From assembly GCA_947458265.1 (NCBI GenBank), contig CANGYF010000006.1, positions 124,001 to 188,000 on the forward strand: a stretch of DNA of 64,000 nt, in the 5' to 3' direction. This stretch comes from Betaproteobacteria bacterium. GTDB taxonomy: Bacteria > Pseudomonadota > Gammaproteobacteria > Burkholderiales > CAIKXV01. A program made the position numbers and the translations under genes. Positions 1 to 64,000 of this stretch are shown here, piece by piece; within the stretch, counting starts at the first letter, position 1, and each line of letters begins with the position of its first letter. The notes under the pieces were generated by a model. That model searched no databases. It saw only the letters and a list, made by a program, of their open reading frames with translations, and was not told the DNA's origin.

Positions 1-2
1 CG

Positions 3-242
3 AGCAAGACCGCGGTGGACATGGCCAATACGCTGTTCGCAGATCCCTTCACCCTGTGGGGGTTGAAGGCCGGCATGCGCATCGACAAAGGCGCGTCGTT
101 CTTCGTGCAGGCGCGTAACCTGGGCAACCGCAAATACGCGGCCACCACCGGCGTGATAGCCGATGCGCGCAGCCTCGACTCGGCGCAGTTCCTGCCCGGC
201 GACGGACGGTCCGTGTTCGCCGGCATCGACTGGAGGCTGTGA
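3..242 (+). CDS. TonB-dependent receptor, C-terminal fragment (5' end outside window)
   Basis: ORF open to left edge; C-terminal beta-strand pattern (FFVQARNLGNRKYAATTGV...FLPGDGRSVFAGIDWRL) ending in aromatic/R-L typical of TonB receptors; followed by PepSY gene. Confidence 0.8.
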   Translation, partial: SKTAVDMANTLFADPFTLWGLKAGMRIDKGASFFVQARNLGNRKYAATTGVIADARSLDSAQFLPGDGRSVFAGIDWRL

Positions 243-245
243 GCG

Positions 246-1820
246 ATGGCCCGCCTGTTGCAATGGCATCGATGGGCGGGCGTCCTCGCCCTGGCCGGGG
301 TGGTGCTCTGGGCCGTGTCCGGGACGCTGCATCCGATCATGGCGCGGATGCAACCGCGGCCGGTGGTGCCGCATGTGCCGGTACCGCCTGCACATGCAGA
401 GGCACCTGCGTTGCCGGCCGCCGGTGGCGAGCCACTGGCGGCCGTCCTCGCGCGGCAGGGCGGCGGAGCGATCTCCGACGCCCGGCTGGTGTCGATCGAC
501 GGCCGCGCGTTCTACCAGGTCACGCGCCCGGCAGGGGGGATACGCGAGTACTACGCGGCTGCGGACGGCGCGAAGCTTGACGACGGCGATCGTCGCCATG
601 CCGAATGGCTGGCGCGGCAGTACATCGGGGAGGCCAGCGCGCCCGTGGCCTCGGCCCGGCTGCAGACGCGGTTCGATGGCGAGTACGGCGACGTGAACCG
701 GCTGCTGCCGGCGTGGCGGATCGCGTTCGATCGTCCGGATGGCATGACCGTCTACGTGGACACCGGGACAGATCGCCTCGGCACGCTGGTCGACGACACG
801 AAGCGCTGGACCTCCGGCCTGTTCACCACGCTGCACCGCTGGGACTGGCTGGACGGGCTTTCGCCCGGGCTGCGCCTGGTGCTGCTGGCCGGAATGCTGC
901 TCGCAGCGATGGGCGCCACGCTGGGCGGCCTTTGGCTGTTCTTCGCGCGCCGGCACGCCGCGCGGGCGGGTGCCTTGCGCCGGGTGCACCGGATTTCCGG
1001 GGCAGCGCTGTCGCTGGTCGCGATCGCGTTCTTCGCCAGCGGGCTGTACCACCTGCTGCATCTCGGGCTGCGCGGCGATCCGGCTGCGCGTTTCGCCGCC
1101 GTGCCAGCGCAGATCGACCCCGCGCAGTTGCACATCGCCTTCGCCGATGCCGCGAGGCTCGCCGGGATCGAGCGACCTGCCCGGATCTCCCTGGCAGAGA
1201 TCGACGGACAGCCGTTCTATCGTGTGCAGCCGCCAAGGCCACCCCGTCCGCAATCCGCGCACGGCCAGGACCACGGACATGGGGGAAAGAAGGGTCCGGC
1301 GGGAACCGCAGGACATGCAGGTCATGAAGGGCATGCGGGACCTGCGGCACCGCCGCCACCGGTGCCAGCAGGCTATGTGTCTGCACGCGACGGCACGGTC
1401 CTCGCGGACGGAGAAGTCCGGCATGCAGCCTGGATCGCGTCCCGGGCCACCGCCCTGGCAGCGACCTCGTCCGGTGGCACCGTGACCCGTTTCGGCGGCG
1501 AGTACGGCTTCGTGTTCAAGCGACTGCCGGTGCAGCGCGTACTGCTCGAAGGACCGGGCGGGACCACCGCGTTCATCGACACCGTGGACGGTGCCGTGTC
1601 TGCGGTGATCGACGACGCCGACCGGCGCGAGGGATGGCTGTTCGCGAACGTGCACAAGCACGACTGGATGGTGCCGCTGGTCGGGCGCACAGCCCGTGAT
1701 GCGATCGCCGCATCGCTGGCGCTGGCGATCGGCGTGACCGCGACGATGGGTGGGGTGCTGTTCGTGCGGCGCCTCAGGGCGGGGCGGCGAGCGGCTGGCC
1801 GCGTACGTCCAGTGTACTGA
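246..1820 (+). CDS. PepSY-associated TM domain-containing membrane protein
   Basis: 524 aa; N-terminal TM (LLQWHRWAGVLALAGVVLWAVSGTLHP), two PepSY-like repeats, later TMs; adjacent to TonB receptor. Confidence 0.85.
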   Translation: MARLLQWHRWAGVLALAGVVLWAVSGTLHPIMARMQPRPVVPHVPVPPAHAEAPALPAAGGEPLAAVLARQGGGAISDARLVSIDGRAFYQVTRPAGGIREYYAAADGAKLDDGDRRHAEWLARQYIGEASAPVASARLQTRFDGEYGDVNRLLPAWRIAFDRPDGMTVYVDTGTDRLGTLVDDTKRWTSGLFTTLHRWDWLDGLSPGLRLVLLAGMLLAAMGATLGGLWLFFARRHAARAGALRRVHRISGAALSLVAIAFFASGLYHLLHLGLRGDPAARFAAVPAQIDPAQLHIAFADAARLAGIERPARISLAEIDGQPFYRVQPPRPPRPQSAHGQDHGHGGKKGPAGTAGHAGHEGHAGPAAPPPPVPAGYVSARDGTVLADGEVRHAAWIASRATALAATSSGGTVTRFGGEYGFVFKRLPVQRVLLEGPGGTTAFIDTVDGAVSAVIDDADRREGWLFANVHKHDWMVPLVGRTARDAIAASLALAIGVTATMGGVLFVRRLRAGRRAAGRVRPVY

Positions 1821-1842
1821 GCAGCCTTCCCTCGCTTCTCGC

Positions 1843-2808
1843 TCAGTTGTCGACCACCACCCCGGTCGCCTTCACCAGCCGCGCATACTTCGCCAGCTCG
1901 CTGCGCAGGAAGGCATCGAACTCCTCCGGCGTGCCGCCGCCGATGTCGGTGCCGACCGCCACCAGCTTCTCGCGGATCGCCGGCTCCTTCATCACCCGGT
2001 TGCCGTCGGCATTGATCTGGTTGACCAGCGCGCGCGGCGTGCTGCCCGGTGCCATCAGGCCGTACCAGTTGGTCATCTCGAAGCCCTTCAGCCCGAGTTC
2101 CTCCAGCGTAGGTACCTCGGGCAGCTGGCTCGCGCGCCGGGGCGTGGTCACCGCCAGCGCGCGCAGCTTGCCGCTGCGGATGTGTTCCAGCACCGGCGGC
2201 ATGGTGTCGAAGTTGAGCGACACATGGCCGCCGATCAGGTCCTGGATCGCCTGGCCGCTGCCCTTGAACGGCACGTGGATCATCTTCGTGCCGGTGAGGT
2301 TCATGAACATCTCGCCGGCGAGGTGCTGCGTGCTGCCGGTGCCCGAGGACGCGAAGGTGAGCGCGCCCGGCTTCGAGCGCGCGAGGGCGATCAGCTCCTT
2401 CACCGACTTGGCCGGCAGCGACGGATGCAGCACCAGCACGTTCGGCACATAGCCGACGTACAGCACCATCGACAGGTCCTTCAGCGTGTCGTAGGGCATG
2501 CGCCTGAACACGTTCGGTGCGATCGCGTTCGAGTTCACATGGCCCATCAGCAGGGTGTAACCATCACCAGGCGCCTTGGCCACGAAGTCGGCGCCGATGG
2601 TGCCAGCCGCCCCGGCGCGGTTCTCGACCAGCACCTGCTGGCCCCAGACCTCGCCCAGTCGCTGCCCGAGCACCCGGGCGACGAAATCAGTGCCGCCACC
2701 CGGCGCGAAACCGACGATGATGCGTACCGGCTTGGCGGGGAAGGACTGCGCGATGGCCATCGGGGCGGCGCAGGACAGCGCCAGGGCGGGCAGCAGGGTA
2801 CGGAACAC
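1843..2808 (-). CDS. Bug/TctC-family tripartite tricarboxylate transporter substrate-binding protein
   Basis: KPVRIIVGFAPGGGTDFVARVLGQRL...VENRAGAAGTIGADFVAKAPGDGYTLLMG motifs; GTG start at 2808 preceded by GGAGGAG. Confidence 0.9.
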   Translation of the reverse strand: MFRTLLPALALSCAAPMAIAQSFPAKPVRIIVGFAPGGGTDFVARVLGQRLGEVWGQQVLVENRAGAAGTIGADFVAKAPGDGYTLLMGHVNSNAIAPNVFRRMPYDTLKDLSMVLYVGYVPNVLVLHPSLPAKSVKELIALARSKPGALTFASSGTGSTQHLAGEMFMNLTGTKMIHVPFKGSGQAIQDLIGGHVSLNFDTMPPVLEHIRSGKLRALAVTTPRRASQLPEVPTLEELGLKGFEMTNWYGLMAPGSTPRALVNQINADGNRVMKEPAIREKLVAVGTDIGGGTPEEFDAFLRSELAKYARLVKATGVVVDN

Positions 2809-2934
2809 GGGTTCTCCTCCTGACGCGTCGGGCGCGTCGTCTCCACGGACTGGCAAAGCCGGTCTGCGCCGGATGCGCACATCATCGCCGATCGCGGTGG
2901 CCATCGGCAACCTCCGCGCGCTGCCCGTACCGGA

Positions 2935-3954
2935 TCAGCCGCGCGGATGGTGCCTGCGGTGCACGTCCTTCAGCCGCTCCCGTGCGACATGGGTATAGAT
3001 CTGCGTGGTCGAGATGTCGGCGTGGCCGAGCAGCAACTGCACCACGCGCAGGTCGGCGCCATGGTTCACCAGGTGGGTGGCGAAGGCATGGCGAAGCACG
3101 TGCGGCGAGATCGGCTGCACGATGCCCGCGCTGCGTCCGTGCAGCTTGATGCGGTACCAGAACGCCTGCCGGGTCATCGACTCGCCACGGCTGGTGACGA
3201 AAAGCGCGGTGCTGTGGCGTGCGCCAAGGATCTCGCCCCGTCCCTGCGCCAGATAGCGTGCCAGCCAGGCCAGCGACTCTTCGCCCAGCGGCACCAGCCG
3301 CTCCTTCGAGCCCTTGCCGACCACCCGCACCACGCCCATCTCGCGGCTGACCTGCGGCAGGGTGAGCGAGACCAGTTCGGTGACGCGCAGCCCGGTCGCG
3401 TACAGCACCTCGAGCATCGCCCGATCGCGCAGGCCGACCGGGTCGCCGATGTCGGGTGCCTCCAGCAAGGCCTCGACCTGCGCCTCGGACAGGCTGTGCG
3501 GCAGGGCGCGCACATGCCGAGGCGCATCGATCTCCAGTGTCGGATCGACCGGGATGCGACCACGCGCCAGCATGAACCGGTAGAAGCGCTTCATCGCCGA
3601 CAGCAGCCGGCCGCTGCTCGACGCACGCGCGCCGATGCGCACCCGGTGCGCCAGGTAGTCGAGCAGTTCGACCCGGCCGGCTGCGAGCAACCCGGTCTCG
3701 CGCGGTGGCTGCGCGAGCCAGTCGGCGAACTGCGCGAGGTCGCGCCGGTAGCTGTCGATCGAATTGCGTGCCAGTCCGTCCTCCAGCCAGATGGCATCGC
3801 AGAATTCGTCCAGTTCGGCGCCCCCGGGTGCGGCGCTGGCGGCGGCGCTCCTTGCCACCGCCCTCGCGCCCGGCAAGCGCAGGCCGCCGGTTCGTGAGCC
3901 TGCTGCAGAACGCGCCGCCGCCTTCACGCCCGGGCCACGGACCGCCTGCGCCAT
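2935..3954 (-). CDS. xerD: Site-specific tyrosine recombinase XerD
   Basis: SAM-like N-domain plus catalytic motifs [65 protein letters not shown]. Confidence 0.9.
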
Positions 3955-3955
3955 G

Positions 3956-6097
3956 TCAGGCCGGACGCGTCCCCGGCGCCGGATCGTCAGGACCGCGGCG
4001 GATGAACTGGATCGCCACCGCCGCGACGATACATGCGACGCCCAGCACGTCGGTGGTCGTCGACATGAACATCATCAGCACGCCGCCGCCGATCAGCAGC
4101 CAGCGCTCGAGCGGTTCGGTCCTGCGGCGCAGCCAGCCCTGGACGCCTGCTGCCAGCGCGCAGATGCCGATCAGTGCCGTGGCACAGACCCAGGCCACGT
4201 CCAGCCAGTCACCGCCAGCGGGCACGCGCAGCAGCAGGCCGACGCCCGCCGGGTCGAGCACGAACATGAACGGCACCACGAACGCGGGCATCACGTACTT
4301 CCAGGACTGGAGGGTCGTACGGTAGGCATCCCCGCCGGTGATCGCCGCAGCTGCGAACGGCGACAGGGCGGTCGGCGGCGACACCTCCGACAGCACCGCA
4401 TAGTAGAAGATGAACATGTGTGCCGCATAGTCGGGCACGCCCAGCTTGGTCAGGGCCGGCGCCGCGACGACCGCGCAGATGATGTAGGACGCGGTCACCG
4501 GCACTGCGAGACCGACGATCCAGACGATCAGCGCGGTGAAAATGGTGGTGAACAGCAGCCGGGTGTTGGCGAACACCGCCTCCCCCGGCGACAGCCCGAC
4601 CGCCTGGAACGCAGCGACGACGCCGCCGGCGAACACCTCGGCGTAGCCGATGACGATCGAGCTGAACTTCAGGCCCAGCCCGGTGAGCGTGACGATGCCG
4701 ACGATGATGCCGGCCGCAGCACAGGTGACACCGACATTGAGCATGCCGGCCGTGCCCTCGCGCAGCGCCAGCGCCAGCTGGGAATCGCGCAGGTTCGCCC
4801 ACAGCGCGGTCGGCCGCAGGCCGGACGGGGAGAACATCGCATAGGGCAGCAGCGCGCAGTCGCGGTGCAGGAAACTCACCGCGAAGGCGGTGACGATCGC
4901 CCAGAACACCGAGGCGGTCGGCGAGTAGCCCCACATCATGTAGAGGACGATCGCCACCAGCGACAGGAAGTGGAACCAGTAGGTCCTCAGCAGGTGCCAT
5001 ACCGACAGTGGATTCTCGACCACCGCGTTCGTGCCGCCATATTTGCGCGCATCGAACTCGACCATCAGAAACAGGCTGAGGTAGTAGAGGATGGTCGGGA
5101 TGATCGCCATCTGGATCACGTCCAGATACGAGATGCGCAGGAACTCGGCGATGATGAAGGCCGCCGCGCCGAGCACCGGCGGCGAGATGATCGCGCCCAG
5201 CCCGCCCGCGGCCAGCAACCCGCCGGCCGGGTTCGGCGGATAGCCGGCCTTCTTCAGCATCGGATAGGCGACCGAGCCGATGGTCACCGTGGTCGCCACG
5301 CCCGAGCCCGACGGCCCGCCGAGCAGGAACGAGGACAGCACGACGGTACGCCCGGCATTGGTCGGCTTCGAACCCATCGCGGCGAACGAGAAGTCGAGGA
5401 AGAACTTGCCCGCGCCGGAAAACTGCAGGAAGGCGCCGTAGATGCAGAACAGGATGATCAGCGAGGACGACACATCCACTGCCGTGCCGTAGACGCCATC
5501 GACGGTCATGTACAGCGTCGCCGCCAGCCGCGACAGGTCGTAGCCGCGGTGTGTCCAGGGCTGCGGTAGCCACGGCCCGACGAACGCATAGACCAGGAAC
5601 ACGCTGATCACGAACACCATCACCCAGCCGGTGGTGCGGCGGGTGGCCTCGAGCAGCAGGAGGACCAGCACCCATCCCATCACCACGTCCATCGTGGTCG
5701 GGGCGATGTTGCGATAGGCGAAATCCCAGCCCTCGACCAGCACGTAGACCAGCGTGGACAGCCCGGCCAGCGCGAACAGCCAGTCCCACCACATCATCCG
5801 GTTGCGGTAGCGGCGCGCGACCGGATACAGCAGGAAGGCCAGGAACAGCACCAGCGCCACGTGCGCGGTACGGAAGAACTGCGCCGGGATGACCTCGATC
5901 GCGCCGTAAAGGTGGAACAGGGAGACGCCGATCGCCACCAGCGTGAGGAAGCCGCCGAGCCAGCCACCGAAGCGGTGGGTCGCACCCTCCTCGGCCTCGA
6001 TCAGTTCGGTGACCTTCTTCTCGGTGTCCTCGCTCAGGACCAGCGGATCGCCGGCGCGCGCGGGCAACTGCGCGCCCGGCGCGCGATCGGCTTGCAT
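3956..6097 (-). CDS. TRAP transporter, fused DctQM-type permease (TAXI-associated)
   Basis: 713 aa multi-TM; GPSGSGVATTVTIGSVAYPMLKKAGY, LAAGGLGAIISPPVLGAAAFI, SEVSPPTALSPFAAAAITGG; adjacent TAXI binding protein. Confidence 0.92.
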   Translation of the reverse strand: MQADRAPGAQLPARAGDPLVLSEDTEKKVTELIEAEEGATHRFGGWLGGFLTLVAIGVSLFHLYGAIEVIPAQFFRTAHVALVLFLAFLLYPVARRYRNRMMWWDWLFALAGLSTLVYVLVEGWDFAYRNIAPTTMDVVMGWVLVLLLLEATRRTTGWVMVFVISVFLVYAFVGPWLPQPWTHRGYDLSRLAATLYMTVDGVYGTAVDVSSSLIILFCIYGAFLQFSGAGKFFLDFSFAAMGSKPTNAGRTVVLSSFLLGGPSGSGVATTVTIGSVAYPMLKKAGYPPNPAGGLLAAGGLGAIISPPVLGAAAFIIAEFLRISYLDVIQMAIIPTILYYLSLFLMVEFDARKYGGTNAVVENPLSVWHLLRTYWFHFLSLVAIVLYMMWGYSPTASVFWAIVTAFAVSFLHRDCALLPYAMFSPSGLRPTALWANLRDSQLALALREGTAGMLNVGVTCAAAGIIVGIVTLTGLGLKFSSIVIGYAEVFAGGVVAAFQAVGLSPGEAVFANTRLLFTTIFTALIVWIVGLAVPVTASYIICAVVAAPALTKLGVPDYAAHMFIFYYAVLSEVSPPTALSPFAAAAITGGDAYRTTLQSWKYVMPAFVVPFMFVLDPAGVGLLLRVPAGGDWLDVAWVCATALIGICALAAGVQGWLRRRTEPLERWLLIGGGVLMMFMSTTTDVLGVACIVAAVAIQFIRRGPDDPAPGTRPA

Positions 6098-6118
6098 GCG
6101 TATTTCCTCAGCCGTCGG

Positions 6119-7078
6119 CTACTTGACCGTGACGCCCTGCTCGGCCCAGAACTTGATGGCGCCCGGGTGGAACGGGATCACGGCGGCGCCGTTGAGCTGC
6201 CACTTGGTATCGATGTTGCGCCCCTCGGGATGCACGGCCGCGAGGTCCGCGCGATGCTGGTAGGCCGCGCGGGTGATGTTGTAGGCCATCTCGACCGGCA
6301 TGTCGTCGCGCACGGCGAGGATGTTCCAGACGGCTACGGCCTGCGTCGGCGCGTCCTGGCCCGGATACGACTTGGCCGGGATGGTGATCGGCACGTAGAT
6401 CGGACCGGTGACCTTGACCATGCCGGCCAGCGCTTCCTTCTGGTAGTCGATCAGCTTGATCTTGATGCCGGGCGTCGCCGCAAGGTCGGAGATCGCCGGC
6501 GTCGGAACGCCGCCGACGAACCAGTAAGCATCGAGCTGACGATCCCGGATCGCGCGCGTCGATTCCGCGGGCGACAGCCGTGCGCGCTTCACGTCCTTTT
6601 CAGGGTCGATGCCCACGGCCTGCATTGCACGCACGGCCATGATCTCGGTCGCGCTGTTCGCGGCGCCGGTGGACACACGCTTGCCGCGCAGGTCGGCGAT
6701 GGAATTGATGCCGGAACCTTCGATGGTCACCAGGTGCATCGTGTTCGGGTAGATGACCATCAGCGCGCGGATGCCCATCTTGTTGCCGGAGAACTTGTCC
6801 AGCCCGTTCACGGCATCCCAGGCGGCGTCGGTCTGGCTGAACGCCAGGTCGGCCTGCCCCTTGCCGATGCGGAACATGTTCTCGGCCGATCCGGCGGTGG
6901 CCTCGACGTTGGCATTGATCCCGGCATGCTTGGTCAGGACCTGGGCAAGCCCGCCGCCGAGCGGGAAGTAGACGCCACCGGTGGTGCCGGTGACGATCGA
7001 GAAAGCCTTCGGCTGTGCGAAGGCGGATGCAGACAGCGCGACGATGAGCGCCGCGCCGATGGTGAGCAGTCGTTTCAT
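6119..7078 (-). CDS. TAXI-family TRAP transporter solute-binding protein
   Basis: Signal peptide MKRLLTIGAALIVALSASAFAQ; SIVTGTTGGVYFPLGGGLAQVLTKH; AGSAENMFRIGKGQADLAFSQTDAAWDAV. Confidence 0.92.
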   Translation of the reverse strand: MKRLLTIGAALIVALSASAFAQPKAFSIVTGTTGGVYFPLGGGLAQVLTKHAGINANVEATAGSAENMFRIGKGQADLAFSQTDAAWDAVNGLDKFSGNKMGIRALMVIYPNTMHLVTIEGSGINSIADLRGKRVSTGAANSATEIMAVRAMQAVGIDPEKDVKRARLSPAESTRAIRDRQLDAYWFVGGVPTPAISDLAATPGIKIKLIDYQKEALAGMVKVTGPIYVPITIPAKSYPGQDAPTQAVAVWNILAVRDDMPVEMAYNITRAAYQHRADLAAVHPEGRNIDTKWQLNGAAVIPFHPGAIKFWAEQGVTVK

Positions 7079-7265
7079 GAGGCGTCCTCTGAAGTGACGG
7101 CCGCATCCCCGGCGGAATCCAGGGCGGCCTGGACATCGCGGACTCTCGTGGCCCGCTCTTCCTGATCCCTGGCAGCAGTATAGAGGCCTCGGCGGCGCGT
7201 CGGGCGCGCTTTCGATGCTGCACAGCAACCAGCGTGCCTCGAGGCCAGCCGGCGGCCGGGAAACG

Positions 7266-7700
7266 TCACTTGCGGAACAGGTACCCGATGTCCTTGAACG
7301 CCTTGAACTCCAGTGCGTTGCCCGACGGATCGAGGAAGAACATCGAGTGCTGCTCGCCGATCTCGCCGACGAAACGCACCTGCGGCTCGATGATGAACTT
7401 CACGCCGGCGGCGACCAGCCGGTCGCGCAGCGCCTCCCAGTCGGTGAGCGGCAGCACCGCGCCGAAGTGGCGGATCGGCACGTCGTCGCCGTCGACGGGC
7501 GAGGTGTCGCTGACCGCGCACAGGTGGGGCGCCTGGTAGGCCACGATCTGGTGCCCGTAGAAGTTGAAGTCGCACCACTCGTCGGACGAACGGCCTTCGC
7601 TGCAGCCGATCAGTCCGCCGTAGAACGAACGGGCCTGCGCCAGGTCGCGCACGGGAAAGGCGAGGTGGAACAGCGGCTGGAACGAGGGGGTTGCACTCAT
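7266..7700 (-). CDS. VOC (glyoxalase/bleomycin-resistance fold) family protein
   Basis: [23 protein letters not shown]...[15 protein letters not shown]. Confidence 0.9.
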
Positions 7701-7807
7701 GGCAGTCTCCGGTCGATGATGGAAGATGAATACCACAGCGGCCGCGGCCACCGTCAAGGCAACCGTCACGGCAACCGTCACGAGGGAATCGAAATGAGGC
7801 AACCGCA

Positions 7808-8992
7808 ATGAGCCATGCCCTGCCGTTGGCCGATGTGCGCGTGGTGGAGTTCGTGCACATGGTCATGGGCCCCACCTGCGGCCTGGTGCTGGGCGACATG
7901 GGCGCCGAGGTGATCAAGATCGAGCCGCTCGACGGCGACCATACGCGCAAGCTGACCGCCTCCGGCGCCGGCTTCTTCCCGGCCTACAACCGGAACAAGA
8001 AGAGCCTGGCGGTGGACCTGAAGTCGCCGCGTGGCAAGGCCATCGTGCAGCGGCTGGTCGCGAAGTCCGACGTGCTCACCGAGAACTTCCGGCCGGGCGC
8101 GATGCAGGCCCTCGGCTTCGGCTACGAGGCCCTGTCCAGGGAGAACCCGGGCCTGGTCTACTGCTCGCACAAGGGCTTCCTGAGTGGCCCGTACGCGCAC
8201 CGCACGGCGCTCGACGAGATGGCACAGATGATGGGCGGCCTGGCCTACATGACCGGACCGAAGGGCCGTCCGCTGCGTGCGGGCGCCTCGGTCAACGACG
8301 TGATGGGCGGCGTGTTCGGCGCGGTCGCGGTGATGGGCGCGCTGTTCCAGCGCAAGGCGACCGGTCGCGGCCAGTACGTCGAGAGCGCGCTCTACGAGAA
8401 CAACGTGTTCCTCATGGCGCAGCACATGATGGAATCGCTCGCCACCGGCCGGCCGGCGGTACCGATGCCGGAGCGCATCCGCGCCTGGGCCGTGTACGAC
8501 ACCTTCACCACCGTCGAAGGCGAGCAGGTGTTCGTCGGCGTGGTCACTGACACGCAGTGGAAGGTGTTCTGCGATGCGTTCGAACTGCCGCAGTTCCTCG
8601 ACGACCCCTCGCTCGCGACCAACCCGCAGCGCGTCGAACAGCGCGCCAGGACCATCCCGGTGATCACCGAACTGTTCTCGCGCATGAGCAAGGCTGACCT
8701 GATGGCGCGCTTCGAGGCGCTCGGCCTGCCGTTCGCGCCGATCGCCCGCCCGGAGGACCTGTTCGACGATCCACACCTGAATGCCTCCGGCGGGCTGGCG
8801 CCGATCACGCTGCCCGACGGCACCGCGACGAAGGTGCCGATCCTGCCGATCGAGATGGATGGACACCGGCTGGGCGTGCGCCTGGACCTGCCGAAGGTGG
8901 GCGAGCACACCCGGGAGATCCTCGCGGCCATCGGCTGCAGCGATGGCGAGATCGATGAACTGGCCGCGGCAAAGGTCGTGCGCACCGGCTGA
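7808..8992 (+). CDS. CaiB/BaiF family CoA transferase
   Basis: [36 protein letters not shown]...[21 protein letters not shown]. Confidence 0.92.
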
Positions 8993-9046
8993 TCCACGCA
9001 CCGGGACTGCCGTCCGCATCCTGCACGGGCGGGCGGCGTAGGCTCG

Positions 9047-11359
9047 TCAGCGGGCGCTGCGCCGCCGGCGCGTCCAGCGACTGTGGATGCTCTGCCGCCG
9101 CGGCTGCAGCAGCGACTGACTGCCTGCATGCGCCTCGCGGTAGACCGGCAGGTCTTCCGGCGGGAACGGCCGTGCGATCCAGTAGCCCTGCACCTGGTCG
9201 CAGCCGCGCTGGCGCAGCGCCTCGAGTTGCGCGGGGGTCTCCACCCCTTCGGCGATGGTGACCATGCCAAGGCCGTTCGCCAGCCGGATGATCGTACTGA
9301 CGATCGCCTGGTCGGCCGCACTGTCGGTGACATTGGAGACGAACGAACGGTCGATCTTCAGCTTGCCGACCTTGAATCGCTTGAGGTAGCTCAGCGACGA
9401 ATAGCCAGTGCCGAAATCGTCGATCGACAGTCCGATGCCGTGGGCGTGCAGCGCGTCCATCACCGCCATCGCCCCGGTCGGATCGTCCGAGGCGACGCTC
9501 TCGGTCAGTTCGAGCTCGAGCCGGCAGGGTGGCACCCCTTGCTCGTCCACCAGGCGGCGCACGTGGTCGGGAAAGCCGGGCTGGCGGAACTGCACGACCG
9601 AGAGGTTGACCGCCACCTTCGGCGGCGCAATGTCCTGGTCGATCCACTGGCGCATCTGCTCGAGTGCAGTGCGCAGCACCCAGTCGCCGATCGGGACGAT
9701 CAGGCCGCTGCTCTCGGCGATCGGGATGAACTCGACCGGCGAAACCGGCCCCAGCTCGCCGCTGTTCCAGCGCAACAGGGCCTCGACTCCGGTCAGGGTA
9801 CCGTCCTTCAACGAGCACTGTGGCTGGAACTGCAGGGAAAACTCGCCGCGCTCGATCGCGCGCCGCAGCAGGTTGTCCAAAAGCAGGGCGCGGGTGCATT
9901 GCGCCTGCATCTCGGCGGTGAAGAAGCAGAACGCGTCGCGACCCAGCTCCTTAGTGCGGTACATCGCGACTTCCGCCCGGCTGGCGAGCGCGTCGAAGTC
10001 GGCGCCGTCGAACGGGAACATCGCGATCCCTGCCGACGACGTGATCATCAGTTCCTGCGGCCCGACCACGAAGGGCCGTGAGACCAGTTCCTGCAGGCGA
10101 CGCACCACCTGCGCGGCTTCGGTCGCACTGGCACCCGGCAACAGCAGCACGAACTCGTCGCCGCCGACCCTGCCCAGGACATCCTGCTCACGCAACGCCG
10201 AGCAGAGGCGATTCGCAAGCTCCACCAGCAACCGGTCGCCGACGGCATGCCCCAGCGAGTCGTTCACCTTCTTGAAGTGGTCCAGGTCCAGGAACAGGAA
10301 GGCCAGGGGCTGCCCGTCCTGCCCAGCCTGTTCCAGCAACCGCGCGGCCCGCTCGCGCAGGAAGGCCCGGTTCGGCAGCTCGGTCAGCGAATCGTAGTTC
10401 GCCAGCCGCCAGATGCGCTCCTCGGCCGCCTTGCGCTCGGTGAGGTCGCTGAACGACGCCACGAAATGCGTGGTCTGCCCTTTGCCGCCGACCACCCTGC
10501 GCAGCACGAGGTACTGCGGGTGCACCGAACCATCCTTGCGGCGGCTCCAGACCTCGCCCTGCCAGTAACCGCTGGCGCCGGCCTCCCGCCACATCTCGAG
10601 GTAGAACGACGGGTCATGCCGGTCGGAACCGAGGATGCCCGGGCTCTGGCCGAGCAGGTCGGCCTCCGGATAGCCGCTGCTGGCGGTGAAGGCGGCATTG
10701 ACCTTGACGATGCGCTGGTTCGCATCGGTGATCATCATGGCCTCGCCGCCCTCCTCGAACACACGGGCGGCGAGCAGCAGTTCGTCCTTCGCGATGTGTC
10801 GGGCGGACACATCGTGCTGGGTGGCGACGAACTGCACCAACTCACCGGCCGCGTCGAACACCGGCAGCACGGTCACTTCGTTCCAGAACGCCGTTCCGTC
10901 CTTGCGGTAGTTGAGCAGGTCACCCCTGAACGGCCGGCCCGCCGCGATCGCTTCTCGCATCTCCTGCTGCACTTCGGGGCAGGTATCAGGCCCCCGCAGG
11001 AAGCCGCAGGCCCGTCCGACGAGTTCCTCGGCAGAGTAACCGGTCAGCGCTTCGAACGCCGGGTTCACGTAGACCACGCGGCGCTGCGTATCCGACACCA
11101 TGATCGGCTCGGGTGCCAGCCGCATGGCTTCGTCGCGCTGCGGCATCACCGGCTCCGCCACCTGCGGCTGGGAGGAAGCGAGCCAGAGCCTGCTCGCCTG
11201 CGAGGACGAGGAAGTCGACGGAATCTTCGGATCGCGCAGTCGCATCGGTTCTCGGACGAATGCGACGTGCTTCGGGTCCGCTGCTGCCGACCCGACCAGC
11301 CGTTGCATCACGCTCTGGATGTTGGCGGCCCGGAAACGAGACGAAGACTGCCCGGGCAC
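9047..11359 (-). CDS. LOV-like PAS / PAS / GGDEF / EAL domain protein (c-di-GMP turnover)
   Basis: GRACGFLRGPDT...NYRKDGTAFWN...FVATQHDVS (LOV-like PAS), second PAS, GRVGGDEFVLLLPG (GGDEF), GVEALLRW and DDFGTGYSSLSYLKRF (EAL); GTG start at 11359, ATG alternative at 11308. Confidence 0.9.
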   Translation of the reverse strand: MPGQSSSRFRAANIQSVMQRLVGSAAADPKHVAFVREPMRLRDPKIPSTSSSSQASRLWLASSQPQVAEPVMPQRDEAMRLAPEPIMVSDTQRRVVYVNPAFEALTGYSAEELVGRACGFLRGPDTCPEVQQEMREAIAAGRPFRGDLLNYRKDGTAFWNEVTVLPVFDAAGELVQFVATQHDVSARHIAKDELLLAARVFEEGGEAMMITDANQRIVKVNAAFTASSGYPEADLLGQSPGILGSDRHDPSFYLEMWREAGASGYWQGEVWSRRKDGSVHPQYLVLRRVVGGKGQTTHFVASFSDLTERKAAEERIWRLANYDSLTELPNRAFLRERAARLLEQAGQDGQPLAFLFLDLDHFKKVNDSLGHAVGDRLLVELANRLCSALREQDVLGRVGGDEFVLLLPGASATEAAQVVRRLQELVSRPFVVGPQELMITSSAGIAMFPFDGADFDALASRAEVAMYRTKELGRDAFCFFTAEMQAQCTRALLLDNLLRRAIERGEFSLQFQPQCSLKDGTLTGVEALLRWNSGELGPVSPVEFIPIAESSGLIVPIGDWVLRTALEQMRQWIDQDIAPPKVAVNLSVVQFRQPGFPDHVRRLVDEQGVPPCRLELELTESVASDDPTGAMAVMDALHAHGIGLSIDDFGTGYSSLSYLKRFKVGKLKIDRSFVSNVTDSAADQAIVSTIIRLANGLGMVTIAEGVETPAQLEALRQRGCDQVQGYWIARPFPPEDLPVYREAHAGSQSLLQPRRQSIHSRWTRRRRSAR

Positions 11360-11402
11360 CTGATTTTTGAGTTTAATCCAGGCATTGAAGGCCTGTGGAC
11401 TC

Positions 11403-11429
11403 TTATCGGCAGCCTACCGCCAAACTTGC
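11403..11429 (-). promoter_or_regulatory. Candidate sigma28 (FliA) promoter for the LOV-GGDEF-EAL gene
   Basis: Minus strand reads GCAAGTTT-N11(GGCGGTAGGCT)-GCCGATAA, against the consensus TAAAGTTT-N11-GCCGATAA (8/8 at -10, 6/8 at -35, exact spacer), about 44 nt upstream of the GTG start. Confidence 0.65.
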
Positions 11430-11436
11430 GCCCCCG

Positions 11437-12321
11437 CTAGCGCTTAAGTCGCGCCATCTCGCCAAGTACCGCGCAGACCGAGCCGGTGTCCTGCTCCGCC
11501 CGACCCTGCGCCATCGCCGCGTCGTACAGGATGGCCGAGGTATTGAGCAGCGGCGTCGGGCAGGCCACCGCCTTCGCCATCTCGCCGATGATGTGCATGT
11601 CCTTCTGCCAGACGGCAACCTTCATCGTCGCCGGGTACTCGTCCTTCACCATCATCGGGCCGCGCACCTCGAACATGCGCGAACCACCGGCACCGTTGCC
11701 GGCCACCTTCAGGATGGATGCCGGATCGAGCCCCATCTTCATGCCGAACACGAAGGCCTCGGCCGCCGCCACGTTGTGGATCGCCACCAGCATGTTGGCC
11801 ACCGCCTTCATCTTCATGCCGTTGCCGAACGGGCCGACATGGTCCTGCTGGCGGGAGAAGCCGGCGAACACCGGGCGGACCTTCTCCGCCGCCGCCGTAT
11901 CGCCGCTCATGTAGACCGAGAGGTCGCCGCTCACCGCCTGGCCGCCGGTGCCCGACAGCGGGCAGTCGAGCATCGTGATGCCGGCGGCAGCCAGTGCATC
12001 ATGGCTGCGCAGCTTGTCCTCGATAGGCAGCGTCGAGAGTTCGGCCACGACGAGGCCGCCGCGTGCGGCATCGAGGATGCCATCGGGGCCTGCAACAACC
12101 GCGTCGAGCGCGGCGACGCTCGGCAGGGAGAGCAGCAGCACGTCGGCCTTCGCGGCGGCTTCCTTCGGCGATGCGACCAGTTCGACGCCCTTGGCCCTGG
12201 CCGCCGCCTTCGCAGCCTCGGACACATCGAAACCGAGCACGGTGAAGCCGTTCTTCACCAGGTTCGCCGAGATCGCCGAGCCCATGATGCCGAGCCCGAT
12301 CATCGCCACTGTCTGTGCCAT
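11437..12321 (-). CDS. NAD(P)-dependent beta-hydroxyacid dehydrogenase (3-hydroxyisobutyrate dehydrogenase family)
   Basis: MAQTVAMIGLGIMGSAISANLVKNGFTVLGFDVS Rossmann motif; DCPLSGTGGQAVSGDLSVY. Confidence 0.9.
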   Translation of the reverse strand: MAQTVAMIGLGIMGSAISANLVKNGFTVLGFDVSEAAKAAARAKGVELVASPKEAAAKADVLLLSLPSVAALDAVVAGPDGILDAARGGLVVAELSTLPIEDKLRSHDALAAAGITMLDCPLSGTGGQAVSGDLSVYMSGDTAAAEKVRPVFAGFSRQQDHVGPFGNGMKMKAVANMLVAIHNVAAAEAFVFGMKMGLDPASILKVAGNGAGGSRMFEVRGPMMVKDEYPATMKVAVWQKDMHIIGEMAKAVACPTPLLNTSAILYDAAMAQGRAEQDTGSVCAVLGEMARLKR

Positions 12322-12505
12322 GACTGCCTCCGGTTGCGCCGACCTCGGCGCAGGAAGCCGCGATTCTAGGCCAGGATGACCTGCCCGGCAGCCCGCGGCA
12401 TGCAAAGCTTCCCCGGTTCCCTGGGCCTCAGGCTGGCCGGGAACAGCGGCAACGCCGCCGGCACAGGCAGGACTGCTGCACGCATGACCCCAAAGACCCC
12501 GAAGA

Positions 12506-13585
12506 TCAATCGATGCTGATCTTGGCCTGCCGGATCACCTTGGTCCAGCGGGCGATCTCGGCGCGGTTGTGCGCGAGCAGCCTGTCAGGACCGGCGCCGA
12601 TCATCTCGATGCCCTGGCTGCCCGCGCGCTCGCGCACGTCGGCCAGCCCCCCGATGCGCACCGCCTCGGCGGCAAGCCGGCCGACGACATCCTTGGGCGT
12701 GCCGGCCGGCGCGTACAGCGCATACCAGGTGTCGATGTCGATCGGATAGCCGAGCTCGGCCATCGTAGGCACGTCCGGCGCGAGGCTGGCCCGGCGCGAA
12801 CTGGCAGTGGCCAGCGCGCGCAGGCGCCCGCTCTTCACGTATGGCAGCGGCGACAGGATCACGTTGAACGCCACCGCGACCTCGCCCGACAGGATGGCGG
12901 TGAGCGCCGGCGCCGCGCCCTTGAACGGGACGTGGACGATGTCGATGCCAGTCATCAGCTTCAACTGTTCGGCCGCGATGTGCTGGCCGCTGCCGCTGCC
13001 ATTGGAGGCGTAGGAGATCTGTCCGGGCCGCGCCTTGGCGAAGGCGATGAAGTCCTTCAGCGTCTTCACCGGCATCGACGGATGCACCACCAGCAGGTTC
13101 GGCTGTCCCGCGACCAGCGAGATCGGCTCGAACGCCTTCAGCGGATCGTAGGGCAGGTTGGGATACAGGCCGACCGACAGCGCCTGCGGCCCGATGCCGC
13201 CCATCAGCAGCGTGTAGCCGTCGGGCGGTGCCTTCGCGGCCACCTCGGAGCCGATGTTGCCGTTGGCGCCGGCGCGGTTCTCGACCAGCACCGGCTGACC
13301 CCAGGTCTCGCCCATCTTCGCCGCGTACAGCCGGCCGAGGAAATCGTAGCCCCCGCCTGCGGGGAAGGGCACGATCATGCGGATCGGTTTCGACGGGTAC
13401 GGCGCCTGGGCTTGCACGGGGAGTGCGACCAGGGCCGATGCCGCTGCCATCACGGCCGCGCCTGCCATGGCCAGCCTGTTCGACCGGATGGCCGATCGGC
13501 GAGGTACTGCACCTCGCAGGCGACCTTCCGCGACGTCCCGCTGCCGTTCGTTCGTGTGCGTGCGGCCTGCCTGCTGCAGTTCCAT
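12506..13585 (-). CDS. Bug/TctC-family substrate-binding protein
   Basis: YPSKPIRMIVPFPAGGGYDFLGRLYAAKM...VENRAGANGNIGSEVAAKAPPDGYTLLMGG. Confidence 0.9.
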   Translation of the reverse strand: MELQQAGRTHTNERQRDVAEGRLRGAVPRRSAIRSNRLAMAGAAVMAAASALVALPVQAQAPYPSKPIRMIVPFPAGGGYDFLGRLYAAKMGETWGQPVLVENRAGANGNIGSEVAAKAPPDGYTLLMGGIGPQALSVGLYPNLPYDPLKAFEPISLVAGQPNLLVVHPSMPVKTLKDFIAFAKARPGQISYASNGSGSGQHIAAEQLKLMTGIDIVHVPFKGAAPALTAILSGEVAVAFNVILSPLPYVKSGRLRALATASSRRASLAPDVPTMAELGYPIDIDTWYALYAPAGTPKDVVGRLAAEAVRIGGLADVRERAGSQGIEMIGAGPDRLLAHNRAEIARWTKVIRQAKISID

Positions 13586-13605
13586 GTCCTGCCTCCTCGC
13601 CCTCG

Positions 13606-14538
13606 TCAGGACAGCCCGTCCCCAACCTCGACGTTCTCCGGCTTCAGTTCGACGCCGGATGCCTTCGCCTGCAGCAGCAGCAGTTGCGAGAAGTCCTCGT
13701 CGTAGCCATGGCCGATCAGCGTCTGCACCAGATCGCGGGTGATCGTGGTGGTCGGCATCGGGACTTCCAGCGACTTGGCCGCATACAGGCCGAGGTCGAG
13801 GTCCTTCCTCAGCAGTTCCGGCGTGAAGGTGACGTGGAAGTCGAGATTGGTGATCGCCGGCGTCTTGTACTTCGTGAAGGTCGAGCCCATCACGCTCTTG
13901 TTCAGGAAGTCGAGGAACTGGTGGCGCTTCATGCCGGCCTTCTCGGCCAGCACGGTGATCTCGCACAGGTTCTGGATGACGACGCCGAGCATCACGTTGT
14001 GGCAGATCTTGGCGATGCGGGCGAGTTCGCCTTCACCGACGTAAGACACGCCAGCGCCGACCACGTCGAGGTAGGGCAGCGCCATGTCGAACGCGGCCTG
14101 CGGGCCGGAGGCGACGATGGTGAGCTTGCCTGCCTTGATCACCTTGGCGTTGCCGGACACCGGCGCGGCCAGCATCTGCACGCCGTGCGCGGCGAGTTCG
14201 GCGCGGATCTCGGCCGAAGCTTCCAGCGAGATCGAGGTGGAGTCGATCACCAGCTTCGGCTTGCCGCCCTTGGACATCACGCCGTTCGGGCCGTACAGCA
14301 CTTCCTTCACGTCGTCGCCGGTGGAGACCATCGTGAAGATGATGTCGCAGTCGGCCAGGTCGGTAAGGTTGTCGACGACCTTCGCGCCGTATTCCTTCAG
14401 CGGCTCGGCCTTGGACTTGGTGCGGTTCCAGACCGACAGGTCGCAGCCGACCTTGGCCAGCCTCGCCGCCATCGCATAGCCCATGCGGCCGATGCCGATC
14501 CAGCCGAGCTTGTGTTGCTTGAGGTTTGCAGTTGTCAT
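13606..14538 (-). CDS. NAD(P)-dependent beta-hydroxyacid dehydrogenase family protein
   Basis: KLGWIGIGRMGYAMAARLAKVGCDLSVWNRT; APVSGNAKVIKAGKLTIVASG. Confidence 0.9.
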   Translation of the reverse strand: MTTANLKQHKLGWIGIGRMGYAMAARLAKVGCDLSVWNRTKSKAEPLKEYGAKVVDNLTDLADCDIIFTMVSTGDDVKEVLYGPNGVMSKGGKPKLVIDSTSISLEASAEIRAELAAHGVQMLAAPVSGNAKVIKAGKLTIVASGPQAAFDMALPYLDVVGAGVSYVGEGELARIAKICHNVMLGVVIQNLCEITVLAEKAGMKRHQFLDFLNKSVMGSTFTKYKTPAITNLDFHVTFTPELLRKDLDLGLYAAKSLEVPMPTTTITRDLVQTLIGHGYDEDFSQLLLLQAKASGVELKPENVEVGDGLS

Positions 14539-14591
14539 GGGTTTCTCCGGGTTCAGAGGTGGATGAAAGGGTAGAGGGGCGGCGCCCGTGT

Positions 14592-15590
14592 TCAGTCGGC
14601 CTTGATGTTCGCGGCACGGATCAGGTTGCCGAACGAGGCGATCTCGGCCTTGACCAGCGCGGTCAGCTCCTCGGGCGTGCTCGACAGGGACTCCACGCCG
14701 AGGCCGGCGAAGCGATCGACCACGTCGGCCGAACGCATGATCTTGACCAGTTCCGAGTTGAGCCTGCCGATCACCGGCTGCGGCGTGCCGGCGGGTACGA
14801 ACAGGCCCCACCAGTTGACCATGTCGAAGCCGGGCAGCACCGAGGCCATGGTCGGCACGTCAGGCAGCAGCGGGCTCGGCTTGGCCGAGGTGACCGCCAC
14901 CGCGCGCAGCTTGCCGGCCTTGACCTGGGTGAGGGCCGGCGCCATGTCCGACCACGCCAGCGGGATGTTGCCGGCCACCATGTCGAGCACGACCAGGATC
15001 GAGCCCTTGTAGGTGATGTGCGTGATGTCGGTCTTCGTCATCGTCTTGAACTGCTCGGCCGCCAGGTGGGCGAGCGTGCCGATGCCCGACGAGCCGTAGT
15101 TGACCTTGCCGCTGTTGGCCTTGATGAACGGGATCAGGTCCTTGACGGTCTTGATCGGCAGCGTCGGGTGCACCACCAGCAGCTGCGGCGAGCGAGCGAC
15201 CAGCGTCACCGAGGCGAAGTCGCGCAGGGTGTCGTACTGGTACTTGACCAGCAGCGGGTTGATCGAGATCGGGCTCGCGTTGCCGACGAGGATCGTGTAG
15301 CCGTCCGCCGGTGCGCGCGCCGCGACTTCGGTGCCCAGGCTGCCGCCGGCACCCGCACGGTTCTCGACCAGCACGTTCTGTCCGAGCACTTCCTGCAGCT
15401 TGGCGCCGACCACCCGTCCGATCACGTCCGACGTGCCGCCGGGCGGGAACGGAGCGATCACGCGGATCGGCTTGACCGGCCAGGCCTGGGCGCGCGACTC
15501 GGCCGCGCCGAGCATGAAGGTGACGGCCCCGAGCGCGACCGCGCCGAGCTTGAGGGCTGCATCCATCGAGTACTGCGTCTTGTGGTTCAT
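14592..15590 (-). CDS. Bug/TctC-family substrate-binding protein
   Basis: WPVKPIRVIAPFPPGGTSDVIGRVVGAKLQEVLGQNVLVENRAGAGGSLGTEVAARAPADGYTI. Confidence 0.92.
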   Translation of the reverse strand: MNHKTQYSMDAALKLGAVALGAVTFMLGAAESRAQAWPVKPIRVIAPFPPGGTSDVIGRVVGAKLQEVLGQNVLVENRAGAGGSLGTEVAARAPADGYTILVGNASPISINPLLVKYQYDTLRDFASVTLVARSPQLLVVHPTLPIKTVKDLIPFIKANSGKVNYGSSGIGTLAHLAAEQFKTMTKTDITHITYKGSILVVLDMVAGNIPLAWSDMAPALTQVKAGKLRAVAVTSAKPSPLLPDVPTMASVLPGFDMVNWWGLFVPAGTPQPVIGRLNSELVKIMRSADVVDRFAGLGVESLSSTPEELTALVKAEIASFGNLIRAANIKAD

Positions 15591-15664
15591 CGTTCCACTC
15601 CTCCGTTCCCGGGGGCGGGGTGGTCCCCGCCGCCCGGCTGCTGCCAGCATGGATGCGGCGCGGG

Positions 15665-16999
15665 TCAGGCTTCGAGGTCCTGTACCCAGTGCCGCGTTTC
15701 GAGCACCGTCTTCACTTCTTTCAGGAAGGCCGCCGAATAGGCGCCATCGACGGCACGATGGTCGAAGCACTGCGCAAGCATGCCGACCGGGCGGATTGCA
15801 ATGCTGTCGCCTGCCGGTCCTTCGACCACCACCGGCTTCTTCTGCACGCCGTCAGTCGACAGTATCGCAACCTGCGGCACGTTGACGATCGGCGCGGTGA
15901 ATGCCGTACCGAAGACGCCGGAATTGGACAGCGTGTAGGTCGCCTCGGACAGGTCGTCCGGCTTGAGCCGGTTCGCCCGCGCCCGCTGCGCCAGGTCGTT
16001 CACCTCGCGCGCGATCTGCGGCAGCGACTTCGACGGCACGTCCTTCACCACCGGCACCATCAGGCCGTCGAAGTTCATGTCGACTGCGATGCCCAGGTTT
16101 ATGCGCTTGTGCAGCACCAGTTCGTCGCCGTCGACGCTGGAATTCAGGCGCGGGAACTTTGCCAGCGCGATCGACACCGCGCGCGCGATGAACGGCAGGT
16201 AGGTCAGCGAGAACCCTTCGCGCGCCTTCCAGCCGCTGCCGGCCGCCTTGCGCGCTTCGTCGACCTTGTGGAAGTCGACCTCGATCGCCTGCAGCACCGC
16301 CGGCACCGTGACCCAGGCTCGCGCCAGGTGTTCCGCGGTGCGCTTGCGGATCGGATTCAGGCGGATGCGCTCGGACGGACCGGTGGAGGCCGGGGCGGCC
16401 GTGACCGGTGCCACCGGCAATGCCGGCGTGGCGGCCGCCGGCCGGGTGGACGGCGCAGCAGGCGCCGAGGCCGGCAACGCGGGAGCAACAGCCTGCGACG
16501 TGCGCGCCTCGACGAAGGCCAGCATGTCCTCGCGGGTCACGCGGCCATCACGTCCGGTGCCAGGCACCTGCGTCGGGTCGATGCCATGCTCGGCCGCCAG
16601 CTTGCGCACCACCGGTGAAAGCCGCAGGCTGCCGTCCACCTTCGCCGGCACTGCCGACGGACGGGCGGCCCACGCGCCCGCGGCGGGCGATGCAGCCTGC
16701 ACCGGAGCTGCCACGGGCGAGGCCGCTGCCGGGGCTGCTGCCGTAGCCGAAGGCGCCGCAGCAGCCCCGGCCTCGGTGATCACCGCCAGCACCACGCCGA
16801 CCTTGGCGGTGACGCCCTCGGCCACGCGGATCTCGGTCAGTACCCCGGCGACCGGCGACGGGATCTCGGTGTTGACCTTGTCGGTCTCGACATCGAACAG
16901 CGTCTCGTCCGCCTTGATGGCATCGCCGACCTTCTTGTACCACTTGCTGACCGTGCCCTCGGCGACTGTCTCGCCGAGCTGCGGCATGATGATTTCCAT
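15665..16999 (-). CDS. 2-oxoacid dehydrogenase E2 (dihydrolipoamide acyltransferase)
   Basis: N-terminal lipoyl domain (VETDKVNTEIPSPVAG), peripheral-subunit-binding domain (SPVVRKLAAEHGIDPTQVPGTGRDGRVTREDM), catalytic FDHRAVDGA. Confidence 0.93.
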   Translation of the reverse strand: MEIIMPQLGETVAEGTVSKWYKKVGDAIKADETLFDVETDKVNTEIPSPVAGVLTEIRVAEGVTAKVGVVLAVITEAGAAAAPSATAAAPAAASPVAAPVQAASPAAGAWAARPSAVPAKVDGSLRLSPVVRKLAAEHGIDPTQVPGTGRDGRVTREDMLAFVEARTSQAVAPALPASAPAAPSTRPAAATPALPVAPVTAAPASTGPSERIRLNPIRKRTAEHLARAWVTVPAVLQAIEVDFHKVDEARKAAGSGWKAREGFSLTYLPFIARAVSIALAKFPRLNSSVDGDELVLHKRINLGIAVDMNFDGLMVPVVKDVPSKSLPQIAREVNDLAQRARANRLKPDDLSEATYTLSNSGVFGTAFTAPIVNVPQVAILSTDGVQKKPVVVEGPAGDSIAIRPVGMLAQCFDHRAVDGAYSAAFLKEVKTVLETRHWVQDLEA

Positions 17000-17032
17000 G
17001 GATCCACCCGTCTCTGATTGCCGGAACTTCTG

Positions 17033-18754
17033 CTACCGCTTGCCCGCCTCGTACACGACCCGGCCGCCGACCATCGTCAGCACCGGCTTGAGGTCCTTGA
17101 TGTCATCCGCGGGCACGCGGAAGTAATCCCTGTCGAGCACCAGGAGGTCGGCGTACTTGCCCGGCGCGAGCGAACCGAGGTTCGACTCCTGGAACACGAT
17201 GTATGCGTTGTTGCGCGTGTGCGCGATCAGCGCTTCCTCGCGGCTGATCGTCTGGCGATTCACGTGGTGGCCGCCGACCATCTTCCCGGTGATGGCGAAC
17301 CCCAGCGTGTAGAAGGGGTTCGACGTGGTGACCGCGGTCGCGTCCGAGCCCAGGCCCCAGCGGATGCCGCTGTCCTGGACGCGCCGGAACGGCGGCATGT
17401 CCCAGGCCTTGTCGCCGTGCACGCGGTGCATCAGCACGCCCTGGATCAGGGGCCGGCTGTGGATCTGCGCAGTCATGCCCAGGCGCTTCATGCGGTCGAG
17501 CTGAACCGCCGTCACCTGGTCGAGGTGCGAGAACGACCAGCGGAAGCCGCGGAACGGCACCTGTGCATTCAGCTTCTCGAACTCGGCGAGGTAGACATCG
17601 ATCACGTCCTCCATCTCGACGTGCGCGTTCAGGTAGATGCCGCGCTCGGCGAGTGCCCGCGCGATGCGCACCATCTGCGCGACATCCTCGGGACGCACGA
17701 CGGTCTCCTTGCGCAGCAGCTGCGTGGTCAGCGGCCCGTACATCGTCTCGCCGTATCCGACATGGTCGAAGTAGTCGTTGCCCTGGAACGGACGCAGGGT
17801 CGAAATCTCCGCCAGCACCTTGTCGACCTGCTCCGGCGTTGCCGGCTGCCGGATAGTGGTCCAGAACACCCGCACGTCGAGTTCGTCGCGCCTTGCGAGT
17901 TCCGCATAGGGCTCGTAGTGGCGCGCACTCATGCCGCGGCCGCCGGCATCCATCCAGCTGGTGATGCCCATCGCGTTGAGCTCACGCACCAGCTTGCGGG
18001 TATTGGCGAGCCAGGCATCGCGGTCCTTCAGCGGGATGCGGGCGGCGACGAACGCGACGCCGCCGGCACCGGTCACCATCCCGGTCGGCTGGCCGTCGGC
18101 GCCCTTCTCGATCACGCCATTGGGCGGGTTGGGCGTCGATGCGTCGATCTTCGCGCCGCGCAGCGCCGCGGTGTTCAGGGTGCTGTGCAGGTACACCGCC
18201 TGCAACACCACCGGATGGTTCGGCGCGATGGCATCGATCTCGGCGCGGGTGAAGCTGCGCTGGTCGTCGGTGAACTGCTGCTCCGACCAGCCACCGAGTA
18301 CCGAGATCCACTCCCCGGCCGGCGTCGTGCGCACCCTGTCGGCGAGCAGCTTCAGCGCCTGCGCCCGGGAGGTGATGCCGTCGAAGCGCAGTTCATCATG
18401 CTCGGCTGCACGGACCCAGTGCGAGTGGTTGTCGATCAGGCCCGGGATGACGGTCCGCCCCTGCAGGTCGATCACCTTCGTGGCTGGCCCGGCCATCTTC
18501 CGGATGTCAGCGTTGGTACCAGTGGCAGCGATGCGACGGCCGGACACGGCCAGCGCCTGCACGAACCGGAACTGGTCATCGACCGTCGCGATACGCCCGT
18601 TGACCAGGATCGTATCCGGTGCGGGTCGGGCTTCCGGCTTCGGCTGCGCCGCCGCCGGCAGCGTGACCACGGCTGCGATCGACAGCATGGCGGCCAGCGC
18701 GGTGCGGCGGAAGACTCGATGGATCACGGGCTTGTCGCTTCTGGAATCGTTCAT
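17033..18754 (-). CDS. Exported YtcJ-like amidohydrolase
   Basis: Signal-peptide-like N-terminus (RRTALAAMLSIAAVVTLPAAAQP); GLIDNHSHWVRAAEHDELRFDGI; SLAPGKYADLLVLDRDYF. Confidence 0.88.
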   Translation of the reverse strand: MNDSRSDKPVIHRVFRRTALAAMLSIAAVVTLPAAAQPKPEARPAPDTILVNGRIATVDDQFRFVQALAVSGRRIAATGTNADIRKMAGPATKVIDLQGRTVIPGLIDNHSHWVRAAEHDELRFDGITSRAQALKLLADRVRTTPAGEWISVLGGWSEQQFTDDQRSFTRAEIDAIAPNHPVVLQAVYLHSTLNTAALRGAKIDASTPNPPNGVIEKGADGQPTGMVTGAGGVAFVAARIPLKDRDAWLANTRKLVRELNAMGITSWMDAGGRGMSARHYEPYAELARRDELDVRVFWTTIRQPATPEQVDKVLAEISTLRPFQGNDYFDHVGYGETMYGPLTTQLLRKETVVRPEDVAQMVRIARALAERGIYLNAHVEMEDVIDVYLAEFEKLNAQVPFRGFRWSFSHLDQVTAVQLDRMKRLGMTAQIHSRPLIQGVLMHRVHGDKAWDMPPFRRVQDSGIRWGLGSDATAVTTSNPFYTLGFAITGKMVGGHHVNRQTISREEALIAHTRNNAYIVFQESNLGSLAPGKYADLLVLDRDYFRVPADDIKDLKPVLTMVGGRVVYEAGKR

Positions 18755-18812
18755 TGGATGGCTCCCCCTGGTTGGCGAAACTGGAATGGCGGCTCCTGCC
18801 GCTCTGTCGTAT

Positions 18813-18839
18813 GCACGCCGGCCGACCGCTCCGGCGTGC
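18813..18839. repeat. Perfect 9-bp-stem hairpin in the E1beta-amidohydrolase gap
   Basis: GCACGCCGG-ccgaccgct-CCGGCGTGC read directly from sequence. Confidence 0.6.
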
Positions 18840-18896
18840 GTGTGCTCCTGCTTGCAGTGCTTCGTGTGCTGCCTGCGAGGCCGGCCGCTGCGCCGC

Positions 18897-19874
18897 TCAG
18901 CCGAGCCGCGTGCGCACCGTCTCGACGATGCGCGCGACCGACGGGATCGTCGCGTCTTCCAGCGCGTCAGCCGACGGCAGCGGGATGTGCGGAGTGGTGA
19001 TGCGGATGATCGGGCCGTCGAGGTCCCAGAAGCACTCCTCGGTGACGATCGAGGAGATCTCCGCGCCCCAGCCGCACAGCCGCGGGTTCTCTTCGACGGT
19101 GATCAGGTGGCCGGTGCGGGCCACCTCGGCGAGGATGGTCTGGGTATCGAGCGGCACCAGGCAGCGCAGGTCGATCACCGTGGCATCGATGCCATGCTCG
19201 CGCTGCAGGATCTCGGCCGCGTCCATCGAGCGGTGCACCATCGCCGCCAGCGCGACGATCGTGCAGTGCCGGCCCCGACGCAGCACTTTGGCCTTGCCCA
19301 GCGGTTCGTAATGTTCGCCGTCGGGCACTTCGCCCTTCATCGAATAGAGCGACTTCTGCTCGAAGAACACCACCGGGTTGCCGTCGCGCACCGCGGCGGC
19401 CAGCAGGCCCTTGACGTCGGCCGGGTAGGCCGGCGCGACGACCTTCAGGCCGGGCACGGTCATCGCCCAGTTCTCGAGCGACTGCGAATGCTGCGCACCG
19501 AAACGGGAGCCGGCACCGTTCGCGGTGCGGATCACCACCGGCATCGTTACCTGGCCGTTGGTCATGTAGCGCATCTTCGCCATCTCGTTGGCGATGATGT
19601 CCCAGCACACCGCCAGGAAGTCGGAGAACATGATCTCGGCGATCGGCTTCAACCCCGTCATCGCCGCACCCATCGCCGCGCCGAGGATGGCCTGCTCGGA
19701 GATCGGGCAGTCGCGCACGCGCAGCGGTCCGAACTCATCGAGCAGCCCGACGGTCGCCTTGAACACCCCGCCGGCATGGGCAACGTCCTCGCCCAGGAAC
19801 ACCACGTTCGGATCGCGCCGCATTTCCTGCGCGATGCCCGCCGCGACCGCGTCGCGATATGTCAGTTCCGCCAT
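18897..19874 (-). CDS. 2-oxoacid dehydrogenase E1 component, beta subunit
   Basis: MAELTYRDAVAAGIAQEMRRDPNVVFLGEDVAHAGGVFKAT; transketolase C-terminal domain VPLDTQTILAEVARTGHLITVEE. Confidence 0.93.
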   Translation of the reverse strand: MAELTYRDAVAAGIAQEMRRDPNVVFLGEDVAHAGGVFKATVGLLDEFGPLRVRDCPISEQAILGAAMGAAMTGLKPIAEIMFSDFLAVCWDIIANEMAKMRYMTNGQVTMPVVIRTANGAGSRFGAQHSQSLENWAMTVPGLKVVAPAYPADVKGLLAAAVRDGNPVVFFEQKSLYSMKGEVPDGEHYEPLGKAKVLRRGRHCTIVALAAMVHRSMDAAEILQREHGIDATVIDLRCLVPLDTQTILAEVARTGHLITVEENPRLCGWGAEISSIVTEECFWDLDGPIIRITTPHIPLPSADALEDATIPSVARIVETVRTRLG

Positions 19875-20878
19875 GCCGTGCTCCCGTCTGCCCAGACATC
19901 CTTGTCGATCACGTCCAGCGAGGGCACCGGCGAAGCCTTTGCCGCCGTCGTCGCCTCGTCCACCTTGCGCTGCGTGTCTTCCTCGATCCCCTTCAGCGTG
20001 CCCTCGGAGAAGCCCAGCCGCAGCAGGCGCTCACGGTAGGTCGGGATCGGATCCTTCTTCAGCCATTCCTCGAGCTCGCCTTCCGGCCGGTACTTCGCCG
20101 GGTCGGCGCGCGAGTGGCCCGAGTGCCGGTAGGTGCGCGCCTCGATCAGCGAAGGACCGCCGCCGGCACGCGCCTTGTCGATCGCCGCCATCGCGGTCTC
20201 GTACATGATGTCGGCGTCGTTGCCGTCGACGATGATCGACGGCAGCCCGTAGGCCGCCGCGCGGTCCGCCGCCGGGGCATCTACCGCGGTCACCGAACGG
20301 ATCGGCGTGTATTCCATGTAGAAGTTGTTCTCGCAGACGAACACCACCGGCAGGTTCCAGATCACCGAGAAGTTGAGCGCCTCGTGGAAGGCTCCGATGT
20401 TGGTCGTGCCGTCGCCGAAGAAGCACACGGCCACCTGCTTGGTGCCTCGGTACTGCGCCGACCAGGCAGCGCCGGCAGCGATCGGCAGATGCGCGCCGAT
20501 GATCGCGTACGAGCCCATCACGCCCTTCTCGACGTCGGTCAGGTGCATCGACCCGCCCTTGCCGCCGAGCAGGCCGCATTCGCGGCCCATCAGCTCGCCC
20601 AGCACGCCGGTCATCGACGCACCGCGCGCCAGCGTGTGCGCATGGCCGCGGTAGGTACAGAACGTGTAGTCGTCGGCCTTCATCGCGACGCCGAACGCGG
20701 CGGCGATCGCCTCCTGCCCCAGGGACAGGTGGCTGGTGCCCTTGATCATGTTCTGCAGGAACAGGTCGAACGCACGCTTCTCGCACATGCGCAGCTCGAG
20801 CTGCAGCCGGAACAGGTCGAGGCGCGTCTCGCGCCCGATCTCGAAGGCCGGCTTCTTCGCTTTCGGAATGGCACTCAT
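19862..20878 (-). CDS. 2-oxoacid dehydrogenase E1 component, alpha subunit
   Basis: GKGGSMHLTDVEKGVMGSYAIIGAHLPIAAGAAW; FFGDGTTNIGAFHEALNFSVIWNLPVVFVCENN (ThDP motif); overlaps E1beta start by 13 nt. Confidence 0.93.
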   Translation of the reverse strand: MSAIPKAKKPAFEIGRETRLDLFRLQLELRMCEKRAFDLFLQNMIKGTSHLSLGQEAIAAAFGVAMKADDYTFCTYRGHAHTLARGASMTGVLGELMGRECGLLGGKGGSMHLTDVEKGVMGSYAIIGAHLPIAAGAAWSAQYRGTKQVAVCFFGDGTTNIGAFHEALNFSVIWNLPVVFVCENNFYMEYTPIRSVTAVDAPAADRAAAYGLPSIIVDGNDADIMYETAMAAIDKARAGGGPSLIEARTYRHSGHSRADPAKYRPEGELEEWLKKDPIPTYRERLLRLGFSEGTLKGIEEDTQRKVDEATTAAKASPVPSLDVIDKDVWADGSTAWRN

Positions 20879-20910
20879 CGAATCCCCTTGTGCTTGTCTT
20901 TGCTCATGAC

Positions 20911-22272
20911 TCAGTACTTGTTTGCGATCGGCAGTTCCTGCGCCGGGAACAGCGAGATGATCTGCGCGCCGTTGGGCGTCAGCACCACCTCCTCCTCGAT
21001 GCGCGCGGCTGACACGCCGTCCTTGGCCGGGCAGAAGGTCTCGACCGCGAACACCATGCCGGCCTTCAGTTCGTACGGATCCTTGAACGAGTTCAGCCGC
21101 GAGATCAGCGGCCGCTCGTGCAGGCCCAGGCCCAGGCCGTGGCAGAAGTTCAGGCCGAAGGCGGACATCTCGGTCTCGAAGCCGATCTCGGTCGACTTCG
21201 GGAACGCCGCGGCTACCTTGTCGGTGGTGACGCCCGGCTTGAGCATCGAGATCGCACCGTCCATCCAGGCGCGGGCCTTCTTGTACGCATCCTGCTGTGC
21301 CTTCGTGGCGCTGCCGACGGTGAACGTGCGGTAGTAGCAGGTACGGTAGCCCATGTACGACTGGATGATGTCGAAGTAGGCCTGGTCGCCCGGGCGGATC
21401 AGCCGGTCGGTGAAGTTGTGCGGATGCGGGCTGCAGCGCTCGCCGGCGATCGCGTTGATCGCCTCGACGCAATCCGACCCCATCTCGTACAGGCGCTTGG
21501 TGGCCATCGCCACCACCTCGTTCTCGCGCACGCCCGGCTTGAGCGCCTCGAAGATGTCCTGGTAGACGCCGTCGACCATGGAGCTGGCCATGTTCAGCAG
21601 GGTGATCTCGTCATGGTTCTTGATCTCGCGCGCCGCCAGCATCATCTGCTGGCCGTCGACGATCTTCAGCCCGAGCTTCTGCAGCGCGAACAGGAACGGC
21701 GGCTCGACCACGTCGATGCCCAGCGGCATGTCGGCCACGCCCTCCTGCTTGAGGATGTCGAAGATCTCCTTCGCCGCTTCCTCGAACAGGCCGACCGACG
21801 GGTTGATCGCGCCGCGCATGCCGACGTTGCCGGCGAACACATGGTTGGTCGGCAGCCACGGGCAGTAGATGCGGTGGTGGCGCGCAGCCGAACCGAAGTC
21901 CCAGATGTAGGGCTCGCCGTTGCCGGTGACCAGCGACCAGCGGGTCAGCTTGTCGCGCGCCCACTCGCCGATCACCGTGCTGGTGGTGTAGCGCACGTTG
22001 TACTGGTCGAAGCAGAGCATCGCGCCCATGCCGCTGCGCGCGAGCGCGGCCTTGGTGCGCGCCAGGCGGTAGGTGTGCAGCCGCTGGAAGTTGACCCGCT
22101 CCTCGAAGTCGACCTGCATCCGGCCCGGGGCCTGCAGCGGGCGGTCCCAGCGGTGGTCGGGGTCCGGGTAGTCCATCATCGTCTCGGCCAGCGACTTGCC
22201 GCGCCGGGCCTTGACCGGGATGTCCGCCGCCTTGACCTGCTGCGGCTCGACCTTCTTCAGCTTCTTAGCCAT
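20911..22272 (-). CDS. M24 family (Xaa-Pro dipeptidase/creatinase fold) protein
   Basis: pita-bread fold motifs: AYFDIIQSYMGYRTCYYRTF, NFCHGLGLGLHERP, MVFAVETFCPAKDGVSAARIEEEVVLT. Confidence 0.87.
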   Translation of the reverse strand: MAKKLKKVEPQQVKAADIPVKARRGKSLAETMMDYPDPDHRWDRPLQAPGRMQVDFEERVNFQRLHTYRLARTKAALARSGMGAMLCFDQYNVRYTTSTVIGEWARDKLTRWSLVTGNGEPYIWDFGSAARHHRIYCPWLPTNHVFAGNVGMRGAINPSVGLFEEAAKEIFDILKQEGVADMPLGIDVVEPPFLFALQKLGLKIVDGQQMMLAAREIKNHDEITLLNMASSMVDGVYQDIFEALKPGVRENEVVAMATKRLYEMGSDCVEAINAIAGERCSPHPHNFTDRLIRPGDQAYFDIIQSYMGYRTCYYRTFTVGSATKAQQDAYKKARAWMDGAISMLKPGVTTDKVAAAFPKSTEIGFETEMSAFGLNFCHGLGLGLHERPLISRLNSFKDPYELKAGMVFAVETFCPAKDGVSAARIEEEVVLTPNGAQIISLFPAQELPIANKY

Positions 22273-22355
22273 TCGATGCTTCTCCGTCGGTATGTTCGTA
22301 TCGTGTCCGGATGCGCGCGGCGCACCTTGCTGCGGGCAGTCCCGCCGCCGGCGCC

Positions 22356-23429
22356 TCAGCGCTTCGCGACCCCGAGCTGCGTGGCCATCCAGTCGGCCGT
22401 CTGGTCGCGGTAGGTGTACCAGTAGTTGTTCACCACGTGGTTGCCACCCTCGACGATCGACAGCGTCACCGGGCCGGAAACCGCGTCGGCCAGCTTCTGC
22501 GCCTGGTCGACGCCGGTCAGGCGGTCCTTGGTGCCGGCCAGGATGTAGATCGGGCAGGTGATGTCCTTCGCGCAATCGGCCAGGCTCACGCGCGCCGCGA
22601 CCCGTCCTGCCTCCTCGAGGTCCTTGCTACCGGAGCGTACACGGAACGCCTCGACGTTGATCACCGGCCGTCCCTCGAAGGTGGTCTTGCGCTGGTAGGC
22701 ACCGGACAGCGACACGCAGGCCTTGATGCGCTTCTCGAACGCCGCGGCGCGCGGCGCATAGTAGCCGCCGAACGAGACGCCCCAGATGCCGATGCGGCTC
22801 GCGTCCAGGTCACCGCGGGTCTCGATCCAGTCGACCACCGCCTTCACCGGCTTCTCGAACTCCGGGCAGATCGGCAGCTCGTACTCGGCCTCGCCCTGCC
22901 CCGGCCCGTCGAACGGCAGCGTCGCCACGCCGCGCGCGAGGAAGCGATTCTCGTAGTCGTCCATCTCCTCCTTGGTGGAGTCCAGGCCCATGCACATCAC
23001 CACCACCGGCGGATTGACCACGCCCTTCGGCTTGCGCAGGTTGCCGTAGAGCACCTTGCCCTCGTAGGGGATCGCAACCCGTTCGCCCGGCGGATCGATC
23101 AGCGGCAGCGCCTTGTTGCGGCATTCGACCGCACGCATGTTGGCGGCCTTCTGCTGTGCCAGGTCGTTGACGAACAGGAACTTGCCGAAATGGTGGCAGA
23201 CCGCGGCGCGGGTGAAGTGCGCCCCGGCCGACAGACGGTAGCCCTCTGCCAGCGCCTGCTCGCCGAGGGCCTCGTGCACCTTCGCACGCTCGCCCCAGGC
23301 AGCGCACCAGTCCTCCCAGGTCTCGCAGGCTGCGGTGACCTCGGCGAAGTCGGCCGACGGCACGCCGTTGATGATGAAGCGCGGCGACCAGTGGTCGATC
23401 GCGGACTGTACGCGGGGATCCCTTGCCAT
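22356..23429 (-). CDS. Alpha/beta hydrolase, 2,6-dihydroxypseudooxynicotine hydrolase-like family
   Basis: SAGAHFTRAAVCHHFGKFLFVNDLAQQ; MGLDSTKEEMDDYENRFLARGVATLPFDGPGQGEAEYE; IGIWGVSFGGYYAPRAAAFEKRIKACVSLSG. Confidence 0.85.
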   Translation of the reverse strand: MARDPRVQSAIDHWSPRFIINGVPSADFAEVTAACETWEDWCAAWGERAKVHEALGEQALAEGYRLSAGAHFTRAAVCHHFGKFLFVNDLAQQKAANMRAVECRNKALPLIDPPGERVAIPYEGKVLYGNLRKPKGVVNPPVVVMCMGLDSTKEEMDDYENRFLARGVATLPFDGPGQGEAEYELPICPEFEKPVKAVVDWIETRGDLDASRIGIWGVSFGGYYAPRAAAFEKRIKACVSLSGAYQRKTTFEGRPVINVEAFRVRSGSKDLEEAGRVAARVSLADCAKDITCPIYILAGTKDRLTGVDQAQKLADAVSGPVTLSIVEGGNHVVNNYWYTYRDQTADWMATQLGVAKR

Positions 23430-23441
23430 GTTCCGTTCTTC

Positions 23442-24473
23442 CTAGTCGATGCGCAGGTTGGCCTGCTTGATGAGTTTCGCGTAGCGCGGGTACTCGGCCT
23501 TCATCAGCGCGAGGAACTCGGCCGATGTCGACGGCGCCGGGTCGCTGCCGCTCTTGAGCATGCGCTCGACCGTATCGGGCTCGCGCAGGATCTTGCCGAG
23601 GTCCGTCACCCAGCGATCGACGATCCGTGCTGGCAGCTTGGCCGGGCCGATGATGCCGAACCAGGTGTCGTACACGAAGCCCGGCATGCCGGCCTCGGTC
23701 ATCGCCGGCACGTCGGGGAAGCCGCTCGCGCGCTTGCCCGAGGTGACGGCGATCGGGCGCAGCCGGCCTTCGCGCAGCACCGGTGCGATCGCCGCCACCG
23801 GGAACACATAGTAGTGCACCCGCCCGGCGAACATCTCGGACAGCGCATCCGACAACAGCTTGAACGGCACGTGCACCGTGTCGATCCCGGCTGCCTGCCG
23901 GAAGAACTCACCGGCCATGTGCGAGCCGCTGCCGATGCCGGCCGAACCCATGTTGAGCTGGCCGGGACGCGACTTGGCATGCGCGAGGAACTCGGGCAGC
24001 GTCTTCACCGGAAGCTGCTGCGCGACGACCAGCACGTTGGCGAGCGATGCGATCTGCATCACCATCGTGAAGTCCTCGATCGGGCGGAACGGCAGTTCGC
24101 GCTGCAGCAGCGGCGCCGCGAGGTGCGGCGTGCCGATCAGCGCCATGGTGTAGCCGTCGGGCGCGGCCCCGGCGACGATCTGGCCGCCAAGGATGCCGCC
24201 CGCGCCGGGCCGGTTGTCGACCACCACCTGCTGGCCCCAGGTCTCGAACAGGCGTACACCCAGCGTACGTCCGAGGAAGTCGCTCGCCGCACCCGGCGGG
24301 AAAGGCACCACCAGTCGTACCGGACGCACCGGGTATTTCGCCTCCGCCGCCATCGCCTGCGAGGCCGGTGCGAACGAAACGGCCGCCAGACCGGCGACCA
24401 CCGCCAGGCGTACGACGGCCCCGAAGGCACGACTGCCGGGCGCCTGCCGCGCCCCGATTCCGAACGATTTCAT
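23442..24473 (-). CDS. Bug/TctC-family substrate-binding protein
   Basis: YPVRPVRLVVPFPPGAASDFLGRTLGVRLFETWGQQVVVDNRPGAGGILGGQIVAGAAPDGYTMAL. Confidence 0.92.
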   Translation of the reverse strand: MKSFGIGARQAPGSRAFGAVVRLAVVAGLAAVSFAPASQAMAAEAKYPVRPVRLVVPFPPGAASDFLGRTLGVRLFETWGQQVVVDNRPGAGGILGGQIVAGAAPDGYTMALIGTPHLAAPLLQRELPFRPIEDFTMVMQIASLANVLVVAQQLPVKTLPEFLAHAKSRPGQLNMGSAGIGSGSHMAGEFFRQAAGIDTVHVPFKLLSDALSEMFAGRVHYYVFPVAAIAPVLREGRLRPIAVTSGKRASGFPDVPAMTEAGMPGFVYDTWFGIIGPAKLPARIVDRWVTDLGKILREPDTVERMLKSGSDPAPSTSAEFLALMKAEYPRYAKLIKQANLRID

Positions 24474-24483
24474 GGCTTCCTCC

Positions 24484-25503
24484 TCACTCGACCTTGATGC
24501 CTGCCTGCTGGATCACCTTTGTCCACTTGGCGATCTCGGATCTGTGGAATGCAGCGAATGCTTCCGGCGTGGTCGGCGTCGGCTCGGCACCCGCGGCGAG
24601 CAGCGCCTCGCGTGCCTCGGGCGTGCCGAGCACCGCGACGATGTCGCGGTTGATGCGCGTGACCAGCGTGCGGCTCATGCCGGCCGGCGCGAACATGCCG
24701 AACCAGACGTTGGCATCCAGCCCGGGCACGCCCTGCTCGGTGGTGCTCGGGATGTCGGGCGTGCCGGCGAATCGTTCCTTCGACAGCACCGCGATGGCGC
24801 GCAGCTTGCCGCCGCGCACCTGGGTCGCCACGGTCGACGAGGCGAGGAAGGCCGACTGCGTCTCGCCCGAAATCACCGCAGGCAGCGCGAAACCCGAGCC
24901 CTTGTAGGGTACGTGCATCAGCTTCGCACCGGTAATCAGGTTGAACAGCTCGCCCGACAGCTGGCTGCTGGTCGCACCGCCGGCGGAAGCGTAGGTCATC
25001 CCGGGCTTCGCACGCGCGAGCGCGACGAACTCCTTCAGGTTGTTCGCCGGCACCGCCGGATTCACCACCAGCGCGATCGCCGAGTTCGACATCAGCGAGA
25101 TCGGCACGAAGTCGCGCACCTGGTCGTAGCCGAGATTCTTGTAGAGAACGTTGGCACTGGCATGGGTGCCGATCTGGCCGACGATCAGCGTGTAGCCGTC
25201 GGGCGCGGCCTTGGCGCCGATCTGCGAACCGATGATGCCGCCCAGCCCCGCCCGGTTGTCGACCAGCACCTGCTGCTTCCAGCGCTCGGACAGGCGCTGC
25301 GCGGTGAAGCGCGCGATGATGTCCGAGGTGCCACCGACCGAGCCGGTGATCATGCGCACCGGGCGGATCGGCCACTGGGCTTCCGCAGGCTGGGCGAAGG
25401 CGGGAACGGACACGACCCCGGACAGCCCGGTGAACGCGGCAGCGATGGCGACGGCTGCACTGCGCAGGGAGAAAGTACGGCGGCTGTGGCGGCGGATGTC
25501 CAT
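24484..25503 (-). CDS. Bug/TctC-family substrate-binding protein
   Basis: WPIRPVRMITGSVGGTSDIIARFTAQRLSERWKQQVLVDNRAGLGGIIGSQIGAKAAPDGYTLIVG; start at MDIRRHSRRTFSLRS. Confidence 0.9.
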   Translation of the reverse strand: MDIRRHSRRTFSLRSAAVAIAAAFTGLSGVVSVPAFAQPAEAQWPIRPVRMITGSVGGTSDIIARFTAQRLSERWKQQVLVDNRAGLGGIIGSQIGAKAAPDGYTLIVGQIGTHASANVLYKNLGYDQVRDFVPISLMSNSAIALVVNPAVPANNLKEFVALARAKPGMTYASAGGATSSQLSGELFNLITGAKLMHVPYKGSGFALPAVISGETQSAFLASSTVATQVRGGKLRAIAVLSKERFAGTPDIPSTTEQGVPGLDANVWFGMFAPAGMSRTLVTRINRDIVAVLGTPEAREALLAAGAEPTPTTPEAFAAFHRSEIAKWTKVIQQAGIKVE

Positions 25504-25514
25504 CGTGGGTTCTT

Positions 25515-26696
25515 TCAGTCCTGCGTGACGAAATACTGCAGCGGCAACCGGTGCAGGTTCTCGACACCGGTGTCGGTGATGCGCACCAGGTTGCCCAGCT
25601 GTACGCCGGCACGCTCGTCCTCGGTGACGATGTTCGGCTGCAGCACCATGCACATGTTCTTCTCGAACACGAACGGCGCGATCGAGCGCCCCTTCGCCGT
25701 ACGCCGCGTGGCGAGGTTCGGCGGCAGCAGGCCAACGCCGAATCCATGCAGGAAGGAATCGTTCACGGTATAGCCGCGTGCATGGATCACCTCGGCGGCG
25801 TCGAGCACATCGTCGCTGGTAGCACCGGCACGCAGCACCTCGAGCCCGCGCTGGTACGACTCGAGCGCGACCTCGCACAACGAAGCGTAGCGCGGGCCGG
25901 GCGCCTCGCCGATGAAGATCGGCCGCTGGATCTGCCCCGAGTAGCCCCAGTGGCTGATGCTGATCTCGTTGTTCACCACGTCGCCCTTGCGCAGCACGCG
26001 CTGGGTCAGGTTCTGCCGGGGCACGCAGGCCGAGGCCTCGTCCTGGCCGCCGGAGGACAGGTAGCACAGGTGCGGCAGACCGCCGGCAGCGAAGCCGGCC
26101 GATTCGACGATCGCGCCCAGCTCGGCCTCGCGCAGCCCGGCATGGGCGCCGTCGATCAGCGCCTGCAGCGCGGCATCGGTCAGCTGGGCGCCGCGGCGCA
26201 GCCATTCGATCTCTTCGTCGCCCTTCACCTGGCGCAGGTTGCGGAACTTCGGCGTCACCTCGCGGAAGGTCCAGCCGGGCAGCAGCTTCTGCCAGGTGAG
26301 CCAGTCGGCCGCTGGCACGTCGCCGACCCAGCCGAGCACGCCGGGCGCTGCGCCGGAATCGAGCAGGAAGCGCGCGATCGTCGCCGCCGAATCGGCGCCG
26401 CCCCAGCGCGTCTCGATCGAGGCCATCTCGCGCGCGTTGGGCACATGGTTGTGCGACTGCGCGAACAGCACCGGCGCGCCGCCGTCGACCATCGCCACGT
26501 AGTTGTTGCGATTGCCGAAGAAACCGGACAGCCAGAGCACGTCGGCCTGCATGTGGCGCGACATGCCGGAGTGGCCGTAGACGACCAGCGCCGACAGTTC
26601 CTCGCCGGACATCAGCGTGCGCGCACGCGCATGCCGACGCTCGAATTCGACGTCGGAGAAACGGGGATACAGGGAATCGGGGATGGCGCCGGACAT
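25515..26696 (-). CDS. M24 family (creatinase/aminopeptidase P fold) protein
   Basis: creatinase N-terminal-like domain plus DSFLHGFGVGLLPPNLATRRT and GVQLGNLVRITDTGVENLHRLP. Confidence 0.8.
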   Translation of the reverse strand: MSGAIPDSLYPRFSDVEFERRHARARTLMSGEELSALVVYGHSGMSRHMQADVLWLSGFFGNRNNYVAMVDGGAPVLFAQSHNHVPNAREMASIETRWGGADSAATIARFLLDSGAAPGVLGWVGDVPAADWLTWQKLLPGWTFREVTPKFRNLRQVKGDEEIEWLRRGAQLTDAALQALIDGAHAGLREAELGAIVESAGFAAGGLPHLCYLSSGGQDEASACVPRQNLTQRVLRKGDVVNNEISISHWGYSGQIQRPIFIGEAPGPRYASLCEVALESYQRGLEVLRAGATSDDVLDAAEVIHARGYTVNDSFLHGFGVGLLPPNLATRRTAKGRSIAPFVFEKNMCMVLQPNIVTEDERAGVQLGNLVRITDTGVENLHRLPLQYFVTQD

Positions 26697-26698
26697 GC

Positions 26699-27682
26699 TC
26701 AGCCTCCGAGCGTCTTGAAGTAACCGGCGGGATAGCGCTCGCCGGCACCGACGCCGGGGCGGAACGCTTCGGAGAGCTCGGCGACGTCCGCAGGGGTCAA
26801 CACAAGGTCGACCGCCGCGACGTTCTGCTCGAGGTACTTCTGCTGCTTGGTACCGGGGATCGGCACGATGTCCTCGCCCTGCGCCAGCAGCCAGGCCAGT
26901 GCCACCTGCGCGGTAGTCGCGCCGAACCGCGCGGCGATGCGCTGCAGCGGTGCGAGCAGTTCCAGATTCTTCTCGAGGTTTCCGGCATGGAAGCGCGGAT
27001 GGATGCGTCGCCGGTCGTTCGGCGCGATGTCGTCGAGGGAACGTACGCGGCCGGTCAGCAGCCCGCGGCCCAGCGGCGAATACGGGACGAAGCCGATACC
27101 CAGTTCGCGGCAGGCGGGCAGGATCTCGCGCTCGACGTGACGCTCCCAGAGCGAGTACTCGGTCTGCAGTGCAGCTACCGGATGTACTGCGCTCGCGCGC
27201 CGCAGCGTGTCAGCGCCAGCCTCGCAGAGGCCCAGGAAGCGCACCTTGCCCTGCTCGACCAGCCTGGCCATCGCGCCCCAGGTCTCCTCGACCGGGACCT
27301 CCGGATCGATCCGGTGCAGGTAATACAGGTCGATGGTGTCGACCCCGAGCTGCTTCAGGCTCTTGTCGCAGGCCTGCGGCACGTAGTCCGGCCTGCCGTT
27401 GTAGCCCTTCCCGCCGCCTGGCAGGTCGAAGTTGCCGAACTTCGACACCACCACGACGCCGTGGCGCCGCCCGCGGATGGCTTCGGCGATCAGCTGCTCG
27501 TGGCGGCCCTTCTGGTAGGCATCGGACGAATCGAGGAAGTTCACCCCGAGGTCGAGCGCCCGGCGCATGGTCTCGACCTGGACTTCGCCGTCGTTCTCGC
27601 CGAAGTTGGTGGTCGTGCTGCCCATGCCGAGGCCGATGGCAGAAACCTGCAGGCCATGGCTTCCGAGCGTCCGTGTCTTCAT
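26699..27682 (-). CDS. Aldo/keto reductase
   Basis: MKTRTLGSHGLQVSAIGLGMGSTT; NFLDSSDAYQKGRHEQLIAEAI; DTIDLYYLHRIDPEVPVEETWGAMARLVEQGKVRFLGLCE. Confidence 0.93.
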   Translation of the reverse strand: MKTRTLGSHGLQVSAIGLGMGSTTTNFGENDGEVQVETMRRALDLGVNFLDSSDAYQKGRHEQLIAEAIRGRRHGVVVVSKFGNFDLPGGGKGYNGRPDYVPQACDKSLKQLGVDTIDLYYLHRIDPEVPVEETWGAMARLVEQGKVRFLGLCEAGADTLRRASAVHPVAALQTEYSLWERHVEREILPACRELGIGFVPYSPLGRGLLTGRVRSLDDIAPNDRRRIHPRFHAGNLEKNLELLAPLQRIAARFGATTAQVALAWLLAQGEDIVPIPGTKQQKYLEQNVAAVDLVLTPADVAELSEAFRPGVGAGERYPAGYFKTLGG

Positions 27683-27701
27683 CGGGGCGTTGCTGTCCGG
27701 A

Positions 27702-28727
27702 TCAGTCTGCCGTGATGCCGGCGGCCTTGATGATCGGCGTCCAGCGGGCGATCTCGTCCGTCACGAAGCGGCCAAGCTCCGCCGGCGACGACGACACGAC
27801 TTCGATGCCCTGCTTCAGGATGGTCTCGCGTACATCAGGCATCGCAAGGATTTCGACGATCGCCTGGTGCAGCTTGTCGACCACCGGCTTGGGTGTCTTC
27901 TGCGTCGTGAACAGGCCGAACCACAGGCGCGCCTCGAACTGCGGCAGTCCGGCCTCGGCGGAGCCGGGGATGTCCGGCGCGCCGATGAAGCGCTTCGGGC
28001 TCGAAACCACAAGCGGTCGCATCTTCGCGGCGCCGCCGGCCTTCAACTGCCCGGCCACGGTGACCGGGGACAGGAAAGACAGCTGTACGTCGCCGGACAG
28101 GAGTCCGGTCAGCGCGGCACCCGCACTCTTGTACGGCACGTGCTCCATTTCGATGCCTGCGACCTTCTTGAACAGTTCACCCGACAGGTGGCTGATCGAA
28201 CCGTTGCCCGCCGAACCGTAGGTCAGCCGCCCCTTCTGCTTCGCGTAGGCGATCAGGTCCTTGACGCTGGTCACCGGCAGGGTGGTGTTCACCACCAGCG
28301 CGGTAACGCCCTGCGCCACCATCGACAGCGGTTGCAGGTCGCGCACGGGGTCGTAGCCGAGCTTCGGATACAGGGTGACCGCGCTGACCATCGGCCCGGC
28401 ATGTCCCATCACCAGCGTGTGGCCGTCCGGCGTTGCCCGCGCCGCGACCTCGGTCGGGATGGTGCCACCGGCGCCCGCACGGTTGTCCACCACCACCGGT
28501 TGGCCCCAGCGTTCGGTCAGCTTCTGGCCGATCACCCGCGACAGGTAGTCGGCGGTGCTGCCCGTACCCTGGCCCATGATCCGCAGCGGCCGGTTCGGGA
28601 AGTCCTTCGCCGCATCGGCCTGTGCGAATGCAGCCCCGGACAGGGCGAGCGCGAGCGCCCCCACGGCAGCCTGCAGGCCGGGGACGGCGGACTTCGACGG
28701 GGTGTTGCGTGTGCAATGGCGTTCCAT
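27702..28727 (-). CDS. Bug/TctC-family substrate-binding protein
   Basis: FPNRPLRIMGQGTGSTADYLSRVIGQKLTERWGQPVVVDNRAGAGGTIPTEVAARATPDGHTLVMG; start at 28727 places GGAGGAG at reasonable spacing. Confidence 0.9.
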   Translation of the reverse strand: MERHCTRNTPSKSAVPGLQAAVGALALALSGAAFAQADAAKDFPNRPLRIMGQGTGSTADYLSRVIGQKLTERWGQPVVVDNRAGAGGTIPTEVAARATPDGHTLVMGHAGPMVSAVTLYPKLGYDPVRDLQPLSMVAQGVTALVVNTTLPVTSVKDLIAYAKQKGRLTYGSAGNGSISHLSGELFKKVAGIEMEHVPYKSAGAALTGLLSGDVQLSFLSPVTVAGQLKAGGAAKMRPLVVSSPKRFIGAPDIPGSAEAGLPQFEARLWFGLFTTQKTPKPVVDKLHQAIVEILAMPDVRETILKQGIEVVSSSPAELGRFVTDEIARWTPIIKAAGITAD

Positions 28728-28807
28728 GGTCATCTCCTCCTGTTGCGACTCGAGCCGGGCGGTGAAGTGCATCGCCGGCCTCTGTTTGCGTGTTGACGAC
28801 GGTGCGG

Positions 28808-29809
28808 CTACTGGACCTTCGCGCCCGAGGCCTTCACCACCTTGCCCCAGAGTTCGATCTCGGACCGGATGTAGGCCGCGAACTCCGCCGGCGTGCTGTC
28901 GAGCACGTCCATGCCCTGTGCCGCCAGCTTCTGCCGGTTGCCCGGGTCCTGCAGTACCTTGCGCATCTCGGCGTTGAGCAGGTTCACCACCGGCTCGGGT
29001 GTGCCGCCGGTGGCGGAGAACCCGAACCAGGCGGCGATCGCGAAGCCGGGTACGCCACTCTCGGCGATCGTCGGCAGATCCGGCAGCGACGGGATGCGCT
29101 TCGCGTTGGTCACGCCCAGCGTACGCAGCTTGCCCGCCTGCACGATGCCCGACACCACCGACACGCTGGCGAACGAGGCGATGGTCTCGCCCGAGAGCAC
29201 CGCGTTGATCGACAGCGGCGTGCTCTTGTAGGCGATGTGCGTCAGCTTCGTTCCGGTGAGCATGCCGAACAGTTCACCGGCCATGTGCTGCGAGGTGCCG
29301 GTGCCACCCGACGAATAGGTGAGCTCGCCCGGCTTCTGCCGCGCCAGCGCAATGAAGTCCTTGACCGACTTCACCGGCAGCGACGGATGCACGACCAGCA
29401 TGTTCGGGCTGGACGCTGCCAGGATGATCGGCGCGAAGTCCTTGATCGGGTCGAAGTTCAGCTTGCCGTAGAGCGTCGGATTGATGCCGTGCGTGCTGAT
29501 CGTGGTGATGAACAGCGTGTAGCCGTCGGGCGCAGCGCGTGCCGCCAGCTCCGCTGCGACGTTGCCGCCGGCACCCGGACGGTTGTCGACGACCACCTGC
29601 TGGCCGAGCGAACGCGACAGGCCATCGGCCATCAGCCGGGACAGGTTGTCGCCGGCCGAACCCGGCCCGAGCGTGACCAGCAGGCGGATCGGCTTGGTCG
29701 GGTACTTCGGCGCCTGGGCCAGTGCACTGCCGGCCGCCAGCAGCGCGGCTGGAGCGATCACCGAAGCGATCACCGAAGCGATGGCATCACGAGTCGCGGC
29801 ACGTTTCAT
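28808..29809 (-). CDS. Bug/TctC-family substrate-binding protein
   Basis: YPTKPIRLLVTLGPGSAGDNLSRLMADGLSRSLGQQVVVDNRPGAGGNVAAELAARAAPDGYTLFI. Confidence 0.92.
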   Translation of the reverse strand: MKRAATRDAIASVIASVIAPAALLAAGSALAQAPKYPTKPIRLLVTLGPGSAGDNLSRLMADGLSRSLGQQVVVDNRPGAGGNVAAELAARAAPDGYTLFITTISTHGINPTLYGKLNFDPIKDFAPIILAASSPNMLVVHPSLPVKSVKDFIALARQKPGELTYSSGGTGTSQHMAGELFGMLTGTKLTHIAYKSTPLSINAVLSGETIASFASVSVVSGIVQAGKLRTLGVTNAKRIPSLPDLPTIAESGVPGFAIAAWFGFSATGGTPEPVVNLLNAEMRKVLQDPGNRQKLAAQGMDVLDSTPAEFAAYIRSEIELWGKVVKASGAKVQ

Positions 29810-30201
29810 TCAGCCACCACGGCGACGCCCTGGATCTCGATCAGCAGGCCGGGCCGCGCGAAGTGCGAGACCGTGATCAGCGCGCTCGCCGGATACTTGC
29901 CGTCGGGAAAGCGCTTGCCGCGCAGCGCGACGAACCTGTCGCCATTGCGCGGATCGTTGATGAACACCGTCATCGTCACCATGTCGGCGAGGGTGCCACC
30001 AGCGCGCGCGATGGTCGCGCCGAGCAGGTCGAAGATGCGCTCGGCCTGGGCGTCGAAGTTGCCGGACAGGTCCTTGCCATCGGCATCGGTCAGGGCAGTC
30101 TGGCCGGCGAGCCAGACGATGCGCCCGCCCTCGGTGATCACCGCCGGCGAATAGGCACGTCCCTTCTGTGCCTCGCCGGTGGGCAGGTGTTCCTTCTTCA
30201 T
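29806..30201 (-). CDS. RidA/YjgF/YER057c family protein
   Basis: YSPAVITEGGRIVWLAGQTALTD...GNFDAQAERIFDLLGATIARAGGTLADMVTMTVFINDPRNGDRF; 4-nt overlap with the downstream Bug gene. Confidence 0.92.
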   Translation of the reverse strand: MKKEHLPTGEAQKGRAYSPAVITEGGRIVWLAGQTALTDADGKDLSGNFDAQAERIFDLLGATIARAGGTLADMVTMTVFINDPRNGDRFVALRGKRFPDGKYPASALITVSHFARPGLLIEIQGVAVVAE

Positions 30202-30236
30202 CGAAGCGTCCCCCTTCTCGTGATGGATGTTGCCGA

Positions 30237-31199
30237 CTACTCGGCCTTCGCGCCCGACTCGCGCACCACCTTGCCCAGCCGCACGACCTCGGCGGCCAGG
30301 AACTTGTCGAACTGCTCAGGCGTCATCGACATCGTCTCGGCGCCCTGGGTCAGGAACAGGTCCCGCACCTCGGGCATCGACAGCACCTTGTTCACGTCGC
30401 GGTTCAGGCGACCGACCAGCGCGCGCGGCGACTTCGACGACGCGAGCAGACCGAACCAGCCGTCGAAGCCTGCGTTCGGGTAGGTCTCGACCAGCGTCGG
30501 CAGGTCGGGCAGCACCGACGAACGCTTGTTGGTACCGACCGCCAGGCCGAGCAGCTTGCCGGCCTTCAGCTGGCTGAGAGAGGCGACCAGCGGCACCATG
30601 AAGAAGTCGACACGGCCGCCGATCACGTCGGCCAGACCTTCGGGCACGCCCTTGAACGGGACGTGCTGGGCCTGGAGTCCGAGTGCGGCACGTACCACCT
30701 CGCCGTTGAGGTGGGTGGAGCTGCCGATGCCGGCCGATGCGTAGAGCAGCCCGTTCGGCCGCTTCTTCGACAGCTCGACCAGGTCGCGCACGCTCTTGAC
30801 GCCGGAGGACGGCGACACCACCAGCACGTTCGGCACGATGGCCACCGGCGCAATGCCGGAGAAATCCTTCACCGTGTCGAACGGCAGCTTCGCCGCCAGC
30901 GTCGCGTTGGCTGCGTGGCCGGAGGACACCATCAGCATCGTGTGGCCGTCGGGGTTTGCCTTGAGCATCATCTCGGTGCCGATGATGCCGAGCGCGCCCG
31001 GACGGTTGTCCGACAGCACCTGCTGGCCCCAGGCCTCGGTGAGCCGCGCGGCAACCGCCCGCGCCAGGATATCGGTCGCGCTGCCGGCGGAAAACGGCAC
31101 GACGATCCGCACCGGGCGGTTCGGGAAGTTGTCCTGCGCCTGCACATTCATCGATACGACGGCCGCCGCAGCTGCGGCACCTGCAAGCAAGCGATTCAT
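30237..31199 (-). CDS. Bug/TctC-family substrate-binding protein
   Basis: FPNRPVRIVVPFSAGSATDILARAVAARLTEAWGQQVLSDNRPGALGIIGTEMMLKANPDGHTMLMV. Confidence 0.92.
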   Translation of the reverse strand: MNRLLAGAAAAAAVVSMNVQAQDNFPNRPVRIVVPFSAGSATDILARAVAARLTEAWGQQVLSDNRPGALGIIGTEMMLKANPDGHTMLMVSSGHAANATLAAKLPFDTVKDFSGIAPVAIVPNVLVVSPSSGVKSVRDLVELSKKRPNGLLYASAGIGSSTHLNGEVVRAALGLQAQHVPFKGVPEGLADVIGGRVDFFMVPLVASLSQLKAGKLLGLAVGTNKRSSVLPDLPTLVETYPNAGFDGWFGLLASSKSPRALVGRLNRDVNKVLSMPEVRDLFLTQGAETMSMTPEQFDKFLAAEVVRLGKVVRESGAKAE

Positions 31200-31222
31200 G
31201 GAATCTCCTTTGGAAGGTCGAC

Positions 31223-31279
31223 GGGCTGCTCGGGCAGCCTCGCGCTGTGAATGCTGCATGGGCCGCTCGGGCGGCCTCG
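31223..31279. repeat. Two 20-nt near-identical hairpins with a compensatory base-pair difference
   Basis: 31223-31242 GGGCTGCTCGGGCAGCCTCG and 31260-31279 GGGCCGCTCGGGCGGCCTCG; the only two differences (T/C and A/G) are paired with each other in the stem. Confidence 0.75.
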
Positions 31280-31323
31280 TATCGTCCGGCTTGCGCCGGC
31301 GTGTCCCTGCGGTTGCCTGTCCC

Positions 31324-32394
31324 CTATCGCTTCGGAAGGCCGAGCTGGGCCGCCATCCAGTCGGCGGTCTGCGTGCGGTAGCGGTACGCGCGGTTGTTCA
31401 CCACGTGGTTGCCATCCTCGACCATCAGCATTTCGACCGGACCACCGGCCTCGCGCGCGAGGCGTTCTGCGTCCTGCCACGGAATGATACGGTCCTGCTT
31501 GCCGGCCACGATGAACAGCGGGCAGGTGATGTTCGACGCCAGCCCCTCGAGCGACAGCGTATGCGCCACCTTGCGGCCCTCTTCCGGCGTGGCGCACTTG
31601 GCACGCACCTGGAACGCACGACGGGTGAGCTCCGGCAGCCCGTCCCAGTTGGCGCCCATGTTGTACGGGCCGGACAGCGCGATGCAGGCCTTCGCCCGCT
31701 TCTCGAAAGCGGCCGCGCGCGGCGCGTAGTAGCCCCCGAGCGACACGCCCCATATTGCGGCACGACCATGGTCGATGTCGCTGCGGGTTTCCAGCCAGTC
31801 GAACACGGCCTTCACCGGAACCTCGTAGTCGCCGCGGATCGGGAACTCGTACTCCGCCTCGCCCTGCCCCGGACCGTCGAAGGCCAGCGTGGCGATGCCG
31901 CGCTCGAGGAAGTTGCGCTCGTAGGCGTCCATCTCTTCCTTGCACGAGTCGAGGCCCATGCACATCACCAGCACCGGCGGCCGCACGCTGCCCGCCGGCT
32001 TGCGCAGTTCGCCCTTGAGCGTGCTGCCCATGTACGGGATCTCGACCCGCTCGCCGGGCGGGTCGATCAGCGGCAGCGCCTTGGCGCGCGAGGTCACCGC
32101 CTTCATGTGCGCCCACTTCATCTGGTCGAGGTCGTCGACGAACACGAACTTGGCGAAGTGGTGGCAGACCGCCGCGCGGGAGAAGTGCTCGCCGGCCGAC
32201 AGCCGGTGGCCGGCCGCGAGGTCGGCCTCGCCCAGCTGGTCGTGGACGTCGCCACGGGCGACCCAGGCCTTGCACCAGTCGCTCCAGGACGCGAGGCTGC
32301 CGGTGACGTCCTGGAAGTCGGTCAACGGAATGCCATTAGCGATCAGGCGCGGCGCCCAGTGCGCAAGCGCTGACTGCAGTTGTGAATCGGCCAT
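31324..32394 (-). CDS. Alpha/beta hydrolase, 2,6-dihydroxypseudooxynicotine hydrolase-like family (paralog of 22356-23429)
   Basis: SAGEHFSRAAVCHHFAKFVFVDDLDQM; MCMGLDSCKEEMDAYERNFLERGIATLAFDGPGQGEAEYEF; IWGVSLGGYYAPRAAAFEKRAKACIALSG. Confidence 0.85.
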   Translation of the reverse strand: MADSQLQSALAHWAPRLIANGIPLTDFQDVTGSLASWSDWCKAWVARGDVHDQLGEADLAAGHRLSAGEHFSRAAVCHHFAKFVFVDDLDQMKWAHMKAVTSRAKALPLIDPPGERVEIPYMGSTLKGELRKPAGSVRPPVLVMCMGLDSCKEEMDAYERNFLERGIATLAFDGPGQGEAEYEFPIRGDYEVPVKAVFDWLETRSDIDHGRAAIWGVSLGGYYAPRAAAFEKRAKACIALSGPYNMGANWDGLPELTRRAFQVRAKCATPEEGRKVAHTLSLEGLASNITCPLFIVAGKQDRIIPWQDAERLAREAGGPVEMLMVEDGNHVVNNRAYRYRTQTADWMAAQLGLPKR

Positions 32395-32479
32395 CGTGTG
32401 TGTCTCCTCTCCGGCGGGCCCGGGATGGGTCGGCGCCGGTCTCGGGACGGGACCGCCTCGACGCTCGCAGGGCTTTGGA

Positions 32480-32509
32480 ATGCTAGCCGTGGGCCAGACC
32501 CATCGTCAA
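32480..32509 (-). promoter_or_regulatory. Candidate sigma70 promoter for the minus-strand gene run
   Basis: minus strand TTGACG (32509-32504) N18 TAGCAT (32485-32480), about 85 nt upstream of the hydrolase start at 32394. Confidence 0.5.
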
Positions 32510-32521
32510 CCGAAAATGACT

Positions 32522-32544
32522 TTGGTTCGATCTTCATGAACCAA
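32522..32544. promoter_or_regulatory. Inverted repeat 1: candidate operator (TTGGTTC-N9-GAACCAA)
   Basis: perfect 7+7 dyad in the divergent intergenic region next to an FCD/GntR-type regulator. Confidence 0.6.
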
Positions 32545-32642
32545 TGTTGCGTGCAGGCCTTCCAGCCGCGCTTGCTAGAGGATCTGCGCCTGTTTTGCTG
32601 CACTGCATCACCGACGCGGCAGTGCCGCATTCGCCGATATTG

Positions 32643-32662
32643 AACCAATCCGGCCATTGGTT
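32643..32662. promoter_or_regulatory. Inverted repeat 2: candidate operator (AACCAAT-CCGGCC-ATTGGTT)
   Basis: perfect 20-bp palindrome including its CCGGCC centre; same AACCAA half-site as repeat 1; ends 17 nt upstream of the regulator ATG. Confidence 0.65.
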
Positions 32663-32678
32663 TACTTTCGCCACGGCC

Positions 32679-33365
32679 ATGGCCTCGCGCATCCAGAACC
32701 GGACTTCGACCCGCGAATTACGGGCTTTCGTGCTCTCCCGCGCGGGCGCGCAGGACGCGGCCGGCCACAAACTGCCGACCGAGCGCGAATTCGCGCAGCG
32801 CTTCGCCCTGCCTCGCAACGCCGTCCGGCGCACCCTGGCCGACCTCGAGGCCGAAGGCTGCATCCGCCGTGAGGTCGGACGAGGCACGTTCATCGCAGCG
32901 CCTCCGGCTGCAGCCGCAGCAACTGCCGAGGTCCCGACGATGGCCCGCGCCAGCCCTGGCGAGTTGATGGACGCCCGCCTGCGCATCGAACCCGCCGCGG
33001 TGGAACTGATCGTGGTCAACGCCACGCCGTCAGACTATGCGCGCATGGACCACTGTCTCGACCGCGCCGAAGCTGCGGTGACGCTCGGCGAGTTCGAGTT
33101 GTGGGATGCCGCTCTCCATCAGGCGCTGGCTGCCGCCGCCCACAACGCGCTGATCGCCGGCATCTTCGACCTGTTCCACGCGGCCCGCCAGCAGACCGAG
33201 TTCGGCAAGCTGCGCGACCGCATCGTGACCGAGTCGCTGCGGCTGGAGTACCAGCGCCAGCACCGGTCGATCGTCGCCGCACTGAAGGCTCGCGACGCAG
33301 CCGCCGCCCGCGCCGCGGTCGTGGCGCACCTCACCTGCGCGCACCGGAACCTGTTCGAGGGTTGA
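32679..33365 (+). CDS. FadR/GntR-family transcriptional regulator with FCD domain
   Basis: HKLPTEREFAQRFALPRNAVRRTLADLEAEGCIRREVGRGTF (GntR wHTH) then all-helical C-terminus ELMDARLRIEPAAVELIV...HRSIVAALKARDAAAARAAVVAHL (FCD). Confidence 0.92.
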   Translation: MASRIQNRTSTRELRAFVLSRAGAQDAAGHKLPTEREFAQRFALPRNAVRRTLADLEAEGCIRREVGRGTFIAAPPAAAAATAEVPTMARASPGELMDARLRIEPAAVELIVVNATPSDYARMDHCLDRAEAAVTLGEFELWDAALHQALAAAAHNALIAGIFDLFHAARQQTEFGKLRDRIVTESLRLEYQRQHRSIVAALKARDAAAARAAVVAHLTCAHRNLFEG

Positions 33366-33444
33366 GCCGAGGTCGGCAGGAGAGCCACCAGCGCACCGAT
33401 CATGCCGATGCCGCCGGGGACGCCAACACCGCCTCCGGCCTGGG

Positions 33445-34044
33445 TTACTGCGGCGGCTTGACCCCGGCCTTCTCGGCTTGGATGCGCAACGCGGTGATCG
33501 TGTTGTCCGGCCCGACCTGAGCCGCCATGAACACGTACAGGCCGGGCGCGAGCGCAGAACGGTCGGCCGGGTCGGTGGTGACCACCGGCGTGCCCGGGGG
33601 GACGCGGATGCGCTGCATCCCGCCCTTGTAGACCATCGTGATCTCGTTGCCGCTGCTGGTCTGCACGCTGGCCTCGAGGTAGGCATTGGTCATGGACGCG
33701 CCGGGCTCCAGGTCCCACTCGGTGTGGCCCTCGTTTGCGGTCTTGGGGATGGTGTGCACCTCGCGCGCGACCAGCACGCCGTCGGCCCCCTTGATCGCGG
33801 TGACGCCGACGAACGCGTTCTTCGGCAGGTCGGCGAGCGTCAGGGCGCGCGCCGTCGCGACGGTCGTCTTCTCGGTCATGCGCACCTTCAGCGCGGTACC
33901 GTCGCGCGACTTCAACGACAGCAGGTCGCCGTCGATCGCGGTGATGGTGGCGCGGATGCGCAGGGACTGCGGCGCCTGCGCGAGGGAAGCGCCCGTGCAG
34001 CAGAGCAGCGCCAGTACGGCGGTGAAGCGGAGAAATCCGTTCAT
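33445..34044 (-). CDS. Predicted exported protein of unknown function (DUF5666-like)
   Basis: 199 aa, signal peptide (MNGFLRFTAVLALLCCTGASLAQ), two OB/beta-rich stretches; 4-nt overlap with the upstream hydrolase gene. Confidence 0.7.
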   Translation of the reverse strand: MNGFLRFTAVLALLCCTGASLAQAPQSLRIRATITAIDGDLLSLKSRDGTALKVRMTEKTTVATARALTLADLPKNAFVGVTAIKGADGVLVAREVHTIPKTANEGHTEWDLEPGASMTNAYLEASVQTSSGNEITMVYKGGMQRIRVPPGTPVVTTDPADRSALAPGLYVFMAAQVGPDNTITALRIQAEKAGVKPPQ

Positions 34045-34832
34045 GCAAGGGCTCCTTCGATCAGGGCGACCAGCGACGTGGGCTGTTCCAGCATCGGGCA
34101 GTGGCCGCTGCCGGGAATCGCAGCATAGCGCGCGCCGGGGATCAGGGCGGCCATCTGCTCGGCCAACTCGGGCGGCGTGGTGCGGTCGAGTTCACCGCAG
34201 AGCACGGTGGTCGGCGTGGCAAGCGACGGCAGTCGGTCGACGAGGTCGAGCGCGGCCAGCGCGCGGCAGGCGCGGGCGAAGGCGGCCGGGTCGGCCGTCG
34301 CCAGCCGGCGCTTGCGGTCGGCAACCACGGCAGGGTTCGCCTGCTGGAACGGCTCCGGGAACATGCGTCCGATCGCGGCATCGAGCACGGTCTGCATGCC
34401 GCCCTCGGTGACCTTGCCGGCCATCATGCCGAACGGAATGCGGCCGGCCTCGGGGAACCCGGCGTTCACGTCGGCCACGACCAGCCGGCGGATCCGGCCC
34501 GGGTTGTCCAGCGCGAACAGGGTCGCGACGAAGGCGCCGAAGCCGTTGGCGAACAGGTCCGCCGTGGCTGGCACGGCTAGTGCGTCCAACGCCTCGCGCA
34601 GGAAGGCGGCATAGCCGGCGATCGTCTCGAGCGGCCGCGCGGCACTTGCGCCGTAGCCGGGCAGGTTGACCGTGGTCACCCGGCGCGTGCGGGCGAGCAC
34701 CGGGGCGATGCCCTCGAACACGCTGGCATCGGTCAGCAGCGAATGCACCAGCACCAGGTGCCGGCCATCGTCAGATGCGTCGCCCTGCTGGTGGTACTCG
34801 ACGGCGTGGCCGGTCACTTTGATCACGGGCAT
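34041..34832 (-). CDS. Alpha/beta fold hydrolase
   Basis: VLVHSLLTDASVFEGIAPVLARTRRVTTVNLPGYGAS; GELDRTTPPELAEQMAALIPGARYAAIPGSGHCPMLEQP. Confidence 0.92.
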   Translation of the reverse strand: MPVIKVTGHAVEYHQQGDASDDGRHLVLVHSLLTDASVFEGIAPVLARTRRVTTVNLPGYGASAARPLETIAGYAAFLREALDALAVPATADLFANGFGAFVATLFALDNPGRIRRLVVADVNAGFPEAGRIPFGMMAGKVTEGGMQTVLDAAIGRMFPEPFQQANPAVVADRKRRLATADPAAFARACRALAALDLVDRLPSLATPTTVLCGELDRTTPPELAEQMAALIPGARYAAIPGSGHCPMLEQPTSLVALIEGALA

Positions 34833-34981
34833 GGCAGATCCTCCGGGTGGCGGGTGGGGTGGGCCGCACTCGCCGAGGCGGCCGGGGCGGCGATGGTGGC
34901 GCTTCCACGCGCCCTCGACAAGGCCCCGCCCGGCCCGCCGGCAGGTTATCTTTCGCGACCGTCAATGCCAGCGAGTATCCG

Positions 34982-36517
34982 ATGCCGTCGCCAGACTCCA
35001 CTGCCCCCGCCACCGTTCCCGTCCGCGGACTGTTCATCGACGGCGCCGAGCGCCCGGCCTCGTCGTCCGAGCTGATCGATGTCTTCGACCCCTCGCGCGG
35101 TGAGGTCATCGCGCGCATCGGCCATGCGACCGACGACGATGTCGACGCCGCCGTGCAGTCGGCCCGCCGTGCGTTCTCCAGCGGCCCGTGGGCGACGATG
35201 ACCGTGCGCGCCCGCGCCCGGCTGGTTAACCGTCTGGCCGATGCACTGGAAGCCCACCTGGAAGAGCTCTACCAGCTCGAGACCCGAAACAACGGCCGCC
35301 CGATCACCGAGACGCGCGCCCAGCTCGGCCGGCTGCCGGATTTCTTCCGCTACAACGCCGGCCTCGCCCTGGCGCGCCGCGATGCGGTGATCCCGGTCGA
35401 GGGCGAGTACCTCTGCTACACCCAGCGCTCGCCCATCGGCGTGGTCGGCAACTGCACGCCGTTCAACCATCCGCTGATGATCATGGCGAAGAGTCTGGCG
35501 CCGGTATTCGCCTCCGGCTGCACCACGGTGGTCAAGTGCTCCGAGTACACGCCGCTGACCACGCTGCGGCTGGCGCAGATCTTCGTCGAGGCCGGGCTGC
35601 CCGCCGGCGTGTTCAACGTCGTCACCGGCCTGGGCGCGACCACCGGCAAGGCCCTCGCGGAACACCCGGGCATCGACAAGTTCGTGCTGACCGGCGGCAC
35701 CGAGGCCGGGCGCATCTCGGGTGCGCTGGCTGCACGCCACTTCGCGCACCAGACGATGGAACTGGGCGGCAAGACGCCGGTGATCGTGTTCGACGACTAC
35801 GACCTGGAGCAGGCGGTGAACTACGCCGCCTTCGGCGCCTTCATCGCCGCCGGCCAGACCTGCGTCTGCGCGGCACGGCACATCGTCCAGCGCAGCATCC
35901 ATGACGAATTCGTCGAGCGGCTCGCGCGCAAGGCGGCGGCGATCCGGGTCGGCGATCCGGCACTGCCCGGGACGCAGATGGGCCCGGTGATCTCGGCGCG
36001 CCAGCGCGAGCGGGTGCTGCGCCTGGTCGACGTCGCCCGGCAGGAAGGTGCGCATACGGTGACCGGCGGTGGCCGGCCGGCCCACCTCGAGGGCGCACTG
36101 ACCAATGGCTACTTCGTCGAACCGACCGTGTTCGCCGGCGTCACGCCGTCGATGACCATCGCGCGCGAGGAAGTGTTCGGCCCGGTGACCGTGGTGATCC
36201 CGTTCGACACCGAGGACGAGGCGGTGCGCATCGCCAACGATTCGCCCTACGGCCTGGCTGCCGGGGTGCGCACCGGCGATGTCGCGCGCGCGCACCGGAT
36301 CGCCCGGCGCGTCGACTGCGGCATTTTCTGGATCAACGACCACCACCGCCTGGATCCGGCCTCGCCCTGGGGCGGCGTCAAGGATTCCGGCATCGGATCG
36401 GAGTTCGGCACCGAGTCGTTCGACGCCCATTTCAGCGTGAAGGCGGTCATGACCAACGTGTCGGGCAAGCCATTCGACTGGTACGGCTCGGTGGAAGGAC
36501 CGCGACGGCTGAACTGA
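34982..36517 (+). CDS. Aldehyde dehydrogenase family protein
   Basis: QTMELGGKTPVIVFDDYDLEQAVNYAAFGAFIAAGQTCVCAARHIV; EVFGPVTVVIPFDTEDEAVRIANDSPYGLAAGV. Confidence 0.93.
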   Translation: MPSPDSTAPATVPVRGLFIDGAERPASSSELIDVFDPSRGEVIARIGHATDDDVDAAVQSARRAFSSGPWATMTVRARARLVNRLADALEAHLEELYQLETRNNGRPITETRAQLGRLPDFFRYNAGLALARRDAVIPVEGEYLCYTQRSPIGVVGNCTPFNHPLMIMAKSLAPVFASGCTTVVKCSEYTPLTTLRLAQIFVEAGLPAGVFNVVTGLGATTGKALAEHPGIDKFVLTGGTEAGRISGALAARHFAHQTMELGGKTPVIVFDDYDLEQAVNYAAFGAFIAAGQTCVCAARHIVQRSIHDEFVERLARKAAAIRVGDPALPGTQMGPVISARQRERVLRLVDVARQEGAHTVTGGGRPAHLEGALTNGYFVEPTVFAGVTPSMTIAREEVFGPVTVVIPFDTEDEAVRIANDSPYGLAAGVRTGDVARAHRIARRVDCGIFWINDHHRLDPASPWGGVKDSGIGSEFGTESFDAHFSVKAVMTNVSGKPFDWYGSVEGPRRLN

Positions 36518-36646
36518 CACGTGATCAGGCAGGTGTGCCGGCAGCCGTTGCGCAGCGCGGAAAACCCGTCTACGCTGGGCTCAGCTCCCACTGACCGGCG
36601 AAGCCTGCCCTTGCCCGAGCCCACCGCCGTGCGCCCTGGAATCCCG

Positions 36647-38194
36647 ATGCCCCGACTGCAGCTCGAGGGCATCACCCGACACTATCCCGGCGTGAAGGCG
36701 AACGACGGCATCGACCTCACGGTCGCAGCCGGCGAGATTCATGCCGTGCTCGGCGAGAACGGCGCCGGCAAGAGCACGCTGATGAAGATCATCCACGGCT
36801 CGGTGCGCCCCGACGCCGGGACCGTGCGCTGGAACGGCGAGGCGGTACAGCTCGCCAGCCCGGCCATGGCGCAGGCGCTGGGCATCAGCATGGTCTACCA
36901 GCACTTCAGCCTGTTCGAGACGCTGAGCGTGGCCGAGAACGTCTGGCTCGGCCTGCCGCGCGGCGAGTCGCTCGCCTCGGTCGCCCGCCGCATCGAGGCG
37001 ATGGGCGCGAGCTACGACCTTGCGGTCGATCCGCGGCGACCGCTGCACGCCCTGTCGGTCGGCGAGCGCCAGCGCGTCGAGATCATCCGCGCGCTGCTCG
37101 GCGCACCGAAGCTGCTGATCCTGGACGAGCCGACCTCGGTGCTCGCGCCACAGGCGATCGAAGGCCTGTTCGCAACGCTGCGCCGGCTGGCGTCCGAAGG
37201 CTGTTCCATTCTGTACGTGAGCCACAAGCTCGACGAGATCCGCGCGCTGTGCGATCGCTGCACGGTGCTGCGCGGCGGCCGCGTGACCGGCGAGGTGGTG
37301 CCGGCCCGGGAGACCCCGGGCAGCCTGTCGCGGCTGATGATCGGCACCGAGCCGCCGCCGCTGACGCGCATCGCTGTACAGCCTGGCCCGGTCGCCCTGT
37401 CGGTGCATGCGTTGTCCCTGCCCGACGAGACCGTGCACGGCACGGCGCTGGATCAGGTGTCGCTGGCGCTGCGCACCGGCGAGATCCTGGGCATCGCCGG
37501 CGTCTCCGGCAACGGCCAGCAGGCGCTGCTCGCGTGCCTGTCCGGCGAGCGGGTGATCGGCCCTGGCGGCGACCGCGCGGCGGTACGCCTGTTCGGTAAC
37601 CCGGTGGGTGGCCTCGGGCCGCGCGAGCGGCGCGCGCTCGGACTGCACTTCGTGCCCGAGGAACGGCTCGGGCGCGGCGCGGTGCCGGCGCTCGGCCTTG
37701 ACCGCAACACGCTGCTCACCCGCACCGAAGGCATCGGCCGCGTCGGCCAGCTGAAGCCGCGCGCGATGCACGCCCTGGCAGCCCGGCTGATCGAGCGCTT
37801 CGACGTGCGCGCCGGCGGCCCGGGCAGTGCTGCAAGCTCGCTGTCCGGTGGCAACCTGCAGAAGTTCATCGTCGGACGCGAGATCGACGCCGAGCCGAAG
37901 GTGCTGGTCGTGGCGCAGCCGACCTGGGGCGTGGATGTCGGCGCCGCGGCCGTGATCCGTGCCGAACTGCTCGCCCTGCGCGCACGCGGCGCTGCCGTCC
38001 TGGTAGTCAGCGAGGACCTGGACGAACTGTTCCTGCTTTGCGACCGGCTGCAGGTGATCGCGCGCGGTCGCCTGTCCCCGGCACGGCCGATCTCGGAAAC
38101 ATCGCCGGCGCAGGTTGGCGAATGGATGTCCGGGCTCTGGCCAGGAGCCGGCAACGAAGGTGCCGCCGTGGCGACGGCGGACGGTACCCGGTGA
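36647..38194 (+). CDS. ABC transporter ATP-binding protein (BMP/nucleoside-type, two NBDs)
   Basis: GENGAGKSTLMKIIHG, LSVGERQRVEIIRALLGAPKLLILDEPTSVL, second NBD LSGGNLQKFIVGREI...AQPTWGVDVGA. Confidence 0.93.
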   Translation: MPRLQLEGITRHYPGVKANDGIDLTVAAGEIHAVLGENGAGKSTLMKIIHGSVRPDAGTVRWNGEAVQLASPAMAQALGISMVYQHFSLFETLSVAENVWLGLPRGESLASVARRIEAMGASYDLAVDPRRPLHALSVGERQRVEIIRALLGAPKLLILDEPTSVLAPQAIEGLFATLRRLASEGCSILYVSHKLDEIRALCDRCTVLRGGRVTGEVVPARETPGSLSRLMIGTEPPPLTRIAVQPGPVALSVHALSLPDETVHGTALDQVSLALRTGEILGIAGVSGNGQQALLACLSGERVIGPGGDRAAVRLFGNPVGGLGPRERRALGLHFVPEERLGRGAVPALGLDRNTLLTRTEGIGRVGQLKPRAMHALAARLIERFDVRAGGPGSAASSLSGGNLQKFIVGREIDAEPKVLVVAQPTWGVDVGAAAVIRAELLALRARGAAVLVVSEDLDELFLLCDRLQVIARGRLSPARPISETSPAQVGEWMSGLWPGAGNEGAAVATADGTR

Positions 38195-39336
38195 TGCGGG
38201 CCGGCTTCCTGCCGCGGTTCGAACCGCGCGGCCAGCCGAGCCTGGCGCTGTCGATCGCCTCACCGGTGATCGCGCTGCTGCTGACGGCCCTGCTCGCCGC
38301 GGTGCTGTTCGTCGCGCTCGGCAAGGATCCCTGGCGCGGGCTGTCGGTGTTCTTCATCGAGCCGCTGTCGGGCTGGAGGCCGGCAAGCGAAGTGCTGCTC
38401 AAGGCCACGCCGCTGGTGCTGTGCGCGCTCGGGCTGTCGCTGTGCTATCGCAGCAACATCTGGAACGTCGGCGCGGAGGGACAGTTCCTGCTCGGCGCGA
38501 TCGCCGCCGGCGGCATGGCCCTCTGGCTGGGCGGGCCGCAGGGCGCGCTGGGCGGCCTCGCCGCCGGCGACGGGCCGCTCGCAGCGCTCGCCGGACGGCC
38601 GCTGCAGCTGCCGCTGGTGCTGCTCGCCGGTGTCGCCGGAGGCGCGGCCTGGGCCGCGATCACCGCACTGCTGCGCGACCGCTGCAACGCCAACGAGATC
38701 CTGGTGAGCCTGATGCTGGTCTATGTAGCGCAGCAGCTGCTGAGCTACCTCGTGTTCGGGCCCTGGAAGGACCCGAAGGGCTTCAACTTCCCGCAGACGC
38801 CGACCTTCGACCCATCGACCTGGCTGCCGCCGCTGATGGCCGGCACCCGGCTGCACTGGGGCTTCGTGCTCGCGCTGATCGCCGTGCCGCTGTTCTGGTT
38901 CGCGCTGTTCCGGTCATGGCGCGGCTTCCAGCTGGACGTCTCCGGGCAGGCGCCGGCGGCGGCGCGCTATGCCGGGTTTTCCGCCCGCCGTGCACTCTGG
39001 ACAGCGCTCCTGGTCTCAGGCGGCATGGCAGGCCTGGCCGGGGCGATGGAAGTGGCCGGGCCGCTGCGCCAGCTCACGCCGCATGTCTCGACCGGCTACG
39101 GCTTCACCGCGATCATCGTCGCGTTCGTCGGGCGCCTGCATCCGGTGGGCATACTGCTCGCCGGCATCCTGCTGTCGATGATGCTGATCGGCGGCGAGTA
39201 TGCCCAGTCGCGCCTGGGCCTGCCGGGTGCACTGACCGGCGTGTTCCAGGGGTCGATGCTGTTCATGCTGCTTGCCTGCGACACGCTGGTCCGTTCGCGG
39301 GTGCGCTGGCCGTGGGCACGGAGGCTGGCCCCTTGA
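38194..39336 (+). CDS. ABC transporter permease (BMP/nucleoside-type)
   Basis: multi-TM; LSLCYRSNIWNVGAEGQFLLGAIAAGG; GYGFTAIIVAFVGRLHPVGILLAGILLSMMLIGGEYAQ; ATG overlaps the upstream TGA. Confidence 0.92.
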   Translation: MRAGFLPRFEPRGQPSLALSIASPVIALLLTALLAAVLFVALGKDPWRGLSVFFIEPLSGWRPASEVLLKATPLVLCALGLSLCYRSNIWNVGAEGQFLLGAIAAGGMALWLGGPQGALGGLAAGDGPLAALAGRPLQLPLVLLAGVAGGAAWAAITALLRDRCNANEILVSLMLVYVAQQLLSYLVFGPWKDPKGFNFPQTPTFDPSTWLPPLMAGTRLHWGFVLALIAVPLFWFALFRSWRGFQLDVSGQAPAAARYAGFSARRALWTALLVSGGMAGLAGAMEVAGPLRQLTPHVSTGYGFTAIIVAFVGRLHPVGILLAGILLSMMLIGGEYAQSRLGLPGALTGVFQGSMLFMLLACDTLVRSRVRWPWARRLAP

Positions 39337-40262
39337 ACGAGACCGTGCTGCTGCTCGCCGCCGCCATCGCCTCGGGCACGCCGCTGGTGCTCGCCGGGCT
39401 GGGGCTGCTGATCAACGAGAAGTCCGGCGTGCTCAACCTAGGGGCCGAGGGCATGATGCTGGTCGCCGCGGTCGCCGGCTTTGCCACCGCGCTGGGCACC
39501 GGCAGCGAGATCCTTGCGCTGGGTGCCGGGGCCGCCGCCGGCGCGGTGGCCGCCGCCGCCTTCGGCGTGCTGGTGATCGGCCTCAACGCGAACCAGTATG
39601 CCGCCGGCCTCGCGCTGTCGATCTTCGGCGCCGGCCTCTCGGCCTTCGTCGGCATCGGCTATGTCGGAAAGAAGCTGGAAGGACCGGCCGCACCGCTCGC
39701 CGGTTCGATCGGACACTGGCTGGGCGAACTGCCGCTGGTCGGGCCGCTGCTGTTCAGGCAGCACCCGGTCGTGTGGCTCTCGCTGGCGCTGACGCTGCTG
39801 GTGGCATGGCTGCTCTACCGCACGCGCGCCGGCCTGGTGCTGCGTGCGGTCGGCGAATCGCCGGAGTCCGCGCACGCGCTCGGTTATCCGGTGCGCACCA
39901 TCCGCTTCGCGGCCGTGGTCACCGGCGGTGCGTTGTGCGGCGTCGCCGGCGCCTGCCTGTCGGTGGTGTACGCGCCCATGTGGGTCGAAGGGCTGGTGGC
40001 CGGGCGCGGCTGGATCGCGCTGGCACTCACGACCTTCGCCACCTGGCGCCCCGGCCGCGTGCTGGTGGGCGCATGGCTGTTCGGCGGCGTCACCCTGCTG
40101 CAGTTCCACCTGCAGGCGCAGGGCGTGGCGATCGCCAGCCAGCTGCTGGCGATGCTGCCCTACCTTGCGACCATCGTCGTGCTTGCACTGATCAGCCGCA
40201 ACCCGGCCTGGATCCGCGCCAACATGCCCGCTTCGCTGGGCAGGCCGTTCCATGCCGGCTGA
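39333..40262 (+). CDS. ABC transporter permease (BMP/nucleoside-type)
   Basis: ASGTPLVLAGLGLLINEKSGVLNLGAEGMMLVAAVAGF; probable TTG start at 39333 (alternative GTG at 39312). Confidence 0.88.
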   Translation: MNETVLLLAAAIASGTPLVLAGLGLLINEKSGVLNLGAEGMMLVAAVAGFATALGTGSEILALGAGAAAGAVAAAAFGVLVIGLNANQYAAGLALSIFGAGLSAFVGIGYVGKKLEGPAAPLAGSIGHWLGELPLVGPLLFRQHPVVWLSLALTLLVAWLLYRTRAGLVLRAVGESPESAHALGYPVRTIRFAAVVTGGALCGVAGACLSVVYAPMWVEGLVAGRGWIALALTTFATWRPGRVLVGAWLFGGVTLLQFHLQAQGVAIASQLLAMLPYLATIVVLALISRNPAWIRANMPASLGRPFHAG

Positions 40263-40356
40263 TTCCAGCAGCCTGAAGACCGGCCCGGTACTTGCGCGGA
40301 CCGGCGATCTGTCGTTACCTTGTCCACCTCACATAAAAATCAGGGAGACCCGTTTC

Positions 40357-41505
40357 ATGACCGACCGTTCACGACGCCAACTCGTCAGGCTGGCAGGCAG
40401 CCTGTCCGCCCTCGCCGCTGCAGGCCTGCTCGCCGCCTGCGGAAAGCAGGAGCCCGCAGCGCCCAAGGCGGAGGCAAAGGCAGAACCGAAGCAGGCCGAT
40501 CCGCTGAAGGCCGCGTGGATCTACGTCGGCCCGGTCGGCGATGCCGGCTGGTCGTATGCACACGACCTCGGCCGCAAGGCAGTCGAGGCGAAGTTCGGCA
40601 GCGCAGTCAGCACCAGCTTCGTCGAGAAGGTGCCCGAGGGCGCCGATGCCGAGCGGGTAATCCGCGACCTGGCGCAGCAGGGCAACAAGATCATCTTCGC
40701 GACCTCGTTCGGCTACATGGAACCGATGCTGAAGGTGGCTGGCGATTTTCCGGACGTGAAATTCGAGCATGCGACCGGCTACAAGAGCGCACCGAACATG
40801 CGCATCTACGACGCCAGCCTGTACCAGGATGCCTACCTCGCCGGCGTGATCGCGGGCCGCATGACGAAGACCGGCACGCTCGGCTTCGTCGGCTCGTTCC
40901 CGATCCCGGAGGTGCTGCGCAACATCAACGCCTACACGCTGGGCGCGCGCAGCGTGAACCCGAAGGTGCGCACCCGCGTGGTCTGGGTGAACACCTGGTT
41001 CGACCCGGCGCGCGAGAGCGAGGCGGCGCAGACGCTGATCAACCAGGGCGCGGACGTCCTGCTGCAGAACACCGATTCGACGGCGGTGCTGCAGACGGCC
41101 GAGAAGAACGGCAAGTTCGCGTTCGGCTGGGACAGCGACATGAGCGCATTCGGCCCGAAGGCCCACCTGGCCTCGGCGATCATCAACTGGGGCCCTTACT
41201 ACATCAAGGCGATCGACGACGTGCTGAAAGGATCCTGGCAGACCGGTCGCACGATCTGGGGCGTGAAGGAAGACCTGAACGACCTCGTGAAGATCGCCGA
41301 CGTGGTGCCGGACGAGACGAAGGACCTGGTGGCGAAGATCAAGGCCGGCATGAAGGACGACAGCTTCGAGGTATTCAGCGGGCCGATCGTCGACAACGCC
41401 GGCAAGGAACGGCTGCCGAAGGACCAGAAAGCCGACCGCGCATGGAAGGACAAGGTCGACTTCTTCGTCGCCGGTGTCGAGGGCAAGGTGCCGTCGGGCA
41501 GCTGA
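40357..41505 (+). CDS. BMP family ABC transporter substrate-binding lipoprotein
   Basis: lipobox LLAACGKQEPA; AAWIYVGPVGDAGWSYAHDLGRKAVEAKFG; GRMTKTGTLGFVGSFPIPEVLRNINAYTLGARSVNP. Confidence 0.93.
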   Translation: MTDRSRRQLVRLAGSLSALAAAGLLAACGKQEPAAPKAEAKAEPKQADPLKAAWIYVGPVGDAGWSYAHDLGRKAVEAKFGSAVSTSFVEKVPEGADAERVIRDLAQQGNKIIFATSFGYMEPMLKVAGDFPDVKFEHATGYKSAPNMRIYDASLYQDAYLAGVIAGRMTKTGTLGFVGSFPIPEVLRNINAYTLGARSVNPKVRTRVVWVNTWFDPARESEAAQTLINQGADVLLQNTDSTAVLQTAEKNGKFAFGWDSDMSAFGPKAHLASAIINWGPYYIKAIDDVLKGSWQTGRTIWGVKEDLNDLVKIADVVPDETKDLVAKIKAGMKDDSFEVFSGPIVDNAGKERLPKDQKADRAWKDKVDFFVAGVEGKVPSGS

Positions 41506-41518
41506 TCGGGCGCCGGTT

Positions 41519-41587
41519 CGCGGGACGTCAGCACGGGACGTGCTGCACGGCACGTCCGTGCGGTACGTCCGTGCAGCGCGTCCCGCG
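41519..41587. terminator. Nested palindromic region between convergent genes (probable terminator or folded element)
   Basis: outer CGCGGGACG (41519-41527)/CGTCCCGCG (41579-41587); inner GCACGGGACGTGC/GCACGTCCGTGC; alternative GCTGCACGG (41542-41550)/CCGTGCAGC (41569-41577). Confidence 0.5.
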
Positions 41588-41595
41588 TCGGTCCG

Positions 41596-42246
41596 TCAAC
41601 GCGGCCGGGGAGCGTCCTGCTGCTTGAGCGGATGCGCCCGTGCGAACGCCTCCAGTTCGAGGCAATGGTCGACGATGCGGTTGCAGGCGTGGAACTGCGA
41701 CGTGTCGAACCCGGTCAGCCGCGCGCCGACCATCTGCGTGACGAGGCAGATGTCGGCGATCGTCGGCGAAGGACCGGCGCAGAACGGACCTGCCGAAGTG
41801 GCGAGCTGCTGCTCGAAAGCGCCCAGAGCGGCCCTGCTCCAGTGCGTTATCCAGGCCATCCGCGCCGGCTCGTCCAGGCCGACCACGTCCGACAGGTAGT
41901 TGCGGACCCTGGGCACGGTCAGCGGATGCGCATCGGACACCAGGAGCATCGCCATGGCCCGGACGTGCGCGCGGGCGCGCGGCGACGCCGGCAGGAGCGG
42001 CGGATCCGGGTAGACCTCTTCCAGGTATTCCATGATCGCCATCGACTGCGTGAGCGGCGGCTGGCCAGGCTCGACCAGCGCCGGTACTGCGGTCATCGGG
42101 TTGATCGCACGGAACGACGCCTCGTGCTGCTCGCCCTTGAACAGGTCGATCGGATGCTCTCGGTAGTCGAGCCCCTTCAGGTTGAGCGCAATGCGCACGC
42201 GGAAGGTGGCGAGCGAGCGCCAGAAGCCGTACAGGTCCATCGTCAT
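41596..42246 (-). CDS. Glutathione S-transferase family protein (maleylacetoacetate isomerase-like)
   Basis: MDLYGFWRSLATFRVRIALNLKGLDYREHPIDLFKGEQHEASFRAINPMTAVPAL...QSMAIMEYLEEVYPDPPLLP. Confidence 0.92.
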   Translation of the reverse strand: MTMDLYGFWRSLATFRVRIALNLKGLDYREHPIDLFKGEQHEASFRAINPMTAVPALVEPGQPPLTQSMAIMEYLEEVYPDPPLLPASPRARAHVRAMAMLLVSDAHPLTVPRVRNYLSDVVGLDEPARMAWITHWSRAALGAFEQQLATSAGPFCAGPSPTIADICLVTQMVGARLTGFDTSQFHACNRIVDHCLELEAFARAHPLKQQDAPRPR

Positions 42247-42268
42247 CGTGTGTCTCCGCAGAAGGTAC

Positions 42269-44029
42269 TCATTCGATCACCGGCAGCAGCAGCCATGATT
42301 CATGGCCGGGACCGGCATGCAGCGTGGTGCGCCCGGCGAACACCGATCGTGGCCGGTCGCGTGGATCATCATGCAGGAACGGGCCACAGCCCTTCAGCTC
42401 GTTCTTGAAGTTCGACAGCCGTGCCCCGGTCGAGGCCTGCCATTCGTAGTCGCGGCCACGCACGGTCAGGGCGAGGCGATGCCCGGCCGGCACCACGATC
42501 GAGGTCGGCCACAGCTCGATGTCGAGCGCGACCGGCGTGTCAGGCACCAGCGGCTCGGGGCGGTCGTGGCGGTGATACGGCCGCCATTCGGTCGACAGCG
42601 CCGGATCCAGCGCCCGGTGCGAGGCGCGCAGCCAGCCCTGGGCGACCGGGGTGTGCGGGTCGATCGCGCCCATGAAAACCACCTCGCGCAGGTCCGGCGT
42701 GAACACCCGGAACACCGCGAACAGGTCGGCATCGGTGGTCGTCGAGGACACCACGATGCGCAGCGCAAGCGGCCCGGTGATCTCGGTCTCCCGCGCACAG
42801 GGCGGCGCCAGGAAGGTGATGCCATCGCCCATCGCGTCGAAGGCATGGCTGGCAGCCACCGACGGCGGGCGGGCCTCCAGCGTGCCAGCGGACGGATCGA
42901 GGTGCAGCTTCGTCCAGCGCGTGCGCGGGATCGGCCACGCCTGCTCGGTGCGCTCGACGAAGCGGTCGACATGGCGCACCTGCAGCAGCACCGGCGGCGC
43001 GTCGTCCTGCCCGTTGTCGATGCCCTTCAGGAAGTGGTCGAAGAAACGCAGCTGCAGGCGCCGGCCATAGTCGGTGTAGAAGTGCGTCCAGTGTTCCAGG
43101 CCGTGCGCCTCGAGCCACTTCTGCTTCGAGGCCGCGCGCAGGAAACCCTCGAAGTTGCCGCGCGGGTGCAGGCCCTGCCCGCCCCAGTTCGCGGCCGACA
43201 GGAAGGGCACGGTGACCTTGTCCCACCGTGGCGAGCGGGCGCGGTGCCAGTCGTCGTCCAGCGGATGGGCGAGGATCTCATCGCCGAAGTTGCAGCGGTT
43301 GGCCGCGAGCTGCGCATCGGACAGCGTCTCGTCGCCGCACACCAGCTCCCCGGTGACCCGGCTGCGCGCACCGCGCTCGCCCAGCCCGTACTGGACGGTC
43401 TTCACCTGCATGTCGTACCAGTTGGCCCAGAAGGTCGACAGGATGCCGCCGTGGTGGGTCATGTCTCGGTACCAGTCGGCCGCGCCCTCCCAGATGCACA
43501 TCGCGGCCAGGTGCGGCGGCTGCAGGGACGCCACATGCCACTGGTTGATGCCGAAGTAGGACACGCCGTTCAGCCCGACCTTGCCGTTCGACCACGGCTG
43601 CACGCCCGCCCACTCGATGCAGTCGTGGAAGTCGCGTGTCTCCCGCGGCGAGAACGGATCGATGAAACCGGGCGAGCGGCCGGCGCCGCGGGAATCCACC
43701 CTCACGCAGGCATAGCCCTCGGGCACCCATTTCTCCGGGTCGACCACTTCCCAGTTCTGGTAGCGGTTGCTGGACCCGGATGCGACATCCGGATGCTCGG
43801 CGACCATGCGCTGCCAGGCGCTCGGATAGCCTTCCTGGAACGCGAGCCCCTTCGCATAGGGACCATAGGTGAGCAGCACCGGCCACGGCCCGGGTCCGGG
43901 CGGGCGGAAGACGTCCGCGCGCAGCACCACGCCGTCGTCCATCGGGATCGCGACGTCGAACTCGCAGTGCATGCCGTCGCGTACGACGCCCCCGGCTGCC
44001 GCGGGTGCAGCCCCTTCATTCGTTGCCAT
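42269..44029 (-). CDS. CocE/NonD family hydrolase (S15-like)
   Basis: MDDGVVLRADVFRPPGPGPWPVLLTYGPYAKG; VRVDSRGAGRSPGFIDPFSPRETRDFHDCIEW; GKVGLNGVSYFGINQWHVA. Confidence 0.92.
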   Translation of the reverse strand: MATNEGAAPAAAGGVVRDGMHCEFDVAIPMDDGVVLRADVFRPPGPGPWPVLLTYGPYAKGLAFQEGYPSAWQRMVAEHPDVASGSSNRYQNWEVVDPEKWVPEGYACVRVDSRGAGRSPGFIDPFSPRETRDFHDCIEWAGVQPWSNGKVGLNGVSYFGINQWHVASLQPPHLAAMCIWEGAADWYRDMTHHGGILSTFWANWYDMQVKTVQYGLGERGARSRVTGELVCGDETLSDAQLAANRCNFGDEILAHPLDDDWHRARSPRWDKVTVPFLSAANWGGQGLHPRGNFEGFLRAASKQKWLEAHGLEHWTHFYTDYGRRLQLRFFDHFLKGIDNGQDDAPPVLLQVRHVDRFVERTEQAWPIPRTRWTKLHLDPSAGTLEARPPSVAASHAFDAMGDGITFLAPPCARETEITGPLALRIVVSSTTTDADLFAVFRVFTPDLREVVFMGAIDPHTPVAQGWLRASHRALDPALSTEWRPYHRHDRPEPLVPDTPVALDIELWPTSIVVPAGHRLALTVRGRDYEWQASTGARLSNFKNELKGCGPFLHDDPRDRPRSVFAGRTTLHAGPGHESWLLLPVIE

Positions 44030-44086
44030 CGGATCCTCCTGGCGGACGCCGCCGCCTGCTCGGCCGCGTGTTGCTCGACTGCGGCT

Positions 44087-44119
44087 GGATCGCGGCCGGA
44101 TCGCGGCCGGATCGCGGCC
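44087..44119. repeat. Three tandem copies of GGATCGCGGCC (11 bp)
   Basis: read directly: GGATCGCGGCC x3 with no mismatches, in divergent intergenic DNA. Confidence 0.8.
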
Positions 44120-44215
44120 AGCCTGCCGCCTGAGCGCCCGCGTGTTTGCGTCTAAATTGACGGCGGGCGCCAGCGGTGTCAAGTTCATGCTCTTTCAACT
44201 CCGGAGGCACCCTCC

Positions 44216-45112
44216 TTGAAGATCGGAATCCTGGGTATCGGCCGCATGGGCGCGGCGATCGCAACCCGACTGCTCGGCCTCGGCCATGAAGTGTTCGTGT
44301 GGAACCGCTCGCCGGACAAGGCGCAGGCCCTGGCCGCCGCCGGCGCGAAACCCTGCGCCACCCCGCGCGCGCTGGCTGAGGCGAGCGATACCATCCTGAG
44401 CATCGTGGCAGACGCGAAGGCAGTCGAGGCGACCTATTTCGGCGCCTCGGGCGCCGCCACCGGCAGCCTCGCCGGCAAACTGGTGATCGAGATGAGCACG
44501 CTGCGCCCGGAAACCCAGCGCAGCCTGGCCGCCCGGCTCAAGGCGCTCGGCGCGGCCGTGATCGAATGCCCGGTGGGCGGCACCACCGGCCCGGCACGCG
44601 ACGGCAAGCTGCTGGGCTTCGCCGGCGGCAGCGCGGAGGACTTCGCGCTCGCCCGGCCGCTGCTCGAACTGCTCTGCCGCCGGGTCGAGCATATCGGTCC
44701 GGCCGGCGCCGGAGCGAGCATGAAGCTCGCGATCAACCTGCCGCTTCTGGTCTACTGGCAGGCACTGGGCGAGGCGCTCACGCTGATCAAGCCGCTGGGC
44801 CTGGAGCCCGCCCGCATCATGGACATCCTCGCCGACACCTCCGGCGGCCCGAACGTGCTGAAAGTCCGCGGGGCGACCATCGCGCGGGCGATGGAAGGTG
44901 GCGACACCGGGCCCGTGACCTTCGACGTCGACCTGATCCGCAAGGACCTGCAGACCATGATCGACGAGGCCGGATCGCTCGGCGCGACGCTGCCGGTGAC
45001 GCAGCGGGCGCTCGACATGTTCGACGAGGCCTCGAAGGAAGGCATGGGCGGCGCCGACGCGGTGGCACTGCCGGTGCGCTGGATGAAGCGCAATGCGCAG
45101 GGAGGAGCGTGA
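44216..45112 (+). CDS. NAD(P)-dependent beta-hydroxyacid dehydrogenase family protein
   Basis: KIGILGIGRMGAAIATRLLGLGHEVFVWNRSPDKA; ECPVGGTTGPARDGKLLGFAGG. Confidence 0.92.
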   Translation: MKIGILGIGRMGAAIATRLLGLGHEVFVWNRSPDKAQALAAAGAKPCATPRALAEASDTILSIVADAKAVEATYFGASGAATGSLAGKLVIEMSTLRPETQRSLAARLKALGAAVIECPVGGTTGPARDGKLLGFAGGSAEDFALARPLLELLCRRVEHIGPAGAGASMKLAINLPLLVYWQALGEALTLIKPLGLEPARIMDILADTSGGPNVLKVRGATIARAMEGGDTGPVTFDVDLIRKDLQTMIDEAGSLGATLPVTQRALDMFDEASKEGMGGADAVALPVRWMKRNAQGGA

Positions 45113-45114
45113 CG

Positions 45115-45948
45115 ATGATGATCGTCGATTCGCAGGTACACATCTGGGGGGCGGACACGCCAGAACGTCCATGGCCGAAGCGCGCCGAAGCGCAGCGGCC
45201 GATCCCGCTCGACCACACCGACCTGCTGCGCGAGATGGACGAGGCTGGCGTCGACCGGGTGGTGATCGTGCCCCCGTCCTGGGAGGGCGACCGCAACGAC
45301 CTCGCCATTGCGGCCCACCTCGCACATCCGACGCGTTTCGCGACCATGGGGCGCATCGATCCGCAGGATCCGGCCGCGCGCGGCACCCTGGCCGCCTGGC
45401 GCAGCCAGCCGGGCATGCTCGGCCTGCGCTTCACCTTCCACCTGCCGATGCTGGAGACCCTGCTCACCGAAGGCCACATGGACTGGGTATGGGGCGAGGC
45501 CGAGAAGGCAGGCGTACCGATCTACGTGCTGGTGCCGCACCGGCTGGTGCCCGAGATCGGCAAGGTCGCCGAGCGCTACCCGGGACTCAGGCTGGTGATG
45601 GACCACTTCGGGCTGAACAGCAAGCAGCGCGATGCCGAGGCCTTCGCCGACTTCGACAAGCTGCTGGCGATCGCGAAACAGCCCAACGTCGCCGCGAAGG
45701 CGAGCGCGCTGCCCTGCTACACGAACGACAGCTATCCATACCGATCGGTGCACGGCTACCTGCAGCGGGCCTACGATGCGTTCGGACCGAAGCGCCTGTT
45801 CTGGGGGACCGACCTGTCGCGCTCGCCGATCCCGTACCGCCAGCATGTCACGATGTTCACCGATGAGATCCCCTGGCTGAGCGAATCGGACAAGGAATGG
45901 ATCATGGGCCGCGGCGTCTGCGAATGGATCGGCTGGCCGATCGCCTGA
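45115..45948 (+). CDS. Amidohydrolase family protein (amidohydrolase_2 type, TIM-barrel)
   Basis: MIVDSQVHIWGADTPERPW; VIVPPSWEGDRNDLAIAAHLAHPTRFATMGRI; LRLVMDHFGL; LFWGTDLSRSPIPY. Confidence 0.9.
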   Translation: MMIVDSQVHIWGADTPERPWPKRAEAQRPIPLDHTDLLREMDEAGVDRVVIVPPSWEGDRNDLAIAAHLAHPTRFATMGRIDPQDPAARGTLAAWRSQPGMLGLRFTFHLPMLETLLTEGHMDWVWGEAEKAGVPIYVLVPHRLVPEIGKVAERYPGLRLVMDHFGLNSKQRDAEAFADFDKLLAIAKQPNVAAKASALPCYTNDSYPYRSVHGYLQRAYDAFGPKRLFWGTDLSRSPIPYRQHVTMFTDEIPWLSESDKEWIMGRGVCEWIGWPIA

Positions 45949-46001
45949 GTGGTCAGGGGCACCGGCCGCCAGCCTTCGTGCGGAAGTGCGTCCCGGAACG
46001 A

Positions 46002-46031
46002 AAAAAGCCCCGCAACCGCGGGGCTTTTTTC
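46002..46031. terminator. Bidirectional rho-independent terminator
   Basis: AAAAAA-GCCCCGC-AACC-GCGGGGC-TTTTTT between convergent genes. Confidence 0.93.
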
Positions 46032-46050
46032 TTCGGCAGACGCAGGAAGT

Positions 46051-46731
46051 TCAGGCGTTCGGCTTGGGCCGGCGCGAGATGCTGGCCATCCCCAGCAGGC
46101 CGGCACCGAACAGCCAGGCCGCTGCCGGGATGGATACCACCGAGGTGGTGCGTTCATCGAAACCGACGGTGAACCCGAAGTAATTCTCGCGGACCGGATT
46201 GGTCCAGGAAATCGACTGGAAGGTGCCGTAGAAGATCACCGAGCCGTTGCGCTCGCCGGTGCTGCCGGTCAGGTTACCGACCACGTTGCCGCTGACGCCG
46301 ATCGGGCTGCCGCGGTACTCCAGCGACGGGCCACCATCCACGAAGGTCGGCACCTGGTCGAACGTGAAGTTGGCGCTGTTTCTGGGCTGGCCGAGGCTCC
46401 AGATGGCGAACACCGGGTTGAGCACCGCCTGCGTGAAGGTGATCGTGTTCCGGTTGGTGTTGCCGCCGGTCAGTGTCCGGATCGCCGAGCCGGCGACCGG
46501 TGCGTTTTCGATCACCACGCCATCGGCCCAGGTCGTCACCGGCTGCCAGTTGCGCGGGTCGAGATCGAGTCTGCCGGACTGTCCCGTGAACGAGATGCCG
46601 ACTGCCCCGGCGTTGGCAGACGAGGCCGTGGTCCAGCTCGCCCAGCTGACGATCGCAGCCATCGCGGGCGATGTGGACAGCGCGAAGACTGCTGAAATCG
46701 AGGCAACTTTGAGAAGTGACGATGCGTGCAT
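46051..46731 (-). CDS. PEP-CTERM sorting domain-containing protein
   Basis: signal peptide at N-terminus; C-terminus VVSIPAAAWLFGAGLLGMASISRRPKPNA (PEP-CTERM variant, TM, basic tail). Confidence 0.85.
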   Translation of the reverse strand: MHASSLLKVASISAVFALSTSPAMAAIVSWASWTTASSANAGAVGISFTGQSGRLDLDPRNWQPVTTWADGVVIENAPVAGSAIRTLTGGNTNRNTITFTQAVLNPVFAIWSLGQPRNSANFTFDQVPTFVDGGPSLEYRGSPIGVSGNVVGNLTGSTGERNGSVIFYGTFQSISWTNPVRENYFGFTVGFDERTTSVVSIPAAAWLFGAGLLGMASISRRPKPNA

Positions 46732-46896
46732 GGCGCTCTCTGATCGGTCGGCCGTTCGCGGCAAGGAATCGTGCTCCACGGCGCCGGTGAATTACAGCAT
46801 TGTGCCAAAGTATGGCCGGTTCGTGTCGCGCAGTCGGTGATTCATGCCCCGCGGCAACAGTTCAGTAACGCACGCCGGCACCGCTGCGCGCGCCGT

Positions 46897-48246
46897 TCAC
46901 GGCCTGCTGTCGAGGAAGCGGTACCAGTGAAACAGCGCACGCTGCGGGATGCGCATCAGCCGGTGCAGCGGGAACGGACGCACCGGATCGCAGGCGGCCT
47001 CGATCTGCGCGTCGGCGGGATCCCCCGAGATGCGCGCCGCAATCAGCCGCCCGGCATACAGGGACAGCGAGACACCGCTGCCCTGGTAGCCCACCGCATA
47101 GTGCACCGTCGGGTCGTCCGACGCGCGCCGTATGCGCGGCAGGAAGTCCCGGGTGAATGCCACCCAGCCGTGCCAGTCGTGCTCGATGGAGATTCCGTCC
47201 AGCGACGGGTACTTCGCGATGAGTTCGCGGTACAGGTAGTCGCGATGGTGTGCATTGCGTCCCGGCGTGTCGGCGATCAGCCCGCGGCCGCCGAACAGGA
47301 TGCGCCGGTCGGGCAGCCGCCGCCAGTAGAACATCAGCTTGCGCGCGTCGGTGAGCACATGGCCGGTGACGAAATTCGAGCTCACCACCTCGGCATCGGT
47401 CATCGGCCGGGTGACGATGATGTGCGACAGGATCGGCATCATCGCCGCCCGCAGGTCGCGGTGCAGGCCGGGCGGGGTATAGCCGTTGGTGCCGATCACC
47501 ACCTGCGCCGCGCGTACCGTGCCCTGCGGCGTCGACAGCACATGGGTGGCGCCTTCCTTGCGCCAGCCGGTGACCGGACTCGACGAGTGCACGACCGCGC
47601 CGGCGGCCCGTGCCATGCGCAGCACGCCGGCGGCCAGCTTGAGCGGATGCAGCGCGATCGCATCCGGTATGCGCAGCGCACCGAACGACTGCGCACCACC
47701 GAGGTGGTCGCGCTGCAGGGTGTGCGCATCGATGAACTCGGCCGGATAGTCGAGTTCGCGCTGCATCAACCGGGCCTCGGCCTCCAGGGCCGCCGCGCGG
47801 CCGGGCTTCGGTGCAACCTTCAGGTAACCGGCTTCCGAAGCATCGCAGTCAATGCCACCGTCGCGGATCATCTGCCGCACGTTGTCGAGCGAAGCCCTGG
47901 TGTGGCCGAACAGCACCTTCGCCCCGTCCAGCCCGAAGCGCGACACCATGTCGCTGAAGGACAGGCGACCGAATGCCATCCGCGCGAAGCCGCCGTTGCG
48001 GCCGCTGCAGCCCCAGCCCGGGCGGTTCGCCTCGAGCACGGTGACCCGATGCCCCCGGCGCGCCAGGTGCAGCGCCGTGGACAGGCCGGTATAGCCGCCG
48101 CCGATCACCGCCACTTCGGTGTCGAGCACCAGCGGCGCCGGACCGTCGTCGGGCGGCAGCGGGCCGGCGGTATCGAGCCAGTAGGACGGCGGATGGGCGA
48201 GACCGGTGCCCGGGCCGGCCGCGAAGATCGGATCGTATGGGGTCAT
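46897..48246 (-). CDS. FAD-dependent oxidoreductase (DAO family, gamma-glutamylputrescine oxidase-like)
   Basis: TEVAVIGGGYTGLSTALHLARRGHRVTVLEANRPGWGCSGRNGGFARM; VGYQGSGVSLSLYAGRLIAARI. Confidence 0.92.
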   Translation of the reverse strand: MTPYDPIFAAGPGTGLAHPPSYWLDTAGPLPPDDGPAPLVLDTEVAVIGGGYTGLSTALHLARRGHRVTVLEANRPGWGCSGRNGGFARMAFGRLSFSDMVSRFGLDGAKVLFGHTRASLDNVRQMIRDGGIDCDASEAGYLKVAPKPGRAAALEAEARLMQRELDYPAEFIDAHTLQRDHLGGAQSFGALRIPDAIALHPLKLAAGVLRMARAAGAVVHSSSPVTGWRKEGATHVLSTPQGTVRAAQVVIGTNGYTPPGLHRDLRAAMMPILSHIIVTRPMTDAEVVSSNFVTGHVLTDARKLMFYWRRLPDRRILFGGRGLIADTPGRNAHHRDYLYRELIAKYPSLDGISIEHDWHGWVAFTRDFLPRIRRASDDPTVHYAVGYQGSGVSLSLYAGRLIAARISGDPADAQIEAACDPVRPFPLHRLMRIPQRALFHWYRFLDSRP

Positions 48247-48298
48247 CGCTACCGACCCGGACAGGGCCTGCGGCTGCCGGCCTGGGCCCGCACGACGG

Positions 48299-49255
48299 TC
48301 AGGGCAGCCGGCCGGCGGCGCGGCGGGCCTCGTAGGTCCTGCAGTGGGTGCAGGCGATCACGTGCAGCGTGTCGTCGAGTCCGTAGGCCCGGCAGCGCTC
48401 GAGCATGAAGCCGAGGATATGCTCGGACTCGATCGGCCCGCCACGCTCGATGTCGCGCGCCATCGAGGCACTGTAGGCGGTGTCGCGGTTGGCGAACAGC
48501 GCGCGGAACTCGTCGATGAAGGCCTGCCTGGGCGCACAGCCCGCTCGCGTCGCGATCTCGATGTTGCGGTCGAAGAAGGCATTGAGCAGGCGCGTACCGT
48601 CCGGCGTACGTGCGATCTCGCCGACACTGCCGCGCATCAGGCAGGTCATGCCGGCCACTGTCGACAGGTGGACCAGCTTGATCCAGAGGTCGTGGCGGAT
48701 GTCGGACGAGGCCGTGGCCACGACCGAGGTGCGGTCGAACAGTTCCTTCAGCCGGGCGACGCGCTCGGACATGCGCCCGTCGAGCTCGCCGAAGGTGATG
48801 AAGCGCCAGTCGTTCAGGTGCTTGACCACGCCATCGGCGGTGAGCGTCGCCTGGATCTTGGCCAGGCCGCCGATCACGCGCGCCTCGCCGAACTCGGCCA
48901 CCAGACGGTCGACGTGTGCATAGCCGTTCAACAGCGGCAGGATCGCCGTCTGCGGCCCGATGGCCGGACGCACCGCCTCGATCGCGCCGTCGAGGTCGTA
49001 GGCCTTGCTGGTGAGCAGCACCAGGTCGTACGACTGCGAGGGATCGACCCGGGTGACCGCGTTGACCGCGAGCTTTGCGTCGCCAAAGGCAGGGCTCTCG
49101 ATCACCAGCCCGTCGCGCGCGATCTGCGCCAGCCGGCGCTCGCGCACCAGGAAGGTGACATCGGCGCCGGCCTGGACCAGCCGTCCGCCGTAATAGCCGC
49201 CGATCGCACCGGCACCCAACACGAATATCTTCACGCCTGCTCGCTCCGTCGTCAC
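48299..49255 (-). CDS. 2-dehydropantoate 2-reductase family (PanE/ApbA-type)
   Basis: KIFVLGAGAIGGYYGGRLVQAGADVTFLVRERRLAQI; KLVHLSTVAGMTCLMRGSVGEI; SMARDIERGGPIESEHILGFML. Confidence 0.92.
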   Translation of the reverse strand: MTTERAGVKIFVLGAGAIGGYYGGRLVQAGADVTFLVRERRLAQIARDGLVIESPAFGDAKLAVNAVTRVDPSQSYDLVLLTSKAYDLDGAIEAVRPAIGPQTAILPLLNGYAHVDRLVAEFGEARVIGGLAKIQATLTADGVVKHLNDWRFITFGELDGRMSERVARLKELFDRTSVVATASSDIRHDLWIKLVHLSTVAGMTCLMRGSVGEIARTPDGTRLLNAFFDRNIEIATRAGCAPRQAFIDEFRALFANRDTAYSASMARDIERGGPIESEHILGFMLERCRAYGLDDTLHVIACTHCRTYEARRAAGRLP

Positions 49256-49350
49256 GCTGCTGGCGGCACTTGGCGCGGCTGCCTGCAGCCGCGCCCGCCC
49301 GGAGCCCCGATCTTACGGGCTCCGGCATTCGAAGTCAGGCAGACCGGCGC

Positions 49351-50013
49351 TCAGGCGAGCTTGCCAGCCCCGACCCGCTCGGCCTTGCGCGCAGCCCAGT
49401 ACTCGGGCGAGGACTTCGACTGCGCCAGCGCATCGGCGCTCTCGAAGCCGGGCGCCATCGAGCCGTCGGTACCGGAGAGGTACTGGTGGTGCTCGATGTT
49501 GAGCAGGCGCAGCCAGCTCTGCTGGCCGTAGGTGAGGCCGATCGCGCAGCCGAGCTCGACCAGTTCCGCCTCGTTGAAGCTGGCATGCATCCGCTGCCAG
49601 AACGCGTCGTCGGTATCGAGCCGCCAGACGATCGCCTCCGCGTAAGCCAGTGCCGCCTTCTGCCGCTCGTCGTACTTCGTCGACTTCTCGAAGTTGATCA
49701 GGTCGTCGTACTTGGCTTCGGTGAGGCCCTCGGAGGCGCCCTTGATCGAACGCTGGTTGCCGCAGAACTCGCAGATCACCGAACGCGATACATAGACCCG
49801 GCACAGTTCCTTGATCGCATGCTCGACGACGCCGTTGCGGAAGATCTTCTCCCACGAGTCGGCGAAGAACCAGAAGCAGTCCGGAACGTGGGCGCGCACC
49901 GCGGAACTCTCCGGGCGGGGCGTACCGTCGCGCGCGCAGCGCTCGAGCTCGGCACGCATGCGCGGGTCTTCGATGGTTTCGAACGGCACGTAGCTGATGC
50001 GCTGGGTCTTCAT
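49351..50013 (-). CDS. Carboxymuconolactone decarboxylase/AhpD-fold family protein
   Basis: ELCRVYVSRSVICEFCGNQRSIKGASEGLTEAKYDDL (CxxC of AhpD-like family); ALAYAEAIV. Confidence 0.85.
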   Translation of the reverse strand: MKTQRISYVPFETIEDPRMRAELERCARDGTPRPESSAVRAHVPDCFWFFADSWEKIFRNGVVEHAIKELCRVYVSRSVICEFCGNQRSIKGASEGLTEAKYDDLINFEKSTKYDERQKAALAYAEAIVWRLDTDDAFWQRMHASFNEAELVELGCAIGLTYGQQSWLRLLNIEHHQYLSGTDGSMAPGFESADALAQSKSSPEYWAARKAERVGAGKLA

Positions 50014-50085
50014 CGGTGGCCTCCTGGGGCAGTGTCCACCGGCGCGTACAATCGCGCCGCGGAAACGCGCACCGTATTACCGGGT

Positions 50086-50103
50086 TATCTTAATGTCAAG
50101 ACA
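50086..50103. promoter_or_regulatory. Candidate MarR operator overlapping the MarR gene start codon
   Basis: TATCTT-AATGTC-AAGACA imperfect dyad (5 of 6 arm positions) spanning the ATG at 50093, divergent promoter region. Confidence 0.4.
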
Positions 50104-50650
50104 TCGAGCGGATGATGCCGTAGGACAGTTCGTCGCCCAGTGGCGCGCGAGCCGGCTCGACCTCGACCCGGCGCCGACCGAGGTGATCGGGCGCATCACC
50201 CGGCTGGCGCGGATCTTCCAGCGGCGCGCCGACGGCTGGCTCGCCGAGTTCGACCTGACCTGGGAGACCTTCGCGGTGCTCGGTGCATTGCTGCGCCAGG
50301 GCCCGCCTTACCGGCTCACCCCGACCGCGCTCTATCGGCAGGCATTGCTCACCTCCGGTGCGATCACCAACCGCATCGCACGCGCCGAGGCGATGGGCTG
50401 GGTCATGCGCGAGCCCGATCCGCTCGATGCGCGGTCGAGCGCGGTGCGGCTCACCCCGAAGGGCCTGAAGCTGGCCAACCAGGTGATCGAGCGCCACTTC
50501 GCCGAACAGGCGAAGCTGCTCGAGGTGCTGGACGAGTCCGAGCGCAACACGCTCGCGCGCCTGCTGTCCCGGCTGGCAGCCGAGCATGAGCAGCCGCGCG
50601 ACGCGACCGGCGCGGATGGCGCAGGCCGGAAGAAAGCGGCACACGAATGA
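50093..50650 (+). CDS. MarR family transcriptional regulator
   Basis: LTWETFAVLGALLRQGPPYRLTPTALYRQALLTSGAITNRIARAEAMGWVMREPDPLDARSSAVRLTPKG. Confidence 0.93.
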   Translation: MSRHRADDAVGQFVAQWRASRLDLDPAPTEVIGRITRLARIFQRRADGWLAEFDLTWETFAVLGALLRQGPPYRLTPTALYRQALLTSGAITNRIARAEAMGWVMREPDPLDARSSAVRLTPKGLKLANQVIERHFAEQAKLLEVLDESERNTLARLLSRLAAEHEQPRDATGADGAGRKKAAHE

Positions 50651-50768
50651 CGCCGGCACTGAGCATGCAGCCGCCGCTGCGGCTCACATGGCTCGTGCCA
50701 CAGGCCGCGCAGGCGTAACCCCAGGCCGTGGGCCGCATGGAGCAGGCGGCGGGCCTGGCCGGGGCGGT

Positions 50769-51536
50769 TCAGCCGGCGTCGACCACGAGTTCGCGCCGCA
50801 CGCCACGCACGTCCATCTCGTACTCGAGGTCCACCACCGGCGGACGGACCCAGTGCCAGGTGAGGCCGGCACGCATCGCGCCGCGGCGTGCGAGTTCCGC
50901 GGCCAGGAACGGATGCGGGTCGTGGATCGTGTAGAGCTGTGCGCCGGTGATGTCCGGCCAGGCGAAACCGAGCGAAGCCATGCGCCGCTCCATCTCGTCC
51001 AGCACCCAGCGCGCCTTCTCCGCGATCGCATCGGGCGAAGTCTCGCCGCGGCGGACGATGTGGCTTTCGTAGTGGCCCTTGCCTTCCGGGGCTTCGGCAC
51101 TGCCGGCGACGACGAAGGTCGGCGGCGCATCGGCCGAGGGAACCGTGTACGAGAACGCGAACAGGCTCGGCACCGGCGGTTTGTCGAGTTCGGGACAGAC
51201 GTTGCTGCGGGCCACCGGGTTCACGCCATCGCGGATCAGTCCCCAGCGCTCGAGCGTGCCGACATAGTCACGGTTGAACGAGACGAAGCCTTCCTCGGTG
51301 AACGGGGCCGGCGAGCGCAGCTCGCACTGGCAGAACGCGGCCGTCGGACGGCCGATCGAAGCCAGGTGGCGCTCGATCGCGGCGAACCCCTCGGACAGCG
51401 CCACCGGACGCAGGAAGCGCGCTCGCACGATCTCGAAGCCCGGCTCGGCGGCGACGCCGGCCGAGTACTGAAACGGGCCGGGGACGAATCGATAGCCCCC
51501 GGGGGCGAACTGCGGTAGGGACGCTGGCACCGGCAC
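50769..51536 (-). CDS. 2-aminomuconate/2-amino-5-chloromuconate deaminase-like (CnbZ-type) protein
   Basis: YRFVPGPFQYSAGVAAEPGFEIVRARF N-terminal signature recalled from CnbZ-type proteins; family assignment from memory only. Confidence 0.55.
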   Translation of the reverse strand: MPVPASLPQFAPGGYRFVPGPFQYSAGVAAEPGFEIVRARFLRPVALSEGFAAIERHLASIGRPTAAFCQCELRSPAPFTEEGFVSFNRDYVGTLERWGLIRDGVNPVARSNVCPELDKPPVPSLFAFSYTVPSADAPPTFVVAGSAEAPEGKGHYESHIVRRGETSPDAIAEKARWVLDEMERRMASLGFAWPDITGAQLYTIHDPHPFLAAELARRGAMRAGLTWHWVRPPVVDLEYEMDVRGVRRELVVDAG

Positions 51537-51599
51537 TCTCCTTCACAGACGAAAAGCCGATGTTAGCCGGAGCGAAAGGCCGACGACCGATACGCTACC

Positions 51600-52499
51600 T
51601 CAGCCCGCCCTGCGCCGGATGGTGAACAGCAGGTAGCGCTTCTCGCGCCGGAACACGTCCGGGTCGAGCGTGTCGAGCCGCACGCCGTCGAGCTTCGCCT
51701 TCAGCGTGTCGCCGAACAGGTAGCCGAGCAGCCGCTGCTTCAGGAACAGTTTGTCCGAGCCGAAGCGTGCCATCGGCAGCGCGAAGCGGGTCGCCAGCAA
51801 CCGGCCGTAGGCGAGGCTGGGCACACAGTTCTCGGTGACATCCACCCGCTCGGTGATCTCCAGACCATGGCGCGCGAGCGCAGCCTCGAAGTCGGACAGC
51901 ACATGGCCCGACCGGTTCTTCGTGCCAGGCTGCAGCCGGTAGTAGTCGATGACGATCCAGCGCCCGCCCGGTGCCAGCAGCGCCTCCACCTTCGCCAGCC
52001 CCTGATCGAGGTCGATGTACTGGAACGACTCGGCGTTGATCACCGCATCGAACTTCGGATCGATCGAGCCGGCATCGACCTGCTCGAACGGACTCTCGAT
52101 CAGCGGGATGTGCGGCCAGCCGGCGCGGATGTGCTGTGCATGCGCGCGGTTCGGCGTGACACCGGTCGGCTTCGCGCCGGCACGGTCGAGCCGGTTCAAC
52201 AGCCCGCCCATGCCGCAACCGACGTCCAGCACCCGCTCGCCCGGCTTCACCCGCTCGACCAGCAGCGACGCATAGTCGTCCATCGCACGGCTGACGTCGG
52301 CCAGGCTGATCTCGTCTGCCGAGGCCGGGATCTCGCGGAAGTAGCCGTAGTGCAGGAAGTTGTTGCCGAAGATCGCGCCGTACAGCTGAAGCTCGAGGTC
52401 TTCGGCCGGATCCCAGACCGACCGGTCGGCCCGGTGCTCGCGCAGGTAGCGCAGCAGGGCCGGCAGGTTCAGCAGCCGGCCGAGGATGCGCCCGATCAT
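51600..52499 (-). CDS. Class I SAM-dependent methyltransferase
   Basis: ERVLDVGCGMGGLLNRLDRAG; FDAVINAESFQYIDL; LAPGGRWIVIDYYR. Confidence 0.92.
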   Translation of the reverse strand: MIGRILGRLLNLPALLRYLREHRADRSVWDPAEDLELQLYGAIFGNNFLHYGYFREIPASADEISLADVSRAMDDYASLLVERVKPGERVLDVGCGMGGLLNRLDRAGAKPTGVTPNRAHAQHIRAGWPHIPLIESPFEQVDAGSIDPKFDAVINAESFQYIDLDQGLAKVEALLAPGGRWIVIDYYRLQPGTKNRSGHVLSDFEAALARHGLEITERVDVTENCVPSLAYGRLLATRFALPMARFGSDKLFLKQRLLGYLFGDTLKAKLDGVRLDTLDPDVFRREKRYLLFTIRRRAG

Positions 52500-52551
52500 C
52501 GCGCGCCCCTGCGCAGGGGCGCGCGCCCGGGCACCGGCTGCCGCGCCGGCA

Positions 52552-54711
52552 TCAGACCAGTGCCTTCGCGATCTGGTCCTTCGTCAGCGGCAGGTCGCGC
52601 ACGCGCACGCCGATCGCATGCGCGAGCGCATTGGCGATCGCCGCCCCGGTCGGACCCTGGGCCGCCTCGCCGGCACCGAGCGACTTCTGGTCGGGCCGGT
52701 CGATCAGCACCACGTCGACCTCCGGCACCTCGTCGAAGCGCAGGATCGGGTAGTCGTCCCAGGTCATGCAGCGCACGCCGGACGGATCGAACGGCACCGC
52801 CTCCTTCAGCGTCCACGACACCGCCTGGATCACGCCGCCCTCGGTCTGGTTGATGATGCCGTCCGGGTTGATCGCAAGCCCGGCCTCGACTGCCGCCACG
52901 CAACGGGTGACGCGCAGGTCTTCCTCGAGCGACACCTCGGCCACCACCGCGCAGTAGCTCTGCTTGTTCTTGTACTGGGCGAACGCAATGCCCATGCCGG
53001 TCGTGCCGTCGGACGCCTTGCGCGACTTCCAGCCGGCCCGGTCGGCCGCGGCCTCGATCACCGCGCGCGCGCGCGGATCCTTCATGTGGCGCAGCCGGTA
53101 CTCGACCGGGTCGACGCCGGCCGCCTCGGCCAGTTCGTCCATGAAGGTCTCGATCGCGAACACGTTGGCGAACGCGCCGAGCGAGCGCAGCGCCGACACC
53201 CGCACCGGCATCTCGGTGATGAAGTGGTGGATCACCTTCGAGTTCGGCAGGTCGTACAGCGGCACCGCATTGCGGTCGCTGCCGCCGCCACCGGCCAGCG
53301 GGATCATCCGCGGCGGCGGCTTGGGCAGCGGGTCGGCCAGGTGCCAGCCGGCCATCAGCCAGGTGCCTTCCGGCTGCCGGCCGGGACGGGTGCTCTGGGT
53401 GTTGCTCCAGAGTTCATGCGTCCAGTCGACGATGTTGCCTGCCGCATCGAGCGAGGCGCTGACCTCGACGCTCATCGCCGGACCGAAGGGCTCCCACTGG
53501 AACTCGTCTTCGCGGGACCACTGCAGCTTGACCGGACGGCCGGGCACCGCGCGCGCGACCAGCGCGGCATCGAGGGCGGCATCGTCCGCGCCATTGTGGC
53601 CGTAGCAACCGGCACCTTCCGCATGGTGCACGGTGATGTCCGCCTCGGGCATGCGCAGCGACTTGGACAGGTCGACGCGCAGCGGGAAGATGCCCTGGCT
53701 GTGCGACCAGATCTCGGGCTTGCCGTCATTCCAGACCGCCACCGCGCAGGACGGCCCGATCGAGGCATGCGCGATGTACGGCTTGGTGAACGCAGCCTTC
53801 ATCGTCTTCGCGGCCTTTGCCTTCGCCGCGTCATCGGTCTTCTCGTGCACCACGTGCACGGTCTTGGGCAGCGTCTTCAGGTGGTCGTACACCGCGCCCT
53901 GGGCGGGGAGGTTCGTACGGTCGTCCCATTTCGCGCGGTTGCGCAGCGCGCGTGCCGCGCGGATCGCCTGCTCTTCCTTCGCGCAGACCACCGCGAGGAA
54001 GCTGCCGTCGCGCACCACCTCGACCAGTCCGGGCATCGCACGCAGGCCGGCCTCGTCGTCGATAGACAGCAGCCGTGCGTCATAGCTCGGCGGACGCACC
54101 ACGCGACCGTGCAGCATGCCGGGCAGCACCATGTCGTGCACGTAGCTGGGCTTGCCGGTCACCTTCGCCGGGATGTCCAGCCGCGGCACGTCGGTGCCGA
54201 TCAGCCTGAAATCTTCCACGGCCTTCGGCCGGAACTGGGCAGTGGCCTCGCGCTGGAACAGGCCGGGTTCGAGCAGGTCCCAGTAGGTGACGCTGGCGCC
54301 GCCGCCGGCGACGCTTATCGTGCCGTCCTCGACCACCAGGCGCTCGGCGCTGACGCCCAGTTTCTGCGCGGCCTTCTGCAGCAGGGTGCCGCGGATCTCG
54401 GCACAGACGAAGCGGATGGCAATGCCGCTGTGTTCGATCGACAGGCTGCTCGAGGTCATCTCCTCGTTCGGCGAGGTGTCCGTGCCGGCCGGGCGCATGA
54501 CGATGCGCGACAGCGAGACATCGAGTTCATCGGCGGCGATCTGCGCCAGCGCGGTGGAGATGCCCTGGCCGATGTCGACCTTGCCGGGCGACACGGTGAC
54601 CGAATGGGATGCGGGGCCGGTGCCGCCGGGCACCAGGCGCACCCACTTGTCCAGGATGGGGTTGACCGAAAGGCTGCCAGGCAGCGGGGAGGAATCGTTG
54701 GTACGCGACAT
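52552..54711 (-). CDS. Xanthine dehydrogenase-family molybdopterin-binding subunit (isoquinoline oxidoreductase beta/IorB-like)
   Basis: VSPGKVDIGQGISTALAQIAADELDV; AKVTGKPSYVHDMVLPGMLHGRVVRPPS; AGCYGHNGADDAALDAALVARAVPGRPVKLQWSREDEF. Confidence 0.9.
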   Translation of the reverse strand: MSRTNDSSPLPGSLSVNPILDKWVRLVPGGTGPASHSVTVSPGKVDIGQGISTALAQIAADELDVSLSRIVMRPAGTDTSPNEEMTSSSLSIEHSGIAIRFVCAEIRGTLLQKAAQKLGVSAERLVVEDGTISVAGGGASVTYWDLLEPGLFQREATAQFRPKAVEDFRLIGTDVPRLDIPAKVTGKPSYVHDMVLPGMLHGRVVRPPSYDARLLSIDDEAGLRAMPGLVEVVRDGSFLAVVCAKEEQAIRAARALRNRAKWDDRTNLPAQGAVYDHLKTLPKTVHVVHEKTDDAAKAKAAKTMKAAFTKPYIAHASIGPSCAVAVWNDGKPEIWSHSQGIFPLRVDLSKSLRMPEADITVHHAEGAGCYGHNGADDAALDAALVARAVPGRPVKLQWSREDEFQWEPFGPAMSVEVSASLDAAGNIVDWTHELWSNTQSTRPGRQPEGTWLMAGWHLADPLPKPPPRMIPLAGGGGSDRNAVPLYDLPNSKVIHHFITEMPVRVSALRSLGAFANVFAIETFMDELAEAAGVDPVEYRLRHMKDPRARAVIEAAADRAGWKSRKASDGTTGMGIAFAQYKNKQSYCAVVAEVSLEEDLRVTRCVAAVEAGLAINPDGIINQTEGGVIQAVSWTLKEAVPFDPSGVRCMTWDDYPILRFDEVPEVDVVLIDRPDQKSLGAGEAAQGPTGAAIANALAHAIGVRVRDLPLTKDQIAKALV

Positions 54712-54743
54712 CGTTCGTGACCTCTTGGGCTGTTCGGGCAGGA

Positions 54744-55217
54744 TCAGGCGGCCATCGCCGCGGCGGCGCGCTCGACGGCACGGATGATCCGGGCATGGGT
54801 CCCGCAGCGGCACAGGTTGTCGCGCAGCGCGGCGGTGATCTCGGCCCGGGTGGGCTTCGGGTTGGCGTCGAGCAATGCCTTGGCGCTCATCACGATGCCG
54901 GTGACGCAGTAGCCGCACTGCGCCGCCTGCTCGTCTATGAAGGCCTGCTGCAGCGGGTGCGGCGCCTCGGCCGTGCCCAGCCCTTCGATCGTGGTGACCG
55001 ACTTGCCGGCGAAATCGGACACCGGGACGTTGCAGGACTGCACGGCCTTGCCGTCGACCAGCACCGTGCAGGCGCCGCACTGCCCCTGCCCGCAGCCATA
55101 GCGGGCCCCCTTCAGCGACAGGTCGTTGCGCAGGATGTAGAGCAGCGGGGTTTCAGGGTCGCACTGCACCGTGTGCGTGCCGCCGTTGACGGTAAGCGTC
55201 AGCGTCTTGTCGGTCAT
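54744..55217 (-). CDS. (2Fe-2S)-binding subunit of molybdenum hydroxylase
   Basis: GARYGCGQGQCGACTVLVDGKAVQSC and QCGYCVTGIVMSA...CRCGTHARII. Confidence 0.95.
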   Translation of the reverse strand: MTDKTLTLTVNGGTHTVQCDPETPLLYILRNDLSLKGARYGCGQGQCGACTVLVDGKAVQSCNVPVSDFAGKSVTTIEGLGTAEAPHPLQQAFIDEQAAQCGYCVTGIVMSAKALLDANPKPTRAEITAALRDNLCRCGTHARIIRAVERAAAAMAA

Positions 55218-55275
55218 GTCGTTTCCATCGGTAGGTAAAGCGGTCTTGGAGCGGCAATGCAGGGACCCGATGTCC

Positions 55276-56280
55276 CTAGGCGCGGCCAGCCAGTTGCTGC
55301 AATTGTCGGTAAAGCGGGTCGGGGATGTCGACCCCCTCGTCTGCTGCCCGGGCACGGGCCGCATGGCGACGGTCACCCGGCAGGCGAACGCCGGGATCGG
55401 CGAGCATCGCCGCGATCAGCGCCTCGACGCGTTCGAAGTACACCGCACTGCCGGCGGTCGAGCCGGGATCGATGGCGATGATCGTGTGTCCGATGCGCGG
55501 CTTGTTGCCGGGCTCGAAGTACGAGTCGTTCTCGAAAGCGAGTGCCGCGCCGGTCAGGCCGCAGCAGAGCAGTTCGACCATCATCGCGAGCATGGCGCCC
55601 TTGGCGCCGCCGATCGCGAACAGGCTTCCGGTCAGGGCCGCCTTCGCATCGGTGGTCGGGTTGCCGTCCTTGTCGACTGCCCAGCCTTCGGGGATCGGAC
55701 GCCCCTCCTTGGCCGCGATCATGATCTTGCCGCGCGTCACCTCCGTCAGCGACAGGTCGATGAGAACCGGCGGCTTGTCCGCGCGCGGGAAGGCCGCCGC
55801 GATCGGATTGGTGCCGAACACCGGACGGCGGCCGCCCCAGGCGTTGATGGCACCCGGCGAGTTGGTCAGGGCGAGGCCGATCATGCCGGCCGCCGCGATC
55901 GGCTCGAGGTGGTAGACGGCAGCGCCGTAGTGGTGGCTGTTGGTGAGCGCGACCAGCGAGATGCCGTGGCTGCGTGCGCGGGCGATCGCCTCGCCGACGG
56001 CCATTTCACAGGCTTCGTAGGCGAGGCCGCCATGCACGTCGATCAGGCAGCTCCCGCCGCGCTGGTTGACGATCGCCGGCAGGGCCTTGCCATCGACGCG
56101 GGCGGTAGCCAGGTGGTCGACATACAAGGGAATGCGCGACACGCCATGGGTGGCGAGGTCGTCGCGGTCGGCCGCGACCAGCGCGCGCGCCGTGGCTGCC
56201 GCCTGCGCCGGGGCCGCACCTGCCTGCACCAGCGTGGCGGCGGCCAGTTCGGCCAGTTGATCGAGGGCAACGCGAGGCAT
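55276..56280 (-). CDS. Ldh family (malate/L-lactate/ureidoglycolate-type) NAD(P)-dependent oxidoreductase
   Basis: DDLATHGVSRIPLYVDHLATARV; VALTNSHHYGAAVYHLEPIAAAGMIGLALTNSPGAINAWGGRRPVFGTNPIAAAFP. Confidence 0.93.
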   Translation of the reverse strand: MPRVALDQLAELAAATLVQAGAAPAQAAATARALVAADRDDLATHGVSRIPLYVDHLATARVDGKALPAIVNQRGGSCLIDVHGGLAYEACEMAVGEAIARARSHGISLVALTNSHHYGAAVYHLEPIAAAGMIGLALTNSPGAINAWGGRRPVFGTNPIAAAFPRADKPPVLIDLSLTEVTRGKIMIAAKEGRPIPEGWAVDKDGNPTTDAKAALTGSLFAIGGAKGAMLAMMVELLCCGLTGAALAFENDSYFEPGNKPRIGHTIIAIDPGSTAGSAVYFERVEALIAAMLADPGVRLPGDRRHAARARAADEGVDIPDPLYRQLQQLAGRA

Positions 56281-56480
56281 CGGCTTTCCACCTGTTTACT
56301 CAAACCGCCTAGTGTAATGGCTGGGAAAGGGAATTGCAGTGTGCCCGTGCTAGACTTGCGGGTTTTTGTCGGCGCTAACAGCGTCGAATCAGGAGTCGTG
56401 CGGCGCCCATGCCGCAGACCCGTCCGATGCCGCCACGAGCGGTGCGGATTCCCTCGCCTACCGAACGGACGCCACCCCAC

Positions 56481-58313
56481 ATGTCCCGCGCACTCAGAAA
56501 CATCGCGATCATCGCCCACGTCGACCATGGCAAGACCACGCTGGTCGACAAAATGCTCCGCCAGTCTGGCACCTTCGCCGCCCACGAGAAAGTGACCGAA
56601 CGGGTCATGGACTCGAACGATCTCGAGAAGGAGCGCGGCATCACCATTCTGGCGAAGAACTGCGCGCTCGACTTCGAAGGCGTCCACATCAACATCGTCG
56701 ACACTCCTGGCCACGCCGACTTCGGCGGCGAAGTGGAACGCGTGCTGGGCATGGTCGACGGCGTGCTGCTGCTGGTCGATGCGGTGGAAGGCCCGATGCC
56801 GCAGACGCGCTTCGTGACCAAGAAGGCGCTGGCGCTCGGCCTGAAGCCGATCGTCGTGGTGAACAAGGTCGACCGCGACGGCGCACGCCCCGACTGGGTG
56901 GTCGACCACACCTTCGACCTGTTCGACAAGCTTGGCGCCACCGAGGAACAGCTCGACTTCCCGGTCGTGTACGCCTCGGCGCTGCAGGGCTGGGCGACGC
57001 TCGACTGGAAGCAACCCGGCAGCGACCTGCGGCCGCTGCTGCAGACCGTGCTCGATCGCGTGCCCGCGCCGCCGATGGAAGACACCGAAGGCCCGCTGCA
57101 GCTCCAGATCACCGCGCTCGACTATTCGAGCTATGTCGGCCGCATCGGTGTCGGCCGCATCAAGCGCGGCAAGCTGCGCCCGGCGATGGATGTCGCAGTG
57201 CTGTACGGCGACACCGCCCAGCGCAAGGCGCGCATCAACCAGGTGCTCGGCTTCCAGGGCCTGGAGCGGGTAGCGATGACCGAGGCGATGGCCGGCGACA
57301 TCGTGCTGGTCTCGGGCATCGAGGAGCTCGCGATCGGCACCACGCTGACCGATGTCGATCATCCGGAAGCGCTCGTCCCGCTGAAGGTCGATGAACCGAC
57401 ACTGACCATGAACTTCATGGTGAATACGTCACCGCTCGCAGGGACCGAAGGCAAGTTCGTCACCAGCCGGCAGATCCGCGAGCGGCTGACGAAGGAACTG
57501 CTGACGAACATGGCGCTGCGCGTGGAAGAGACCGGCGACACCGACGTGTTCGCGGTGTCCGGGCGCGGCGAACTGCACCTGACCATCCTGATCGAGAACA
57601 TGCGTCGGGAAGGCTATGAGCTCGCGGTCGGGCGTCCGCGCGTGATCACCCGCACGGTCGACGGCGTCACCTGCGAACCGTACGAGATGCTGACCGTCGA
57701 CGTCGAAGACGCCCACCAGGGTGGCGTGATGGAAGCCCTCGGCCAGCGCCGTGCCGACCTGCAGGACATGGTGCCGGACGGCCGTGGCCGGGTGCGCCTC
57801 GAGTACCGGGTACCGGCGCGCGGCCTGATCGGCTTCCAGGGCGAGTTCATGAACCTGACCCGCGGCACCGGGCTGATGAGCCATGTGTTCGACGACTATG
57901 CGCCGACCAAGGGCGAGATGGCCGGCCGCCGCAACGGCGTGCTGATCTCGCAGGACACCGGCGACTCGGTCGCGTTCGCGCTCTGGAACCTGCAGGACCG
58001 CGGCCGCATGTTCGTGAGCCCCGGCGAGAAGCTGTACGAAGGCATGATCATCGGTATCCATTCGCGCGACAACGACCTGGTCGTCAACCCGCTGAAGGGC
58101 AAGAAGCTCACCAACGTGCGCGCATCGGGTACCGACGAGGCGATCGTGCTGGTGCCGCCGATCAAGCTCACGCTCGAGTACGCGGTCGAGTTCATCGAGG
58201 ACGACGAACTGGTCGAGGTCACGCCGAAGTCGATCCGGGTGCGCAAGCGCCACCTGCTCGAGCACGAGCGCAAGCGCGCGAAGTCGAAGTCAGGGGCAGA
58301 AGTCGCCGCCTGA
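56481..58313 (+). CDS. typA: Ribosome-associated translational GTPase TypA/BipA
   Basis: [44 protein letters not shown]; full-length EF-G-like domains and TypA C-terminal domain. Confidence 0.97.
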
Positions 58314-58342
58314 CGCTTCACCCCAGCGGGAACGCAATGCCG

Positions 58343-58376
58343 GGCCGCGGACATATGTCCGCGGCCTTTGTCTTTT
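58343..58376 (+). terminator. Rho-independent terminator after typA (perfect 24-bp palindrome)
   Basis: GGCCGCGGACATATGTCCGCGGCC (58343-58366) followed by TTTGTCTTTT. Confidence 0.85.
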
Positions 58377-58482
58377 GTGAGACGCCACTGGAGTCATTGG
58401 ACGGACGCAGGGGAACCATCCTGCAACACGTCGTGTCTACCTCGTGAGAGGCATACGCCTCGATACGTGGAGGACCCACCTC

Positions 58483-58974
58483 ATGAGCCCCGCTGGCACG
58501 CCTTTCAATGTCACACCGCAGACCTCCGGTGAACCTGCCGCACTCGATCCCCGCGTCTTCCTGGGCACCGCTGCAGTACTCGCCTGGTTCGTGGCACTGA
58601 CCATGACCGACTTCGCGCATGACGCGCTGGGCATCGCCAGTGCAGACCCGTCCACGCACCCGGCGTCCTCCATCAGCTACGAGCTCGCCTCGGGCTATGT
58701 ACTGGGCGTCGTCGCAGCCGTGGCCCTCGCGCTGCTTGGCGGGATGCTGCGCACGCGCGATGCCGACGGCACGGCAACCGTGCACCCGCTCCTGCGCCAG
58801 CTGGCAGGCGCAGCCCTGTTCGTCGTGGCGCTCGCATGCATCACCGGTGCGGCCGTGCACAACGCGGATGGCATCACGCTGCTCTACGACATCGCGTTCG
58901 CGATCGGGCTGATCGCTGTGTTCGTCGGTGTCGTGCCTTTGCACCAGCACCTGCAGGGCATGCATCGCGACTGA
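58483..58974 (+). CDS. Predicted small integral membrane protein of unknown function
   Basis: about 163 aa, four hydrophobic segments (VFLGTAAVLAWFVALTM, YVLGVVAAVALALLGGML, LAGAALFVVALACITGA, IAFAIGLIAVFVGVV); start at MSPAGTP or upstream 58444. Confidence 0.6.
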   Translation: MSPAGTPFNVTPQTSGEPAALDPRVFLGTAAVLAWFVALTMTDFAHDALGIASADPSTHPASSISYELASGYVLGVVAAVALALLGGMLRTRDADGTATVHPLLRQLAGAALFVVALACITGAAVHNADGITLLYDIAFAIGLIAVFVGVVPLHQHLQGMHRD

Positions 58975-59019
58975 GGCTGGCGCGAGTCGCCACCGGTCCG
59001 TCGCCGCCAGACGGCCGGA

Positions 59020-59571
59020 TCAGAAGCGGTAGGTGAACTCCAGCATGTGGAAATCCGCACCAATGGTGTGGGATCCGTAGGCGCCTGCGTCCGAATAATG
59101 CTGGAAGCGGTAGCCGATCCCGGTTCGCCGGTACAGGGGCACGGCGACGCCGAACGTCAACGCAGCCTGGAGGGCGCCGCCGAAGTCCTGGTTCGCGAAG
59201 CGGTGCTCGCTGATCAGCGCGAGCCCGGCGCCAAGATCGAGCGTGAAGCGGCCATCCTGGCTGCCGAACGTGACGACCGGTATCGCGGACACGACCAGCG
59301 CGGTCTTTCCGACGCCCTGCATGACGCCGGCGCTCGTGATCAGACGGGTACCTGTGCCCCAGCCGGACGGATGATGGCGCTGCCAGGGCAGGCGAAAGGT
59401 TGCCACCAGGTCATAAGCGTCGAAGGACTCGGGCGCCACCTGTCCAAGCACCCTCTTCTCGCCGACACGGGCCCTGACGCCGACGCTCAGCGGGTCCAGC
59501 CCTGCCGTGGCAGCGGGTGTCGATAGCGTCAGTGAACACACGAAGATGATCGTGATGCCGGAGCGATACAT
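59020..59571 (-). CDS. Acyloxyacyl hydrolase/PagL-like outer-membrane lipid A 3-O-deacylase family protein
   Basis: signal peptide; C-terminal GIGYRFQHYSDAGAYGSHTIGADFHMLEFTYRF resembling the PagL H-x-S catalytic strand. Confidence 0.65.
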   Translation of the reverse strand: MYRSGITIIFVCSLTLSTPAATAGLDPLSVGVRARVGEKRVLGQVAPESFDAYDLVATFRLPWQRHHPSGWGTGTRLITSAGVMQGVGKTALVVSAIPVVTFGSQDGRFTLDLGAGLALISEHRFANQDFGGALQAALTFGVAVPLYRRTGIGYRFQHYSDAGAYGSHTIGADFHMLEFTYRF

Positions 59572-59674
59572 GGGTGCGCCCTCTGCCGCGCACGGCAAAC
59601 GATCATGCCGTGCATCAAGCCGGAACAGACAATCCCTGCGATCGAAAGTTCCGCACCCGCCTTGCCGATCCGCC

Positions 59675-60427
59675 TTACCGCCCGACCGCTCCGAACACCC
59701 GGCGCGCGACATCCGTCGCGGCCCCGACCGGGTTGGCTCGGATCTTCTTCTCTTCCTCGCCGATCATCAGGTACAGGCCGTCGAGCGCCTTGTTCGTGAC
59801 GTAGGGCTCGAGCTTCGCCTGCTTCGCATCGACCACGCCAAGCGACGCACCACGCTCGGCGATCTGGTTGTACTGCTGCGCCAGCCCGACCTTCTCGGTC
59901 GCCTTCGTCACCACCGGCAGGAAACGGTTGAACAGCTCGCCGCTGGTGGCCTTGCGGAAGTAGTCGGTAGCGGCCGTCTGCCCGCCGGTGAGGATGCCCT
60001 GCGCATCCTGCACGCTCATCGACTTGATCGCCGACTGCAGCAGCGAGATCGACTGTGGCACCGCCGCTTCGGCGGCCTTATTGATCGACTGGTGCAGTTC
60101 ATCGAACTGTCCGCCCATGCCGAGCAGGCGCGCCGGGCTGCGCAACCGTTCGAGCGTGTCGGGCAGCGGGATCTTCACCTGCGGGTTGTTCCAGAAGCCG
60201 TTTGCGGTGCCGAGCAGCGATACCGCCGAGGACGCCCCCTGACTCAGGGCTGCACGCAGCGCACTGACCTGGTCGGCACCTGAGATGCTGGCAAGCCCCT
60301 GCGCACGCAGCGACGCCGGCAGGCAGAGCAGCCCTGCCGTGGCCAACAACAGCCCAGCCACGTCCCTGCGCATCGGCGAAGCGCCGGCTTCCGGTCCACC
60401 GACGATCGAATCCATGTGTTCACGCAT
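59675..60427 (-). CDS. DUF4197 domain-containing protein
   Basis: [40 protein letters not shown]...[33 protein letters not shown]. Confidence 0.85.
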
Positions 60428-61457
60428 GTGCCCCTCCGCCTTCTGCCTGGTTTGCCCCGGATGGCGCGCCGGAGCCGTCTCTGGTTGACATCTGCCCGAC
60501 GCCGGCATCGTGCGCCTGCTGGTCGGCGTGGTAGCTCGAACGCACCATCGGCCCGCAGGCCGCATGGGCGAAACCCATCTTCATCGCTTCTGCTTCGAAC
60601 ATGGCGAAGGTGTCCGGATGCACGAACCGGGTGACCGGCAGGTGGTGCCCGGACGGCTGCAGGTACTGGCCGACGGTGAGCATGTCGACATCGTGCGCCC
60701 GCATCTCGCGCATCACCTCGAGGATCTCCTCGTCGGTCTCGCCCAGGCCGACCATCAGCCCCGACTTGGTCGGCACCTTCGGGTGCTTCGCCTTGAACTC
60801 CTTCAGCAGCAGCAGCGAGTTCGCGAAGTCTGCACCCGGTCGGGCCGCCTTGTAGAGACGCGGCACAGTCTCGAGGTTGTGGTTCATCACGTCCGGCGGA
60901 CCGGCATCGAGGATCGCCAGGGCGCGCTCGCGCCGGCCGCGGAAATCGGGCACCAGCACCTCGATGGTGGTGGCCGGCGACAGCTCGCGCACCGAGCGGA
61001 TGCAGTCGACGAAATGCTGCGCGCCACCGTCGCGCAGGTCATCGCGGTCGACGCTGGTGATCACCACGTAGCGAAGGCCCAGCGCGGCGATGGTCTGGCC
61101 GAGGTGGCGCGGCTCGTCCGGATCCGGCGGCAGCGGACGGCCGTGGCCGACATCGCAGAACGGGCAGCGCCGGGTGCACAGGTCGCCCAGGATCATGAAG
61201 GTCGCCGTGCCCTTGCCGAAGCACTCGCCGATGTTCGGGCAGGACGCTTCTTCGCACACGGTGTGCAGCTTCTGCTCGCGCAGGATCTTCTTGATCTCGT
61301 GGAAGCGGGAATCGGGCAGCGGTGCCTTCACACGGATCCAGTCGGGCTTCTTCAGCGCGACGCCGACCGGCACGATCGGGATCGGGTTGCGCGAGGTCTT
61401 GGCCTGCGCCTTCTGTTTCTCGCCGGCGGCAGGCGGTGGAACCGGGACTGGACTCAT
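60420..61457 (-). CDS. lipA: Lipoyl synthase
   Basis: [41 protein letters not shown] radical-SAM and auxiliary cluster cysteines. Confidence 0.97.
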
Positions 61458-62149
61458 GCTGGGAGGATCGGGAAGTTGGCTTGCAGGCTGTCGATGAACA
61501 GGTCGGCGAGGCGGTCGGCGATCTCGGCGGTGGAACGCTCGATGCCCAGCGCGCGCGCCTGCGTGACCGCCAGGCCGGGATAACCGCAGGGGTCGATGGC
61601 GGCGAACGGGGCAAGGTCCATGTCGACGTTGAACGCGAGGCCATGGTAGCTGGCGCTGCGCCGGACCTTCAACCCGAGGGCTGCGATCTTCGCCGCGCCG
61701 ACGTACACCCCAGGTGCGTCCACCCTGCCGTGCGCCTCGATGCCCGACTCGCCGAGGCAGTCTATCACGGCCTGTTCCAGCATCCGGACCAGTTGCCGCA
61801 CGCCGAGGCGCCTGCGCCTCAGGTCGAGCAGCACATACATCACCACCTGCCCGGGGCCGTGATAGGTCACCTGGCCACCGCGGTCGGTGCGCACGACCTC
61901 GATCGGGCCATCGGTTGCCGTCGGATGCAGATGATCGGTGCGACCAGCCAGCCCGAGCGTGTATACCGGCGGATGCTCGGTCAGCCACAGCTCGTCGCAG
62001 GTGGCGGCATCGCGGGCGTCGGTGAACGCCTGCATGGCGCGCCAGGTGTCCAGGTAGGCGGTGCGGCCGAGCCGGCGCACCCATGGCACGGCGGCAACGG
62101 CAGGGGCAATCGGGGCGCCGCGGCGGTCATCGGCATTCTGCAGGTCCAT
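61454..62149 (-). CDS. lipB: Lipoyl(octanoyl) transferase
   Basis: [49 protein letters not shown]; 4-nt overlap with lipA. Confidence 0.96.
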
Positions 62150-62198
62150 GCCCCGATTGTAGGCGTGCAGCGCGACTTCGCTAGGCGGGCACGTCCAC

Positions 62199-62654
62199 TT
62201 GCGTCACACTGCGTCGATGTCCTGCAAACCCTTGCGCCCTCGGGCACTGATGGTCGCGCTGGCCGCGATCCTGCTGTGCGCCGGGCCAGTCCGATCGGCC
62301 AGCATGCTGCCCACCTGCCCTGACAGCCCCAACTGCGTATCCTCCCTCGCCGAGCGGCCGTCGCAGCGCGTCGCACCGTTCGCGTTCACCGGGTCGGCCG
62401 AGGCTGCGCATGGCCGCCTCATGCGCCTCCTCGAGCAGGATCGAAGCGCAACCGTCGTCGATGCGCGCAAGGGCTGGATCGCAGCCGAATACCGTTCCCG
62501 TCTGTTCGGCTTCGTCGACGACCTGCGCTTCGAGCTGGACGCGGCGGCCGGCGTGTTCCATGTGCACTCGGCCTCGCGCACCGGCTACTGGGACCTCGGC
62601 GTCAACCGCCGCCGCGTCGAGGCCCTGCGCGCGAAGTTCGCCGCCGGCGGCTGA
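62199..62654 (+). CDS. DUF1499 domain-containing protein
   Basis: CPDSPNCVSSLAERPSQRVAPFAF; RLFGFVDDLRFELDAAAGVFHVHSASRTGYWDLGVNRRRVEALR. Confidence 0.9.
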   Translation: MRHTASMSCKPLRPRALMVALAAILLCAGPVRSASMLPTCPDSPNCVSSLAERPSQRVAPFAFTGSAEAAHGRLMRLLEQDRSATVVDARKGWIAAEYRSRLFGFVDDLRFELDAAAGVFHVHSASRTGYWDLGVNRRRVEALRAKFAAGG

Positions 62655-62669
62655 CCAGCGGCCAGCCGA

Positions 62670-63362
62670 TCAGCGCTTCTTGCCGAGCAGCGTGCCGCGG
62701 CAGTTCTTCGATCCGCAGCGGCAACTCCAGCGGCGCTTCTCGGCCGGGGTGTGTGGCGTCTCGAGCGTGATGTTGTAGTCGTAGAACAGCTCTTCGCCCG
62801 CCTTGATGTTGCGGATCGACTCGATCCAGATGCGGCCGTCGACGATGTCCGACTCGCAGTTAGGGTTGCACGAGTGGTTGATCCAGCGGGCGCTGTTCGC
62901 ATCCTTGTTGCCGTCGAGCACGTACTTGTCGTCGAGCGTGAACAGGAAGGTGTGCGACGGCTTGCTCTCGTCGTCGGCGTACCAGCGGTCGGCCTGCGCC
63001 CAGGTGATCTTGCGCGCCTTGTACTCGATGACCCGCTCGCCCTTGGGGATGTCGACCTTGGCGAACACGCCCCGGCCATGGATCGGCGAACGGCGCACGA
63101 AGGTACGCAGCGGCGGATTGGTCGGCTTCGGGTCGGCCTGCTTCGCGACGACCTTCTTCGCAGCCTTCTTCGCCACTTTCTTCGTGGCTTTGTCCGCCAC
63201 TTTCTTCGTGGCCTTCTTTGCGGCCTTCTCCGGCCCGGCCTTGCGCACCGGCTTCTTCACCGCCGTCTTCTTCGGTACAGCCTTCTTCGGTACAGCCTTC
63301 TTCGCAACCTTCTTCGCGACTTTCTTCGAAGCTTTCTTCGTCGCTTTCTTTGCCTTGGCCAT
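62670..63362 (-). CDS. SET domain lysine methyltransferase with histone H1-like K/A-rich N-terminal tail
   Basis: about 75 aa AKKA/VAKK repeat tail, then SET motifs RSPIHGRGVFAKVDIPKGERVIEY, ARWINHSCNPNCES, AGEELFYDYNI and post-SET CRCGSKNCRG. Confidence 0.92.
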   Translation of the reverse strand: MAKAKKATKKASKKVAKKVAKKAVPKKAVPKKTAVKKPVRKAGPEKAAKKATKKVADKATKKVAKKAAKKVVAKQADPKPTNPPLRTFVRRSPIHGRGVFAKVDIPKGERVIEYKARKITWAQADRWYADDESKPSHTFLFTLDDKYVLDGNKDANSARWINHSCNPNCESDIVDGRIWIESIRNIKAGEELFYDYNITLETPHTPAEKRRWSCRCGSKNCRGTLLGKKR

Positions 63363-63410
63363 GCAGGAGTCCTGTCGTAAACGCGGGAAACGGGAGATGC
63401 GGGACGGCGT

Positions 63411-63746
63411 CTAGAGGACCATCACCACCATCGGGTGGTCGCAGAGGTCGCGATAGAGTGCATCGAGCTGCTCGCGCGAGGTGGCGACCACGGTGGCGGT
63501 CAGGCTCGTGTACTTGCCTTCGCGGCTGCTGCGGGTCTCGATCGTCGCCGGATCGAAATCGGGGGCGTGGCGCTGGACGACCGCCACCACAGCCGGCACG
63601 AAGCCCGGCGCCGCCGGGCCCATCACCTTGATCGGGAACGGCGACGGATAGACGATCAGTGTGTCCGCCGTGGCCGCGGAGGCATCCTGGCCTCCGGGAA
63701 CCGGCGCGGCGGGCTTGCCGCCATCGGATGCGCCGTTCATTGCCAT
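63411..63746 (-). CDS. ybeD: DUF493/YbeD family protein
   Basis: TLIVYPSPFPIKVMGPAAPGFVPAVVAVVQRH...SREGKYTSLTATVVATSREQLDALYRDLCDHPMVVMVL; near lipBA. Confidence 0.9.
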   Translation of the reverse strand: MAMNGASDGGKPAAPVPGGQDASAATADTLIVYPSPFPIKVMGPAAPGFVPAVVAVVQRHAPDFDPATIETRSSREGKYTSLTATVVATSREQLDALYRDLCDHPMVVMVL

Positions 63747-63786
63747 GGAAGCTCCCTTCCCGTGCCGGCAGCCGAGGCGCAGTGCA

Positions 63787-64000
63787 TCAGCAACCGGTCA
63801 CCTCGCGCTTGAACACCTGGTAGTGCGCATGCATCTGCTGCCAGACCGGGCCCGGCTTGCCGGTACCGACCGGCTTGCCGTCGAGGGTGGTGATCGCGAG
63901 CACTTCCTTCGTGGCCGAGGTGACCCAGATCTCGTCGGCATCGCGCAGCTCGGCCTCGGTGATCGGGCGCAGCTGGTGCGGCATGCCGTGCTTCTGCGCC
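63787..64000 (-). CDS. D-amino acid aminotransferase (class IV), C-terminal part; 5' end outside window
   Basis: ITEAELRDADEIWVTSATKEVLAITTLDGKPVGTGKPGPVWQQMHAHYQVFKREV; frame open to right edge. Confidence 0.88.
   Translation of the reverse strand, partial: AQKHGMPHQLRPITEAELRDADEIWVTSATKEVLAITTLDGKPVGTGKPGPVWQQMHAHYQVFKREVTGC

Follow-up and report, generated by a model that had tools for sequence, protein, structure and literature searches.

A putative LOV-type light sensor with replaced flavin-tail ligands on a PAS-GGDEF-EAL protein of a photosynthetic betaproteobacterium

LOV and LOV-like domains on GGDEF-EAL pairs have been described in several bacteria. SL2 of Synechococcus elongatus, a LOV-GGDEF-EAL protein, is a blue-light-activated phosphodiesterase (PDE; PMC8846402). 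The protein described here is encoded in a 64,000-nucleotide stretch of DNA, called the window. It resembles SL2 in carrying a LOV domain on GGDEF-EAL and in having a phototroph as host, whereas SL2 has a canonical LOV domain with two Arg on the FMN phosphate, and the window protein has an inserted second PAS domain and the N, R and Q around its Cys replaced. The LOV-deltaQ-GGDEF-EAL protein of Mesorhizobium loti (WP_140774521.1; PMC9098866) is another LOV-GGDEF-EAL case in which a conserved LOV residue has been lost naturally, but its loss concerns the signalling Gln, with at least 8 of nine motif residues retained, while the window protein keeps the Gln and loses flavin-tail ligands. RprR of Ralstonia pseudosolanacearum (GRNCRFLH; PMC12802281) is a betaproteobacterial LOV/PAS protein with GGDEF-EAL and a variant Gln position; unlike the window protein, it keeps N and R, and it carries Cache, HAMP and three PAS-superfamily domains. 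RmcA of Pseudomonas aeruginosa and the Cys-less LOV-like PAS domains (PMC8846402, PMC4682037) share the placement of a LOV-like PAS on GGDEF-EAL and have no Cys, whereas the window domain keeps it. The window genome also holds a protein of RmcA-like architecture (L170, G000:C7:79000-83500), in which a Pro-type Cys-less LOV-like domain (GRHPRFLHG, FWI) sits on a GGEEF-EAL-type protein. The LOV-PAS-GGDEF-EAL architecture is not new, since this core recurs in L140 and L141, proteins of other species within the class, and L140 has the short A-beta/B-beta loop in common with the window domain; they differ in their canonical motifs (GKNCRFMQG and GRNCRFLQG) and in an extra N-terminal region that looks GAF-like by eye.

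The gene was first noted as an open reading frame at 9047-11359. The frame was confirmed on the minus strand, where it runs from a GTG at 11359 to the stop codon at 9047, but translation likely begins at ATG 11245 rather than at the GTG. A Met is found at the ATG position in all three orthologs (MRLRDPK, MRPRKPN and MSLRDPE), and the window protein would then begin MRLRDPK. A scan for promoters and terminators at the gene found no sigma-70-like promoter and no terminator. The features are as follows.

9047..11245, minus strand: LOV-PAS-GGDEF-EAL gene, probable start ATG 11245, 732 aa, its Met aligned with Met in three orthologs
10805..11113, minus strand: first PAS domain, of LOV lineage (Pfam PAS_9, residues 83-185; LOV HMM; AF2 fold)
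10991..11017, minus strand: GRACGFLRG motif (canonical GxNCRFLQG), Cys kept, N to A, R to G, Q to R
11006..11008, minus strand: codon of the adduct-type Cys (Cys118 from the GTG, Cys80 from the ATG), invariant in alignments A1 and A2
10910..10912, minus strand: first isoalloxazine-contacting Asn (NYRKDG), invariant in A1 and A2
10880..10882, minus strand: second isoalloxazine-contacting Asn (FWN), invariant in A1 and A2
10817..10819, minus strand: signalling Gln (FVATQHD), invariant in A1
10436..10744, minus strand: second PAS domain, GxxPxxLxS type (Pfam PAS_9; its own model matches the NifL FAD-PAS best)
9935..10402, minus strand: GGDEF domain (Pfam 157.6 bits), GGDEF signature and RxxD I-site intact
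9167..9871, minus strand: EAL domain (Pfam 256.8 bits), catalytic motifs intact by sequence

Pfam thus reads two PAS domains, a GGDEF domain and an EAL domain in the window protein. With the GGDEF signature, the RxxD I-site and the EAL motifs (EALLRW, NLS, ELTES, DDFGTGYS, KLKID and EGVET) all present, both enzymes appear intact, as the earlier note had held from the GGDEF and EAL motifs. A GGDEF domain killed by G289E in DxLTGLPNR was considered and the substitution found not decisive, Glu occupying this position in four of the 71 GGDEF domains of the loci, the window's included.

The earlier note had likened the first PAS domain to LOV domains, and the resemblance proved to be far beyond chance, with HMM and fold in agreement. 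Nearly all of the best 60 PDB sequence matches listed were LOV photoreceptors (E ~1e-19 to 1e-28), the best LOV domains scoring about 100 bits; the top single match was the FAD-PAS protein MmoS, by the sum of two domains (56.6 + 50.2 bits). NCBIfam gave sub-threshold YtvA and LOV-kinase matches. Against three HMMs built without the window lineage, the domain fell with canonical LOV (146.6 bits, vs 125.9 for Pro-type Cys-less LOV-like and 90.1 for NifL/MmoS-like PAS domains), and masking the motif left it there (122.6, 108.3 and 76.6 bits, respectively), so that the placement outside LOV for which the earlier note had left room was not what emerged. An AF2 model made from a 31-row alignment (mean pLDDT 90.2) lay 0.7-0.8 A from CagFbFP (TMt 0.94) and 0.7-1.0 A from several isolated LOV domains, and the best 50 PDB fold matches of this predicted structure were all LOV domains. 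As a control, the second PAS domain was likewise modelled; its first match was NifL, and LOV domains appeared only from about 1.8 A upwards, which shows that the fold test has some discriminating power. A plain NifL/MmoS-type PAS was rejected on the HMM scores (90.1 vs 146.6 bits for LOV) and the all-LOV fold matches; the domain also differs from the Cys-less LOV-like domains of the RmcA PASd type, the Cys being kept in all four orthologs, the window's among them.

In a tree from which the nine motif columns were left out, the window domain formed one clade (100/99) with those of the three same-genus orthologs (genomes G010, G004 and G007). This clade was sister to two Rhodoferax hybrid kinases (93/85), and the lineage lay inside a mostly Cys-bearing set (93/87, not starred); an AU test did not reject uniting it with the Cys-less LOV-like group (p 0.48). 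The first PAS domain is thus closest to LOV by profile and fold, the tree being consistent with this at less certainty. The two kinases, from Rhodoferax MAGs (L033 and L034), have an N-terminal membrane region and a Cys-bearing LOV domain (GKTCAILRG and GRSCRVLQG, respectively) and are the nearest relatives found outside the genus. In three genomes of the same order (L120, L121 and L122), we observed a LOV-like domain with GRDYCLLVG or GSDYCLLVG, where the Cys sits one position further downstream, His (HYRKDG) replaces the first Asn, Thr replaces the Gln, and FWN is kept.

The residues of the flavin site were as first read. The adduct Cys, the two ring-contacting Asn and the signalling Gln are retained (GRACGFLRG, NYRKDGTAFWN and FVATQHDVS), and the N, R and Q around the Cys are indeed A, G and R. 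YtvA holds the FMN tail through N61, R63, Q66 and R79 (PMC3836802); three of these four ligands (N61, R63 and Q66) are therefore the ones replaced in the window domain, and the fourth is kept as R67. The LOV filter of PMC9098866 requires at least 8 of nine residues, and the window domain has six (G, C, F, L, N and N). With tail ligands absent and the filter failed, we call the domain a LOV-lineage variant, not a canonical FMN-LOV photoreceptor; given its LOV kinship and photochemical core, it probably functions as LOV sensors do. Among 105 LOV domains with the Cys and both Asn, gathered by likeness to the query and not as a random sample, N, R and Q occur together in 89, the first Arg is missing in 14 and the Asn in seven. 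Arg at the Gln position was found in two of the 105, the window domain and that of L033, both lacking the first Arg (2/14 where it is lost vs 0/91 where it is kept). The chance of this association is about 0.017 by simple counting, which ignores kinship and turns on two sequences; relocation of the Arg to the Gln position, in the window domain and one Rhodoferax kinase, is thus only a lead.

The losses of N and R are common to the window protein and its three orthologs, and the Q-to-R change (Q84R) is private to the window genome among the four; the motif of the G004 ortholog reads GRACGFLQG. Seven homologs with 37-83% identity to the window protein all keep Cys50, Asn82, Asn92 and Gln113 (A1 numbering), while N, R and Q vary. 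In the most divergent ortholog (L004, in G007), both phosphate-binding Arg are lost (GQTCAILQG, LGAAL) and the Cys, both Asn and the Gln are kept. Pairwise dN/dS values against the three orthologs (Nei-Gojobori point estimates with no confidence limits) were 0.25, 0.13 and 0.31 for the LOV domain, near those of the EAL domain (0.21, 0.24 and 0.19); those of the second PAS domain (0.87, 0.33 and 0.61) and the GGDEF domain (0.42, 0.40 and 0.45) were above the LOV values. Changes private to the window protein number 13 in the second PAS and 10 in the GGDEF domain, vs two and three in G010, and four in the LOV domain, Q84R among them, which places any relaxation in the second PAS and GGDEF domains rather than in the LOV domain. 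The LOV domain is thus under purifying selection and probably not in decay, and this, with the invariant Cys, Asn, Asn and Gln of the lineage, weakens the earlier suggestion of a LOV domain drifting to a light-independent role. An isolated, pseudogenising copy was rejected on the orthologs in three other genomes and the low LOV dN/dS.

The gene lies between a 3-hydroxyisobutyrate-dehydrogenase (HIBDH)-like and a CaiB-type CoA-transferase gene, named from sequence, in 4 of the 11 genus genomes; in six of the 11 the two neighbours are adjacent without it, their coding ends lying 4 bp apart in G003, G006 and G008. About 1.5 kb at the G002 junction was considered as a remnant of the LOV gene and rejected, as it holds an unrelated MFS-like ORF. 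The junction (window 8992-11437; L149-L151, L163-L169) is a variable insertion site occupied by the LOV gene, an MFS-like ORF or nothing, and the LOV gene is accessory there. In G010 and G007 the HIBDH-like gene is inverted relative to the LOV gene. The LOV proteins of the other holders are 65-81% identical to the window's, and the two flanking proteins 91-96%. PF00124 reaction-centre genes are found in all 11 genus genomes, and the window genome has two adjacent ones, read as pufL and pufM, and also encodes a BLUF protein. A light sensor would fit this lifestyle, and light input is plausible. In Dinoroseobacter shibae, which has a similar photosystem, the synthesis of photopigments is under the control of a fast LOV protein (PMC4335406). 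A search for rhodopsin (PF01036) gave no match and was silent in every control genome too, making it uninformative.

The effects reported at the flavin-tail positions suggest that anchoring is weakened rather than chemistry lost. In YtvA LOV, riboflavin (351 nM) and FAD (224 nM) are both bound more tightly than FMN (715 nM), and the FMN phosphate adds no net binding energy (PMC3836802). YtvA R63K and Q66H are photoactive, with recovery times in wet E. coli cells of 312 and 753 s vs 2100 s, and EL222 is a natural case of Ala at the position of Q66 (PMC4161478). Mutating two Arg of the phosphate network in PpSB1 (R61 and R66) speeds recovery 280-fold, and recovery of W619_1-LOV takes 1.5 min with riboflavin vs 460 min with FMN (PMC5314338). 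AsLOV2 N449S recovers in 0.99 s (PMC10751770). An altered flavin binding or photocycle would follow soundly from such mutants at the same positions. What speaks most strongly against flavin binding is that it is absent from AsLOV2 N449A and N449T (PMC10751770), since the window domain has A at the corresponding YtvA N61 position and G007 has T; the effects of three replaced ligands may also be additive.

We lean, with somewhat better than even confidence, towards a blue-light-responsive c-di-GMP enzyme with a flavin-binding, adduct-forming and fast-recovering sensor, a reading that draws on the LOV kinship, the invariant residues, the low LOV dN/dS, the reaction-centre genes and the mutants above. 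The LOV-lineage domain would bind flavin through the conserved ring pocket and form a Cys-flavin adduct, and the J-alpha helix and then the second PAS domain would relay its signal to the GGDEF-EAL pair. Loss of the ribityl and phosphate ligands (YtvA N61, R63 and Q66) would loosen the flavin tail, and fast dark recovery with a relaxed choice among FMN, riboflavin and FAD is predicted to result; fast cycling would suit a phototroph that reads the light of the moment reversibly. As for the direction of the c-di-GMP response, we infer that EAL output would be favoured. SL2 is a light-activated PDE and the M. loti LOV-GGDEF fragment a light-repressed cyclase (PMC9098866), and either type would lower c-di-GMP in light.

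A sensor that has lost flavin or light sensing, its LOV fold kept as a dimerisation or relay module with the signal coming from the second PAS domain, is unlikely but is the main rival. AsLOV2 N449A/T lose flavin (PMC10751770), three of the four tail ligands are gone with Q-to-R private to the window genome among the orthologs, and blue light has little effect on transcription through the LOV-bearing RprR of Ralstonia (PMC12802281). Against such a module stand a Cys, two Asn and a Gln invariant in the lineage and a low LOV dN/dS; moreover, the second Asn is lost in P-type LOV-like domains, a Cys-less paralog class in which the window genome's copy reads I, and is kept in the window lineage. 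We consider it distinctly improbable that bound flavin serves chiefly for redox or oxygen sensing, in the manner of NifL, MmoS or the role proposed for RmcA PASd, with semiquinone signalling that does not depend on the Cys. Photoreduction signalling is possible in Cys-less LOV proteins (PMC4682037), RmcA PASd connects flavin, phenazines and light (PMC8846402), and MmoS is the top single PDB match, but the NifL/MmoS-like HMM scores 56 bits under LOV, the Cys is kept and the best 50 fold matches are all LOV. An essentially normal FMN-LOV, its changes neutral and its phosphate held by the second Arg and the Arg at the Gln position, is very improbable: R67 (YtvA R79) is kept and Arg occurs at the Gln position only where the first Arg is lost (2/14 vs 0/91), yet the cited N, R or Q changes alter recovery or binding, G007 is without both Arg, and the association depends on two cases.

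Beyond the blue-light-responsive enzyme that we favour, we put forward tentatively, and with some doubt, that the family is a conserved Cys-retaining LOV lineage in which the ribityl/phosphate anchor was abandoned and the photochemical core kept, with riboflavin or FAD use or re-anchoring through an Arg at the Gln position as possibilities. If true, this lineage would complement the known Cys-less and Gln-less LOV domains. Proteins of this type would be missed by at least one published LOV search, that of PMC9098866, because its filter uses the motif that is broken here. Engineered changes at the same positions strongly speeded recovery or abolished flavin binding, and four natural orthologs with the core kept and the ligands lost would allow a direct test of whether and how nature compensates. 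On sequence grounds, a photosynthetic betaproteobacterium appears to carry an unusual natural variant of a LOV-type sensor on a c-di-GMP enzyme; should it respond to light, it would offer phototrophs control of c-di-GMP through a fast LOV domain that may tolerate riboflavin or FAD.
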